Shown here: positions 1-41,410 of the stretch, one piece after another
How positions within the stretch are numbered: position 1 is the stretch's first letter
Layout: every line of letters starts with the position of its first letter
Source: a virus
DNA: 41,410 nucleotides
Virus record (IMG/VR): IMGVR_UViG_3300010396_000068
Coordinates: 1 to 41,410 of that record
Direction: 5' to 3' (one strand)
Notes under the pieces: model-generated
What the model saw: only the letters and a program-made list of their open reading frames with translations
Database searches by the model: none
Told to the model about the DNA's origin: nothing
Position numbers and translations under genes: made by a program

Positions 1-123
1 ATCGAAAGGATCAGGGCCGAAGCAGCTGGGCGCAAGGTCGCGTCCATGATGTTGCTCGCGAACGCAGCGGGCCACGTGATCGGATTGAATGCCCTCTCTC
101 GCCGCTTCCGCGCCGCCGTGGAG
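1..123. repeat. Terminal direct repeat, left copy (circular contig overlap)
   Basis: Bases 1-123 are identical to 41288-41410. The repeat lies inside the integrase coding sequence, and joining the ends restores one open frame. This is what an assembly overlap of a circular or circularly permuted genome looks like. A phage terminal repeat falling within int would be odd. Confidence 0.95.
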
Positions 124-300
124 AGCGCGGGATTGTCCGGCATCCAGCTAAGGGACTTGCGCGCGAAGGCCGCCACGGACAAAACAGAAGCGTCAGGCGA
201 TGCGAGGCAGGCGCAGCGGCAGCTAGGGCATTCCAGCGTGGTCATGACGGAGCACTACGTGCGCCAGCGCCGGGGCGACAAGGTGACGCCGACGCGGTGA
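1..300 (+). CDS. int: Tyrosine integrase, C-terminal part (continues from 40568-41410)
   Basis: This is the catalytic C-terminus of the phage site-specific recombinase that starts at 40568 and is cut by the window ends. After removing the 123-bp overlap the whole protein has 339 residues. This part holds RDLR (residues 291-294, where the usual HxxR histidine is Arg), the LGHSS motif with His317, and the nucleophile in HYVRQR (Tyr326). The stop is at 298-300, about 60 bp from the tRNA-Cys attP core, the usual int-attP arrangement. The RDLRAKAATD variant of the HxxR box is, as I recall it, common in proteobacterial prophage integrases, so I do not read it as inactivating. Confidence 0.95.
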   Translation: MERIRAEAAGRKVASMMLLANAAGHVIGLNALSRRFRAAVESAGLSGIQLRDLRAKAATDKTEASGDARQAQRQLGHSSVVMTEHYVRQRRGDKVTPTR

Positions 301-329
301 TTTTGGACACGGGTGCCCGTTTTGGACAT
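301..329 (+). promoter_or_regulatory. Putative integrase arm-type sites, int side of attP
   Basis: TTTTGGACAC (301-310) and TTTTGGACAT (320-329) are near-identical direct repeats just after the int stop. The same word recurs on the other side of the tRNA core at 453-462 (inverted) and, as TTGGACAC, at 515-522. Short repeats flanking a core on both sides fit lambda-type arm sites bound by the integrase N-terminal domain. The ACGGG/CCCGT hairpin followed by TTTT at 309-324 might also act as a weak int terminator. The function is inferred from position and repetition. Confidence 0.55.
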
Positions 330-361
330 TTGTGCGGAATCGCTGAAACCTGCGCCAGCAT

Positions 362-410
362 TGGAGGCCAGGGTCGGAATCGAACCGGCGTACGCGGATT
401 TGCAGTCCGC
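362..410 (-). other. attP: attP core: 3' half of tRNA-Cys(GCA)
   Basis: Read on the minus strand, 410 to 362 gives the anticodon stem-loop of tRNA-Cys (5-bp stem GCGGA/TCCGC around loop CTGCAAA, anticodon GCA), the variable loop, the T-arm with GGTTCGATTCC, and the acceptor 3' strand ending in CCA. The 5' half of the tRNA is absent, so this is not a gene. It is the copy of the host tRNA 3' end that lets an integrating phage restore the tRNA. attB is therefore predicted to be a host tRNA-Cys gene. Confidence 0.9.
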
Positions 411-452
411 CACTGTCATGGCGTCAGAATGCGGGTTTCAGGCCGTTTTCTG

Positions 453-522
453 GTGTCCAAAAGCATGCATTGCGCGCCCCTGCAACCAGCATTGCAGCTA
501 GGGTGCCCGGAAGATTGGACAC
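453..522. promoter_or_regulatory. Putative integrase arm-type sites, distal side of attP
   Basis: GTGTCCAAAA at 453-462 is the exact inverse complement of the arm word at 301-310, and TTGGACAC recurs at 515-522. GGGTGCCCG also occurs on both sides (311-319 and 501-509). The roughly 150 bp between the tRNA core and the tailspike stop otherwise shows no gene. Confidence 0.5.
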
Positions 523-560
523 GAGAAAATACACGTGGAACACCCCGGCGTCGGCACCCT

Positions 561-2540
561 TCACGACGCGATAAGCCCGAGTGACTTCAACGCCGCGACG
601 ATGTCGCCGAGCGTGTAGGCTGTCGTACCCGTGTTGCCCGTGAACGTCGACCCGGACAGGACCGCCGTGCCGCTACCCGCCGCGAATCCCGTCGTGACGG
701 CATGGGCCGTTGGCTGTGTCGTGACCGGCGTCGCACCATAGAACCCCACGGCTTGGGCTTTGAGCGAAACCGTGTTGCCTTGCGTTAGGTCGAAAATCGA
801 ACCGCTCGTGCCCACCAGCCGCAACGTATTGCTGGGCGATTGAGAAAAACTGAAGGTGTTGGTGCCGTTCGTCAGCGCGAATCCTGACGATGAGCTGTTG
901 TAGATGAGCAGGCTGTAATTGCCGATGTTGCCGCGCTGAGCATTGGCGGCGGTGGGCGAGTCGGCGATGACTGCCTTGGAACCGAGCAGCTGGTAGTACC
1001 CAGTGAGCTGGCCGTGCCACTGATAGGTGCACCCCGCGTCCGCCACGGGCGGCACGCCACCGTTCACTTCGTTCTGGGCAATGAAGACATTCCCGGTTGC
1101 ATTCTGCGGTGCGCCCGAGACGATGCCGGCAATCTGTACGCTCAACCCGCAGCCCACAAACGTGTTGCCGTATGACCCGCCAATATGCGTACCGTAACCC
1201 GTGCCCGGCCCTACCACGAAGGTGCCGCAATTCACGAAGTAATTGGAATCGGCAGCGCCAAGGTTAAACCCCATCCCGTTGTACACGAGGCCGGTGCAAT
1301 TCAGGAAGTGGTTGATGCTGCTGTCGCCGTTCGAAAACGAGTTGCCATCGTTGGTGATCGTGAACCCGTTCGCCGATTGCACCGAAGCATTTTCGTAGGC
1401 CGAGAACCGGCAGCGGTCGAACACGCACTCCTGCGTGTCGGGCGGGTCGCCAAAATTGGCATTCGGCCAACAAGAAAGCAGGTAGCAATTCTGCGTGCAG
1501 CCATGCGAATACAAGCCCTGGAACTGCGCGTGTTGCCATGTGTGGATGTACAAACCCACCGCAGCGCTGCTCTGGCCGTCGAGGTCGATCCCGATCGCGC
1601 CGCCGCCGCCCATCTTCGGTGCGCTGACGCCGGAGGGCGATTCGAATTTAAGCAGCGTGCCGCCGGCCATGCCTTTCCACAGCAGTTTTGTTGCGAACGG
1701 CGTCACGCCGACATTTGATTGCACCGACGAACCAGCACCAACCAGCGTGATGTTTCCGGAGGTAATGGCAATCGTCTGGCTGATTGCGTAGGCCTTGGCG
1801 TCGAACAGCACATTCCCGCCACTCAACGTGGAGACGTAATTGATCGCGGCTTGAATGGCCGCCGTGTCATCGGTCACGCCATTGCCCACGGCCCCGAAGT
1901 CGGCCACGTGCACGGTATGCGCGAGTTTGGCCGCGACGGTTTGCGCGACCGCGCCCGTGCCGCCTTGCGTGAATGAGAGCTTGGTGGATTGGATCGCGGC
2001 GTTGTTGGCGATGTTCACGTCGGCGACACTGCCTGCGCCGATGCCGCTGCCACCCACGTTCGTCAAGAACGTACCCGTTGGATCCCAGCCGATCAGGCTA
2101 CCTGCTTGCGGGATCGGAAAAGTCGTCGACGGTTGCGGAACCAAACCGGGCGGCATCGTGACGTTGAGCCCTTCCGAGTAGTTCGCGACCTGCTGGATCA
2201 GCATGCACAGGCGATCCATCGCGGCCTCGTGCATGCTCGGGAAGAACGCACCCTGGTTGGTGAAGTCGGTCGGCTGCGTCAAGGGCAGCGCGCGCACCAC
2301 GTACAGGTTCGTGCCGGTGGGGACTGGAACCGTGGTGTTCACCGTGAAGCCATTCGATGCGCCGGCGCCGGTGATGGTGTAATCGGTGTTCAGCACCGCT
2401 TGGGTCTGCGCGCCGGTGAGCGGGTTGACGAAGTACACGTTGACGTCGGTCGCGAGGATGATTTCGAAGGCGCACGGGAACGCGGTCGCGGTGCCGTTGC
2501 CTTGGAAGGTCTGCGACGAGGTGGTGGTGGTGACGGTCAT
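561..2540 (-). CDS. Tailspike / tail fibre with pectate-lyase-type beta-helix
   Basis: This 659-residue protein should form the receptor-binding or depolymerising spike. Residues 1-125 resemble the T7-type fibre attachment module ([16 protein letters not shown], then a [13 protein letters not shown] segment that usually precedes a short helix). From about residue 210 the motif [22 protein letters not shown] marks the start of a pectate-lyase-type right-handed beta-helix rich in Gly/Asn/Ser, running to about 530. The C-terminus is a short repetitive module, probably for trimerisation. It is the last late gene, separated from its neighbour by a terminator and ending beside attP. The substrate cannot be read from the sequence, and no catalytic residues are assigned. 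Confidence 0.85.
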
Positions 2541-2557
2541 GGCCGTTTGCTCCGGGC

Positions 2558-2582
2558 AATAAAAAACCGCCTTGCGGCGGCT
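2558..2582 (-). terminator. Rho-independent terminator upstream of the tailspike
   Basis: On the minus strand a CCGCC/GGCGG hairpin with a short loop is followed by TTTTTT. It lies between the 848-residue gene (stop at 2608) and the tailspike start (2540), so spike transcription needs read-through or antitermination. Confidence 0.8.
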
Positions 2583-2607
2583 CGGGTGGTGTTCGGTTGA
2601 GGGGCGG

Positions 2608-5154
2608 TCAGTTCTGCGATGCCGTCATGTGCGAGAGGTCGGGCGCGCGATGCGGTGTGGCCTCATCGGGGTTCCAGTACATCGACTGGTTCTGTTGTTG
2701 CGCGCGCGCCTTCTGCCGCATGAGATAGCCCGGCGAGAGGTAGTCGGAAAGCTCGTTGAAAATCAGGTGGTCCAATACCGCGCGGGTGTACCAGAGGTTC
2801 GCGCCGGGGATGTAACTGCGCACCGTGCGCTCGGCTTCGAGGGCCGGCGAGTGCAGCTTGCGCTCGGCATCCGCATCCGGATCGGTGCCGGCCGCAATCG
2901 ATTTCTGGATCAGGTCCATGATCGAGGACGCATCCGACACCAGCGGCCCGAGGATCGTTTCGCCCAAGGTGTTGCCGCGGCTGCCAGCGGTGTTGATCAG
3001 GTAGTCGCCGTAAAGGCCCAAGCCGCCGCCGCGCACCAACGCCGACACCCAGTTCTTCCATCCATCCTTCGCCGACAGGTTCAGGCTGCGCGGATCCTTG
3101 CCGTTGATGATGTCGTTGATCGCGTTCGCGGTGGCGCCGAGCAGCGTTGTGGTGGCGATCAGCGAGGCGAGATACCCCACACTCCCCTTCCAGTTGTCGT
3201 AATACTTCAGCGCCCGCGTCAGGTGCTGCAGGGTCAGGTCGAAGCTGTAGGTCTTGAACAGGCTGAAGCTGCGGCCGAGGATGCCCAGCACGCTGTCCGG
3301 GTCCTGGTCGGCCCCCAGCATCACTTTCACGCGCGCGCCGGGTTCGAGGATGGCGCGGTCCTGCTCGGCGTACACCAGCCCCATCAGCGCCGACGCCGCG
3401 CGGTCCTTGGCGAGCGCGGGCGGTTCGTCCGTGATCTTCGCAACCGCTTCGTCCGGGATGCGGTAGATCGACTCGGGGGTGATCAGCGCGTGGTTGCCGC
3501 CCCAGTCGTCCGGTTGTGCAAGCCGCAGGATTTGCCAGTGGTCGTCCGTGATGCCCGATTGCTTGATCAGTTGCTGGTCGCCGCGGGCGAGATCGGTGAT
3601 GTGCGCGTTCTCCGCGACCGCGCGCCCGACCTGATCCATCATGCCAAGGCTGAAGGCCTGCTGCCGCGCGCGCCACGCATACGGCGCCAAGGTCAGTTTC
3701 AGCACGGTGTTGCCGAGTTTCGAGGTCCATCCGTGCGCGCCGATGTCGGCGCCGAAGCGGGAAATCATCTGCGAATACTCGCGCACCATCAGGCCCGCGC
3801 TCTCGGCGATGCGCCGCTGGCTGCGGTCGAGCGGGTTCATCGCCCGAAGTTCGTTGAGCCACATTTTCGTCTTGGGCACGCCGTTGACGTGCGCCGTGTT
3901 CAGCATCGTGCCCCAATCGCCCAGCGAATTGATCACCGTGGCCGACAGTTTCATGAGGTTGAGGTTGCGCCAGCCCTGGATCGCGCGGCCGTACCAGGTC
4001 GAGGGCAGCATGTGGTCGTTGCCGGCCATGTAGTTGTAGACGCGCGCGAGGAACCGGCCCTGCCGCGTGTACCACCACGCTTTCGCGGGATCGTTCATCA
4101 CCTCGCGGTTGGTAGCGTCGTCGAGCGCCTGCCGGAACGCCAGATCGGCATTCGGCCCGAACTGTTCCACCAGCGCGATGTTGCGCGCCATCGAGCGCAC
4201 GTGGCCCAGCATGGTATCGAGTACGCCGCGGTCGCTGAACTGCTGGCGCGCTTGAAGCTGCGCATCCGCGTCTTTCAGGTGGATTTGGCGCTCCGCGCTC
4301 ATGCGGTTGGCCTTGATGCCACCGCCCACGCGCGTGCCGCCCAGCACCTTGTTCGCGCCCTGCGTCGCGATCGTCTGCCACGCCTCGTCCAGCAGGCCGC
4401 GCAAGTCCTCGTCGGAATAGCGTGCGCCGTCCTCGTGGACGTACTTCGAGCGATCGAGCAGCGGCAGCATGGCATCCGTCCAGGCTTCCTTGCCCGCCTT
4501 CAACACCTTCATGGCGGACCAGCTTTGCGGGATGCCCCAGTTGTCCAGCTTGCCGATGTCGCCGCCGGCCGCGTTGAACCGGCGCCGCAGCCGATCGGCG
4601 ATGGTGTGGAAATCCCGCGCCGCGTCCCTGAAGGCTTTGGGCACGGTCTCATCGCCGTACAGCGCGCGGATCATCGCGACCTCGGCCTTGGGGTCGGCCA
4701 TCAGGTGCAGCAGCCTGCCGCCGGCGGCGTGCCAGGTCTTGGTCAGGTACGTGCTGGCCGCGGACAAGATACCCATCTGCTTCGACCAGACCGATTCGAT
4801 ATTGTTCTTGCCGTCCGCACGGCCTTCCAGCATGCGCGACAACGCCGAGATGCGGTTCGCGTCGGCGCCGCTGGCGAGTTGCGAGGCGACGTAGTTCTCG
4901 ATGCGGTCGTGCGCGAGGATCGTCTGCGCGGTGCGAATGCGCTTGGTGAGGGCTTCCTGCGTCAGCTCGCGCGCCGCTTCGGCGCCGGCGCGCTGCGCCT
5001 GCTCATCGGCCGAGAGCTTTTGCCAGCCGTCCGGGTCCTGGGTCGCGAGGCGCTTGCGCGCCAGCCGCATGCGGTTCTCGATGTCACGGTTCTCGACGGC
5101 GGACGTGCGGCGCCCGAGCGCATCCGAAACGCGGTCGATGCATTCGGCTTTCAT
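2608..5154 (-). CDS. Large internal virion (ejection) protein, 848 aa
   Basis: I recognise this 848-residue protein only by position and style: it is the last of the three long proteins in the slot where T7-like and BPP-1-like podophages encode internal core proteins. It is mostly alpha-helical and charged at the N-terminus (1-130). A weakly hydrophobic stretch follows ([20 protein letters not shown], about residue 660), then a Pro/Gln-rich end. The ATG overlaps the stop of the upstream polyvalent gene (ATGA), so the two are translationally coupled. It probably enters the cell with the DNA. No enzymatic motif is evident. Confidence 0.75.
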
Positions 5155-8100
5155 GCGGCATCACTTCCGAACGAGAGGAAACAGTTCACCGCGGCCTTGA
5201 TCGCATCGGCCTGCCGTTCGGCGTTCGCTACGTCCTCATCGGCCTGCCGCATCGCTTCGGCGGCGGACAGGCCTTCGGGCAGCATCAGGTCCGGGCGCTG
5301 CGCGATCGCCTGACGGGCGCGTGCAAGGTCTCGATCTGCTCCCGAATCCTGGCGAGCTCCGCTGCGTCCTTCCGCATCCGGCGCAGCACGTCCCGGCTCT
5401 TCTGGTCCAGTTGCGCCAGCTTGGCCTGCTGCTCCTGCAGTTGCTTCCGGGTTGCCGCCATCGCCTACTTCACTGCGTGCAGCGCCACCTTTTGGCTCGG
5501 CGGTGGCGGCGGGTTGTCCATCGGCGGCATGACCAGCCGGGGCTCGTTCACCTTGAGCTTGTTCGCGTGGCCGATCGCGTGCCACATCAGCGCCCGATCC
5601 AGTTGCTGCATCGCCGGCGAGTCGTACGGCATCGCGGGCGGGTCGGCCTGCGACGTTGAAGAGGCTGCCGGATTGTTGGGGTCGTTGCTGTCCATATCGG
5701 TCCTCGGCCACTTTCAGAACGGCTTTCGTGATGTCGCTTTCGCTGCGGCTGCCGCCGCCGAGCAGGTCGCCGTTCAAGAGTTTACGCTGTTCGGCGACGA
5801 TCATGCGCGCAGCATCCCGCAGCGCCTCGCCGATCAGTTTGGGCGAGCGCGCACTGTCCGCGAAGAATTTGGCCCACAGGTCGCCGCGGTGGTCGCGGGC
5901 GATGAGGTCGCCTTGCGCGAGCTTCTGCGCCACCGTCTCACCGGATTCGCGGGCCTGCCGCAGCAGGTCCATCGCCGCGGTGATTCGGCCTGCGTAATCG
6001 CCGAGCGGCGCGGCTGCGTCGACCTTGGCCCATTCGGGCGCCGCGGCCGTGAGCGCGTTCAGCACGTTGCGCGCGACGGGATCGGTGGACTCGGTTTGCA
6101 TTTCGACAAGCCGCGGGTCGCCGTAGGCGCGGGCAAACAAAGCTGCGCGCAGGCGATCAAGGTACGTCTTGTTGAAGCGCCCGCTCGCGTCGACCAGCTT
6201 GGCCGCATCGTTGACGCCCAGGTTGCGCAGGAACGCGCGGTGGAACGGATCATCGGCGCGGGCGGAAATCTCTCCGGATTCGGTCAGTGGCAGGCTGTCG
6301 AGGTCCGGCAGCGCGCGCGCATCGGTAAGCGCCTGTTCCGATGGCGAAAGGCCGAGCGCGCCCGATTCGTTGGACGCCTTGCCCATGTCGCCGAAGTTGT
6401 GCGCGGCGTCATACAGCCGGATCACCATCGGCTGCGTCTTGTCGGCGATGGCCTTCGGATCGAGCCCGAACATCGCCGCCTCGTCGATCAGCCCGGCCTT
6501 GTAGGCGTCGGCGTTGCCGTTGCGCCACGCGGCTTGCACGCCGGCCACGCGGCCGTTGTTGAGCGCTTGCAGCGGCGCGCCCTCGTAGTCTGGGTTCACC
6601 GTGCCATCGGCAGCGTGCGAGGCCGCCACGTCGCCCGCGTCGACCACGGCATAGCGCACTGGCACCTTGCGGCCATCGGCGAACACCACCACGTCACGCT
6701 TGCCCTGGTCCGCTTCCGGGATGGCGTGCTCGGCGTCCGCGGCCGAGACCATCGGCGCACCAGTATTGGGGTCGCGACTGAAGCCGAGCCGCTGCGCGTC
6801 GGGCGCGTTGGCAATCCCGGCCATCTGGGTCAGGCTGGCCGCCCGCGCCCGGTCGCGGTTCTGCATGAGTGCGCCGCCGGGCTTGTTCGCCAGAAGCCGC
6901 TTCTCGCCGACGTTGGCGTAGGGCTTCTCGTCCAGGTCGGCCGGAATGTCCTTCTCGTGCGGGGCTTCTTTACGGGCCTTGGCGATCGCGTCGGTGAGCG
7001 CGCGCTGGTACTTCTCGGGATCCACGCCGTAGGTTTCGCGCACCCAATGGTTCTCGGTGAGGGTAGCGATCTGGTGGGCTTCGGCGTAGGTCAGCGGCTC
7101 ACCGGCGCGCAGCTTATCCAGCGACGCCTCGGGAACGGTTCCAGCATCGCCCACGCGCGCCAGCAGGGCATCGATGGCCTTGGCGTCCATCGGGCCGGTC
7201 AGGTGCATCAACGGCCATTCGGTGCGCTCGTGGAGCACCACGGCGGCCTTCGCGTCGATGGTCTTGGCGTCGACCTCAACCGTCTCGGGCATGCGCTTGT
7301 CGAGATAGACCGTCTGTCCGTCATCGGACACGCCGCCTGCGTAGGGCACGCTGACCGTATCGTCGACCGGGGTCCACGGGTGCAGCGGTTCACCGGGGCC
7401 AGAAGCAGAAACCCCGCTAGCGGCGGGGTTCAGGTCTTCGGTTGCTTGGCCATGAGGGCCGCGCGGCGGGCTGATGGGTAGTTCTGGCGGCGTTCCTCGT
7501 CCGCCGTCGCCACCGCTCGTGCCCATGCCTCCGGAGTCGCCCCCGCGATCGGGTCCCAGGTCGGGTCCTTCAATCGACGGATGAGTTCGTCCTGCTCGCC
7601 CTTGCTGATAAAGCTCTCGGAAGGTTTTTGCGTCACGATTGGCGTCTCCTTTCGCAACGAAGTGATCATAGCGACGTGGGTCGATGATTTCCAGTGCCCC
7701 ATCCGCGCCGGTCGCCATTTTTACCGGACGCTCGCCACGACGCACGAAGTTGTCGTAGAGATCGAACCTGTCCGTGTAGGGAACAATTCGGCCGGCCTCG
7801 ATTGCGCCCGAGTAATTGCCGTGCGCCTTGATCAGGTCGGGAGCCGGCACAAGCCGGGCTTCGGGCTCATGCTGCGATCGTTCCGATGCACGCGCGAGCC
7901 CCTCATGCACCGGGACACTCACGCCGATATGGTGGACAAAGTAACCGGCGTCCTTCAATGCCTTGAGTTCCGCTTCGGCCTTGTCCGGGTTACTCATCGT
8001 GCGATCGAGCAAGAGGTTGTAACGCCCCTTCATCGCCCTGGCCAGCGCTTCCTGATACAGCCGATCACTTTCCGCGTGCGTGATCGCGGCGGCGCGAGTA

Positions 8101-9719
8101 TCGCCGCGCGCAATGATCTGATCGTACTCGGGCAGCCCGTTCGTGCCTTTCTTCTTCGACCCGGTTTTGAATTCGTCCGGATCCAGCTCGACCGCATTAC
8201 CGCGAAGCGTGCCATCCTCGCGCAAGATACTCTGGACGCCTCCTTTCCCGCTTGCGCCGCCACCCCCCATCACGACCGCGATCGGTTGCGCATCCGGCGC
8301 TACCGGCATCTTGTCCGCGAACCGCTCGTCGATCAACGTTTGCCGTAGCTGCTGACGTTCCGGTGATTCGTCGTGGACGTGCGACTGCAAGAGTTCGTCA
8401 CCTTCTGGAATGACGTGATTCTCACGGAAGCCGAAATTCTGCGCATCCAAGTCGACTGGCGTCTCGCTTGGGAAGCGCGCCAGCGGACCGCTCAACAACA
8501 TCGCGTCTTGTGTTTCGCGATCGGCTTCGGCGAGTGCTTCCGCGAAGCCATCCGCCTTCCCGTCCGGCACCGGCCGCGGGATCGTGTTCATGCCGCGCAC
8601 GATCGGATCGACGTACACGTCGTCGCCGTTCGCGACCTGCTTGATGGCCGCGTCCAGCGCCTTGTAGTGCAGGCCCTGCGAGGCGAAATCGGTCGGGACG
8701 CCGGGCGCGGTATCGGCAGCCTGGCGCGCGTTGAGACTGGTCAGCGCGGCATCGACGTTGGCCGCGGGCACGTAGCCGGTGCCGTCATGCAGCTTGTCGA
8801 ACAGTTCGGGGTTCGCGGTGATCTTGTCTGCGAGGTTCGCTTCGCTGCGCGTTGCCGCCGCGTCGAGCGTCCGGTTGATGCCTTCGTGCACCAGCGGGAA
8901 CGCGAGACCGACCAGCGCATCCGAAAGCATCGTCTGCGCGTCGTTCCACTGCTCTTGCGCGGCGAGGTCGTTGTAGCCCGCAGCTTTCAGGATCGCGGAA
9001 TCCGCGCCGCGGTTCGCAATGCCACCGGCGAAGTTCACGGCGCCACTTTTCAGCACGCGCGAGGCGAGCGATTCACCCTCGCCGCCCACCGCGCCCATCG
9101 CTTCGAACGTGCCCGCGCTGATCGCACCCGAAGCCGCGGCGGTGCCGGGATCGACGCCTTGCGCTTCCAGTTCCTGCGTGCGCTCGTAGCCTTGGGTGCC
9201 GGCGGCGAATTCCAGGCCGCCCGCGCCACGCGTCAACAGACTGCCCACGCCGATGCGCACCAATGAATCGACCGCGCCAAACAGCAGGTTCCCTGCCGCG
9301 CCGGTCGTGTGCGGGTCGGGGCGATAATCCTGCTCGGCGGTCGAGCGAAGATCGGCCACTTGCTGTGCCGTTTCGTCGGCGGCTTCGTCGACCTTGCTGC
9401 GCAACGTGTCAGGCGCCGCTTTGAACGGCGTGCCCATGCCGTAACCTTCCGGCTCGCCGGCGAGGTTGCTGAAATCGTGTGCGCCGGTGACCTTGTCGAC
9501 GGCACCGCGCAACGCGGCATTGGTCGCGCCATACACGTCGAGCCCCACGTTCGCGAGCGCGTGCGGGACCGCGCCCGCGGCATGCCACCAGCCCGCGAGC
9601 GCGCCGGGTTTCGGTGCGGTGGACGCGGCTCCGGCGTCAGGCCCATACAGCCCTTCGAACGTGGCCTGCTCGTCGGCGGTGAGGCCGTTAGAATTCAGGC
9701 CGGGATCATCCATTGCCAT
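5151..9719 (-). CDS. Giant polyvalent ejection protein with zeta-toxin-like, HExxE and DdrB-ParB-like domains
   Basis: This 1522-residue protein is likely packaged and injected. Residues 130-250 are Gly/Ala-rich and possibly membrane-active. Residues 475-660 match a zeta-toxin kinase: a P-loop GGGGASGKGG (485-494, with Gly where Ser/Thr is usual), ELDPDEFK (511-518), LLLDRTM (569-575) and an ARASER arginine cluster (609-614). Residues 790-925 carry a YLDKRMP...LHERTEW segment (HExxE at 830-834), seen in other polyvalent proteins and possibly a degenerate metallopeptidase. Residues 1010-1310 resemble the DdrB-ParB domain (VDAGDVAASH, GRVAGVQAAW). The C-terminal helix ends in VNCFLSFG. Linkers at about 700-770 and 1350-1470 are Gly/Pro/Ala-rich and contain out-of-frame ORFs. 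The start overlaps the upstream gene by 14 bp and the stop overlaps the downstream ATG. A role against host defences or in takeover is inferred from the polyvalent protein class. Confidence 0.8.
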   Translation of the reverse strand: MAMDDPGLNSNGLTADEQATFEGLYGPDAGAASTAPKPGALAGWWHAAGAVPHALANVGLDVYGATNAALRGAVDKVTGAHDFSNLAGEPEGYGMGTPFKAAPDTLRSKVDEAADETAQQVADLRSTAEQDYRPDPHTTGAAGNLLFGAVDSLVRIGVGSLLTRGAGGLEFAAGTQGYERTQELEAQGVDPGTAAASGAISAGTFEAMGAVGGEGESLASRVLKSGAVNFAGGIANRGADSAILKAAGYNDLAAQEQWNDAQTMLSDALVGLAFPLVHEGINRTLDAAATRSEANLADKITANPELFDKLHDGTGYVPAANVDAALTSLNARQAADTAPGVPTDFASQGLHYKALDAAIKQVANGDDVYVDPIVRGMNTIPRPVPDGKADGFAEALAEADRETQDAMLLSGPLARFPSETPVDLDAQNFGFRENHVIPEGDELLQSHVHDESPERQQLRQTLIDERFADKMPVAPDAQPIAVVMGGGGASGKGGVQSILREDGTLRGNAVELDPDEFKTGSKKKGTNGLPEYDQIIARGDTRAAAITHAESDRLYQEALARAMKGRYNLLLDRTMSNPDKAEAELKALKDAGYFVHHIGVSVPVHEGLARASERSQHEPEARLVPAPDLIKAHGNYSGAIEAGRIVPYTDRFDLYDNFVRRGERPVKMATGADGALEIIDPRRYDHFVAKGDANRDAKTFRELYQQGRAGRTHPSIEGPDLGPDRGGDSGGMGTSGGDGGRGTPPELPISPPRGPHGQATEDLNPAASGVSASGPGEPLHPWTPVDDTVSVPYAGGVSDDGQTVYLDKRMPETVEVDAKTIDAKAAVVLHERTEWPLMHLTGPMDAKAIDALLARVGDAGTVPEASLDKLRAGEPLTYAEAHQIATLTENHWVRETYGVDPEKYQRALTDAIAKARKEAPHEKDIPADLDEKPYANVGEKRLLANKPGGALMQNRDRARAASLTQMAGIANAPDAQRLGFSRDPNTGAPMVSAADAEHAIPEADQGKRDVVVFADGRKVPVRYAVVDAGDVAASHAADGTVNPDYEGAPLQALNNGRVAGVQAAWRNGNADAYKAGLIDEAAMFGLDPKAIADKTQPMVIRLYDAAHNFGDMGKASNESGALGLSPSEQALTDARALPDLDSLPLTESGEISARADDPFHRAFLRNLGVNDAAKLVDASGRFNKTYLDRLRAALFARAYGDPRLVEMQTESTDPVARNVLNALTAAAPEWAKVDAAAPLGDYAGRITAAMDLLRQARESGETVAQKLAQGDLIARDHRGDLWAKFFADSARSPKLIGEALRDAARMIVAEQRKLLNGDLLGGGSRSESDITKAVLKVAEDRYGQQRPQQSGSLFNVAGRPARDAVRLAGDAATGSGADVARDRPREQAQGERAPAGHAADGQPAATAEPKGGAARSEVGDGGNPEATAGAAGQAGATGPEEPGRAAPDAEGRSGARQDSGADRDLARARQAIAQRPDLMLPEGLSAAEAMRQADEDVANAERQADAIKAAVNCFLSFGSDAA
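5285..5461 (-). CDS. Nested small coiled-coil ORF, 58 aa, out of frame inside the polyvalent gene
   Basis: This frame encodes MAATRKQLQEQQAKL followed by further heptad-like charged residues, a probable coiled coil, and ends at TGA 5285-5287. It starts 3 bases after the TAG of the 76-aa nested ORF and is in the same frame, +1 relative to the long gene. Of its 58 codons 52 end in G or C, against about 27 of 58 third positions for the long frame over the same bases. That is the signature of the frame under coding constraint in a GC-rich genome. The function is unknown. It may be translated by coupling to the ORF just upstream. I do not recognise a family. Confidence 0.5.
   Translation of the reverse strand: MAATRKQLQEQQAKLAQLDQKSRDVLRRMRKDAAELARIREQIETLHAPVRRSRSART
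5465..5695 (-). CDS. Nested small ORF, 76 aa, out of frame inside the polyvalent gene
   Basis: This ORF encodes a 76-residue protein, with an Asn/Asp/Ser/Pro-rich start (MDSNDPNNPAASS), a helical middle (MQQLDRALMWHAIGHANKL) and a proline run (NPPPPPS). GAGG lies 6 bases upstream of the ATG. 67 of 76 codons end in G or C, against 35 of 76 third positions of the overlapping long frame, which here reads as a Gly/Ala-rich linker. It is probably a real overprinted gene rather than a shadow. I do not recognise the family. Compensating frameshifts in the long gene are an alternative, but the in-frame TAG between this ORF and the next argues against that. Confidence 0.55.
   Translation of the reverse strand: MDSNDPNNPAASSTSQADPPAMPYDSPAMQQLDRALMWHAIGHANKLKVNEPRLVMPPMDNPPPPPSQKVALHAVK
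7430..7636 (-). CDS. Nested small ORF after the zeta domain, 68 aa; candidate toxin partner
   Basis: A GTG start at 7636 sits 9 bases behind a strong Shine-Dalgarno sequence AAGGAG (minus strand, 7651-7646). It encodes MTQKPSESFISKGEQDELI, then RLKDPTWDPIAGATPEAWAR, and a basic C-terminus. 53 of 68 codons end in G or C, against 37 of 68 for the overlapping long frame, which here reads as a Gly-rich linker (residues 695-763). It begins exactly where the zeta-toxin-like domain ends, the place of a partner gene in a toxin-antitoxin cassette. I do not recognise the family, and the antitoxin idea is inference from position only. Confidence 0.6.
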   Translation of the reverse strand: MTQKPSESFISKGEQDELIRRLKDPTWDPIAGATPEAWARAVATADEERRQNYPSARRAALMAKQPKT

Positions 9720-12450
9720 TGATGTTGTCCATGACTTGCTGGCCGAGGGTCGTGGGCGCCGCTTGCGAGGTCGGCTTCGCGGGCTGCTGCGGCGTCGCCG
9801 CGGCCGTGGGATCGGCCGCCGGATACGCGATGCGCAGCACTACCGGCTTGCCGTCCTTGTCGCGCACCGGCGCGCCCGCGCTGCTCAAGGTGTAGGTGTT
9901 CGGGCCGAGCCGGTCGAGATTGAACGCGCTGGCATTCTCGCCAGCCGCACCCGGCACGTTGACGCGCGCGCCCTGCCACGCCTTGTTCACGGCGTCGGTA
10001 AACGCACTCTGGTCCATGCCGTAGGGCGGCAGCACGTTGTGACCACCCCAGTCCACCACGTTGCCCAAGGTGGCGCGCGCCGCCTCCTGCGCGATGTTCG
10101 AATCCAGCGCGCCGTCGACCTTGCCCTGCTTGGCCGCGAGGCCCGCGTACATGGCGCGGTAGGCCTGATACGCCTGCGCCTCGGCGGCGCCATCGCCGCG
10201 GAACGCATCGCCGGCCACAGCGCTCCAGGTCGAACGCAGCCCGAGCGCGCCGGAATCGGACGGCATCGCGAACTTCTGCCCGTGCCCGGCTTCCTTGTCG
10301 GCCTTGGTCGGGTTAATGAGCGCATCGCCGGTCAGCATGGTTTCGGCGACATCGGCCGCGCTCATGCTGGTCGGCTGCTTCCACCACAGCGAGCCGGTGG
10401 TGCCGGTCTGGATCGCGTGCCCCGCGCCCATGATCGTGCCCGCGGTCGCGGCCACCGGCGAATTCGCGCCGATGGCGCCGAGCACCTGCTGGTATTCCGG
10501 TCCCTGCATCGTGGTCGACAGCGATCCCAGGAACGCGGCCTTCTGCAGCGCCGGCATGCCGTTCAAGGTTTGCGACAGCGCGGATTTCTCGGTCGCGGTC
10601 AGGATGCGCATCGGCATCTGGAACTGACGCGAAAGGGATTGCATCGGCGCTACGCGCGCGGCGATCGAATCGGCGAGCTTGTCCGGCGAGGACAGGTCGA
10701 TGGGTTTCAGGCCGCCGATATTCGATTGCATCGCCCACTGCACCGGGTCTTTCTGGCGCGCAATGAGCGTCTGCTGCATCGCGCGATCGAGGATATTCTG
10801 GTCTTCCTCTTTCACCGCGAAGTTCTGGCCCGGCGCCGGGTTGCGCGCTTGCGCCAAGTTCTGCATCTGCTCGGGCGTCATGGTGTTGACGGTCGCGAGG
10901 TCCTTCCCGAGTTGCTGGTTGGCAGCGTAGGCGCCATACGCGACCATGCCCTGCTTGTCGCCGTAGGCCTGCGTGAACTCGGTGAGCGAGAGGGGCTGCT
11001 TGACCTGCTGGCCGCTCTGGAACGCCGCGGTGTCGTCACGCACGCGCTGCTCGATGGCACCGCGCATGCTCACCTGATTGCGGTTCACCGCCTCGCGCGC
11101 GCGGTTGTAGAGCTCGACGGCATCGCCCGTGTTCAGGGCGTCGATGCGGAAGTTGCCGGTGCGGTTGAGGCCCACGCGCGGCGCTGATGTTCCGTCCGCA
11201 GGCACGACCATACCGCCACCGGTAGTGGTAACTGCCGGATGGGTTTCGGGGAGCTTGCCGTTGCCGAGCGCGGCATCGACACCTTGCTGGACCTGCTGCG
11301 GGCTGTACGGGTTCTTGCCATTTTCGTGGGTGATGATCGCGTTGGTGAGGGCAGTGAGTTGCGTCGGGTCCTGCAGGTCGACGGGCGTGGACGGGTTGAT
11401 GCCCATCTGCTTCGACACGTCGGCGATGTACGCCTGGGTGTCGTTGTTGTCGGAGGCCGGCGCCCACTTCGAGATGAGGTCGCCGACCGTCTGCGCGCCG
11501 TCCTTCTGCTGCATGTGGTAGGCGTTCAGCGCCAGCGCGCGGATGCCTGCGACGGGCGAGCCGAAAGCCTCGAACGATGGATCGGCGGATGGGACGGCAC
11601 CATCCCACGCGACGCCGGACTTCTTGAGGTTGCCGGGGTTGTTGTTGCGAATGCCGCGCGGCGCCGTAGGGTCACCGCTGACGGCTGTCGAGTCCGGGCT
11701 GTACTGGCCGACGCCGAGGCGCGCGGAAAGATCGTGCAATGCCGCTTCCGGGTCCTGGACGATCGACTGCTCGATGGCGGCTTTGTTCGCAGCCTCGTTC
11801 GCGGCTTGGTAGGACTTGTTGAATTTGTCGATGGAAAACTGCGTGTAGTCGTCCGGCCAGCCCTGCGCTTCGCCGTACTGCTTGATGGTCGCAATGCCCT
11901 GCGCTTGCGCGGCCTGCGCAGTCGCGGCATCGCCCGATTGCGCAGCCGTCGTCGCCGAGGACAACGCGCTCCCGACCGCGCCCTCGAACGCCTGCTGCTG
12001 GTACGCATCGTTCTCGCGCAGCGCGTATTCGTTGGTGCGGTCGAGCAAGCCCAGCCGACGCTCGGCGAACGTGCGCCCGACAAGTTCGCGCTGCACCGGG
12101 TTCTTGATGTTCTGCAGGTACTGATTCGACCACTCGGAGAAGTCCTGGTTGACCGCGCCCGGCGCCTGCAGCGCGTTGTGGCCCTTGTAGCTGTAGAGGC
12201 CCGTCGGGTTGTTAGGGTCGAAGTAGGACGCTTCCTTGTTGGCAAGATCGGTGCGCGCCTGATTGAGCGCGGCAAGGTTCGCCTTCTCCTGCTCGACGCG
12301 CGCGAGTTCACCCAGGCGATCGCCGAACCCCATCAGCGCCTCGCCGACATTGGCGCCCATGCCTTCGGCGCTCACCTGCAACGGGTTGCGGACATCAGGC
12401 ATGCCGGTCGGCTGGATGTCAGGCAAGCCGACGGTTGGGACGCGGATCAT
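9706..12450 (-). CDS. Internal virion protein with lytic transglycosylase-like domain, 914 aa
   Basis: This is a large ejection protein that probably opens the peptidoglycan during DNA entry. Residues 265-396 carry RGIRNNNPGNLKK, then FEAFGSPVAGIRALA and a THENGKNPYS segment. This resembles the virion muramidase/transglycosylase domain family that includes the PRD1-type structural lysins. The N-terminal 250 residues are helical, with Gln/Ala-rich coiled-coil-like stretches, and the remainder is helical without recognised motifs. It corresponds in place to T7 gp15/gp16. Its start (12450) abuts the stop of the gp14-like gene, and its end overlaps the polyvalent gene start by 14 bp. Confidence 0.8.
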   Translation of the reverse strand: MIRVPTVGLPDIQPTGMPDVRNPLQVSAEGMGANVGEALMGFGDRLGELARVEQEKANLAALNQARTDLANKEASYFDPNNPTGLYSYKGHNALQAPGAVNQDFSEWSNQYLQNIKNPVQRELVGRTFAERRLGLLDRTNEYALRENDAYQQQAFEGAVGSALSSATTAAQSGDAATAQAAQAQGIATIKQYGEAQGWPDDYTQFSIDKFNKSYQAANEAANKAAIEQSIVQDPEAALHDLSARLGVGQYSPDSTAVSGDPTAPRGIRNNNPGNLKKSGVAWDGAVPSADPSFEAFGSPVAGIRALALNAYHMQQKDGAQTVGDLISKWAPASDNNDTQAYIADVSKQMGINPSTPVDLQDPTQLTALTNAIITHENGKNPYSPQQVQQGVDAALGNGKLPETHPAVTTTGGGMVVPADGTSAPRVGLNRTGNFRIDALNTGDAVELYNRAREAVNRNQVSMRGAIEQRVRDDTAAFQSGQQVKQPLSLTEFTQAYGDKQGMVAYGAYAANQQLGKDLATVNTMTPEQMQNLAQARNPAPGQNFAVKEEDQNILDRAMQQTLIARQKDPVQWAMQSNIGGLKPIDLSSPDKLADSIAARVAPMQSLSRQFQMPMRILTATEKSALSQTLNGMPALQKAAFLGSLSTTMQGPEYQQVLGAIGANSPVAATAGTIMGAGHAIQTGTTGSLWWKQPTSMSAADVAETMLTGDALINPTKADKEAGHGQKFAMPSDSGALGLRSTWSAVAGDAFRGDGAAEAQAYQAYRAMYAGLAAKQGKVDGALDSNIAQEAARATLGNVVDWGGHNVLPPYGMDQSAFTDAVNKAWQGARVNVPGAAGENASAFNLDRLGPNTYTLSSAGAPVRDKDGKPVVLRIAYPAADPTAAATPQQPAKPTSQAAPTTLGQQVMDNINGNG

Positions 12451-13079
12451 CAGCCGAAACTCCCCAGGAAGCTTGAGGTCGACCCGTTGTACATGCCGAA
12501 GCTCGATCCGGGGCCGGTGTAATTGCCGCCGGTGATTACCGAGCCGCTATTCATGCCGGGCGAGCCGGTGCCCCCGAACCCGCTGTTCATGCGCGACATG
12601 CTGCCCATGACGCTCGACAGGCCCGAAATCAGCGTGCTGGTCTGCTGGGTCTTGCCCTGCCACTTCGCGTACTGTGCGGCGCCCTGATCGGTCAGCGATT
12701 GCACCTGGAAGCCGTAGGCGCGCTGCGCGGCGTTGATACGCGCCTGCCGCTCATTCATCCCGGTCATCATCGCCGTGTCGCCGAGAATGTCGGCGGCACT
12801 GCCGGTGGTCACGTCCACGTTGTTTGCCGCGAGCGCCGCCATCTGTTGGCCGCGCATCAAGTTGCCGCGGATGCGTTCCTGATCGGCGGCATAACTGCCC
12901 TGCGCATTCGCGTTGGCCGCCTGCACGTTGGCGAGCTTGGCGTTCTGAAGATCAACCTGTTCGTTGTACGCCGCGGCCTTCTTCTCCTGGTTCATCGCGT
13001 ACGCGGTGCCGACCACGGCGGTCGCCGCGCTCGCGGCCATCAGGATGTAGGCAGCGGTGGTGCCCATGACAACACACAT
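12450..13079 (-). CDS. Internal virion protein, T7 gp14-like, 209 aa
   Basis: The start MCVVMGTTAAY (ATG 13079) has GAGG upstream. An earlier in-frame start would add an Arg-rich tail that overlaps the Rz1 gene, so I reject it. Residues 8-28 form a membrane segment (YILMAASAATAVVGTAYAM). A long Ala/Gln-rich helix follows (about 30-140), then a Gly/Ser/Asn-rich tail (150-209). This layout is usual for the small inner-core protein that makes the outer-membrane part of the ejection channel in T7-like podophages. It is the first gene of the internal protein block. Confidence 0.75.
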   Translation of the reverse strand: MCVVMGTTAAYILMAASAATAVVGTAYAMNQEKKAAAYNEQVDLQNAKLANVQAANANAQGSYAADQERIRGNLMRGQQMAALAANNVDVTTGSAADILGDTAMMTGMNERQARINAAQRAYGFQVQSLTDQGAAQYAKWQGKTQQTSTLISGLSSVMGSMSRMNSGFGGTGSPGMNSGSVITGGNYTGPGSSFGMYNGSTSSFLGSFG

Positions 13080-13092
13080 GGTGCGATCCTCG

Positions 13093-13383
13093 TTACTTCG
13101 TTTGCGCCGGCGGGGCTTGGCACGCCTGCGGGGTCGGCGGCGGCCAGCAATGCAGACGCACGCCCACACAATCGTGCGAAAGAATCTGCTTGGCCGTGCT
13201 GTCGGTCAGCACGTCGGCCTTGGACACGACGATGGGGCTCCACGGACCACAGTTCTCAATGATCGTCCGGGGCGGCGCTGTCGCCGCGCACCCAGCCATC
13301 GTCGCGAAGCTCGCCAGCAGCAGTGGCAGGATCAGCGGTGCCCACCTGCTGTGCTGGCGCGTCGGGGAGTTTCTGGATTGCAT
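13093..13383 (-). CDS. Outer-membrane spanin lipoprotein (Rz1-like)
   Basis: This 96-residue protein has a signal sequence (PLILPLLLASFATMAGC) with a lipobox-like MAGC, so Cys would be the lipidated first mature residue. The C-terminus is proline-rich (WPPPTPQACQAPP), as in Rz1 proteins. The gene begins inside the Rz-like gene in another frame (overlap 13256-13383), the classic overlapping spanin arrangement. It should join the inner-membrane spanin across the periplasm and fuse the membranes in the last step of lysis. The start at 13383 is chosen because the upstream extension is Arg/Pro-rich and lies before the signal sequence. Confidence 0.75.
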   Translation of the reverse strand: MQSRNSPTRQHSRWAPLILPLLLASFATMAGCAATAPPRTIIENCGPWSPIVVSKADVLTDSTAKQILSHDCVGVRLHCWPPPTPQACQAPPAQTK

Positions 13384-13621
13384 TTTGAACCTCACTCGCG
13401 GCCTGGCTGGCCGCCTGTTGCGCTTGTTGGTCGGACGCGGCGAGCGCGGCATCATGTTCAGCCGCTGCCGCCTTCGCTTGTGCTGCGTCAGCGTCGCCCT
13501 TCGCCGCGCCCGTCTTTTCGCCCTTGAGGAACCCGAACGTCAGGGCTGCGCCGATGGCCGCGATGATCGCCCCCGCGATCGCCAGCCACTTGCTGGCCTT
13601 GGCCCATAGCCATGCGATCAT
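13256..13621 (-). CDS. Inner-membrane spanin (Rz-like)
   Basis: This 121-residue protein has an N-terminal membrane anchor (WLAIAGAIIAAIGAALTFGF, residues 12-31) followed by a long Ala/Gln/Asp coiled coil (40-95). That is the layout of Rz i-spanins. Its ATG overlaps the stop of the upstream small membrane gene by 4 bases, and its 3' part contains the start of the Rz1-like gene. It is the periplasmic coiled-coil partner of the lipoprotein encoded at 13093-13383. Confidence 0.8.
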   Translation of the reverse strand: MIAWLWAKASKWLAIAGAIIAAIGAALTFGFLKGEKTGAAKGDADAAQAKAAAAEHDAALAASDQQAQQAASQAASEVQNAIQKLPDAPAQQVGTADPATAAGELRDDGWVRGDSAAPDDH

Positions 13622-13794
13622 TTCGGGATTGCCCCGCTATCGAACTTCGATTCCAGCTTTTCGAGTTCGCTGCCGAAGTCGGACAATTCGGCGTGCAGCA
13701 CGGTGAGCGTGGACGTGTGCTGGCGGATGGCGCGCAGATGCAGCCATTCGATCACGGCAACCACGAGCAGCAGAATGGCGATGAGGTAGATCAC
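13618..13794 (-). CDS. Small membrane protein of the lysis cassette, 58 aa
   Basis: The GTG start at 13794 forms a GTGA overlap with the holin stop and lies behind GGAGA. The protein has one N-terminal membrane helix (IYLIAILLLVVAVIEWLHL) and a helical charged tail (ELEKLESKF). It sits between holin and Rz. It could be a second holin, a holin regulator or an antiholin. The sequence does not decide this. Confidence 0.65.
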   Translation of the reverse strand: MIYLIAILLLVVAVIEWLHLRAIRQHTSTLTVLHAELSDFGSELEKLESKFDSGAIPK

Positions 13795-14084
13795 GGCGTG
13801 TCTCCTTGGTGGAAGTCGTTGGAGGAAGGCGGTGCAGGCGGTTTGGCCGGAAGGTTCGGTTGATCGATCGCGCGTGCGATCACACTCGCGATAGGACCCA
13901 GCATGCTGCCGAGGGTGAGGAAGGTCAGCAGCCAATGCGGCACGCCGGACACCACGCTGGGCGCAATCGCCAGCGCCGAGCCGTACGCGGTCAGCGCCGC
14001 ACCGAAGGCTGCGGACAGCAGTCCGAACTGTACGGAACGAAAGCGCTTCCAGTTATGCACGTCTTTGACAAGGTGCCATCTCAT
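13791..14084 (-). CDS. Holin, 97 aa
   Basis: The ATG at 14084 is preceded by GGAGG at good spacing and overlaps the stop of the zinc-ribbon-like gene. The protein has a basic N-terminus (MRWHLVKDVHNWKRFRS) and two hydrophobic segments (about 24-46 and 53-75) followed by a Pro-rich tail. Size, two membrane helices and position between endolysin and spanins fit a holin that triggers lysis by forming lesions in the inner membrane. I do not assign a specific holin family. Confidence 0.75.
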   Translation of the reverse strand: MRWHLVKDVHNWKRFRSVQFGLLSAAFGAALTAYGSALAIAPSVVSGVPHWLLTFLTLGSMLGPIASVIARAIDQPNLPAKPPAPPSSNDFHQGDTP

Positions 14085-14239
14085 ACGAATCCTCCATTCA
14101 CGCGCCGAACGCCGAACTTGCGTTCCAGAACGTACGCTTTGACTGGCGTCGGAGCGGCGGTCTTTTTCTCTTTGGGCGCGTCCGGAATCGGCTGCTTGCC
14201 GAGCGGATAGCCGCACTTGGGACAGCGCGAACGTTTCAT
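14081..14239 (-). CDS. Small CxxC protein, 52 aa
   Basis: A 52-codon gene lies in the gap between endolysin and holin. Its ATG overlaps the endolysin stop (ATGA) and its stop overlaps the holin ATG. It starts MKRSRCPKCGYPLGKQ, with one CPxCG knuckle typical of small zinc ribbons, followed by Lys/Pro-rich sequence. Overlap at both ends and an uninterrupted frame support it as real. The function is unknown. With a single CxxC it could bind zinc only as a dimer or as half a ribbon. Confidence 0.6.
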   Translation of the reverse strand: MKRSRCPKCGYPLGKQPIPDAPKEKKTAAPTPVKAYVLERKFGVRRVNGGFV

Positions 14240-14799
14240 CCGCCGAGCCCCACCTTGTAGAAGAAGTGCCGGTCACCCGGCGTGCCGTACACGAACGTCG
14301 GCGATCGTCCGTAGGCCCATGCCGGCGTCGCGATGGTTTCCGCGAAATAGTGATCCGCGCCCCGTGTGAGGTCGGGCAGCGTTTCCGCGACGGCCTTCTT
14401 GGCGAGCGTGGTCGCGATCGCGAACGCTGCGTCGTCGATCGGCCCGCGCATCTTCGCCGCCTGCGGATCGTTGGTGTTCCAGCACGAGAACTGCTCGGGC
14501 GTGAGGCACACGCTGCGAAGGTCTTTCCCCCACCAACCCGGATTTTTCGCCCGGTTCTGGATCACGTTGCACACCGCGTGCATGCCGGTTTCGCCCTGCG
14601 AGCGCGCCTCGCCCCACAGCGTGCGGGCGACCAGGTCGACGACCGTGGAACTGGCGGCAGCATCGGCCTTCGGCTCCGGCAGCGGCGCAGGAAGTTCCGC
14701 GGGCTGCGCGGGCTCCGGGAACGGCGCCGGTGTGTCCGTGGTCGGCGGCAGCCGGAACAACCCGATGAGCCATGCCACGATTCGCTTCAGTGCGTCCAT
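14236..14799 (-). CDS. Endolysin, SleB-type cell wall hydrolase, 187 aa
   Basis: Residues 55-187 match the cell wall hydrolase SleB (Hydrolase_2) family: ARTLWGEARSQGETGMHAV (Glu of WGEAR is the likely catalytic acid), VIQNRAKNPGWWG, EQFSCWN and a C-terminal YGTPGDRHFF. The N-terminus has a short hydrophobic helix (residues 4-17, IVAWLIGLF) and a Pro/Ala-rich linker (18-48), so it may be exported or membrane-held until lysis like a SAR endolysin. It lies directly upstream of the CxxC gene, holin and spanins. Confidence 0.85.
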   Translation of the reverse strand: MDALKRIVAWLIGLFRLPPTTDTPAPFPEPAQPAELPAPLPEPKADAAASSTVVDLVARTLWGEARSQGETGMHAVCNVIQNRAKNPGWWGKDLRSVCLTPEQFSCWNTNDPQAAKMRGPIDDAAFAIATTLAKKAVAETLPDLTRGADHYFAETIATPAWAYGRSPTFVYGTPGDRHFFYKVGLGG

Positions 14800-15149
14800 C
14801 CCTTCACCCTCACGCCGTGATCTTCTTCGAGCCGCCCCAGCCGCCGCTCGTGATCCGCCAGTTCGGCCTGAATTTGCGCCTGCGTTCGCGCCAGCGCCGG
14901 GACATTCGCAAGCTGCGTCGTCAACATCGCGATCTGGTCATTCATCACCGCAACCTGCGTGCGCAGCCCGTTGATGGCCGTCGCGGTGTCGGCGTTGGCC
15001 TTCATCTGCGCGTCGTACTGTTGCGACACCAGTTGCGAGACCAGCCACCATCCGAGCGTGATCGCGACCACGACGGCCGCGAATTCAACGAAGCCGAGGC
15101 GCACCCGGCGCACGCCATCTTCATCCGGTTTTGGAAGTCCGAGTTTCAC
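14787..15149 (-). CDS. Membrane-anchored coiled-coil protein, 120 aa
   Basis: The GTG start at 15149 overlaps the upstream stop (GTGA) behind AAGAGG. The protein has a cytoplasmic head (residues 1-22), one membrane helix (FVEFAAVVVAITLGWWLVSQ) and then a long coiled coil (about 50-110). The layout resembles an i-spanin, but a better Rz/Rz1 pair lies downstream. A phage-encoded membrane factor acting before lysis is possible. The function is unassigned. Confidence 0.65.
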   Translation of the reverse strand: MKLGLPKPDEDGVRRVRLGFVEFAAVVVAITLGWWLVSQLVSQQYDAQMKANADTATAINGLRTQVAVMNDQIAMLTTQLANVPALARTQAQIQAELADHERRLGRLEEDHGVRVKGWTH

Positions 15150-15598
15150 GATGGCCTCTTGATCTCGAAGTAAATCCGTTCGCCGTCGCGCTTGAAGGTC
15201 GCGCCCAGCCATTGAAGCCAGCGCAGCGCCACCCGGTTCTCGACGTGCACCACGTTCACGAGCGCGTCGTACTGTTCAAAAAATCGCGCCACCACCTCGC
15301 GCGAGGCGCGCAGGAACAGGCGCCGGTGCTGCGTGACCGCATCGGTCCCGAGCAGCCATATCGCGGCCGTGCCGCCCACCACCGCCAGCGGCACCACGCC
15401 GAAGATCACCGCGGGCACGCCATCGATCAGGCCGGTCCAGTGCTCGCCACGCTGCGCCAGCGTCACGTCCAGCGCGTCGCGCGGCGCGATGTTGTTCAGC
15501 ACCCGCAACTCGTTTCGATCGCCCTCGCGCATGGCGGCCGCGACGTGCTCCACGTGCCAGCCCTCCACCGGCACGCACCGGGCTTCAACCACCGCCAA
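15146..15598 (-). CDS. T7 gp13-like (DUF2833) internal virion/assembly protein
   Basis: This protein of up to 150 residues resembles the DUF2833/T7 gp13 family, which has an acetyltransferase-like fold: a central hydrophobic strand and helix (VPAVIFGVVPLAVVGGTAAIW) and a C-terminal NRVALRWLQWLGATF, the usual GNAT ending. In T7 gp13 is needed for correct virion assembly. The listed frame opens with TTG (15598). A GTG at 15592 is an alternative, and both overlap the end of the tail gene. Acetyltransferase activity is not implied. Confidence 0.75.
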   Translation of the reverse strand: MAVVEARCVPVEGWHVEHVAAAMREGDRNELRVLNNIAPRDALDVTLAQRGEHWTGLIDGVPAVIFGVVPLAVVGGTAAIWLLGTDAVTQHRRLFLRASREVVARFFEQYDALVNVVHVENRVALRWLQWLGATFKRDGERIYFEIKRPS

Positions 15599-17315
15599 TC
15601 GCCACGTCGGGAATGACGCCGAGGATGGTCAGCGGCAGCGGGTCGCTTTGGCGCACGAACACGCGCCCCTGCGTCTGGAACGTCGTCTGCACGTAGGCTT
15701 CGATCAAGTCCTGCTGCAACGCGTTCGGGTTCCAGTACCCGTCGCTCACCAGCCTGCCCTTCATCGGCAGCAGGTTGTTGGCATCGGGGCCGATCAGGGC
15801 GCCGCGGCTGTCGGTGACGATCAGCGTCGCCTTGTTGATGATCTTGCGGCGGTCGCGCACTTCCTGACCGCCGATCACGTTCACTTCGAGGGTTTCGAAG
15901 TCGGCGGTGATCGGCAATCCGATATGCACCACGGACGCCGGCGCATCCAGCGTCACGGTGCCCGTGTTGCTCACCACCTGCTGCGCCTTGACGTTGCCAT
16001 CGGCCAGGATCGAGACCATCTGGCCGATCAGGTGATTCAAGCCGCCGAACGTCAGCGGGCAGAAATCCCACGAACTCGTCGGCGTCGCCTGCAACGAAGG
16101 CGGCACGTTGCCGATCGAGTTGACCATCACCACGGTCGAACTCACGTAGGCCCTGATCTGGCAAACGAGGATCGTCTGCGTCTGCTGGATCACGCCGAAC
16201 TCGTCGGTGATCGGGTTGCCGTTCGCGTCGACCTGCGGCGTGTAGGCATAGAGCTTCACCCAGTCGCCGACGTTGGTGGAGGCAAACGGCGCGTAGCCGG
16301 AACACGTGAGCGTCAGGGTGTCCGCCGGCGTCCAGGTCGTGCCGCCGGTGAGCGTCATCGTCGCCGCCGGCGCAGTCGTCGTGTTGCGCCCGTCGTACGT
16401 GAGACCCGCATCGACGAAGAAATAGTCCCGCTGATCGGCCTGGAACCGCGTATCCAGCCGCTCGACATAACGCACCGTCTGCCCGTTGATTACCCGGCGC
16501 ACGCTCGCGTATACCGCATCCTCATCGCCCTCGGTGATCGAACAGACCGATTCGTAGAAACCGTTCCAGCTATCGCAGTGGAACCAGCCCATCACCTGCT
16601 GTTCCTTGAAGTACGCAAGGCCCAGCAGCACGCCATCGTCGCGCACGGCCCAGATGACCGAGAACGGCGTCTGCTGGTATGTCCAGTCGACGATGGTGTG
16701 GCCCTGCACCAGGTGCGAGGCGAACACGGTCAGGTTGTCGCCCGCGTATTGGTCGACCGCGAACTGATAGCCGAGATCGCGCACGTAATCGCCGCGCGCC
16801 TGCAGGAACACCGCGCTATTGCCGACGATGAGGGCTGGCACGCTTCCCGATCCGTAATTGGATTGCGGCACGAAGCTGATGGTGCTCGGCGTGAGGACGT
16901 TCGACGTGCCGCCGGTGGTGCGCCACTCCGAACCCGTGGTCATGGTCACGAGGTCTTTCAGCGGCAGCAGGTCGGTGATCGCGTTGACCTGTTTCGCGAC
17001 CAGTGTTGCGGTGATCGCGTCGTCGTCCTCGGTGGGCACGCTTTTCCCGAAGTTGTCCCACTGGCTGATCTTGGTCGACCAGACCGTGGCTGGCGTGTTG
17101 GTCGTCCCCGCGAAGAACAGGCGGTTTGAGAAGAACTCAACCTCGACCGGATACCCGGAATACGGCCCCCATGCGCCGAGCGCCCAGATGTACGTCGCGT
17201 TGACGGAACTCTGGGCGTACTCCTGCACCACGATCGGCGCGCCGTTCGCGGGCGCGACATTGAACGTGATCGTGTGGGCAACGTTGTCGATCGACCAGCC
17301 TTGTTGCGCGGTCAT
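15585..17315 (-). CDS. Tail nozzle/tubular protein B-like, C-terminal part, 576 aa
   Basis: This carries the larger C-terminal part of a podophage tail nozzle (T7 gp12-like, BPP-1-type) protein. Recognisable signatures include GYPVEVEFFSNRLFFAGT, WSTKISQWDNF and MTTGSEWRTTGG, the typical beta-propeller-like motifs of this family. Its ATG at 17315 overlaps the stop of the N-terminal part (ATGA). A small domain appears to span the break: VTFAIAGNVTNIP before it and TITFNVAPANGAPIVV after it. The two may be made separately through coupled reinitiation, or they may be one gene broken by a one-base loss. Confidence 0.8.
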   Translation of the reverse strand: MTAQQGWSIDNVAHTITFNVAPANGAPIVVQEYAQSSVNATYIWALGAWGPYSGYPVEVEFFSNRLFFAGTTNTPATVWSTKISQWDNFGKSVPTEDDDAITATLVAKQVNAITDLLPLKDLVTMTTGSEWRTTGGTSNVLTPSTISFVPQSNYGSGSVPALIVGNSAVFLQARGDYVRDLGYQFAVDQYAGDNLTVFASHLVQGHTIVDWTYQQTPFSVIWAVRDDGVLLGLAYFKEQQVMGWFHCDSWNGFYESVCSITEGDEDAVYASVRRVINGQTVRYVERLDTRFQADQRDYFFVDAGLTYDGRNTTTAPAATMTLTGGTTWTPADTLTLTCSGYAPFASTNVGDWVKLYAYTPQVDANGNPITDEFGVIQQTQTILVCQIRAYVSSTVVMVNSIGNVPPSLQATPTSSWDFCPLTFGGLNHLIGQMVSILADGNVKAQQVVSNTGTVTLDAPASVVHIGLPITADFETLEVNVIGGQEVRDRRKIINKATLIVTDSRGALIGPDANNLLPMKGRLVSDGYWNPNALQQDLIEAYVQTTFQTQGRVFVRQSDPLPLTILGVIPDVAIGGG

Positions 17316-18463
17316 TGGATATGCGTCCCGCGGCCAGCGCTATAGCCACCACTACCCCCGCTTCCCACCGGCGCCGGGCCGCCCGGACTCGGGTTGTAAT
17401 TCGGATCGGATTGAACCGTCACGCCGCTGATCGTGACGCTGTAATTGGTCGGAATGTTGGTCACGTTGCCCGCAATGGCGAAGGTGACGGTCGTCCCGTC
17501 GCCGGTCAGGTTCCAGGTGTGGGCGGGGGTTCCGGCGCCTCCCACAACGCCCGCCGGAAAACGCTTCGTCACGAAGGCGCTGACTTGGTTAGCATTCGCG
17601 AAGCCCGTGATCTGGGCGATGCCGTACCCGGCATCGATGTACTGCCACAGGACGCCCACCGAGTAATTCGTGGTTCCATCCGAGCGCACGTCACCGGGCC
17701 CGTCCCACTCGGCGCCCTGATCGTGTTGCGGCGCGTTGCCGCCGCACAGCACGTAGGTCCCGCCGCTGCTGGTCGCGATGGCCTGGTACGTGTTGCCCGC
17801 GTTGACGCGGAACGCGCCCACCGGGCAGTTCTTCTCGCCCGCCGTCCACGGCTTGTTCGCCGAGAGGTTGGCATTTTCGAGATAGACGAACTGCCCCACC
17901 ATGCCCGCGGCGAACGCGCCCGAGTTGCTGGTGATCGTCACGTTGCCCGTGACGGCACTTGCCGCCATCAACGCCGACTGATCGGGATTCACCGGAAGGA
18001 ACGGCCCCTCCTTGGCCGCATATGGCGTGATCGAAAAGCTGCTGGCGCTGGTGCGCTCGATCATCTGCGGCGGATAGTTCGGGTGCGTCAGGTACATGAC
18101 GTCCGCCGACTGCGTATAACGCAGGCCCCACACGTCGGCCGCGCCCCACGGCGTCGTGATCTCGACGGGATTGGACCCGTTCATGACCTGGAAGCCGTTC
18201 GAGTAGAACCGTGCGTAGTTCGCGCCAAGCTCGATCACGTAGGTCTGCTGGGTGTTGAATTGGAACGGGATCAGGCGAACTTGCTGGTTCGTTTTCGTGG
18301 CCGCGATGTAGCGCGTGCCGGGCCGGTTGTAGACGCCGCCGAAGCTCGACACGATGAAGTTGCGGCAGGTGCGCAGGCTCGATGCGTAGCGCTCAAGATC
18401 GGTGCGCGCGTACAGGCTCGGGGAGATTTCGCCGCCAGTGAAGGACGGCTGGACGAGCTTCAT
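17312..18463 (-). CDS. Tail nozzle/tubular protein B-like, N-terminal part, 383 aa
   Basis: The start MKLVQPSFTGGEISPSLYAR is the standard opening of the podophage tail tubular protein B family, followed by CRNFIVSSFGGVYNRPGTRY. The C-terminal 60 residues begin a beta-strand module and then turn Gly/Ser/Pro-rich before the stop at 17312. Relatives I know of normally carry both halves in one chain. The next gene starts within this stop codon, so both parts can be made from one mRNA. It follows the tail tubular protein A gene with a 4-bp overlap. Confidence 0.85.
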   Translation of the reverse strand: MKLVQPSFTGGEISPSLYARTDLERYASSLRTCRNFIVSSFGGVYNRPGTRYIAATKTNQQVRLIPFQFNTQQTYVIELGANYARFYSNGFQVMNGSNPVEITTPWGAADVWGLRYTQSADVMYLTHPNYPPQMIERTSASSFSITPYAAKEGPFLPVNPDQSALMAASAVTGNVTITSNSGAFAAGMVGQFVYLENANLSANKPWTAGEKNCPVGAFRVNAGNTYQAIATSSGGTYVLCGGNAPQHDQGAEWDGPGDVRSDGTTNYSVGVLWQYIDAGYGIAQITGFANANQVSAFVTKRFPAGVVGGAGTPAHTWNLTGDGTTVTFAIAGNVTNIPTNYSVTISGVTVQSDPNYNPSPGGPAPVGSGGSGGYSAGRGTHIQ

Positions 18464-19158
18464 AGCCGCGCCGAGATCGCTGGAGAATCGGGCCGTGTAT
18501 CAGGCGTCGACTCGTTGAGATTCTGCGCGCGCGCGTTGAGCGCGGCATTGCGGTAATACTTGCCGCAGGCTTCGGCCACCTGCTGGCCGGCCGGTGCGCC
18601 GAGAAAGGGACCGGCGACTTCACTCGCGATCAGCCATTCGAGCGCGTCGATGAATCCCGCGTCGAACTGACCGCTGTCGGTCACATCAAGCGTGTAGACG
18701 AGGTAGGCATTCGGCACGTCAGTGACGATCACGCGCTGGATGCCGCCCTGGCCCGTGCCCACCGAAAGCACCTTGAACGGCATCTTCGGCACGCCGATGG
18801 CAGGCCAGCCGCCCTGGTATTCAGCGCTCCACGGAAAATCGAAGCTGTCGCCGTACAGCACACCCGCAAGCGTCGTGCGCGCGCCGCAGGCGTCGCACAC
18901 CTGGCGCGCCTGCAGGCAGTCGACGGGGTACGCGTAGACGTAGCCCCAGCCCGGCACCGTCACGTTCGAGAGCGGCGCGAGCGCGAGGATGGTGGTCGCG
19001 AAGTTCCACGGAAAATCGCGCAGCGCCGTTTGCCGGCTGGCGTCGTACCACATGCGGTACAGCGTGCCGGCTTTCGATGTCTCGCCCGGATCGCCGAGGA
19101 ACTGATCGATGCCGATGCGCGAGAGCGCGCGGTTGTAGATTTCGGTTGCCGAGGCCAT
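18460..19158 (-). CDS. Tail tubular protein A-like adaptor, 232 aa
   Basis: The start MASATEIYNRALSRIG (ATG 19158) and the RMWYDASRQTALRDFPWNFA motif identify the gp11-like (T7) tail tubular/adaptor family, which links the portal to the nozzle. The C-terminal helix ending in KYYRNAALNARAQN is also typical. I chose this ATG because the in-frame upstream extension runs into the preceding small gene and does not look coding. The gene overlaps the nozzle gene by 4 bp. Confidence 0.85.
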   Translation of the reverse strand: MASATEIYNRALSRIGIDQFLGDPGETSKAGTLYRMWYDASRQTALRDFPWNFATTILALAPLSNVTVPGWGYVYAYPVDCLQARQVCDACGARTTLAGVLYGDSFDFPWSAEYQGGWPAIGVPKMPFKVLSVGTGQGGIQRVIVTDVPNAYLVYTLDVTDSGQFDAGFIDALEWLIASEVAGPFLGAPAGQQVAEACGKYYRNAALNARAQNLNESTPDTRPDSPAISARL

Positions 19159-19163
19159 GACGT

Positions 19164-19343
19164 TTACAGGCCGTTGATGGTTGGATGCTTGTCGACGGCA
19201 TTGGCCGCTTGCGTGCCGACCTGGGCGAACCACGTCGACCCATCGGAAAGTCGGGTCGAGTTGACGTAGAAGCGCTCGCCTGCGTGGCGGTAGTGCATGC
19301 CGTCATGGCCGTCCGCCAGCGCCACCACTTGCACGGTGCTCAT
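19164..19343 (-). CDS. Small head/tail-region protein, 59 aa (paralogue 2)
   Basis: This 59-codon gene encodes MSTVQVVALADGHDGMHYRH and continues to a WFAQVGTQAANAVDK tail. It shares the pattern DGHDG..YR.AG..F.V...RL.DGSTWF..V with the gene at 19415-19591, so the two are tandem paralogues separated by a terminator. GAGG lies 10 bases upstream of the ATG, and the stop is 5 bp before the tail tubular protein A start. The compact beta-rich fold suggests a small structural or accessory protein. The function is unknown. Confidence 0.65.
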   Translation of the reverse strand: MSTVQVVALADGHDGMHYRHAGERFYVNSTRLSDGSTWFAQVGTQAANAVDKHPTINGL

Positions 19344-19360
19344 GGGAATAACCTCGCTTC

Positions 19361-19391
19361 AAAAAAGACGGGGCCGGTTGACCGGCCCCGT
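19361..19391 (-). terminator. Strong rho-independent terminator between the small paralogues
   Basis: Minus-strand reading gives an 11-bp GC-rich stem (ACGGGGCCGGT with its complement, 2-base loop) followed by a T-rich run. It separates the capsid block from the tail block and should reduce read-through into the tail genes. Confidence 0.85.
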
Positions 19392-19414
19392 TCGTTCACT
19401 GCCAACTCATGCGC

Positions 19415-19591
19415 TCACGCTGCAGGCGGCTCGCCCTCGGGTGCGTCGGCGGGTTCGGGCGGCGCGTCTTCCACTTTGACGAACCACGTCGAGCCGTCCT
19501 TGAGCCGCTTCGCATCGACTTCGAACACCTGTCCTGCGTAGCGGTACTGCACGCCGTCGTGGCCGTTTTCGAGCGCTTTGACCTTGACCAT
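19415..19591 (-). CDS. Small head-region protein, 58 aa (paralogue 1)
   Basis: This 58-codon gene starts at ATG 19591 behind a GGAGG sequence and encodes MVKVKALENGHDGVQYRYAG, a middle RLKDGSTWFVKV and an acidic Pro/Glu-rich tail. It is a clear paralogue of the gene at 19164-19343. It follows the Bbp16-like cement protein and precedes the terminator. A role as a small virion or assembly protein is inferred from position. Confidence 0.65.
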   Translation of the reverse strand: MVKVKALENGHDGVQYRYAGQVFEVDAKRLKDGSTWFVKVEDAPPEPADAPEGEPPAA

Positions 19592-19603
19592 GACTCGCCC
19601 TCC

Positions 19604-20083
19604 TTACTGGATCGTGATCGCGGACTGATAGATGCGGTTGACGTTGTGCGCGGGCGTCAGAAACGCATTCACCGAACCGCCCGTCAGCGGGCCGCCGGTG
19701 ATCGTGTAGCGCAGGCCGACGTAGCGGCGGTACAGCGCCAGCGGCAGCGGCATCGCGATCAGCAGCGTGCCCGCTGGGCCGAACACCGCCTGCGAAAGCG
19801 CACCGGTCGAGTACAGCACGGTGTCGTTGGTGGTCAGGCCACTGTCGTCGGCGGTTTCGAGTGTCACCGCGAGCGTCGGCGACGTGCCGCCGGTCAACTG
19901 CGCGTTCACCGAGACGATCAGGTACAGCTCGCGACCGCCGATGTCGAGGCGCGTGTTCGGCGAAATGCCGGCCGGGTTGGTGGTGCCACCCGCAAGGGTG
20001 GAGAAGATGTCCAGCACGTTCGAAATCGCAGTGCTGGTGAGCGCCTGCGAGTTCGAGAACTGGGTTTGGGTATCGACGTACAT
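19604..20083 (-). CDS. Bbp16-like capsid cement protein, 159 aa
   Basis: The start MYVDTQTQFSNSQALTSTAI matches the family of Bordetella phage BPP-1 Bbp16, a capsid cement/decoration protein encoded next to the major capsid protein. The rest is Thr/Gly-rich beta structure (GGRELYLIVSVNAQL, YVGLRYTITGG). GAGGA precedes the ATG at good spacing. It lies between capsid and the small paralogous gene. Confidence 0.8.
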   Translation of the reverse strand: MYVDTQTQFSNSQALTSTAISNVLDIFSTLAGGTTNPAGISPNTRLDIGGRELYLIVSVNAQLTGGTSPTLAVTLETADDSGLTTNDTVLYSTGALSQAVFGPAGTLLIAMPLPLALYRRYVGLRYTITGGPLTGGSVNAFLTPAHNVNRIYQSAITIQ

Positions 20084-20114
20084 GGCGAATTCCTCGTAGT
20101 GGATGGGTGGCGGA

Positions 20115-21167
20115 TCAGGTCAGCGCCGTCTCGGTTTCGAGAATGCGATCGACCGTGCGCACCGGGATGCCGTTGACGCGCAGCGTGCCGCCCGCGCCGA
20201 CGAAGCCGGGCTCGACCTTGCCGAATTGGTCGGCCGCGGCCTGGATCGACATGATGTTCTGCGACTTGTCGATCGCGCCGACGGACAGCATTTCCTTGAC
20301 CGAACGCGAGGCGTAGAACGCGGCGCGGCCCATGCCCATGAACGGGATGCGGGCGCAGGCCTTGACCATCAGCTTCGGCAGCCACGTGGAGGCGGTGTTG
20401 AGCTGCGTGCCTGACTGGGCGAGTAGGTCGGTCATCGAGATGTTCGCGATGCGCACGACGTAGCGCCAATCCTTCACGTGCAGGCCGCACTTCCACTTCC
20501 AGATGTCGGCGTAGGCCCGGAAGCGGCCCTGGTTCGCATCGAACGCGTCGATCTCGCCGAGGTCCTGGTGATACAGGCCGGCTTGCGAGCCCTTCGGGAA
20601 GATGCCGGTCACGGTGTTTTCGCCCCACAGCACCAGCCACACGGACGAGCAGTTGCCCGAACCGCCGGCGTTGATCACGTTCTTCGCAATCTGCGAATTG
20701 GCCGGGTTGATGGTGTTGTAGCGCTGCGAGAGGCCGTTGAATTGCTCCGGGTTGATGGTGGAGTCGCCGTAGATGCAGGCCTGCGCCATCGATTGGTTGA
20801 TCGATTCGATGAACGCCTGGCCTTCGGACAACCGGAACGCATCGGTGTTGCCGTTGAGGTCGGCCAGATCCTTGTCGACTTCGGAGCGGGCTTCGAGGAT
20901 GCCGCAGGCATCTTCGATCGTCGCGCGCAGCGACTTCGACGGCGGCACGCCCTGGTACAGCTTGCGCCAGATGGCGGCGGGCAAGCCGGTGCGGACGGTG
21001 GCGCGGTGGCCGGTGGGGAGGTTGCCTTCGATGAAGGGCATGTCCAGCAGCAGCTCGTTGGTTTGCGCCAGAAGTTCGGCGACCTTCGCGACCTTGCCTT
21101 CGGGATCGATGGACTTGGCCCAATCGAGCAGCGTGACAGCCCCGGATGGAACGGTGAGAGTGCTCAT
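20115..21167 (-). CDS. Major capsid protein, 350 aa
   Basis: This 350-residue protein lies in the canonical order scaffold, capsid, cement. It resembles the major capsid proteins of BPP-1-like podophages: an N-terminal helix pair (LLAQTNELLLDMPFIEGNL), then the typical GLPAAIWRKLYQGVP and a FRAYADIWKWKCGLHVKDWR segment. It is expected to have an HK97-type fold. A good AAGGA ribosome-binding site precedes the ATG. Confidence 0.85.
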   Translation of the reverse strand: MSTLTVPSGAVTLLDWAKSIDPEGKVAKVAELLAQTNELLLDMPFIEGNLPTGHRATVRTGLPAAIWRKLYQGVPPSKSLRATIEDACGILEARSEVDKDLADLNGNTDAFRLSEGQAFIESINQSMAQACIYGDSTINPEQFNGLSQRYNTINPANSQIAKNVINAGGSGNCSSVWLVLWGENTVTGIFPKGSQAGLYHQDLGEIDAFDANQGRFRAYADIWKWKCGLHVKDWRYVVRIANISMTDLLAQSGTQLNTASTWLPKLMVKACARIPFMGMGRAAFYASRSVKEMLSVGAIDKSQNIMSIQAAADQFGKVEPGFVGAGGTLRVNGIPVRTVDRILETETALT

Positions 21168-21170
21168 GAC

Positions 21171-21881
21171 TTAAGTTCCTTGATGAGAGGTTGGGTGATC
21201 AAACAGAACCGACGCGGCTGACTTCTTTGGCGCAGCCGGTGAGGCCGCGACGAACTTGTCTTCCGCGATGGCGTTGCCGATGCGATAGAACAGCCGGACG
21301 ACTTCGGGGTGATTCCCGAGCCCGGTCTGGTCCATCAACTCTTTCAGTTGCGGCGTGGCGAATCGCGCGACGGCATTGCGCACGGTGCCGACGTTCGTGT
21401 CGAACTTCTCACCGCCGTATTCCTGGTCCGCCTTCGATTCATCGAGCCACTTCTGAACCTGCGCGACCTGGGCGGCCTGCTGCTGAGCGACGTTGCGCTT
21501 GACCAATTCCGCCGCCAACGGCACCAGCTTGTTCGCCTGCTCGTTGGTGAGGTTGAGTTCGCGCGCGACCGTCTCGAATTGCGTGGTCGTTTCCGGTTCC
21601 AGCGTCATGCCTTCGGGCGCGGCGAGTTCGTACTTCTCGGGCGCGCCGGCGGGCGCGTCACTGGGTTTGGCGGCGTCGCCAGGCTTGGGCGCGGTCGCAC
21701 CTGTCGCCGGCTTGCCGTCACCATTGACGACCGTTGCAGCAGGGGTTGCAGGGGTTGCAGGGCTCGTCGCTCCAGCGGGCGGCGTTGCAGCAGCCGCGGG
21801 CGGGGTCGACGTTCCTGACGTTGCATTCGCATCGGCGGCGCCGTTCGTGGTCGTGGGCGCGGCTTGAGTTTGCTCGGTCAT
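21171..21881 (-). CDS. Scaffolding protein, 236 aa
   Basis: The first 80 residues are extremely Ala/Thr/Pro-rich and disordered. Residues 90-200 are charged helix (ELNLTNEQANKLVPLAAEL...), and the end is Ser/Ala/Lys-rich. Position just upstream of the capsid gene and this composition fit a procapsid scaffold. A GAGGA site precedes the ATG at 21881, and a terminator lies just upstream of the gene. Confidence 0.75.
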   Translation of the reverse strand: MTEQTQAAPTTTNGAADANATSGTSTPPAAAATPPAGATSPATPATPAATVVNGDGKPATGATAPKPGDAAKPSDAPAGAPEKYELAAPEGMTLEPETTTQFETVARELNLTNEQANKLVPLAAELVKRNVAQQQAAQVAQVQKWLDESKADQEYGGEKFDTNVGTVRNAVARFATPQLKELMDQTGLGNHPEVVRLFYRIGNAIAEDKFVAASPAAPKKSAASVLFDHPTSHQGT

Positions 21882-21895
21882 GGATTCCTCGGGTC

Positions 21896-21921
21896 AACAA
21901 AAAGCCGCCCAAAGGCGGCTT
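21896..21921 (-). terminator. Rho-independent terminator upstream of scaffold
   Basis: On the minus strand an AGCCGCC/GGCGGCT hairpin with a CAAA-complement loop is followed by TTTTTGTT. It stands between the Bbp19-like gene and the scaffold gene. Confidence 0.8.
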
Positions 21922-21953
21922 GTGGATGGCCGGCGCTTTCGCGTCGGGGTAAA

Positions 21954-22271
21954 TCAGGTTGCGCTTTCGCCGTCCTCGGCGTCGTCGTCCTCGGGCATGC
22001 GCTCGGCCATGATTTCGGTGAACCGCTCCGGGCTCGCCTGCATGATTTCGCCGAACATCGTGGTGCCGATGGAGCGCTGGCCTTCCTTGAAAAACGTCTC
22101 GCTCGATCCCGTGAACGTGGTCTTGAACACGTTGCAGATCGCCAGATACCGCTTCACGTAGCGCCGAAACTCCGGCTGCCCGAGCAGCGCCCGGATGTCC
22201 TTCAACTGCTCGCGCTGGTAACGCGCCTCGCGTTTCGCCGCGGCTTGCCGCTCGGCGTCGTTCTGCCTCAT
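21954..22271 (-). CDS. Bbp19-like protein, 105 aa
   Basis: A short charged helical protein with QPEFRRYVKRYLAICNVFKT, then FKEGQRSIGTTMF and an acidic end. This matches the Bbp19 family of BPP-1-like phages, encoded between portal and scaffold. Its ATG overlaps the portal stop (ATGA). The function is unknown, but its constant place suggests a role in head assembly. Confidence 0.75.
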   Translation of the reverse strand: MRQNDAERQAAAKREARYQREQLKDIRALLGQPEFRRYVKRYLAICNVFKTTFTGSSETFFKEGQRSIGTTMFGEIMQASPERFTEIMAERMPEDDDAEDGESAT

Positions 22272-24021
22272 GGCTGCGGGACACCCTGCTGGCCTGCATT
22301 GATCGCGGCACCGGCAGCGCCGAGCAAGCTACCCGGTGTCGCCTGCGCCGCGCTCGCGTCCTTGGCGGCCTTGGCGTACTGCGCATACGCCGGCGCCATC
22401 GCGGCCATCTGCTGCTGTTGTTGCATCTGCTGCTTCTTCGCGCGAATCGCCTTGACCTTGTCGTCGGACACGATGATCGAGGGCGGCGCGCCGAGGTCGG
22501 TCGCGAACTGGTCGATCGCCTCGTCGATGTCGACCTTGTCCAGCACCTGCGGAAACGCGCTCGCAGCGCCCGCGGCGAACTGCAGTACCTGCTGGATCGA
22601 ACCCACCTGCAACGACTTCTGCGCTTGCGCCAGGATCGAGATGTACTCGACACGCAGCGGCTGTCCTGCCAATTCCTGCGGCGGTGGCGGCAGCAGCGGC
22701 GCGCCGTTCAGGCGCCCATCCCAATACGGCGCCGACGCGTCGATCATGAGTCCGAACACGCGATCGATCAGCGGATCGAGCAGTTCGTTGTTCAAGCGTT
22801 CCAGCACCGGCCCCAGCGCCAGCATCTTCTCCTGCACGCGCTCGTTGACTTCGGTCGCGGTCATGGTGCCCTGTTGCTGCTGATCCAGCATCAGGAACAG
22901 GTTCGCGTAGTACACGTCGCGAATGCGGTTGATGATGTCCTGCTTGTCGCCGAGCGCGCCCTGGTAGTCGGGCGTCGTCTGGTAGATCGTCTGCAGCCCG
23001 AAGCCGCCGGTGGTGGGGTTGGCGAACGTCACGGTGCCCGGCAGCGCATTCACGCCACTGTTGCGAAGGTCGGGGCCGCCCACCAGCGGCGGGTCGACGT
23101 GCTTGTCGATCGCGAGCGCGAACTGCTTCTCGCGCACCTGCAGCATCTTGGCATCGCCCAGCGCATCCATGCCGGGGCTCGAACCATAGACGTCGTCGCC
23201 GAGCACGTCCCAGCGCGGGCCGAAGAACGGCTTCTGGTCGTAGCCAGACTCGCGCAGGAACACGGCCTGCCCGCGCTCCCAGTAGCAGCTTGACCACGGC
23301 TTGTTCTTGCATCGACGCGGCCGTGTTCGCGCTCGCCGTTCGGCTGGATCATGTGCTCGATCACGATCCGGTTTTCGAAGTGCTGGCTGTCGTACTGCGA
23401 GCGCACGTTCGGCGAGCAGGCGTCATAGCCGAACTTCTGCACCACCTGCCGCACCGTCATCTCGATTTCGCGGTACAGCGTGTCGACCTCGCGCTGATCG
23501 TTGGTCGCGAGCCAGTAGGACCCGATCGTTAGCGGCGTGAAGCGGCACACGAACGCATCGTCGGCCTCGCACATCATCGCCGCGGTGCCGTAGTCGCCGA
23601 GTTCCCGGTACAGGTTCGGCAGGCACTGGTACAGGTTCGAGCGCGCCAGCACATCGCGCATGCGGCTCTCGACCGCGAACAGCCACAACTTGACGCTACC
23701 GATTTCCATCATGGCCGGGTCCGGCGTCATCAGCCGGAACCACGGCCGCGAGGGCGAGGTGAGGCCGCTCATCATCCCGGCGGCCAGCGTCTTGCTCGCC
23801 TGCGTCGGCGCGTTGTTGATGATGCGCTGCGACTTCTTGACGCCGATGTTGGTCGAGCCAAGGAAGAACCGGCCCGAGCGCGGCGAGATGTAGTGCTGGA
23901 TGTCGCGCCAGTGGCCTTCCCACGACGAACGCTCGTTGCGGATACCGGCAATGCGGCGCCGGTAGCGGTCGAGCTTGGTTTCGCCGGCCGCCTGCGCGGC
24001 AACCTTACCGGTCTTGGCCAC
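22268..24021 (-). CDS. Portal (head-tail connector) protein, frame interrupted near 23308
   Basis: The portal of BPP-1/T7-like podophages forms the dodecameric packaging ring. The first part (GTG 24021, residues 1-238) has WRDIQHYISPRSGRFF and ASKTLAAGMMSGLTSPSRPW. The second part has KNKPWSSCYWERGQAVFLRE and FFGPRWDVLGDDVYGSSPG, ending in a Gln-rich helix. The two parts lie in different frames. The shift falls at GCAAGAAC (about 23304-23310): one extra A there would give an uninterrupted protein of about 584 residues. I see no canonical slippery heptamer. It is therefore a recent deletion or a base-calling error. The short GTG-started ORF (22268-23263) is not a real gene. Confidence 0.85.
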
Positions 24022-24024
24022 GGC

Positions 24025-24243
24025 TTACGATCCGATCAGCGTCTTGCCGGCGCCGGTGGGCGCGGACGGTGCGCCGCTGCCGCCGGTGAGGATGGTCGAC
24101 TGCTGGCCCGCGAGCGCCTGCAAGCGGCGCCGCTCGGCGTTGGCGTCCATCGTCGATTGCGTCGAGATCGCTTGGCTCGGCTGGATCACGGGCGTGATCG
24201 CCGGGGTGTTCGGGGGAGTGGGTGAGCCGCCGCCCAGGCACAT
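24025..24243 (-). CDS. Small MCxGGG protein, 72 aa
   Basis: The gene starts at ATG 24243, six bases after the terminase stop, and ends just before the portal start. The protein begins MCLGGGSPTPPNTPA, continues with a short helix (TMDANAERRRLQALAGQQ), and ends Gly/Ser-rich. Short proteins opening with MC and a glycine run are often found near portal or internal core genes in podophages. The role is unknown. Possible lipidation cannot be judged, since no signal sequence precedes the Cys. Confidence 0.65.
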   Translation of the reverse strand: MCLGGGSPTPPNTPAITPVIQPSQAISTQSTMDANAERRRLQALAGQQSTILTGGSGAPSAPTGAGKTLIGS

Positions 24244-24248
24244 GATCG

Positions 24249-25679
24249 TCAGAGCCTCGAATAAGGGTCGTAGGGTTGTTGCTGCATCGAAACGGTTGCG
24301 CTGGCCGGCTGGCCTGCCGCATCGCGCGGCGCCACCGGGTAGGCGAACGTCAACGCCAGGGCATCGAAGTGGTCGGGTGAACGCCCGATCTTCGCTTTGA
24401 CCTGGTCCTTCTCGATCACCGCGATCTTGTCGCCGCGGAAGAAATACTCGCTTGCCACCATCTCGCCGAGCAGCAGCGGATCGTTCGGCAGGCAGCCGCC
24501 GGACCTCACCCACTGCGCGGCCTCGAACAGCATCTCGCTGCGCTTGTTGACGTAGCGCTCGTTCGTCGCCTTGCCGGCGAAGTGCACCGGCGTCGGGTTC
24601 CGTCCCAGCACGCGCAGTTGATCGATCCACGACGCACCGAAGCCGCCGGTGTTGTCGACGAAACATGCGTCCGCGTCGAAGTCGCCCCACTCCTGCGTCG
24701 TGCGGCCTGCGCCCTGCAGGCCATCCACGTTGCGCATCACGATCGGCGCGAACGCCGCCCGGCCCTGGCGCTTGTAGATCACGCTCGCATCCGTGCCCTC
24801 ACGTGCCACGTCCACACCGAGGATCTTTGGCAAGCCGCGCAGCATCTGCGGCGAGGCCGTGCGCTCCATCGCGGCGCGAACCTCGTCCGGCCCGATCAGC
24901 GCATTGATCGACGCCGGCGGGAACTTGCCGAAGACGTTGACCAGCACCCAAGGGTTGTCGCGGCCCCACTTCTCGATCTGTTCGCGCGCCCACTGCGCGG
25001 ACACCCGCGGCGTGCGCTTGGGATCGTCGGGATCGGCCGTGATCTCGACCACCTTCCACAGATGCCGCTCGCTCGTCGCGGCGCGGTACAGCGGACCCTC
25101 CAGGTGCGTCGGGTTGCCCGCGATGACGATGTGCGCCTCGTTCTCGCCCACCGTGTTCGCAAGCCCCGCCTCGCCCGCGGCCAGCACCGCGTCGGGGATG
25201 CCGCCCGCCTCGTCGATCAGGAACAGCAGGTTGTCCGCATGCAAGCCTGCGAGCGTGTCGGCCTGCTGGTCCTTCGACCCGGATCGCGGCCACGTCCGCG
25301 CCGACATCCACCACGTCTCGGGGTGGTCCTTGGCGAAGATGCGCGTTTTGGTCCACTGGAACGTGGCCTGCAGGAGATCAGACCGCGCCTGCCACTTCGC
25401 CATCTCGGTCCAGAGGCCGTCCGAGAGGTTGTCGGCCGTAATCGACGTGGCCGCGATTTTCGGATGCAGCCGGGTCAGCAGGAAGTTCCAGGCGAGCCAC
25501 GCGAGCGTCGAGGTCTTGCCCGGCCCCTTGCAGGCGTTCATCGCCGTCCTGGGCGTCGTCGGGAAGGCCTGCAGCACATCAACTTGCCACGCGTCCGGCT
25601 CGATGCCGAACACGTCCCGCACGAACACGTCGGGCCGCTCGCGCCATTCCCGAATGCGCGAGGCCGCCGACAGTTCCAT
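24249..25679 (-). CDS. terL: Terminase large subunit, 476 aa
   Basis: This is the ATP-driven DNA packaging motor and nuclease. The Walker A motif is CKGPGKTST (residues 50-58). Walker B is LLFLIDEAGG (151-160), with Asp-Glu for Mg2+ and catalysis. The C-terminal RNase H-like nuclease begins at GVDVAREGTDASVI (about 279), with further acidic residues in CFVDNTGGFGASWID and SPDHFDALALTF. It follows the small subunit gene by 3 bases and precedes the portal region, the usual packaging order. Confidence 0.9.
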   Translation of the reverse strand: MELSAASRIREWRERPDVFVRDVFGIEPDAWQVDVLQAFPTTPRTAMNACKGPGKTSTLAWLAWNFLLTRLHPKIAATSITADNLSDGLWTEMAKWQARSDLLQATFQWTKTRIFAKDHPETWWMSARTWPRSGSKDQQADTLAGLHADNLLFLIDEAGGIPDAVLAAGEAGLANTVGENEAHIVIAGNPTHLEGPLYRAATSERHLWKVVEITADPDDPKRTPRVSAQWAREQIEKWGRDNPWVLVNVFGKFPPASINALIGPDEVRAAMERTASPQMLRGLPKILGVDVAREGTDASVIYKRQGRAAFAPIVMRNVDGLQGAGRTTQEWGDFDADACFVDNTGGFGASWIDQLRVLGRNPTPVHFAGKATNERYVNKRSEMLFEAAQWVRSGGCLPNDPLLLGEMVASEYFFRGDKIAVIEKDQVKAKIGRSPDHFDALALTFAYPVAPRDAAGQPASATVSMQQQPYDPYSRL

Positions 25680-25682
25680 CGG

Positions 25683-26123
25683 TTACTCGGCCGCAGGCTT
25701 CCGGCTTTGCGTCACCAACTGCTCGATGCCGATCGAGCCCGAGTGCTGCAGCTTTTGCATTTCGCCGTAGCGCTTGGGGTCCCACTTCGCGAGCAACTGC
25801 AGCCGCGTCCACACCCGGAGCTTGTCGCGCTGCGGGTCGCGCACCAGCTTGCCGCCAAGGTCTTTCGGCTCGTACTCGTCCTTCGCGTCCGCGATGTCGA
25901 TGCAGCTTTCGGCGATCACGTCGAAACCGAGCGCGCGCGCGGCGTTGATCTTCTCATCGATCGCTTGATCGGCCTTGCGCCACTCGTACACCCGGTTGAA
26001 GCTCGGCATGTCGGGGTCGCGGCAGATGGTCGCGATTCCTTCGCCTTTCGCCAGGCGCTCACAGATCGCATCCACGACCTTGTGCCGATCGGGGAACTTC
26101 TCGCTGGTGCCCTTCGCTGACAC
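25683..26123 (-). CDS. terS: Terminase small subunit, 146 aa
   Basis: The gene starts at GTG 26123 behind GGAAG. The N-terminal helix-turn-helix-like part (VVDAICERLAKGEGIATICR, MPSFNRVYEWRKAD) recognises packaging DNA in this family, followed by a helical oligomerisation part. It immediately precedes the large subunit. The pac or cos site cannot be located by eye. Confidence 0.85.
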   Translation of the reverse strand: MSAKGTSEKFPDRHKVVDAICERLAKGEGIATICRDPDMPSFNRVYEWRKADQAIDEKINAARALGFDVIAESCIDIADAKDEYEPKDLGGKLVRDPQRDKLRVWTRLQLLAKWDPKRYGEMQKLQHSGSIGIEQLVTQSRKPAAE

Positions 26124-26125
26124 GT

Positions 26126-26362
26126 TTACTTCCCGTTATACAGAACGTGCGCGGTCGAGTTGTGGCCGAGCACACGATCAGCGTGCTTGAAGATTTCGTC
26201 GCGCTGCGCCCTGGTGATGCGCCCCTTGTGGTATTCCTCTGATGCGCGCGCCTTGGCGTCCCGTGCGTGGGCTTTGTCGGGCATCGGGTATTTGCGCTCC
26301 TTGGGCAATCCGAACACCGTTGACGACAAGTGGTCGCGGTCGCTGGATGTCAGGATGGTCAT
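26126..26362 (-). CDS. Small protein with DUF6582-like motif, 78 aa
   Basis: The core FGLPKERKYPMPDKAHARDA is the signature of a short family (DUF6582-like) that accompanies phage head or packaging genes. The C-terminal helix EIFKHADRVLGH is typical too. It is the first late gene, just after the late promoter and terminator and directly ahead of the terminase small subunit. The exact start is uncertain, because a later start near FGLPKE would also fit. The function is unknown. Confidence 0.65.
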   Translation of the reverse strand: MTILTSSDRDHLSSTVFGLPKERKYPMPDKAHARDAKARASEEYHKGRITRAQRDEIFKHADRVLGHNSTAHVLYNGK

Positions 26363-26379
26363 GCGCGTGCCCCGGAAAC

Positions 26380-26403
26380 GAAAAAACCGCCTCGCGGGCG
26401 GTT
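26380..26403 (-). terminator. Terminator just downstream of the late promoter (tR'-like)
   Basis: On the minus strand an ACCGCC/GGCGGT hairpin is followed by TTTTTTCG. It lies about 25-45 bases after the predicted late start site. A second hairpin GCTGAC/GTCAGC (26405-26422) stands between promoter and terminator. Without antitermination this should stop late transcripts after a short leader. Confidence 0.85.
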
Positions 26404-26432
26404 CTCGCTGACACCATCGTCAGCGTGCGCCC

Positions 26433-26460
26433 AAAATACTGTTTTTTTCCGGACTGTCAA
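26433..26460 (-). promoter_or_regulatory. Late promoter (pR'-like), sigma70 type
   Basis: On the minus strand TTGACA (26460-26455) and TATTTT (26438-26433) are separated by 16 bases, with an A-run in the spacer. The predicted start is near 26426. The -35 box overlaps the stop codon of the Q-position gene. The arrangement regulator, promoter, short leader, terminator, late genes copies that of lambda pR'. Confidence 0.75.
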
Positions 26461-26873
26461 CACCCGAGCTTGCCGGCCACGTACGCCTTGCCGACCGCGA
26501 GCGCGGTGTAATACCCGGCGCGGCCGACGTGCAGGTACTCGAAACGCACCGAATCCGGCGAGTGCAGGTCGAAGTATTCCGAGCGCAGAACGTTGGCCTC
26601 GCGACGCATCCCGCCTGTGCTCATACCTAGCACGATGCGCTCGACCTCATCGGCCGGCGTGTTGATCGGAACCGGTGTGAATCCGCGCGAGTCAGGCACA
26701 AAGCCCTTGTGGTCGATCAGTCTCGAAAGAACCGTGCCGCTGGAGCCCCATGTGTCACGGTACTCGAGCGCCCACTGTTTCAACCGTTCCTCGACGCGCG
26801 CAATCGGAACGGGCTTGCCGCGCAGCCGCGCCAGCACCACCACGACGTCATCGCGGTTGCCCCTACGCATCAT
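26457..26873 (-). CDS. Protein in the Q position, candidate late antiterminator, 138 aa
   Basis: The gene starts at ATG 26873, overlapping the upstream stop (ATGA). A second ATG follows directly. It is a basic protein with helices such as VPIARVEERLKQWALEYRDTW and a helix-turn-helix-like DEVERIVLGM...RREANVLRSEYF. The C-terminus YYTALAVGKAYVAGKLGC resembles small phage antitermination or late-transcription regulators. It is the last early gene, and the late promoter and terminator lie directly behind it. The Q-like role rests mainly on this position, and no certain family match is claimed. Confidence 0.6.
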   Translation of the reverse strand: MMRRGNRDDVVVVLARLRGKPVPIARVEERLKQWALEYRDTWGSSGTVLSRLIDHKGFVPDSRGFTPVPINTPADEVERIVLGMSTGGMRREANVLRSEYFDLHSPDSVRFEYLHVGRAGYYTALAVGKAYVAGKLGC

Positions 26874-27232
26874 TCGTCCTCGTCTCCCACGCGCTGAAGG
26901 TTGCCCACCCGCGGCCAGTACGCGCGCTCGCCGCACTGGACGACGTAGGTTTCGGTCTCGCGGTAATACCCATGCAGCACCAGCGTCGTGTGTCGGCGAT
27001 CCGGATAGAGCCCGCGCGGCACCACTTCCACGACGGTGCCAAGGTGCAGTGGTCCATCCGAGCGCGTACGCCACTGAACGCGCTCGCCGACTTTGAAGCG
27101 CCCAGGCTTGGGGTCGACCTTGCGCAAACGGATGCGCTTGAGGCGCGCGCGGAAGGCGTCGAAGGTCTCGCAGTTCTCCGGCGCCTCGATGCCGACGAGC
27201 TTGTTCAGGCGGTCGCTGACGGAACCCTTCAT
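26870..27232 (-). CDS. Hypothetical early protein, 120 aa
   Basis: ATG 27232 overlaps the RuvC-like stop (ATGA). The protein has a basic helical N-terminus (FDAFRARLKRIRLRKVDPKP) and then beta-rich sequence that may be an SH3-like barrel (RFKVGERVQWRT, HLGTVVEVVPRG, TTLVLHGYYRETETYVVQ). It might bind nucleic acid. The family is not recognised. It belongs to the replication operon. Confidence 0.6.
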   Translation of the reverse strand: MKGSVSDRLNKLVGIEAPENCETFDAFRARLKRIRLRKVDPKPGRFKVGERVQWRTRSDGPLHLGTVVEVVPRGLYPDRRHTTLVLHGYYRETETYVVQCGERAYWPRVGNLQRVGDEDE

Positions 27233-27711
27233 GCCGGCCTCACGAGGGAGGTATCCGTGGCGGCCACCGCCACCGCCAGCGCAGCCCACGCATGCGACTT
27301 CACGCCGTAGGTCGGGCCGGGTTGTTTCTTCGTGCCTTGCGGTCCAATCAGGTCTATCAACCGTTGCCGAATATTCGCGTCCTTTGCGCGTGGCGAGCCG
27401 CACAGGTGCAGCTTGACGTCCTTGCGCGGGATGCGCTGCAGCCTGACCAATGGCGCGCACAATTCGGCCTCACGCACCAACTTGCCGATGAACACGCAGG
27501 TTTCGAAAACGTCCGCGCCTACCGCCATGCCGTAGCTCGCGATCATCTCGATCGCGATCACATCCAGCCCGACATGCCGGATCAGTGGATACACCCCGGC
27601 GTTCGGGCGCACGTCGGCGAATACCACGCGACCGCCTTCAAGCCGCACGACGCCCGACTGCTCCGGTCCTGGATCGATGCCGAGAATCACGCGCGATGGC
27701 TGCGTGGTCAT
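27229..27711 (-). CDS. RuvC-like Holliday junction resolvase, 160 aa
   Basis: This protein has an RNase H-like fold. The first acidic motif is ILGIDPGPEQSG (Asp at residue 13), the second is DVIAIEMIASYG (Glu), and the C-terminal region is GVKSHAWAALAVAVAA, where cellular RuvC has its last acidic residues. Here a His takes part. Such phage RuvC-like nucleases resolve branched DNA before packaging. The start at 27711 overlaps the upstream winged-helix gene (ATGA). Confidence 0.75.
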   Translation of the reverse strand: MTTQPSRVILGIDPGPEQSGVVRLEGGRVVFADVRPNAGVYPLIRHVGLDVIAIEMIASYGMAVGADVFETCVFIGKLVREAELCAPLVRLQRIPRKDVKLHLCGSPRAKDANIRQRLIDLIGPQGTKKQPGPTYGVKSHAWAALAVAVAATDTSLVRPA

Positions 27712-27932
27712 GCTGCACGCTCCGCTGGTGCGTAGGCATGGGGCCGTATGCCGCCCTTCCGGTGTTGCGTGCCGTATCCGCATACCCGGATCAACCCACG
27801 GCGCAGCATCTTGCCGCGCACGCCTTCGACGTAGGTTTTGGCCGTGCAGAGGCAGCGCGCCAGTTCCGCGTCGGTCATGGGCGCGAGCGCGAGCGCTGCG
27901 AGGATGCGGTCGTGGAGCTTGGGGCGCGTCAT
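27708..27932 (-). CDS. Winged-helix DNA-binding protein, 74 aa
   Basis: This small protein has one winged helix-turn-helix: HDRILAALALAPMTDAELAR (helices 1-2), AKTYVEGVRGKMLRRGLIR (recognition helix) and a basic wing (HRKGGIRPH). It lies in the replication operon, overlapping its neighbours by 4 bp on both sides. A role in replication or regulation is plausible. Confidence 0.65.
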   Translation of the reverse strand: MTRPKLHDRILAALALAPMTDAELARCLCTAKTYVEGVRGKMLRRGLIRVCGYGTQHRKGGIRPHAYAPAERAA

Positions 27933-28402
27933 GGCGTTGCACTCAAGTCGATGTCGATGCCGAGCTTTTTGCAGAGTGCGCCGAGTTCGCGTTTCGCGGC
28001 AGCCCGTGAAGCATCCGATTCGATCCTCGGCGCAGACGTGTGGTAGTGGCCCGACTCGTAGGTCCGAACCACGTTGTCGGCGGGATTTTGCTTGGACGCG
28101 CCGCGGCATAACGCCGCAAACTCGGTGCTCGACGGCGGCCATCCATCGGCGCGATCGGCGTCCGCGTTGAAGCCGCGTTGCAGCGAGTCGAGCGTCTGCG
28201 ATCCCACGGTTTCAGCCCACTCGGCACCCGCAAGACCCGTGGGCGAATCACCCACTTGCGACGTCCAGCGGTTCCCGTAGCGGGCGGCCATCCTCGCCCA
28301 GAGGTAATCCAGCAGCTCCGGGTTGAGGTGTGTTCGCCCTGCGTTCGCGGATGGCGGCTTCGACGCGTTCGACAGCGCTTGGGCGGCTGGTTGGGTTTGC
28401 AT
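27929..28402 (-). CDS. Lambda P-like replication protein, 157 aa
   Basis: The start MQTQPAAQALSNASK (ATG 28402) has AGGAGG upstream. The LNPELLDYLWARMAARYGNRW and WPPSSTEFAALCRG motifs are typical of phage P-type proteins that load the host replicative helicase onto the initiator complex. Its first 155 bp overlap the 3' end of the initiator gene in another frame, an unusually long overlap. It follows the initiator as in lambda O-P. Confidence 0.75.
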   Translation of the reverse strand: MQTQPAAQALSNASKPPSANAGRTHLNPELLDYLWARMAARYGNRWTSQVGDSPTGLAGAEWAETVGSQTLDSLQRGFNADADRADGWPPSSTEFAALCRGASKQNPADNVVRTYESGHYHTSAPRIESDASRAAAKRELGALCKKLGIDIDLSATP

Positions 28403-29321
28403 GGGATCCTCCTGCGATGGGTTGCGCGCCGTCTGCGCGCTCTCGGCGTGCGGCGCGGATCGCGTACAGCGGCGGCTTGTCGGGGTAGGCATCGGCAAAG
28501 GCTTCGATCGACTCGACCGTGACGCCTTCGCGGATTGCGGTGATGATTTCGGGGTTGGTGGGCGTCAGGCGCAGCCATTGCGCGCCGCGCTTGCGTAGCC
28601 GCACCACGGCATTGAGGGCCGGGTTCAGCTCTGAGGCGGGCGGTTGGTCCTCCCCACCGGGTTTCGCGGCGCTCGCGCGGGGGGAGGTACCACAATCCGC
28701 GGGAGAGTTACCTATCTCGGGCTTTTGATCTTTATTCCCTGTCCCTGTCTCTTGCGATCCCGACGGGATTCCCGATGGGACAGGCTTGGGATTCCCGGCG
28801 GGAGGTTTTTTTGGTCCCGATGGGACTCCCGGCGGCTTGCGTTTGGAGAGCGCTTTGGATTGCGGATTGAGTGCCGCCAGCATCCCGCGCGCATCGGTGA
28901 TGTGCACTTCAATCTCGGTTGGATCGAACTCGATTCCCCACCGCTTCGCGTTGCCAGCGCCGCTCGAAAGCCGCTGCGACAGCTTCTCAAGCCACGCCTC
29001 GAGCGCCTTCTCGCACACGACTGGGTGGTACAGGCGCCCGTCGCCACCCTTACGCCAGCCACGGAGCGCCATGTCCTTCACGCGCTTCCAGCGGGGACCG
29101 GCGCCGGAATGCGCCGCGAGCAGCCGGTCGTCATCAGGCAGCGAGCCGGCTGGCACCTGCGACCAGGACTTGCCCCACAGCGTGATCGCGGCCACCTTCT
29201 CGGCGTCGTTCGAGAGAGTCCATGTGTCGCTCGCGAACAGCCTGCCGAACTCCATCGGCATAAATGGGAAGTCGCGCAGATCTACAAAGGCCGGAACCAA
29301 GGGACCGTTCACCGCATCCAC
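28248..29321 (-). CDS. Replication initiator-like protein with DUF1376 domain (YdaU/O-like), up to 357 aa
   Basis: Residues 12-110 match the DUF1376/YdaU type found in phage initiators (FVDLRDFPFMPMEFGRLFAS, GWRKGGDGRLYHPVVCEKAL). The middle (about 165-225) is a Pro/Gly/Lys linker with repeated PSG units whose DNA forms iteron-like repeats. The C-terminal domain (WLRLTPTNPEIITAIREGV) probably contacts partners. The ATG at 29321 overlaps the upstream gene by 13 bp. The GTG at 29312 would give the GTGA overlap common in this genome (354 aa). It should bind the origin inside its own gene and recruit the P-like protein. Confidence 0.75.
   Translation of the reverse strand: MDAVNGPLVPAFVDLRDFPFMPMEFGRLFASDTWTLSNDAEKVAAITLWGKSWSQVPAGSLPDDDRLLAAHSGAGPRWKRVKDMALRGWRKGGDGRLYHPVVCEKALEAWLEKLSQRLSSGAGNAKRWGIEFDPTEIEVHITDARGMLAALNPQSKALSKRKPPGVPSGPKKPPAGNPKPVPSGIPSGSQETGTGNKDQKPEIGNSPADCGTSPRASAAKPGGEDQPPASELNPALNAVVRLRKRGAQWLRLTPTNPEIITAIREGVTVESIEAFADAYPDKPPLYAIRAARRERADGAQPIAGGSHANPTSRPSAVERVEAAIRERRANTPQPGAAGLPLGEDGRPLREPLDVASG
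28758..28837. repeat. ori: Iteron-like repeats inside the initiator gene: candidate origin of replication
   Basis: Four copies of the 11-bp near-palindrome TCCCGRYGGGA lie at 28758-28768, 28770-28780, 28793-28803 and 28815-28825. A degenerate fifth (TCCCGGCGGCT) is at 28827-28837. Start-to-start spacings are 12, 23, 22 and 12, close to whole helical turns. AT-rich stretches flank or interrupt them (TTTTTTT at 28806-28812, CTTTTGATCTTTATT at 28724-28738). This copies the lambda plan, where iterons and an AT-rich segment lie within the O gene. Confidence 0.6.
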
Positions 29322-29515
29322 TCCGCGTAAGCCAATTCCGGCGTGTAGACGGGCCTCAATTCCTCGCGCAACCGCTGGATCGCATCGTGGTCGGATTCCG
29401 GCGCGTGCGGGATGCGGTCGACCAGCCAGCCATCCATGAGGCGCGCGGCCTCCGGAGTCAGACAGACCGTCACGGGGGCACCGTGCTCGTCGCGGAGGGT
29501 GACGAGGGTGTTCAC
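29309..29515 (-). CDS. Hypothetical early protein, 68 aa
   Basis: The GTG start at 29515 overlaps the methyltransferase stop (GTGA). The sequence MNTLVTLRDEHGAPVTVCLT is beta-rich, followed by helix (PEAARLMDGWLVDRI, HDAIQRLREEL). Coupled between methyltransferase and initiator. The family is not recognised. Confidence 0.6.
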   Translation of the reverse strand: MNTLVTLRDEHGAPVTVCLTPEAARLMDGWLVDRIPHAPESDHDAIQRLREELRPVYTPELAYAEWMR

Positions 29516-30429
29516 GCTGCGGCCCTCAATGCGCAGATCACTTCGTAGGCGGCGAGGGACGGAACTGCATTCCCCAGCAGGTGCATCGCCAACCTTGAGT
29601 TTTCTGGCAGTGCGCCGCGGAAGGTCATGGCGCGCTTGGCTTCGGGGACGCTCAGCATCCGCATGCGATCGCCGTCGATCACGGCCCAGCGGTCGTGGGT
29701 GGTGATAGTTCCGATAGGCTGCGCGAGGCTGCGGCCGCCGCGCGTGGCGCCGTAATACGCGGTCAGGAAACGATTGCCGTGCTGCTGTCGGCCACGCGCG
29801 ATGCGGGCCAGCGTGTTGGCTGCGCGTCCCTTGCGCTGGATGGATGACCAGCGGCCAGCATTGAAGTCGATGATGTTGGTCGCAGCGATATGCTCGCGCT
29901 GCGGCAAGCGCAATTCGATGGGATGCTTGCTCCGCGTCAGCGCGATGAATACGCGCTCGCGGTTCTGCGGCACACCCAAGTCGGCGCAATCGATCACATG
30001 CGTGGCGATCGCGTAACCGAGCGCAGTCAATGCGGCACACCACGCCGGATACAGCGTCCAGCGGGTGAAGGCAGGAACGTTTTCAACCAGCGCCAGAGGC
30101 GGCTTGTGGCATTCGATCGCCGACACCACCGCCCATGCTGTACTGCGGCAGGCGTCATGGTGCGGCCGTTCCTTTCCGCGTGCCGGCGTATGCCCTTGGC
30201 AAGCGGGCGACGCCAGCAGCAGGTCATGCGCGGGAACCTGCGTCCAGTCCTGCTGGTGCAGGTCTTGGCAGGCGTGCTGGGTTCGGGGATGGTTCGCGGC
30301 GTGCGTATCCACCGCCGCACGCCAGTGGTTGCCCGCCCAAACGACCTCACATCCGGCCTGCTCTGCGCCTTCGGTGAAGCCGCCAGCGCCAGCGAAAAGA
30401 TCGACTGCGCGGATGATGCTGTCAGCCAT
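29512..30429 (-). CDS. DNA (cytosine-5-)-methyltransferase, 305 aa
   Basis: The conserved C5-methyltransferase motifs occur in order: I DLFAGAGGF (residues 10-18, SAM binding), IV SPACQG with catalytic Cys77 (Ala where Pro is usual), VI VENVPAF (115-121), VIII QNRERVF (155-161) and X GNAVPSLAA near 288. A short variable target-recognition region lies between. No restriction enzyme is encoded nearby, so it is an orphan phage methylase, likely protecting phage DNA from host restriction. It is an early gene. The specificity cannot be read from sequence. Confidence 0.9.
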   Translation of the reverse strand: MADSIIRAVDLFAGAGGFTEGAEQAGCEVVWAGNHWRAAVDTHAANHPRTQHACQDLHQQDWTQVPAHDLLLASPACQGHTPARGKERPHHDACRSTAWAVVSAIECHKPPLALVENVPAFTRWTLYPAWCAALTALGYAIATHVIDCADLGVPQNRERVFIALTRSKHPIELRLPQREHIAATNIIDFNAGRWSSIQRKGRAANTLARIARGRQQHGNRFLTAYYGATRGGRSLAQPIGTITTHDRWAVIDGDRMRMLSVPEAKRAMTFRGALPENSRLAMHLLGNAVPSLAAYEVICALRAAA

Positions 30430-30628
30430 GCGACCCCTCCAGGCACTCGCGCTGCGCCTCGTTCAAATCCTTGGACCGGGCCGCGACGCTACCGGGCGAT
30501 CCGTAATTCCTGAGCGCCAGGTTCGCCCGCGCGATCGCGGTGTGGTCGGGCGGGATCGTCAGTTCGCCGCGCAGGACGCGGACGAGAAACTCGCCGGGTT
30601 GGAGCGGTGCGAGCGCGACGGGCGTCAT
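30422..30628 (-). CDS. Hypothetical early protein, 68 aa
   Basis: The ATG at 30628 overlaps the upstream stop (ATGA), and the end overlaps the methyltransferase start by 8 bp. The sequence PLQPGEFLVRVLRGELTIPP, then DHTAIARANLALRNYGS, is compact and partly helical. I do not recognise the family. Confidence 0.55.
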   Translation of the reverse strand: MTPVALAPLQPGEFLVRVLRGELTIPPDHTAIARANLALRNYGSPGSVAARSKDLNEAQRECLEGSHG

Positions 30629-30852
30629 GGCGAGCCGCCCTTTCGATTCCCTGACGATTCCCTCTGGATTCCCTCGGCCGTCGCGAACCGTGCGGCTACC
30701 TTGTATTCCCGGCGCTTGGCGGCGAGGAACTCAAGGATGAGACGGCGGGTAATGGATGCGATTTCTTCCCCCGTCCCAAGCGCCACCGCGCTCAAGAACT
30801 CGTGTTCCTCGGCTGGAATCTTGGTGCGGACATCTTCGGTGTTGTCGCTCAT
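30625..30852 (-). CDS. Small early protein, possible ribbon-helix-helix, 75 aa
   Basis: The start at ATG 30852 is behind GAGGG; the longer upstream extension has no such site. VRTKIPAEEHEFLSAVALGT looks like the beta strand and first helix of an Arc-type ribbon-helix-helix, and EEIASITRRLILEFLAAKRR like the second helix. The tail is basic. A DNA-binding regulator of the early operon is plausible but not proven. Confidence 0.55.
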   Translation of the reverse strand: MSDNTEDVRTKIPAEEHEFLSAVALGTGEEIASITRRLILEFLAAKRREYKVAARFATAEGIQRESSGNRKGGSP

Positions 30853-30910
30853 ACGCCCTCGACCGGCGTTGCAAGCGTCCCTGAAGTACCGGCGGGCATC
30901 CGTTGCCCGC

Positions 30911-30949
30911 ACAAAAAGCCCTCGTCAGCGTCAACTGGCGAGGGTTTGT
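30911..30949. terminator. Bidirectional terminator after the Cro-like gene (tR1-like)
   Basis: CCCTCG (30919-30924) and CGAGGG (30939-30944) form a hairpin, extended by CAG/CTG inside, with AAAAA to the left and TTTGTTTT to the right, so it can work on both strands. On the minus strand it lies directly after the Cro-like stop, where lambda has tR1, and would limit expression of the replication genes. Confidence 0.75.
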
Positions 30950-30950
30950 T

Positions 30951-31214
30951 TTAGGCAGCGACGTCGACCACGTAGCCGGTCGGCCGATCATTTCGATCAC
31001 GAAGCCAGCGCACGTTCGGCGCCAAGGACTCGACCCGTACGCCGGTTCCGGCTTCGATCGCGGGCGCGTGTTCCAGCGGGCAGCGCTTGCCACGATTCAG
31101 CCAGATCCACACGTGGCGCTGGGTCACGGGCGGACCGCAAAGACGGGCGAGGGCAGATTGGCCGCCGGCGCGTTCGACGGCTCTTTCGAGCGCTTTGAGG
31201 GCTTGGGTGGACAT
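30951..31214 (-). CDS. Cro-like / YdaS-family transcription regulator, 87 aa
   Basis: This short protein has a YdaS-type helix-turn-helix: LKALERAVERAGGQSALARL, then PPVTQRHVWIWLNRGKRCPL, followed by IEAGTGVRVESL. It is divergent from the repressor gene, as Cro is from CI. The ATG at 31214 has no clear Shine-Dalgarno sequence. It lies about 7 bases after a TATGAT -10 box, so the mRNA may be leaderless. It likely represses the repressor promoter and commits the phage to lysis. Confidence 0.8.
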   Translation of the reverse strand: MSTQALKALERAVERAGGQSALARLCGPPVTQRHVWIWLNRGKRCPLEHAPAIEAGTGVRVESLAPNVRWLRDRNDRPTGYVVDVAA

Positions 31215-31220
31215 GTTCGA

Positions 31221-31251
31221 ATCATACCACCACAGTTGTACAACTTGTCAA
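31221..31251 (-). promoter_or_regulatory. Leftward early promoter (PR-like) with operator
   Basis: The minus strand has TTGACA (31251-31246) and TATGAT (31226-31221). The spacer is 19 bases, longer than ideal; TGGTAT three bases upstream gives 16. The perfect 12-bp palindrome AGTTGTACAACT (31234-31245) fills the spacer, so a bound regulator would block RNA polymerase. Confidence 0.65.
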
Positions 31252-31258
31252 CCCCTCT

Positions 31259-31299
31259 GGTTGTTTGCACTCAACAACCCGAGTCGTGACTATGCCTTT
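31259..31299 (+). promoter_or_regulatory. Repressor promoter (PRM-like) with operator, probably leaderless
   Basis: The plus strand has TTGCAC (31265-31270), 17 bases, then GACTAT (31288-31293). The start site would fall at the repressor ATG itself (31300). The inverted repeat GGTTGTT-7-AACAACC (31259-31279) covers the -35 box. It shares TTGT/ACAA words with the operator at 31234-31245. Confidence 0.6.
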
Positions 31300-31785
31300 A
31301 TGGAGAAAAAAGACCGCTACAAGGCCGCGCGCCAACACGCCAGGCTCACCCAGGTGCAGCTTGCCGAAAAGGTGCCCATGAGCCAGCAGATGGTCTCCAA
31401 GCTCGAAAAGGGCCTAACCACCGAGTCAGCCTTTGACGTCCGGATTGCCGTCGTCTGCGGGGTGCGTGCGGAATGGCTGGACGCCGAGGAAGGCGAGATG
31501 GTGGGATCCTCGAAACCGCCGGCCGCCAACCCCAAACTCAAGGCGGACCTCGAAGCCACCAACAATGCCCTCGCCGCCTTCGCTATCGCCGCGGCGCGCT
31601 CCACACCAAAGTTAGCCGGGGCGTTCCTGGGGGAACTGAACAAGATGCCAGACGACTACAAGAACCGGAGCATTTACGCGGTGTTGATAGAACTTCTCGA
31701 ACATGGAGCCGCCAGTCAGGCAGCGGCTCCGAAGCATCGTCAAGGTCGCGCAATTCGCGGATCAGCCGCGCGTAAGCGGGGATAG
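31300..31785 (+). CDS. HTH (XRE/CI-type) repressor, 161 aa
   Basis: Residues 5-60 form an XRE helix-turn-helix: YKAARQHARLTQVQLAEKVP, then SQQMVSKLEKG (recognition helix) and DVRIAVVCGVRAEWL. The rest is a helical region without the Ser/Lys protease domain of LexA/CI. Induction would therefore need something other than RecA-stimulated self-cleavage. The ATG at 31300 has no ribosome-binding site and sits at the predicted transcription start, as in lambda cI made from PRM. It is the likely lysogeny repressor, divergent from the Cro-like gene. Confidence 0.8.
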   Translation: MEKKDRYKAARQHARLTQVQLAEKVPMSQQMVSKLEKGLTTESAFDVRIAVVCGVRAEWLDAEEGEMVGSSKPPAANPKLKADLEATNNALAAFAIAAARSTPKLAGAFLGELNKMPDDYKNRSIYAVLIELLEHGAASQAAAPKHRQGRAIRGSAARKRG

Positions 31786-31859
31786 ACTCGCAGCACATGG
31801 GATTCCCTCCTGTGGCCGCGAGTTTATGCGTCGGCCAATGTCAGAAAGTGAGACGTGGT

Positions 31860-32264
31860 ATGAAACAGCCCTTCCGGTTGACGTTTGTTTGCATTACTGC
31901 ATCGCTTTTTGCGTGCGGGCTCGCAAGCGCGCAGGAAGCCCCGCCCCTGCCGCCCGCTGTCAAGGCCGCTCTGGATGCGTGGGTCGGCTGCTCGGCATCG
32001 GCCGCGACGCGCTACGCAGCGCAACCCGGCGATGTCGGCGACTTGGCCGATGCTGCGCTTGGCGCGTGCGAGGACGCGTTCGGCAAGTACACGGCCGCGA
32101 TGCAGAAGGACGACGCCGAACGCGCGGCCGCGGCGGGTGATGATGCGACGTTCATCGCACGTGTCACCGCGCAAGATGCCGAAACCGCGCGGCGCAACCG
32201 CTCCGACCTGCGCGCCCGGCTGATGTCGCTGATCCTCGAAACCCGCATGCGCGCGAAGAAATAG
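31860..32264 (+). CDS. Exported protein or lipoprotein, candidate lysogenic conversion gene, 134 aa
   Basis: The start MKQPFRLTFVCITASLFACG is a signal sequence. It contains a lipobox-like LFAC (Cys19) and also a good signal-peptidase-I site (ASA/QE at 24-25), so it is either a lipoprotein or a soluble periplasmic protein. The mature part is Ala-rich and helical (AVKAALDAWVGC, DLADAALGACEDAFGKY). It lies behind the repressor on the same strand, so it can be expressed in the lysogen. Small lipoproteins in this position often mediate superinfection exclusion, which is inference here. Confidence 0.65.
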   Translation: MKQPFRLTFVCITASLFACGLASAQEAPPLPPAVKAALDAWVGCSASAATRYAAQPGDVGDLADAALGACEDAFGKYTAAMQKDDAERAAAAGDDATFIARVTAQDAETARRNRSDLRARLMSLILETRMRAKK

Positions 32265-32265
32265 C

Positions 32266-32505
32266 ATGGGAGTCTGGATCGACAGACTCATCAACGGAAT
32301 CGTTGGAACTTGCGCCGTCGTCCTGAGCATCGCTATTGCTGCCTTAACGCTTAATTTCTTGGGGGTGAGCGGGCATGATTTTGCAGCCGTGCTCGTCAGG
32401 GGCGCCACGATGACTAGCGCGATGGCGGGAGCATTGATGGTGGCGCAGCCTATTTCCGAGAAACTGCGCGCTCGCATCCATAAAGACCGGCGCGGTCTTC
32501 CTTGA
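32266..32505 (+). CDS. Small inner-membrane protein, candidate superinfection exclusion, 79 aa
   Basis: There are two predicted membrane helices (IVGTCAVVLSIAIAALTLNFL at about 12-32 and VRGATMTSAMAGALMVAQPI at about 44-63) and a basic cytoplasmic tail (KLRARIHKDRRG). It follows the exported-protein gene by one base and lies in the repressor transcription unit. A role in blocking phage DNA entry or in host cell change is possible. The family is not recognised. Confidence 0.6.
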   Translation: MGVWIDRLINGIVGTCAVVLSIAIAALTLNFLGVSGHDFAAVLVRGATMTSAMAGALMVAQPISEKLRARIHKDRRGLP

Positions 32506-32546
32506 GTTGAAGCCGTAACCAACGATCTGACGCCATTCTGATCAAT

Positions 32547-32589
32547 ACAACTTTAGTTGTTGACAGGCGTACCACTGTAGTGGTATCGT
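32547..32589 (+). promoter_or_regulatory. Rightward early promoter with two palindromic operators
   Basis: TTGACA (32560-32565) and TATCGT (32584-32589) are 18 bases apart. ACAACT-TT-AGTTGT (32547-32560) lies upstream and overlaps the first T of the -35 box. TACCACT-GT-AGTGGTA (32570-32585) fills the spacer. The words AGTTGT and ACTGTRGTGGTAT also occur at the leftward promoter (31221-31251), so one repressor may shut both. A GGGAGGA ribosome-binding site follows at 32608. Confidence 0.7.
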
Positions 32590-32618
32590 TACTCCCGTCG
32601 ATTGAACGGGAGGAAGCG

Positions 32619-32942
32619 ATGAACGAATCATTGAGCCGCAACGACGTGATCGCGCGGATTCGCGCCGGGCTACGTCGCCGCTCGGGCAAAGCGTGGAGCG
32701 TGACCGGTGGGCGGGGCACTGCTTACGGCTGGATCACGATCAGCGCACCACCCGCGCGGCGCGTGCAGCCATTCGGCTACATCAGCGACGCGGATGCCGC
32801 GGAACTCGGGCGCCTGCTTGCCAAGCCGAAGGTGCACTGCCAAGGCGAGAGCATTCCGGCTTCGAGCGATTACTACGCGGAATACATCGACCGTGCCGAA
32901 GGGCGCGCGCCGAGCGTGTTCGGCCGTCCGTATTGGGACTGA
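32619..32942 (+). CDS. First gene of the rightward operon, hypothetical, 107 aa
   Basis: The ATG at 32619 has GGGAGGA at good distance. The protein starts MNESLSRNDVIARIRAGLRR. It has a basic helix, a beta-rich middle (AYGWITISAPP, PFGYISDADAAELGRLL) and a C-terminal SSDYYAEYIDRAEG. In related phages a similar protein often heads recombination operons. I do not assign a function. As the first gene after the early promoter it could be an early takeover or regulatory protein. Confidence 0.65.
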   Translation: MNESLSRNDVIARIRAGLRRRSGKAWSVTGGRGTAYGWITISAPPARRVQPFGYISDADAAELGRLLAKPKVHCQGESIPASSDYYAEYIDRAEGRAPSVFGRPYWD

Positions 32943-32947
32943 CGGCC

Positions 32948-33208
32948 ATGAGCACCCACATCCGCAACTGGCGCGTCCGGCGCAGCCCGCGGCGCAAGGC
33001 TTCATTCTGGGAAGTCAAGAACGGCCGCGGTGTGATCGCTGTCGTGTACTCCGACGAAACCGACGCGCGCGACATGGGCAACGCCCTGAAATACAAAGGT
33101 GCGCTCAAGCACATGATCGCGATCGCCGAGCAGTTCGAGGACCAGCTTCGCGCCTCGGCGCGCGCCAAGTTGAACCAGGCGCGGGCGCTGATCGAGGTGT
33201 CGCCATGA
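32948..33208 (+). CDS. Hypothetical early protein, 86 aa
   Basis: This basic protein has an N-terminal beta hairpin (NWRVRRSPRRKASFWEVKNG, VIAVVYSDE) and a helical end (KHMIAIAEQFEDQLRASARA). The start ATG 32948 is close to the upstream stop, and the stop overlaps the next ATG. The family is not recognised. Confidence 0.6.
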   Translation: MSTHIRNWRVRRSPRRKASFWEVKNGRGVIAVVYSDETDARDMGNALKYKGALKHMIAIAEQFEDQLRASARAKLNQARALIEVSP

Positions 33209-33435
33209 CCGCACGCGATTCGCACGTCGCCGGCCAGCGCCCCGACTGGTTTCCGCCGCCGCGCGTCACGACGCCGGACGGTCCGGGCGGCATCGAACTG
33301 TTCCGCACCTTTCCCGCAGTGCGCCGTGAATACGGCCGCGGTTTCCGCAACGGGTTCATCGCCGCGATGGTGTTCTACGGCGTCGCGAGCGCGGTGCTGG
33401 TGCTGGGATTCGTCGCGCTCGGGGTTCGGCCATGA
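33205..33435 (+). CDS. Small membrane protein, 76 aa
   Basis: ATGA overlap with the upstream stop. A Pro-rich soluble N-terminus (PDWFPPPRVTTPDGPGG) is followed by one C-terminal membrane helix (FIAAMVFYGVASAVLVLGFV). Early operon member. The function is unknown. Confidence 0.6.
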   Translation: MTARDSHVAGQRPDWFPPPRVTTPDGPGGIELFRTFPAVRREYGRGFRNGFIAAMVFYGVASAVLVLGFVALGVRP

Positions 33436-33704
33436 ACGCGCCGAAGTACACCGCTGGCCCGTGGAAGCTCGACGCCGAGGACCCGCGCTACATCCGTAGC
33501 GTCAAGACGAAGGAATACATCGCCTGCCGTCAGTCCGGAAATCCTGCCGATGGACCATTGCTTCGCGCCGCGCCGGAGTTGTACGAGGCGCTGCAAGTGT
33601 TCGTGGCAACGGTTGAAGACGACGGCGAGCCGCTTCCCGGCACCCGCTGGCACCGCGAGTGGGAAGCAGGCCGCGCCGCGCTGGCGAAGGCGGTGCAGTC
33701 ATGA
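33432..33704 (+). CDS. Hypothetical early protein, 90 aa
   Basis: MNAPKYTAGPWKLDAEDPRY, then IACRQSGNPADGPLLRAAPELYEALQ, is the layout of a common short phage protein family whose start TAGPW and middle LLRAAPELYEAL are well conserved. Its role is not known to me. It overlaps both neighbours by 4 bp. Confidence 0.65.
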   Translation: MNAPKYTAGPWKLDAEDPRYIRSVKTKEYIACRQSGNPADGPLLRAAPELYEALQVFVATVEDDGEPLPGTRWHREWEAGRAALAKAVQS

Positions 33705-33925
33705 CCTTCGACGCCGCCGACCTGCGCTACATGGCGAACGCCTGCTTCGACGAGGGCGCGAACATCCCGGCATGGCGCATCGAAAAGTACGCCGAAGAAC
33801 TCGAAAACCGGATCAGCGAAGAACCGACCGAGGACCAGATCATTGCCTACGCCGTCAGCGAGGAGCGTGCCCGCATCGATCACGAGTACGGCTCGCTGGC
33901 GAAATTCTCAACCGCTGCATTTTGA
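33701..33925 (+). CDS. Hypothetical early protein, 74 aa
   Basis: ATGA-coupled to the upstream gene. It is acidic and helical (MTFDAADLRYMANACFDEGA, EELENRISEEPTEDQIIAYA). No motif is recognised. Confidence 0.6.
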   Translation: MTFDAADLRYMANACFDEGANIPAWRIEKYAEELENRISEEPTEDQIIAYAVSEERARIDHEYGSLAKFSTAAF

Positions 33926-33937
33926 GGGAGAAACCCC

Positions 33938-34135
33938 ATGTGCGAATTGATCTTGACTCAACGCGAACGCGACGAACACGACTGGGAAGCCGTCATGCAC
34001 GAACCGATGCCGGAGGGCACGAGTGACGCAATGGCGCGCGAAATGGCCGACAGCGCACGGCAGATTCGCGCGATGCACCAGACGTTCCGGCAGATCGACA
34101 CGTTGTTCGATCGCATGCTCGGGAAGCGCGCATGA
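33938..34135 (+). CDS. Hypothetical early protein, 65 aa
   Basis: The start MCELILTQRERDEHDWEAVM is behind GAGGGAGA. Helical and Met-rich (DAMAREMADSARQIRAMHQT). The stop overlaps the next gene. The function is unknown. Confidence 0.6.
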   Translation: MCELILTQRERDEHDWEAVMHEPMPEGTSDAMAREMADSARQIRAMHQTFRQIDTLFDRMLGKRA

Positions 34136-34308
34136 ACGCCGAACGCATCGCCGCGCACCAGTTGCTCGAAAGCATCCAGCGCACGACACCGGGCGGCATC
34201 CGTCGCGAGCAGTTCGTGCAGCGTCGGCATCCGATCAAGACGTTGCTTGCGGCCGCTCCCTTCGTCGCGCTCGCGGTGCTGGGCGCGTTCTGGTTCATCA
34301 CCCGATAA
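34132..34308 (+). CDS. Small membrane protein, 58 aa
   Basis: This 58-codon gene starts in an ATGA overlap with the previous stop. A helical basic N-terminus (ERIAAHQLLESIQ) is followed by one C-terminal membrane helix (TLLAAAPFVALAVLGAFWFI). Coupling and the clean membrane segment support it. The role is unknown. Confidence 0.6.
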   Translation: MNAERIAAHQLLESIQRTTPGGIRREQFVQRRHPIKTLLAAAPFVALAVLGAFWFITR

Positions 34309-34314
34309 CCCGTC

Positions 34315-34413
34315 ATGCGAACCCCGCAGGAACTCCCGTTTCCTCCCAACACAAACGGCCTGCGTGGGTTCGCTCCCAACACCGGCCCTGCCGTCCCTTT
34401 CTTTGAGAATTGA
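34315..34413 (+). CDS. Possible 32-aa leader peptide
   Basis: The ATG at 34315 opens a 32-codon frame containing a repeated PPNTNGL/APNTGPA unit and ending inside a hairpin loop (34386-34433). There is no clear ribosome-binding site. It fills part of the gap between two operon segments and might be a leader peptide. The support is weak. Confidence 0.25.
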   Translation: MRTPQELPFPPNTNGLRGFAPNTGPAVPFFEN

Positions 34414-34433
34414 AAGCGACCGAAACGGCAGGG
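34386..34433 (+). other. RNA hairpin upstream of the second rightward segment
   Basis: CCCTGCCGT (34386-34394) pairs with ACGGCAGGG (34425-34433), and inside it CTTTC (34397-34401) pairs with GAAAG (34412-34416), giving a two-part stem with a 10-base loop. No T-run follows, so it is not a standard terminator. It may be an RNA-stability, processing or attenuation element. Confidence 0.45.
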
Positions 34434-34482
34434 TCGGTTCTTCACCACCACGCAGCCGGGCGAACCCGGCAAAGGAATTGCA

Positions 34483-34872
34483 GTGAACCCCAGGCAAGTT
34501 GCACTCGTCACGTTCGGTCCGAATCCGGAAATCGGGTTCGTCTTTCCGATCGATCAGATGGCCCTCCTGACCGCACTGGTCGCGAACGCGCAGATCGTCA
34601 AGCCCGACAACGAATACAGCGCGGAGCCGAACTGGAAGCCTCACGACGCGCTGCCGACGATCCGCGTGCTGGACAACGCCAAGTTGCAGCCGCCTTCGGA
34701 AGAAACGCTTGCGGCACGCAAGGAAGCCGAGGCCAACAACACCCGCTGGTACGCAGAATACACCAGGCACGAAGCCACGAAGAAAGCGCTGGTCGAAGCC
34801 AACGCCAAGGTCGAAGCGCTGACCGCGGTCGGCACCTGCCGCGCCGCCGCGCCGGAGGTCGAGCAGGCATGA
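34483..34872 (+). CDS. Hypothetical early protein, 129 aa
   Basis: The GTG start at 34483 is behind AAAGGAA. A beta-rich N-terminus (RQVALVTFGPNPEIGFVFPI) is followed by a charged coiled coil (EETLAARKEAEANNTRWYAE...). It precedes the recombination genes. The family is not recognised. Confidence 0.65.
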   Translation: MNPRQVALVTFGPNPEIGFVFPIDQMALLTALVANAQIVKPDNEYSAEPNWKPHDALPTIRVLDNAKLQPPSEETLAARKEAEANNTRWYAEYTRHEATKKALVEANAKVEALTAVGTCRAAAPEVEQA

Positions 34873-35075
34873 GCAAGCGCATCTATACCGTCAGCGACGG
34901 TGACCGCACCGAAGTCCTCGTACGCGCATCCTCGCGCTCGCAGGCGATCAGCCACGTCGCGCGGAAAATCTTCCGTTCGCGCGTTGCCACGCAAGGCGAC
35001 CTCGAATTGCACCTCGGCAACGGGGCCAAGATCGAGGAAACCGGCGAGCAGGCCGACGAGGACGGGCAGTCGTGA
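34869..35075 (+). CDS. Hypothetical early protein, 68 aa
   Basis: ATGA-coupled. MSKRIYTVSDGDRTEVLVRA, then RSQAISHVARKIFRSRVAT, is a short family often found just upstream of phage exonuclease genes. It is probably a small alpha/beta protein. The function is unknown. Confidence 0.65.
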   Translation: MSKRIYTVSDGDRTEVLVRASSRSQAISHVARKIFRSRVATQGDLELHLGNGAKIEETGEQADEDGQS

Positions 35076-35998
35076 ACGCGCAGATGAAACCCGACGAGCG
35101 CGGCGAGTGGCTTGAAGCGCGCCGCCACGGCATCGGAGGCAGCGATGCGCCCGCGATCGTCGGCGTGTCGCCGTGGCGCACCCCTCTGGATGTGTACGTC
35201 GACAAGATCGGCGAGGGATTGGAGCTAGAGGACAACCCCGCGATGGCGTGGGGTCGCGCGCTCGAACCCGTGATCCGACAAGCGTACAGCGACCGGACGG
35301 GCCGCGCAGTGCGTTTGCCCGGGATGCTGGCCCACCCCAAGCACGAATGGATGCTCGGCAACCTGGACGGCATCACCGACGACCAGCGCGTGCTGGAAAT
35401 CAAGACCGCACGCACCGCCCAGGGCTGGGGCGAGGAAGGCTCGGACATGATCCCGTTGCCGTACCTGATTCAGGTTCAGCACTACATGGCCGTGACCGCG
35501 TTCCCGGTCGCCGATGTGGCGGTTCTGATCGGCGGCAGCGACTTCCGGTTGTATGAAGTTCCGGCCGACGCGGACCTGCAGGCGCAGTTGATCGACGCAG
35601 AAGCCGAGTTTTGGAAGCGCGTCGAAGCGCGCGAGCCGCCGGAGCCCATCACCCTCGCCGAGGCGAAAACCCGGTTCGGGCGTTCCAGTGCCGCCGGAGA
35701 GGTCGAGGCATCGCCAGCGGTGTTCACGATGGCCCTCGCGCTGCAGGGCTTCGCTGCTGAAATCAAGGCGCTCGAAGGCAAAGCCGATGAATGCCGCGCG
35801 GCGCTGATGAAAGCGCTCGGCGAAAAGGGCGACACGCTGACGCACAAAGGTCGCGTGCTCGCAACGTGGAAGCTCGCCAAGGCGCCGCAGCGATTCGACA
35901 CCAAGGCATTCGCCGAGGCCCACCCCGACTTGCACGCGCAATTCACCCACCCGGGCGAGCCTTCGCGCCGCCTGTTGCTCAAGGACATTTCCCAATGA
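35072..35998 (+). CDS. YqaJ-type recombination exonuclease, 308 aa
   Basis: This lambda-exonuclease-like (PD-(D/E)XK) nuclease degrades one strand of duplex ends for single-strand annealing recombination. Motifs: GIGGSDAPAIVG (20-31), AWGRALEPV (59-67, Glu65), GNLDGI (96-101, Asp99), LEIKTA (108-113, Glu109 and Lys111) and YLIQVQHYM (131-139). The C-terminal 110 residues are helical and may bind partners. The start is a GTG in a GTGA overlap, and the stop overlaps the annealing protein ATG, so the pair is co-translated. Confidence 0.9.
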   Translation: MNAQMKPDERGEWLEARRHGIGGSDAPAIVGVSPWRTPLDVYVDKIGEGLELEDNPAMAWGRALEPVIRQAYSDRTGRAVRLPGMLAHPKHEWMLGNLDGITDDQRVLEIKTARTAQGWGEEGSDMIPLPYLIQVQHYMAVTAFPVADVAVLIGGSDFRLYEVPADADLQAQLIDAEAEFWKRVEAREPPEPITLAEAKTRFGRSSAAGEVEASPAVFTMALALQGFAAEIKALEGKADECRAALMKALGEKGDTLTHKGRVLATWKLAKAPQRFDTKAFAEAHPDLHAQFTHPGEPSRRLLLKDISQ

Positions 35999-37056
35999 AC
36001 GCAGCACTCGAAGAACAGAACACAGCGCTCGCTCCCGCGCCGTCGCGCAACAACGGCAACCCGTTTGCCGACGCGCCGATTGCGGCAAGGCCCAGCAACA
36101 ACGCCATCGCCGACACGTCGCAGGCGCGAGAGATTGCCGAGGTGCAGGCCGCGATGGTCATCGCGCAGCGGTTTCCGCGCGATCCAATCACCGCGACCGA
36201 TCGCATCCTGCGAGCCTGCACGCGACCCACGCTGGCCGAGGGCGCGCTGTACAGCTACAGCCGCGGCGGCCAGGAAATCACCGGCCCAAGCATTCGGCTG
36301 GCCGAGGCCGCAGCGCAAGCGTGGGGCAACATGCAGTTCGGCATCCGCGAGCTCGAGCAGCGCAACGGTGCATCCACGGTCGAAGCCTTCGCGTGGGACG
36401 TGGAAACCAACACGCGCCAGGCCAAGGTGTTTCAGGTCGAGCACAAACGCCATACCCGCAAAGGCGCGTACAAGCTCGAAGATCCTCGCGACATTTACGA
36501 GATGGTCGCCAACCAGGGCGCCCGCCGTCTGCGGTCCTGCATCTTGGGCGTGATCCCCGGCGACGTGATCGAAGCAGCAGTCAGGCAGTGCGAGGAAACC
36601 TTGCACGCCAATGCCGACACCAGCGCCGATGGACTCAAGAAGCTGGTCGCCGCGTTCGAGAAATTTGGCGTCACGCGCGAGCAGATCGAGAAGCGCATCC
36701 AGTGCCGTCTGGACGCAATCCGTCCCGCTCAAGTGGTGCAGTTGAAAAAGGTCTACGCAAGCCTGCGCGACGGCATGAGCGCCCCGGCCGACTGGTTCGA
36801 TCAGCCCGAACAGCCAGCGGACACCGAGGCGCCACAGAGAACCGGCAACGAAGCGGCCAAGGCCGCGATGAAGGCTCGCGGCAGCAAGAAGGACGAACCC
36901 GCTGTCAGCGCGAAGGAGGTCCATGAAGCCCTCACCACCGCCAAGGACCGCGACGCCCTGAACGTCGCCGCCGACCTGATCCGCATGCTGCCGGAAGCCG
37001 ACCAGGAGCCGCTGGCGAAGCTGTACGAGCAGCGCGCGAAGGAATTCGACGCGTAA
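35995..37056 (+). CDS. Predicted single-strand annealing recombinase partner, 353 aa
   Basis: ATG 35995 overlaps the exonuclease stop. The core (residues 45-200) reads AMVIAQRFPRDPITATDRIL, SYSRGGQEITGPSIRLAEAA, WGNMQFGIREL and ANQGARRLRSCILGVIPGDV. This belongs to a phage protein family repeatedly paired with YqaJ nucleases and regarded as RecT/Rad52-like in role. The C-terminus (about 245-353) is helical and Lys-rich. The annealing role follows from the gene pair rather than from a catalytic motif. Confidence 0.75.
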   Translation: MNAALEEQNTALAPAPSRNNGNPFADAPIAARPSNNAIADTSQAREIAEVQAAMVIAQRFPRDPITATDRILRACTRPTLAEGALYSYSRGGQEITGPSIRLAEAAAQAWGNMQFGIRELEQRNGASTVEAFAWDVETNTRQAKVFQVEHKRHTRKGAYKLEDPRDIYEMVANQGARRLRSCILGVIPGDVIEAAVRQCEETLHANADTSADGLKKLVAAFEKFGVTREQIEKRIQCRLDAIRPAQVVQLKKVYASLRDGMSAPADWFDQPEQPADTEAPQRTGNEAAKAAMKARGSKKDEPAVSAKEVHEALTTAKDRDALNVAADLIRMLPEADQEPLAKLYEQRAKEFDA

Positions 37057-37181
37057 CCAGGATGCGAGCGCGGCCCGGGCAGGTCACCCGGACATGACCG
37101 CCGCGCCCGATCTGCTGCTCTGGCCTACGTGCCCATCAGCGCCGGAAAAGTAACCGGCACCGCCCACCACCAGGAGCCACC

Positions 37182-37703
37182 ATGTTCCAACCAGCAGAAG
37201 AAAAGTGGGCGCCGGTGCCGGGTCACGAGGGCGAGTATGAAGTCTCCGATATGGGACGTGTTCGCAGGCTGGTCAGTCGCCGAGGTTCTATTCGCCCCGG
37301 CATTTTGAAGCGGACGCGGCGCCCGGATGGCTATTACTCGGTTGGCTTGTACGGGGAAAACTGGCTCGTGCACCGGCTCGTGCTTACCGCTTTCAAAGGC
37401 CCAATGCCATCAAACATGCATGGCGCGCATTTGAGCGGTGACAAGGCGGATAACAGGCTCGCGAACCTAGTGTGGGCAACGCCGTCTGAAAATGCATCGC
37501 ATCGGCACGCGCACGGAACTGATTTTGTTGGTGAAAGGAATCCACAAGCAAAAATCACGGAACCAGTAGTGCGTGCAATACGCAGGGAGTATCGACCACG
37601 CTCACGGACAGCGTGTTGCGCTGCACTTGGTCGCCGTTATGGATTGACGTATCAGACCGTTTGGGAAATTGTGAAACGCCGCACTTGGAAACACGTCGCC
37701 TAA
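37182..37703 (+). CDS. NUMOD4/HNH homing-type endonuclease, 173 aa
   Basis: The NUMOD4 motif (EKWAPVPGHEGEYEVSDMGR) is at residues 7-30. HNH_3-type sequence follows: VHRLVLTAFKG, GAHLSGDKADNRLANLVW and ATPSENASHRHAHG. The end is a helix-turn-helix (CCAALGRRYGLTYQTVWEIV). It stands alone: 125 bp of non-coding sequence upstream, 16 bp downstream, no overlaps, and visibly lower GC in its last third. That contrasts with the tightly coupled neighbours and suggests insertion as a free-standing homing gene into the recombination operon. Confidence 0.85.
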   Translation: MFQPAEEKWAPVPGHEGEYEVSDMGRVRRLVSRRGSIRPGILKRTRRPDGYYSVGLYGENWLVHRLVLTAFKGPMPSNMHGAHLSGDKADNRLANLVWATPSENASHRHAHGTDFVGERNPQAKITEPVVRAIRREYRPRSRTACCAALGRRYGLTYQTVWEIVKRRTWKHVA

Positions 37704-37719
37704 CCCACCGGAGAAAACC

Positions 37720-38244
37720 ATGTTTGAACTGAAAGCTGCCCCTTGCAAGTTGATGCACGTGAATTTGAGGACCGAGAAGCACGGCGAGGACGACGTGCGC
37801 GCCGTCGACCTCAAGTTCGAGCGCGTCGGCCCGAACACCCTGATCGACGAGCTCGCGCCCGGGCTGCGCGCTGCGCTCTACCAGCCGCCGCAACAGGGCA
37901 ACCAGGCCGACGCCTTCAACGGCGAGCTGACGACACTCGCCTTCCCGCAGATCAAGATGCCGCTGCAGCTGGACGGCGAATTCCCTGGCTACAAGGCGTC
38001 CATCGCCACCGGGCTCGATCCCGACGACGTGCTGGTGCTGACCAGCGAGCTCAAGAAGCAGAAGGTCGAGGCCGTGCAGGGCGGCAGCGCGCGGCACGAA
38101 TTCACGCTGTCGACCTATCCCGACGACGAGGAAATCGGCCGGCTGGCATCCGCGCTCGGGCACGAAGTCGAACTCACGCTCGAAGCGCCGAAGCCCAGCG
38201 CGAGCAATGACGGGGGCGACGCGGTAGAGGAAGAAACCGCGTGA
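37720..38244 (+). CDS. Conserved protein of phage recombination operons, 174 aa
   Basis: The start MFELKAAPCKLMHVNLRTEK, then VRAVDLKFERVGPN, PQIKMPLQLDGEFPGYKA and EEIGRLASALGHEVELTLEA, marks a beta-rich family common beside YqaJ/annealing genes. A single-strand DNA-binding role would fit but is not shown. The C-terminus is acidic (DAVEEETA), as in many SSB-like proteins. Confidence 0.7.
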   Translation: MFELKAAPCKLMHVNLRTEKHGEDDVRAVDLKFERVGPNTLIDELAPGLRAALYQPPQQGNQADAFNGELTTLAFPQIKMPLQLDGEFPGYKASIATGLDPDDVLVLTSELKKQKVEAVQGGSARHEFTLSTYPDDEEIGRLASALGHEVELTLEAPKPSASNDGGDAVEEETA

Positions 38245-38423
38245 GCGAATGGACCGACGAATACGCGCAGATGCTCGATGACTGCATCAAGCGTGAATCG
38301 AAGCTCACCGAGTGGGAGCGCGGGTTCGTCGACTCGCTCGACAAACGCATCGGCAGTGGGAAAGCCCCGACCCCGAAGCAGTGCGCGACGCTGGACGAGA
38401 TATGGGATCGGGTGACCGCATGA
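38241..38423 (+). CDS. Hypothetical early protein, 60 aa
   Basis: A GTG start in a GTGA overlap. The sequence TDEYAQMLDDCIKRESKLTE, then WERGFVDSLDKRI and KQCATLDEIWDRV, is helical with the LxxWExxFxxS pattern of a short phage family. The function is unknown. Confidence 0.65.
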   Translation: MSEWTDEYAQMLDDCIKRESKLTEWERGFVDSLDKRIGSGKAPTPKQCATLDEIWDRVTA

Positions 38424-38653
38424 CCTTCGCCACACGCCACCTAGAACCACGCCGGCCGCGGAAGGATCGCGATGTCACCTGGTCGCGATCAACCCAGAAT
38501 GGCGTGACCACGTGGACGCTCTGGCGGCGCGACCATCGGCGTGCAATTCACCTGCGCGCGGTGACGCAACCCGCGAAGCTTCGTAGCGCCTGGCATGAGC
38601 TGCGCGACTTTGTGGACACAATCGATCTGCAGGCAATGGAGGAACCCGCGTGA
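38420..38653 (+). CDS. Hypothetical early protein, 77 aa
   Basis: ATGA-coupled. It is basic and Arg/Trp-rich (HLEPRRPRKDRDVTWSRSTQ, TTWTLWRRDHRR), with a helical end (LRSAWHELRDFVDTIDLQAM). The stop overlaps the HerA-like gene. The function is unknown. Confidence 0.6.
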   Translation: MTFATRHLEPRRPRKDRDVTWSRSTQNGVTTWTLWRRDHRRAIHLRAVTQPAKLRSAWHELRDFVDTIDLQAMEEPA

Positions 38654-40344
38654 ATCTATCCGAAGGCCATTCGATCAACCTTCCGGTGTTGCTGGAAACG
38701 CGCCTGCTCGTCCAAGCCGGCAGCGGCGGCGGCAAGTCGTGGGGACTGCGCAGGATCCTCGAGCAGACCGCAACGAACGTCCAGCAGCTCGTGATCGATC
38801 CAGAGGGCGAATTCGCCACACTGCGGGAGAAGTTCGACTACGTGATCGCCGCGGCGCACGATGCCGACGCCGTGGCGTCTCCGCAGACGGCAGCGATGCT
38901 TGCCCGCCGGCTCATGGAGTCGGGCGTCTCGGCGATCCTCGATATCTACGACCTGAAGCACCACGAGCGCGTGCTGTTCGTGCGGCGGTTCCTGGACGCG
39001 CTGGTGAACCTGCCGCGGAAGCTATGGCACCCGGTGCTCGTGGTCCTGGACGAGGCGCACGTGTTCTGCCCGCAGGTCGGGAGCGCTGAATCGGCGTCTG
39101 CGGTGATCGACATCGCGACGCGCGGCAGGAAACGTGGCCTGTGCGCGGTACTGGCCACGCAGCGGCTGAGCAAGTTGCACAAGGACGCTGCGGCCGAGAT
39201 GCAGAACAAGCTGATCGGCTTGACCGGGCTCGACGTCGACGTGAAGCGCGCGGCAGACGAGCTCGGGATGTCCGCGCGGGATGCCATGCAATCGCTCCGG
39301 GCGCTGGAACCTGGTCAGTTCTTCGCCTTCGGCCCAGCGCTTACCCGCGTACCGGAACTCGTCAAGATCGGTCCGGTCACCACCACGCATCCGAAGGCCG
39401 GCCAGCGGTTGCTACAGGCGCCCCCGCCGGCGTCAGAAAAGGTACGCGCCGAGCTGGCGAAGCTCGCGGACCTTCAGAAGGATGCCGACCAGGAAGCGCG
39501 CACGATCGAGGAACTGCAGGCTCTGAACGCGAAGTTGCGCCGCGAGGCGACGATCGCGAACAAGCGCGCGGGGGAGGCTGGTGTGCCGGAGAAGGAGGTT
39601 CAGGCGCGGATCGCCGCGGCGGTGCTGGAAGCGAAAAGACCAGTGACCTTCCGCTTCCAAGATGGGGCGCACCAGAAAGCGCTGCAGCGAATCAGCGAGA
39701 TCGCTCAGAAGGCTCTCGGTGGCAACGCGGCGCCTGCAGGCGTCGTCCAGGAGCCGAGCCAACGCGATGCGAGCGCTGCGCCAGCGCCGCGCGTGCGCGA
39801 GAAGAAAGACCGCGCAGGCATGCCGGTCAATCTGACGCACCATGCCCCGGCCGGCGACGTTACAGCACCGCAACAGAAGATTCTGGACGTGCTCGCGCAA
39901 CTGGAAGCCTACGGCATCGAGCAGGCCGACAAGGCGATGGTGGCGGCGCATGCCGGCGTGAGCCCCACGTCGGGCGGCTACTTCAACAACCTGGGCCGGC
40001 TTCGGTCCGGATCGCTGATCGATTACCCGGCGCCGGGAAAGGTCGCGCTGACGCTGCTCGGTCGCGCGCGCGCCACGCCCCCCAACGAGGCGCCCACGCT
40101 CGCCGAGCTGCACGAATCGTGGATGCGCATCCTGCCAGCACCGCAGGCGGCGATCCTGCGCGTGCTGATCGAAGCCTATCCAAACGCGATCACGAAAGAT
40201 GACCTCGCGGATCGGGTCGGTGTCTCACGCACCAGCGGAGGGTATTTCAACAACCTCGGACGCCTGCGCACGCTCGGGGCGATCGAGTACCCGGCACGCG
40301 GCCAGGTCATTGCCGCGGCGATCCTGTTTCCGAAGGGGCAATGA
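38650..40344 (+). CDS. HerA-like ATPase with coiled coil and two winged-helix repeats, 564 aa
   Basis: This DNA translocase/helicase-type ATPase of the HerA-FtsK superfamily has Walker A GSGGGKSW (residues 24-31), Walker B VLVVLDEAHVF (129-139) and a sensor AVLATQRLSKL. Residues 262-310 are a coiled coil. Two related winged-helix units follow, each with TSGGYFNNLGRLR (440-452 and 528-540), an internal duplication. The start is GTG in a GTGA overlap. It lies in the early recombination operon, which suggests work on DNA ends or branched DNA. Unlike cellular HerA, its NurA-type partner is not adjacent. The YqaJ nuclease could take that place. Confidence 0.8.
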   Translation: MNLSEGHSINLPVLLETRLLVQAGSGGGKSWGLRRILEQTATNVQQLVIDPEGEFATLREKFDYVIAAAHDADAVASPQTAAMLARRLMESGVSAILDIYDLKHHERVLFVRRFLDALVNLPRKLWHPVLVVLDEAHVFCPQVGSAESASAVIDIATRGRKRGLCAVLATQRLSKLHKDAAAEMQNKLIGLTGLDVDVKRAADELGMSARDAMQSLRALEPGQFFAFGPALTRVPELVKIGPVTTTHPKAGQRLLQAPPPASEKVRAELAKLADLQKDADQEARTIEELQALNAKLRREATIANKRAGEAGVPEKEVQARIAAAVLEAKRPVTFRFQDGAHQKALQRISEIAQKALGGNAAPAGVVQEPSQRDASAAPAPRVREKKDRAGMPVNLTHHAPAGDVTAPQQKILDVLAQLEAYGIEQADKAMVAAHAGVSPTSGGYFNNLGRLRSGSLIDYPAPGKVALTLLGRARATPPNEAPTLAELHESWMRILPAPQAAILRVLIEAYPNAITKDDLADRVGVSRTSGGYFNNLGRLRTLGAIEYPARGQVIAAAILFPKGQ

Positions 40345-40568
40345 TGGGAGAGCGCGCGCCAGCCAAGCCTGTTCGGCTGTCGAAGGCGGAGGTCGCGGAC
40401 CTCTGCGGCAGCCCACAGCGGGCGCACCAGATCGGGTTCCTGCGCCTGAACGGCATCAAGCACTACGTGGATGCCCACGGCTGGCCGGTAGTGCTGTGGT
40501 GCCATCTTGACCCGGCGCGCGGGCCGTCGGAAGATCGGAAGGCTTGGAAGCCGAACAAGGCGGCGTGA
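40341..40568 (+). CDS. DUF4224-type excisionase-like protein, 75 aa
   Basis: LSKAEVADLCGSPQRAHQIG, then LRLNGIKHYVDAHGWPVVLW, is the signature of DUF4224, small proteins encoded directly before phage integrases and thought to act as directionality factors. The ATG at 40341 overlaps the ATPase stop, and its own stop overlaps the integrase ATG. Confidence 0.8.
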   Translation: MMGERAPAKPVRLSKAEVADLCGSPQRAHQIGFLRLNGIKHYVDAHGWPVVLWCHLDPARGPSEDRKAWKPNKAA

Positions 40569-41410
40569 TGGGTCGTCGGGCCTCTCGATTGAATGCCGTG
40601 CACAACCTGCGGGAGCGCCGCGCTGGCAATGTCACGCGGTACTACTACGATCATGGCATTGTCAACGGCAAGCGCTGGCGCGAGCCGCTGGGTACGGATT
40701 ACGCTGCCGCGATCAAGGTTTGGGCCGAACGCGAGGGCGAGTCCAAGGTTCCGACCGCGCGTGTGCTGTTCCGCGACGTGGCGGACGCCTACCGCCGCGA
40801 AGTGATCCCGACGAAGGCCGAACGCACCCAGCACGACAACATGGGCGAGATGGGACGCCTCGTTGCGTTTTTCGATGATCCGCCTTGCCCGCTGGAATCC
40901 ATCGAGCCGCAGCATGTGCGGCAATACCTGCGCTGGCGGAAGGGTTCGCCGGTGCGCGCGAACCGGGAAAAGGCGCTGCTGTCGCATCTCTGGAACTGGG
41001 CGCGCGAACAGGGCTACACGGCCAAGCCGAACCCGTGTGCAGGCGTGAAGGGCAACCGGGAAACGGGCCGCAGCGTGTACGTGGACGACGCGCAATTTGC
41101 GGCCATCCGGGCACACGCTGATCCCGTCACGGCGACGGCGATGGACTTGGCCTACTTGACCGGCCAGCGCCCCGCAGATGTGCTGCGCATGACCTTGGCC
41201 GACGTGCGGGATGGAACGCTGGAAGTGCGCCAGGGCAAGACCGGCGCGCTGGTGCGGATCGCCATCGAGGGGGACTTGGCCACAGTGATCGAAAGGATCA
41301 GGGCCGAAGCAGCTGGGCGCAAGGTCGCGTCCATGATGTTGCTCGCGAACGCAGCGGGCCACGTGATCGGATTGAATGCCCTCTCTCGCCGCTTCCGCGC
41401 CGCCGTGGAG
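40568..41410 (+). CDS. int: Tyrosine integrase, N-terminal part (continues at 1-300)
   Basis: Residues 1-281 of the 339-residue recombinase. The N-terminal arm-binding part is MGRRASRLNAVHNLRERRAG...; the core-binding domain spans about 65-160. The catalytic domain begins with YLTGQRPADVLRM (Arg201) and the beta-hairpin lysine GKTGALV (Lys224). The window end cuts the gene, and the remaining catalytic residues are at 124-300. It ends the rightward early operon, so integrase and the DUF4224 protein are co-expressed with the recombination genes. Confidence 0.95.
   Translation, partial: MGRRASRLNAVHNLRERRAGNVTRYYYDHGIVNGKRWREPLGTDYAAAIKVWAEREGESKVPTARVLFRDVADAYRREVIPTKAERTQHDNMGEMGRLVAFFDDPPCPLESIEPQHVRQYLRWRKGSPVRANREKALLSHLWNWAREQGYTAKPNPCAGVKGNRETGRSVYVDDAQFAAIRAHADPVTATAMDLAYLTGQRPADVLRMTLADVRDGTLEVRQGKTGALVRIAIEGDLATVIERIRAEAAGRKVASMMLLANAAGHVIGLNALSRRFRAAVE
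41288..41410. repeat. Terminal direct repeat, right copy
   Basis: Identical to 1-123; see the left copy. Removing one copy gives a 41287-bp circle. Confidence 0.95.

Follow-up and report, generated by a model that had tools for sequence, protein, structure and literature searches.

A viral DNA of 41,410 nucleotides (IMG/VR record IMGVR_UViG_3300010396_000068, positions 1 to 41,410; hereafter the window) carries an array of near-palindromic iterons in the middle of a DUF1376 gene. Sequence comparison indicates that this array is most probably where the initiator binds in a phage replication origin, located inside the initiator's own gene. The sites are conserved as DNA and not as peptide: they occur in all three reading frames, they exceed synonymous nulls, and their arms are conserved.

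The iteron array and its gene

The initial annotation reported four exact copies of TCCCGRYGGGA and a degenerate fifth, with start-to-start spacings of 12-23-22-12. All five copies are present (Table 1) and the spacings are reproduced exactly. The AT-rich tracts reported beside the array also exist, as a run of seven T residues and as AATAAAGATCAAAA. GC skew, which had been proposed as a check, gives no clear origin signal across the window.

Table 1. Features of the array, its host gene and the adjoining element
Feature	Position	Strand	Remarks
Iteron TCCCGACGGGA	28758..28768	.	exact TCCCGRYGGGA match; gene frame 1
Iteron TCCCGATGGGA	28770..28780	.	exact match; gene frame 1
Iteron TCCCGGCGGGA	28793..28803	.	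exact match; gene frame 2
Iteron TCCCGATGGGA	28815..28825	.	exact match; gene frame 1
Degenerate iteron	28827..28837	.	2 mismatches
T7 run between two iterons, inside the array	28806..28812	.	
Second element GATCGCAAGAGACAGGGACAGGGAATAAAGATCAAAA, directly after the last iteron (gene orientation)	28723-28759	-	
GATCGCAA, first part of the second element; overlaps the last iteron	28752..28759	-	loose-form anchor
Purine-rich tract AAGAGACAGGGACAGGGAATAAAGA	28729..28753	-	family purine fraction; synonymous-site bias
AT-rich AATAAAGATCAAAA, candidate unwinding element	28723..28736	-	family AT excess
DUF1376 gene, 357 aa (P0001), putative replication initiator	28248..29321	-	PF07120, phrog_22470
Predicted winged-helix-like core, residues 39-98 of the N-domain	29028..29207	-	AlphaFold2 model
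Next gene, start codon unsure	27929..28498	-	weak match to P-like helicase loader phrog_109

The four exact copies are the only TCCCRN2GGGA sites in the whole record, and no further sites are gained when 1-5 bases are allowed in the motif centre. With up to two mismatches accepted, the window has no excess of the motif (54 matches vs. 63 expected); the signal lies in the exact copies and their clustering. Synonymous-codon permutation of the window gene yields a mean of 0.29 TCCCN3GGGA sites, and the four observed sites were reached in none of 10,000 permutations.

The protein matches PF07120 (E 1e-9) at 39.1 bits, above the gathering score of 30.1, and is thus a member of DUF1376. It also matches phrog_22470, a family named replication protein (E 1.5e-30); its putative identity as an initiator rests on this PHROG name. 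The earlier view that the array lies in an initiator gene is borne out to this extent.

In the AlphaFold2 model of the full protein, the chain is ordered to about residue 160, residues 161-228 have low confidence, and the C-terminal part is helical with moderate confidence. The array encodes part of residues 161-228; judging from the model, this linker is probably disordered. Modelled alone, the N-domain has a mean pLDDT of 93 and the element order helix-strand-helix-helix-hairpin, which is the winged-helix order. The N-domain model has no significant match in the PDB (best E 0.19), which is a point against the origin reading. Seven of its top eight PDB rows are chains of 5kbj, 4pql, 4pta and 4pt7 (E 0.19-0.89, not significant), entries whose titles read Rep-DNA complex, initiator and similar, and which we take to be RepA_N plasmid initiators. 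A second aligner places these four entries at Z 3.3-4.0, level with other winged helices such as ORC subunits. Among BFVD viral models, clear matches to the N-domain are mostly DUF1376 proteins. A fold search with the full-length model and a search of the A1 profile against PDB sequences returned nothing useful.

The next gene matches phrog_109 with E 2.9e-5 over residues 37-134; Pfam gave no match for it. Just upstream of the DUF1376 gene is a C5 cytosine DNA methyltransferase gene (29512-30429, minus strand), and Burkholderia phage BgManors32 also has such a gene near its DUF1376 region. Further along are a YdaS-family ORF (30951-31214, minus strand) and a repressor-like helix-turn-helix ORF (31087-31785, plus strand), which resemble an immunity pair; the Rac prophage also carries ydaS and racR.

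Conservation of the sites as DNA

The gene set covers 80 of at least 563 DUF1376 relatives, so distant members fall outside it; 8 of 35 phage records were taken for comparison. A search of genome contigs with a single protein found one relative. Eighteen of the 80 genes were fetched by motif, and family-wide site counts consequently lean upward. Because of this bias, tests were repeated on the 61 genes fetched by homology, which form a fairer set; counts in this set lean downward, since four contigs found by both searches (L116/L022, L121/L047, L122/L038 and L179/L041) count only among the 18.

The 80 distinct genes, window included, contain 67 strict sites, which are distributed over frames 1, 2 and 0 as 31, 29 and 7. 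More than one frame is used in 13 of the 24 genes with at least two copies. A copy of the window (L001) is excluded from these figures; with it the totals are 81 genes, 71 sites and 14/25. The 61 homology-fetched genes have 17 sites in total, whereas 200 permutations average 3.7 and never exceed 9; ten genes have a site and five have at least two. The first 13 relatives have strict sites in four loci (L005, L007, L009 and L017), and the Pseudomonas phages among these 13 have none. A motif-free count of repeated palindromes in 49 non-redundant homology-fetched linkers gives 92, whereas 100 permutations average 54.4 and reach at most 61; in the N-domain, used as control, the count is 57. Gene by gene this test is weaker, with p 0.05 reached in 30 of 80 genes, and this is counted against the origin reading, as is the finding of strict sites in four loci among the first 13 relatives.

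Synonymous changes that freely break the repeats in close relatives had been named as evidence contrary to a DNA role. The comparison was made on three genes (the window, L053 and L022) and such breakage is not seen. Identity to the window in L053 is 32/32 over the arms, 32/53 over the drifting remainder of the array and 253/349 over the N-domain; L022 gives 31/32, 35/53 and 234/356 for these three parts. L053 also shares the layout of the window (22, 23, 12 in gene orientation).

The copies had been described as encoding a repeated PSG linker. This is true of three exact copies, which share a frame and are translated (V/I)PSG. The fourth, at 28793, is translated from another frame as PPAGN, and the degenerate copy gives KPPG. 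Since the copy at 28793 is in a different frame, the array of the window is not a simple peptide repeat. The proposal that coding and DNA function overlap in this stretch fares better, as relatives retain the DNA motif in differing reading frames. It is hardly credible that the array is simply a tandemly duplicated Pro-Gly linker without a function as DNA. A short 12-bp tandem is found at 28758-28780 (TRF), 20 of the 37 spacings measured in relatives are divisible by three, and the low-confidence prediction for the linker is of the kind given for disordered stretches; these points are consistent with peptide duplication. Against it, one and the same DNA word gives VPSG, DPTGT or SRRD on translation, and in L043 four sites at an exact 22-bp spacing shift frame at every copy (frames 1, 2, 0, 1). 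The synonymous nulls are exceeded and the arms are better conserved than the remainder of the array, which also argues against a mere peptide repeat.

The same 37 spacings bear on the claim that the iterons are spaced by helical turns. They fall at 12 (4), 21-25 (23), 34-36 (4) and 44-45 (4), plus 59 and 95, so that rough phasing stands; a step of about 11.5 bp fits them better than 10.5 bp when these steps are compared with each other only. Exact 10.5-bp phasing was rejected for this reason.

IMG/VR was scanned for two TCCCRN2GGGA-type sites with 0-28 bases between them, with the reversed pattern as control. Paired sites occur in 43 stretches, 19 of which lie within a DUF1376 gene found by profile; the reversed pattern occurs in 55 stretches, none within a DUF1376 gene (controls were checked for DUF1376 only). 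Ten ORFs were scanned with Pfam and PHROGs among the other 24 stretches, which have no DUF1376 profile match, and three of these stretches (L026, L021 and L048) proved to be in or just upstream of replication genes. In L026 the gene has a DUF1376 match with a score under the Pfam cut-off. The remaining 21 of the 43 stretches, seven of them among those scanned, lie outside any recognised replication gene; some of the 21 are near-copies of each other.

Several of these other stretches have features of their own. In L021 (4492-5484, minus strand), a replication initiation protein gene of another PHROG family contains two TCCCGATGGGA sites with a GGGGCA repeat after them, arranged much as in DUF1376 genes. 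In L048 (1800-1844), TCCCGGTGGGA sites lie a short way upstream of where an O-like HTH_36 initiator probably starts. In L033 (3684-4625) and L056 (5688-6497), paired sites are at the start or end of ORFs that match head scaffolding proteins.

The adjoining purine-rich and AT-rich element

A conserved element at 28723-28759, missed by the initial annotation, directly follows the array in gene orientation. Across the family, the iterons are followed by GATCGCAA, a purine-rich tract such as (GGGACA)n, and then AT-rich DNA; all reading frames are used. The loose anchor, a pattern written after the sequences were inspected, is found in 73 of 80 genes (frames 0/1/2 = 40/18/15), and strict GATCSCAA in 56 of 80 linkers (37/14/5). 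From +10 to +29 relative to the anchor, the coding strand is 83-84% purine (bins +10 0.84, +20 0.83); the next ten bases, bin +30, have an AT excess of 0.20. The tract differs between phages, with (GGGACA)n, GGGAA-like and GAGAGG-like versions. L036 and L044 have iterons and no purine tract, which is counted against the origin reading.

The purine bias is also found at synonymous positions. In the tract, 208 of 239 four-fold codons have a purine at the third position, compared with 5065 of 11,240 elsewhere; glycine is encoded by GGA or GGG in 147 of 153 cases, compared with 441 of 1404. When the best run of each kind is compared within each linker, purines surpass pyrimidines in 77 of 80. L053 and L022 have one six-base unit more than the window in this element, and L022 has two base changes besides; the AT-rich AATAAAGATCAAAA is nearly unchanged in both.

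The iterons could instead form RNA hairpins in the mRNA and regulate translation or transcription, although we judge this very improbable. A 4-bp stem is possible at each site, and stems of at least 7 bp follow the tract in 17 of 65 genes, compared with 2.6% of control windows. The window lacks such a longer hairpin and has no match in Rfam at the gathering threshold, which speaks against a role at the RNA level. Scans of the window for tRNAs found nothing. The site centres are also informative: 63 of 65 strict sites (28 genes) have the centre R-N-Y, in which R and Y vary independently, and 13 of the 65 have A..C centres, which cannot pair in RNA. Such independent variation of R and Y agrees with a palindromic site for a protein and speaks against hairpin formation in RNA.

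A hairpin was also considered as a general part of the element and rejected; it is enriched in relatives and absent from the window, and this absence is counted against the origin reading. A role for the tract as a G-quadruplex was rejected as well, with the motif in 19 of 73 tracts and none in the window. A CCG..CGG hairpin recurs after the tract in L020, L035, L045, L051, L154, L181, L186 and L188; its stem letters vary and its loops include CTATCG, CTAACG and CTGACG.

A broader proposal is that the DUF1376 genes of phages and prophages of several hosts all belong to a single family of self-embedded origins. GC-rich phages would have exchanged the usual AT-rich unwinding element for a coding-strand purine tract, and transcription through the gene would leave a stable hybrid of purine RNA (an R-loop) that opens the origin. 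This is offered tentatively, as a possibility with the odds against it. If it were true, GQGQGQ and TGTGTG linkers would be translated origin DNA.

Proposed site recognition and comparison with known systems

A second group of genes has TCG-rich sites, for example ATCGCCCCCCGAT (relaxed pattern TCGSN3SCGA). Under relaxed patterns, also written after inspection, 32 of the 80 genes are of type A and 32 of type B, seven have one copy and nine have neither type; the latter two groups are counted against the origin reading. Iteron type clusters on a tree of the N-domain. Type B requires 4 changes vs. a shuffled mean of 26 and type A requires 9 vs. 26, with none of 500 shuffles as low; when A and B alone are counted, 4 changes are needed. 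The tree is a quick one on 79 of the 80 genes, with one-copy genes counted by type, and includes many near-copies, which help clustering. The clustering suggests that the N-domain recognises the iteron. Four B-type genes (L151, L192, L193 and L195) are nested among A-type N-domains and fit less neatly; the place of the window itself is ambiguous, its nearest row by path being B-type. Both points are counted against the origin reading.

The palindromes may be DNA sites with a purpose other than initiation, such as an autoregulation operator, a parS-like partition site or a site for a host protein; this is unlikely, though less so than the peptide and RNA explanations. Palindromes with independent R/Y centres resemble the sites of dimeric DNA-binding proteins in general, and type B iterons are found in N-domain lineages apart from each other, a pattern that could stem from a host factor common to them. 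In contrast, the mid-gene position in a replication gene and the conserved purine/AT tract that follows favour initiation, as does the presence of paired sites in or beside two other replication initiator genes. Iteron type also largely tracks the DUF1376 N-domain.

An origin of the proposed kind would work as follows. Protein dimers (or pairs) would bind the TCCCR half-sites of each palindrome and assemble on the roughly phased array; this assembly would open the adjoining purine-rich/AT-rich stretch. The next gene, through its loader-like product, would then bring in the helicase, in the manner of lambda O and P. What the linker peptide reads would be dictated largely by the origin DNA; it would be a piece of protein shaped by a DNA function in all three frames.

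One family member in a laboratory host is YdaU of the E. coli K-12 Rac prophage, a DUF1376 gene with palindromic repeats in the linker followed by an AT- and purine-rich stretch. In ydaU (L197 3620-4477), exact TGTTN2AACA sites are found at 4012, 4045 and 4068, within 66 bp of the linker, and a C-run/G-run hairpin follows the AT-rich stretch. Three or more exact sites occur in 0 of 2000 synonymous permutations; with one mismatch allowed 77 of 2000 permutations equal the gene's own result, and with two 729 of 2000. This word is unrelated to the iteron of the window and was selected once the sequence had been inspected. PMC3945230 reports that Rac has an active origin, oriJ; no statement of its exact position, or of its lying inside ydaU, was found in the literature searched. 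At the level of titles and listings, no paper on a replication origin in the DUF1376 family was found.

Phage replisome organisers and Lin1244-Lin1753-like proteins have weak structural similarity to the N-domain (BFVD E 0.03-0.4) and belong to different families. There is no detectable homology to lambda O, also a point against the origin reading: the hhalign probability is 0.2%, and Pfam finds DUF1376 alone. A sequence search of the PDB with lambda O itself was empty at E 0.01.

The likeness to lambda is one of layout. Gene O has four annotated near-palindromic iterons in the middle of an initiator gene, with gene P next. All four begin with ATCCC and three end with GGGA. The stretch after them (L196 615-659) is 78% purine and 69% AT, its first five bases still belonging to iteron 4; an inverted repeat, seen by eye, follows. 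The iterons of the window are shorter (11 bp with a 3-bp centre vs. 18 bp in lambda) and its tract is less AT-rich (57% vs. 69%). In PMC7466680, O dimers are described as binding the mid-gene iterons, with the AT-rich tract serving for unwinding.

The RepA_N initiators are a second parallel. PMC5703833 describes the N-domain of the pSK41 initiator as binding four boxes located centrally in rep, the origin-encoded part of the protein being its linker. The winged-helix N-domain (predicted here), sites within the protein's own gene and a linker encoded by the origin (proposed here) are similar in the two systems. In contrast, the DUF1376 protein has no Pfam RepA_N match at E 0.01 and the fold scores are not significant.

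The order from iterons to purine/AT-rich DNA, as in lambda, and the parallels with pSK41 make the array look like a known kind of origin. Self-embedded iteron origins are an established type; if the origin proposed here from sequence is correct, what is new is its host in a DUF family and the conserved purine-rich element. A Pfam family of 'unknown function' would thereby gain a concrete likely role, and every phage or prophage with a member of the family, the one in E. coli K-12 among them, a predicted origin site.
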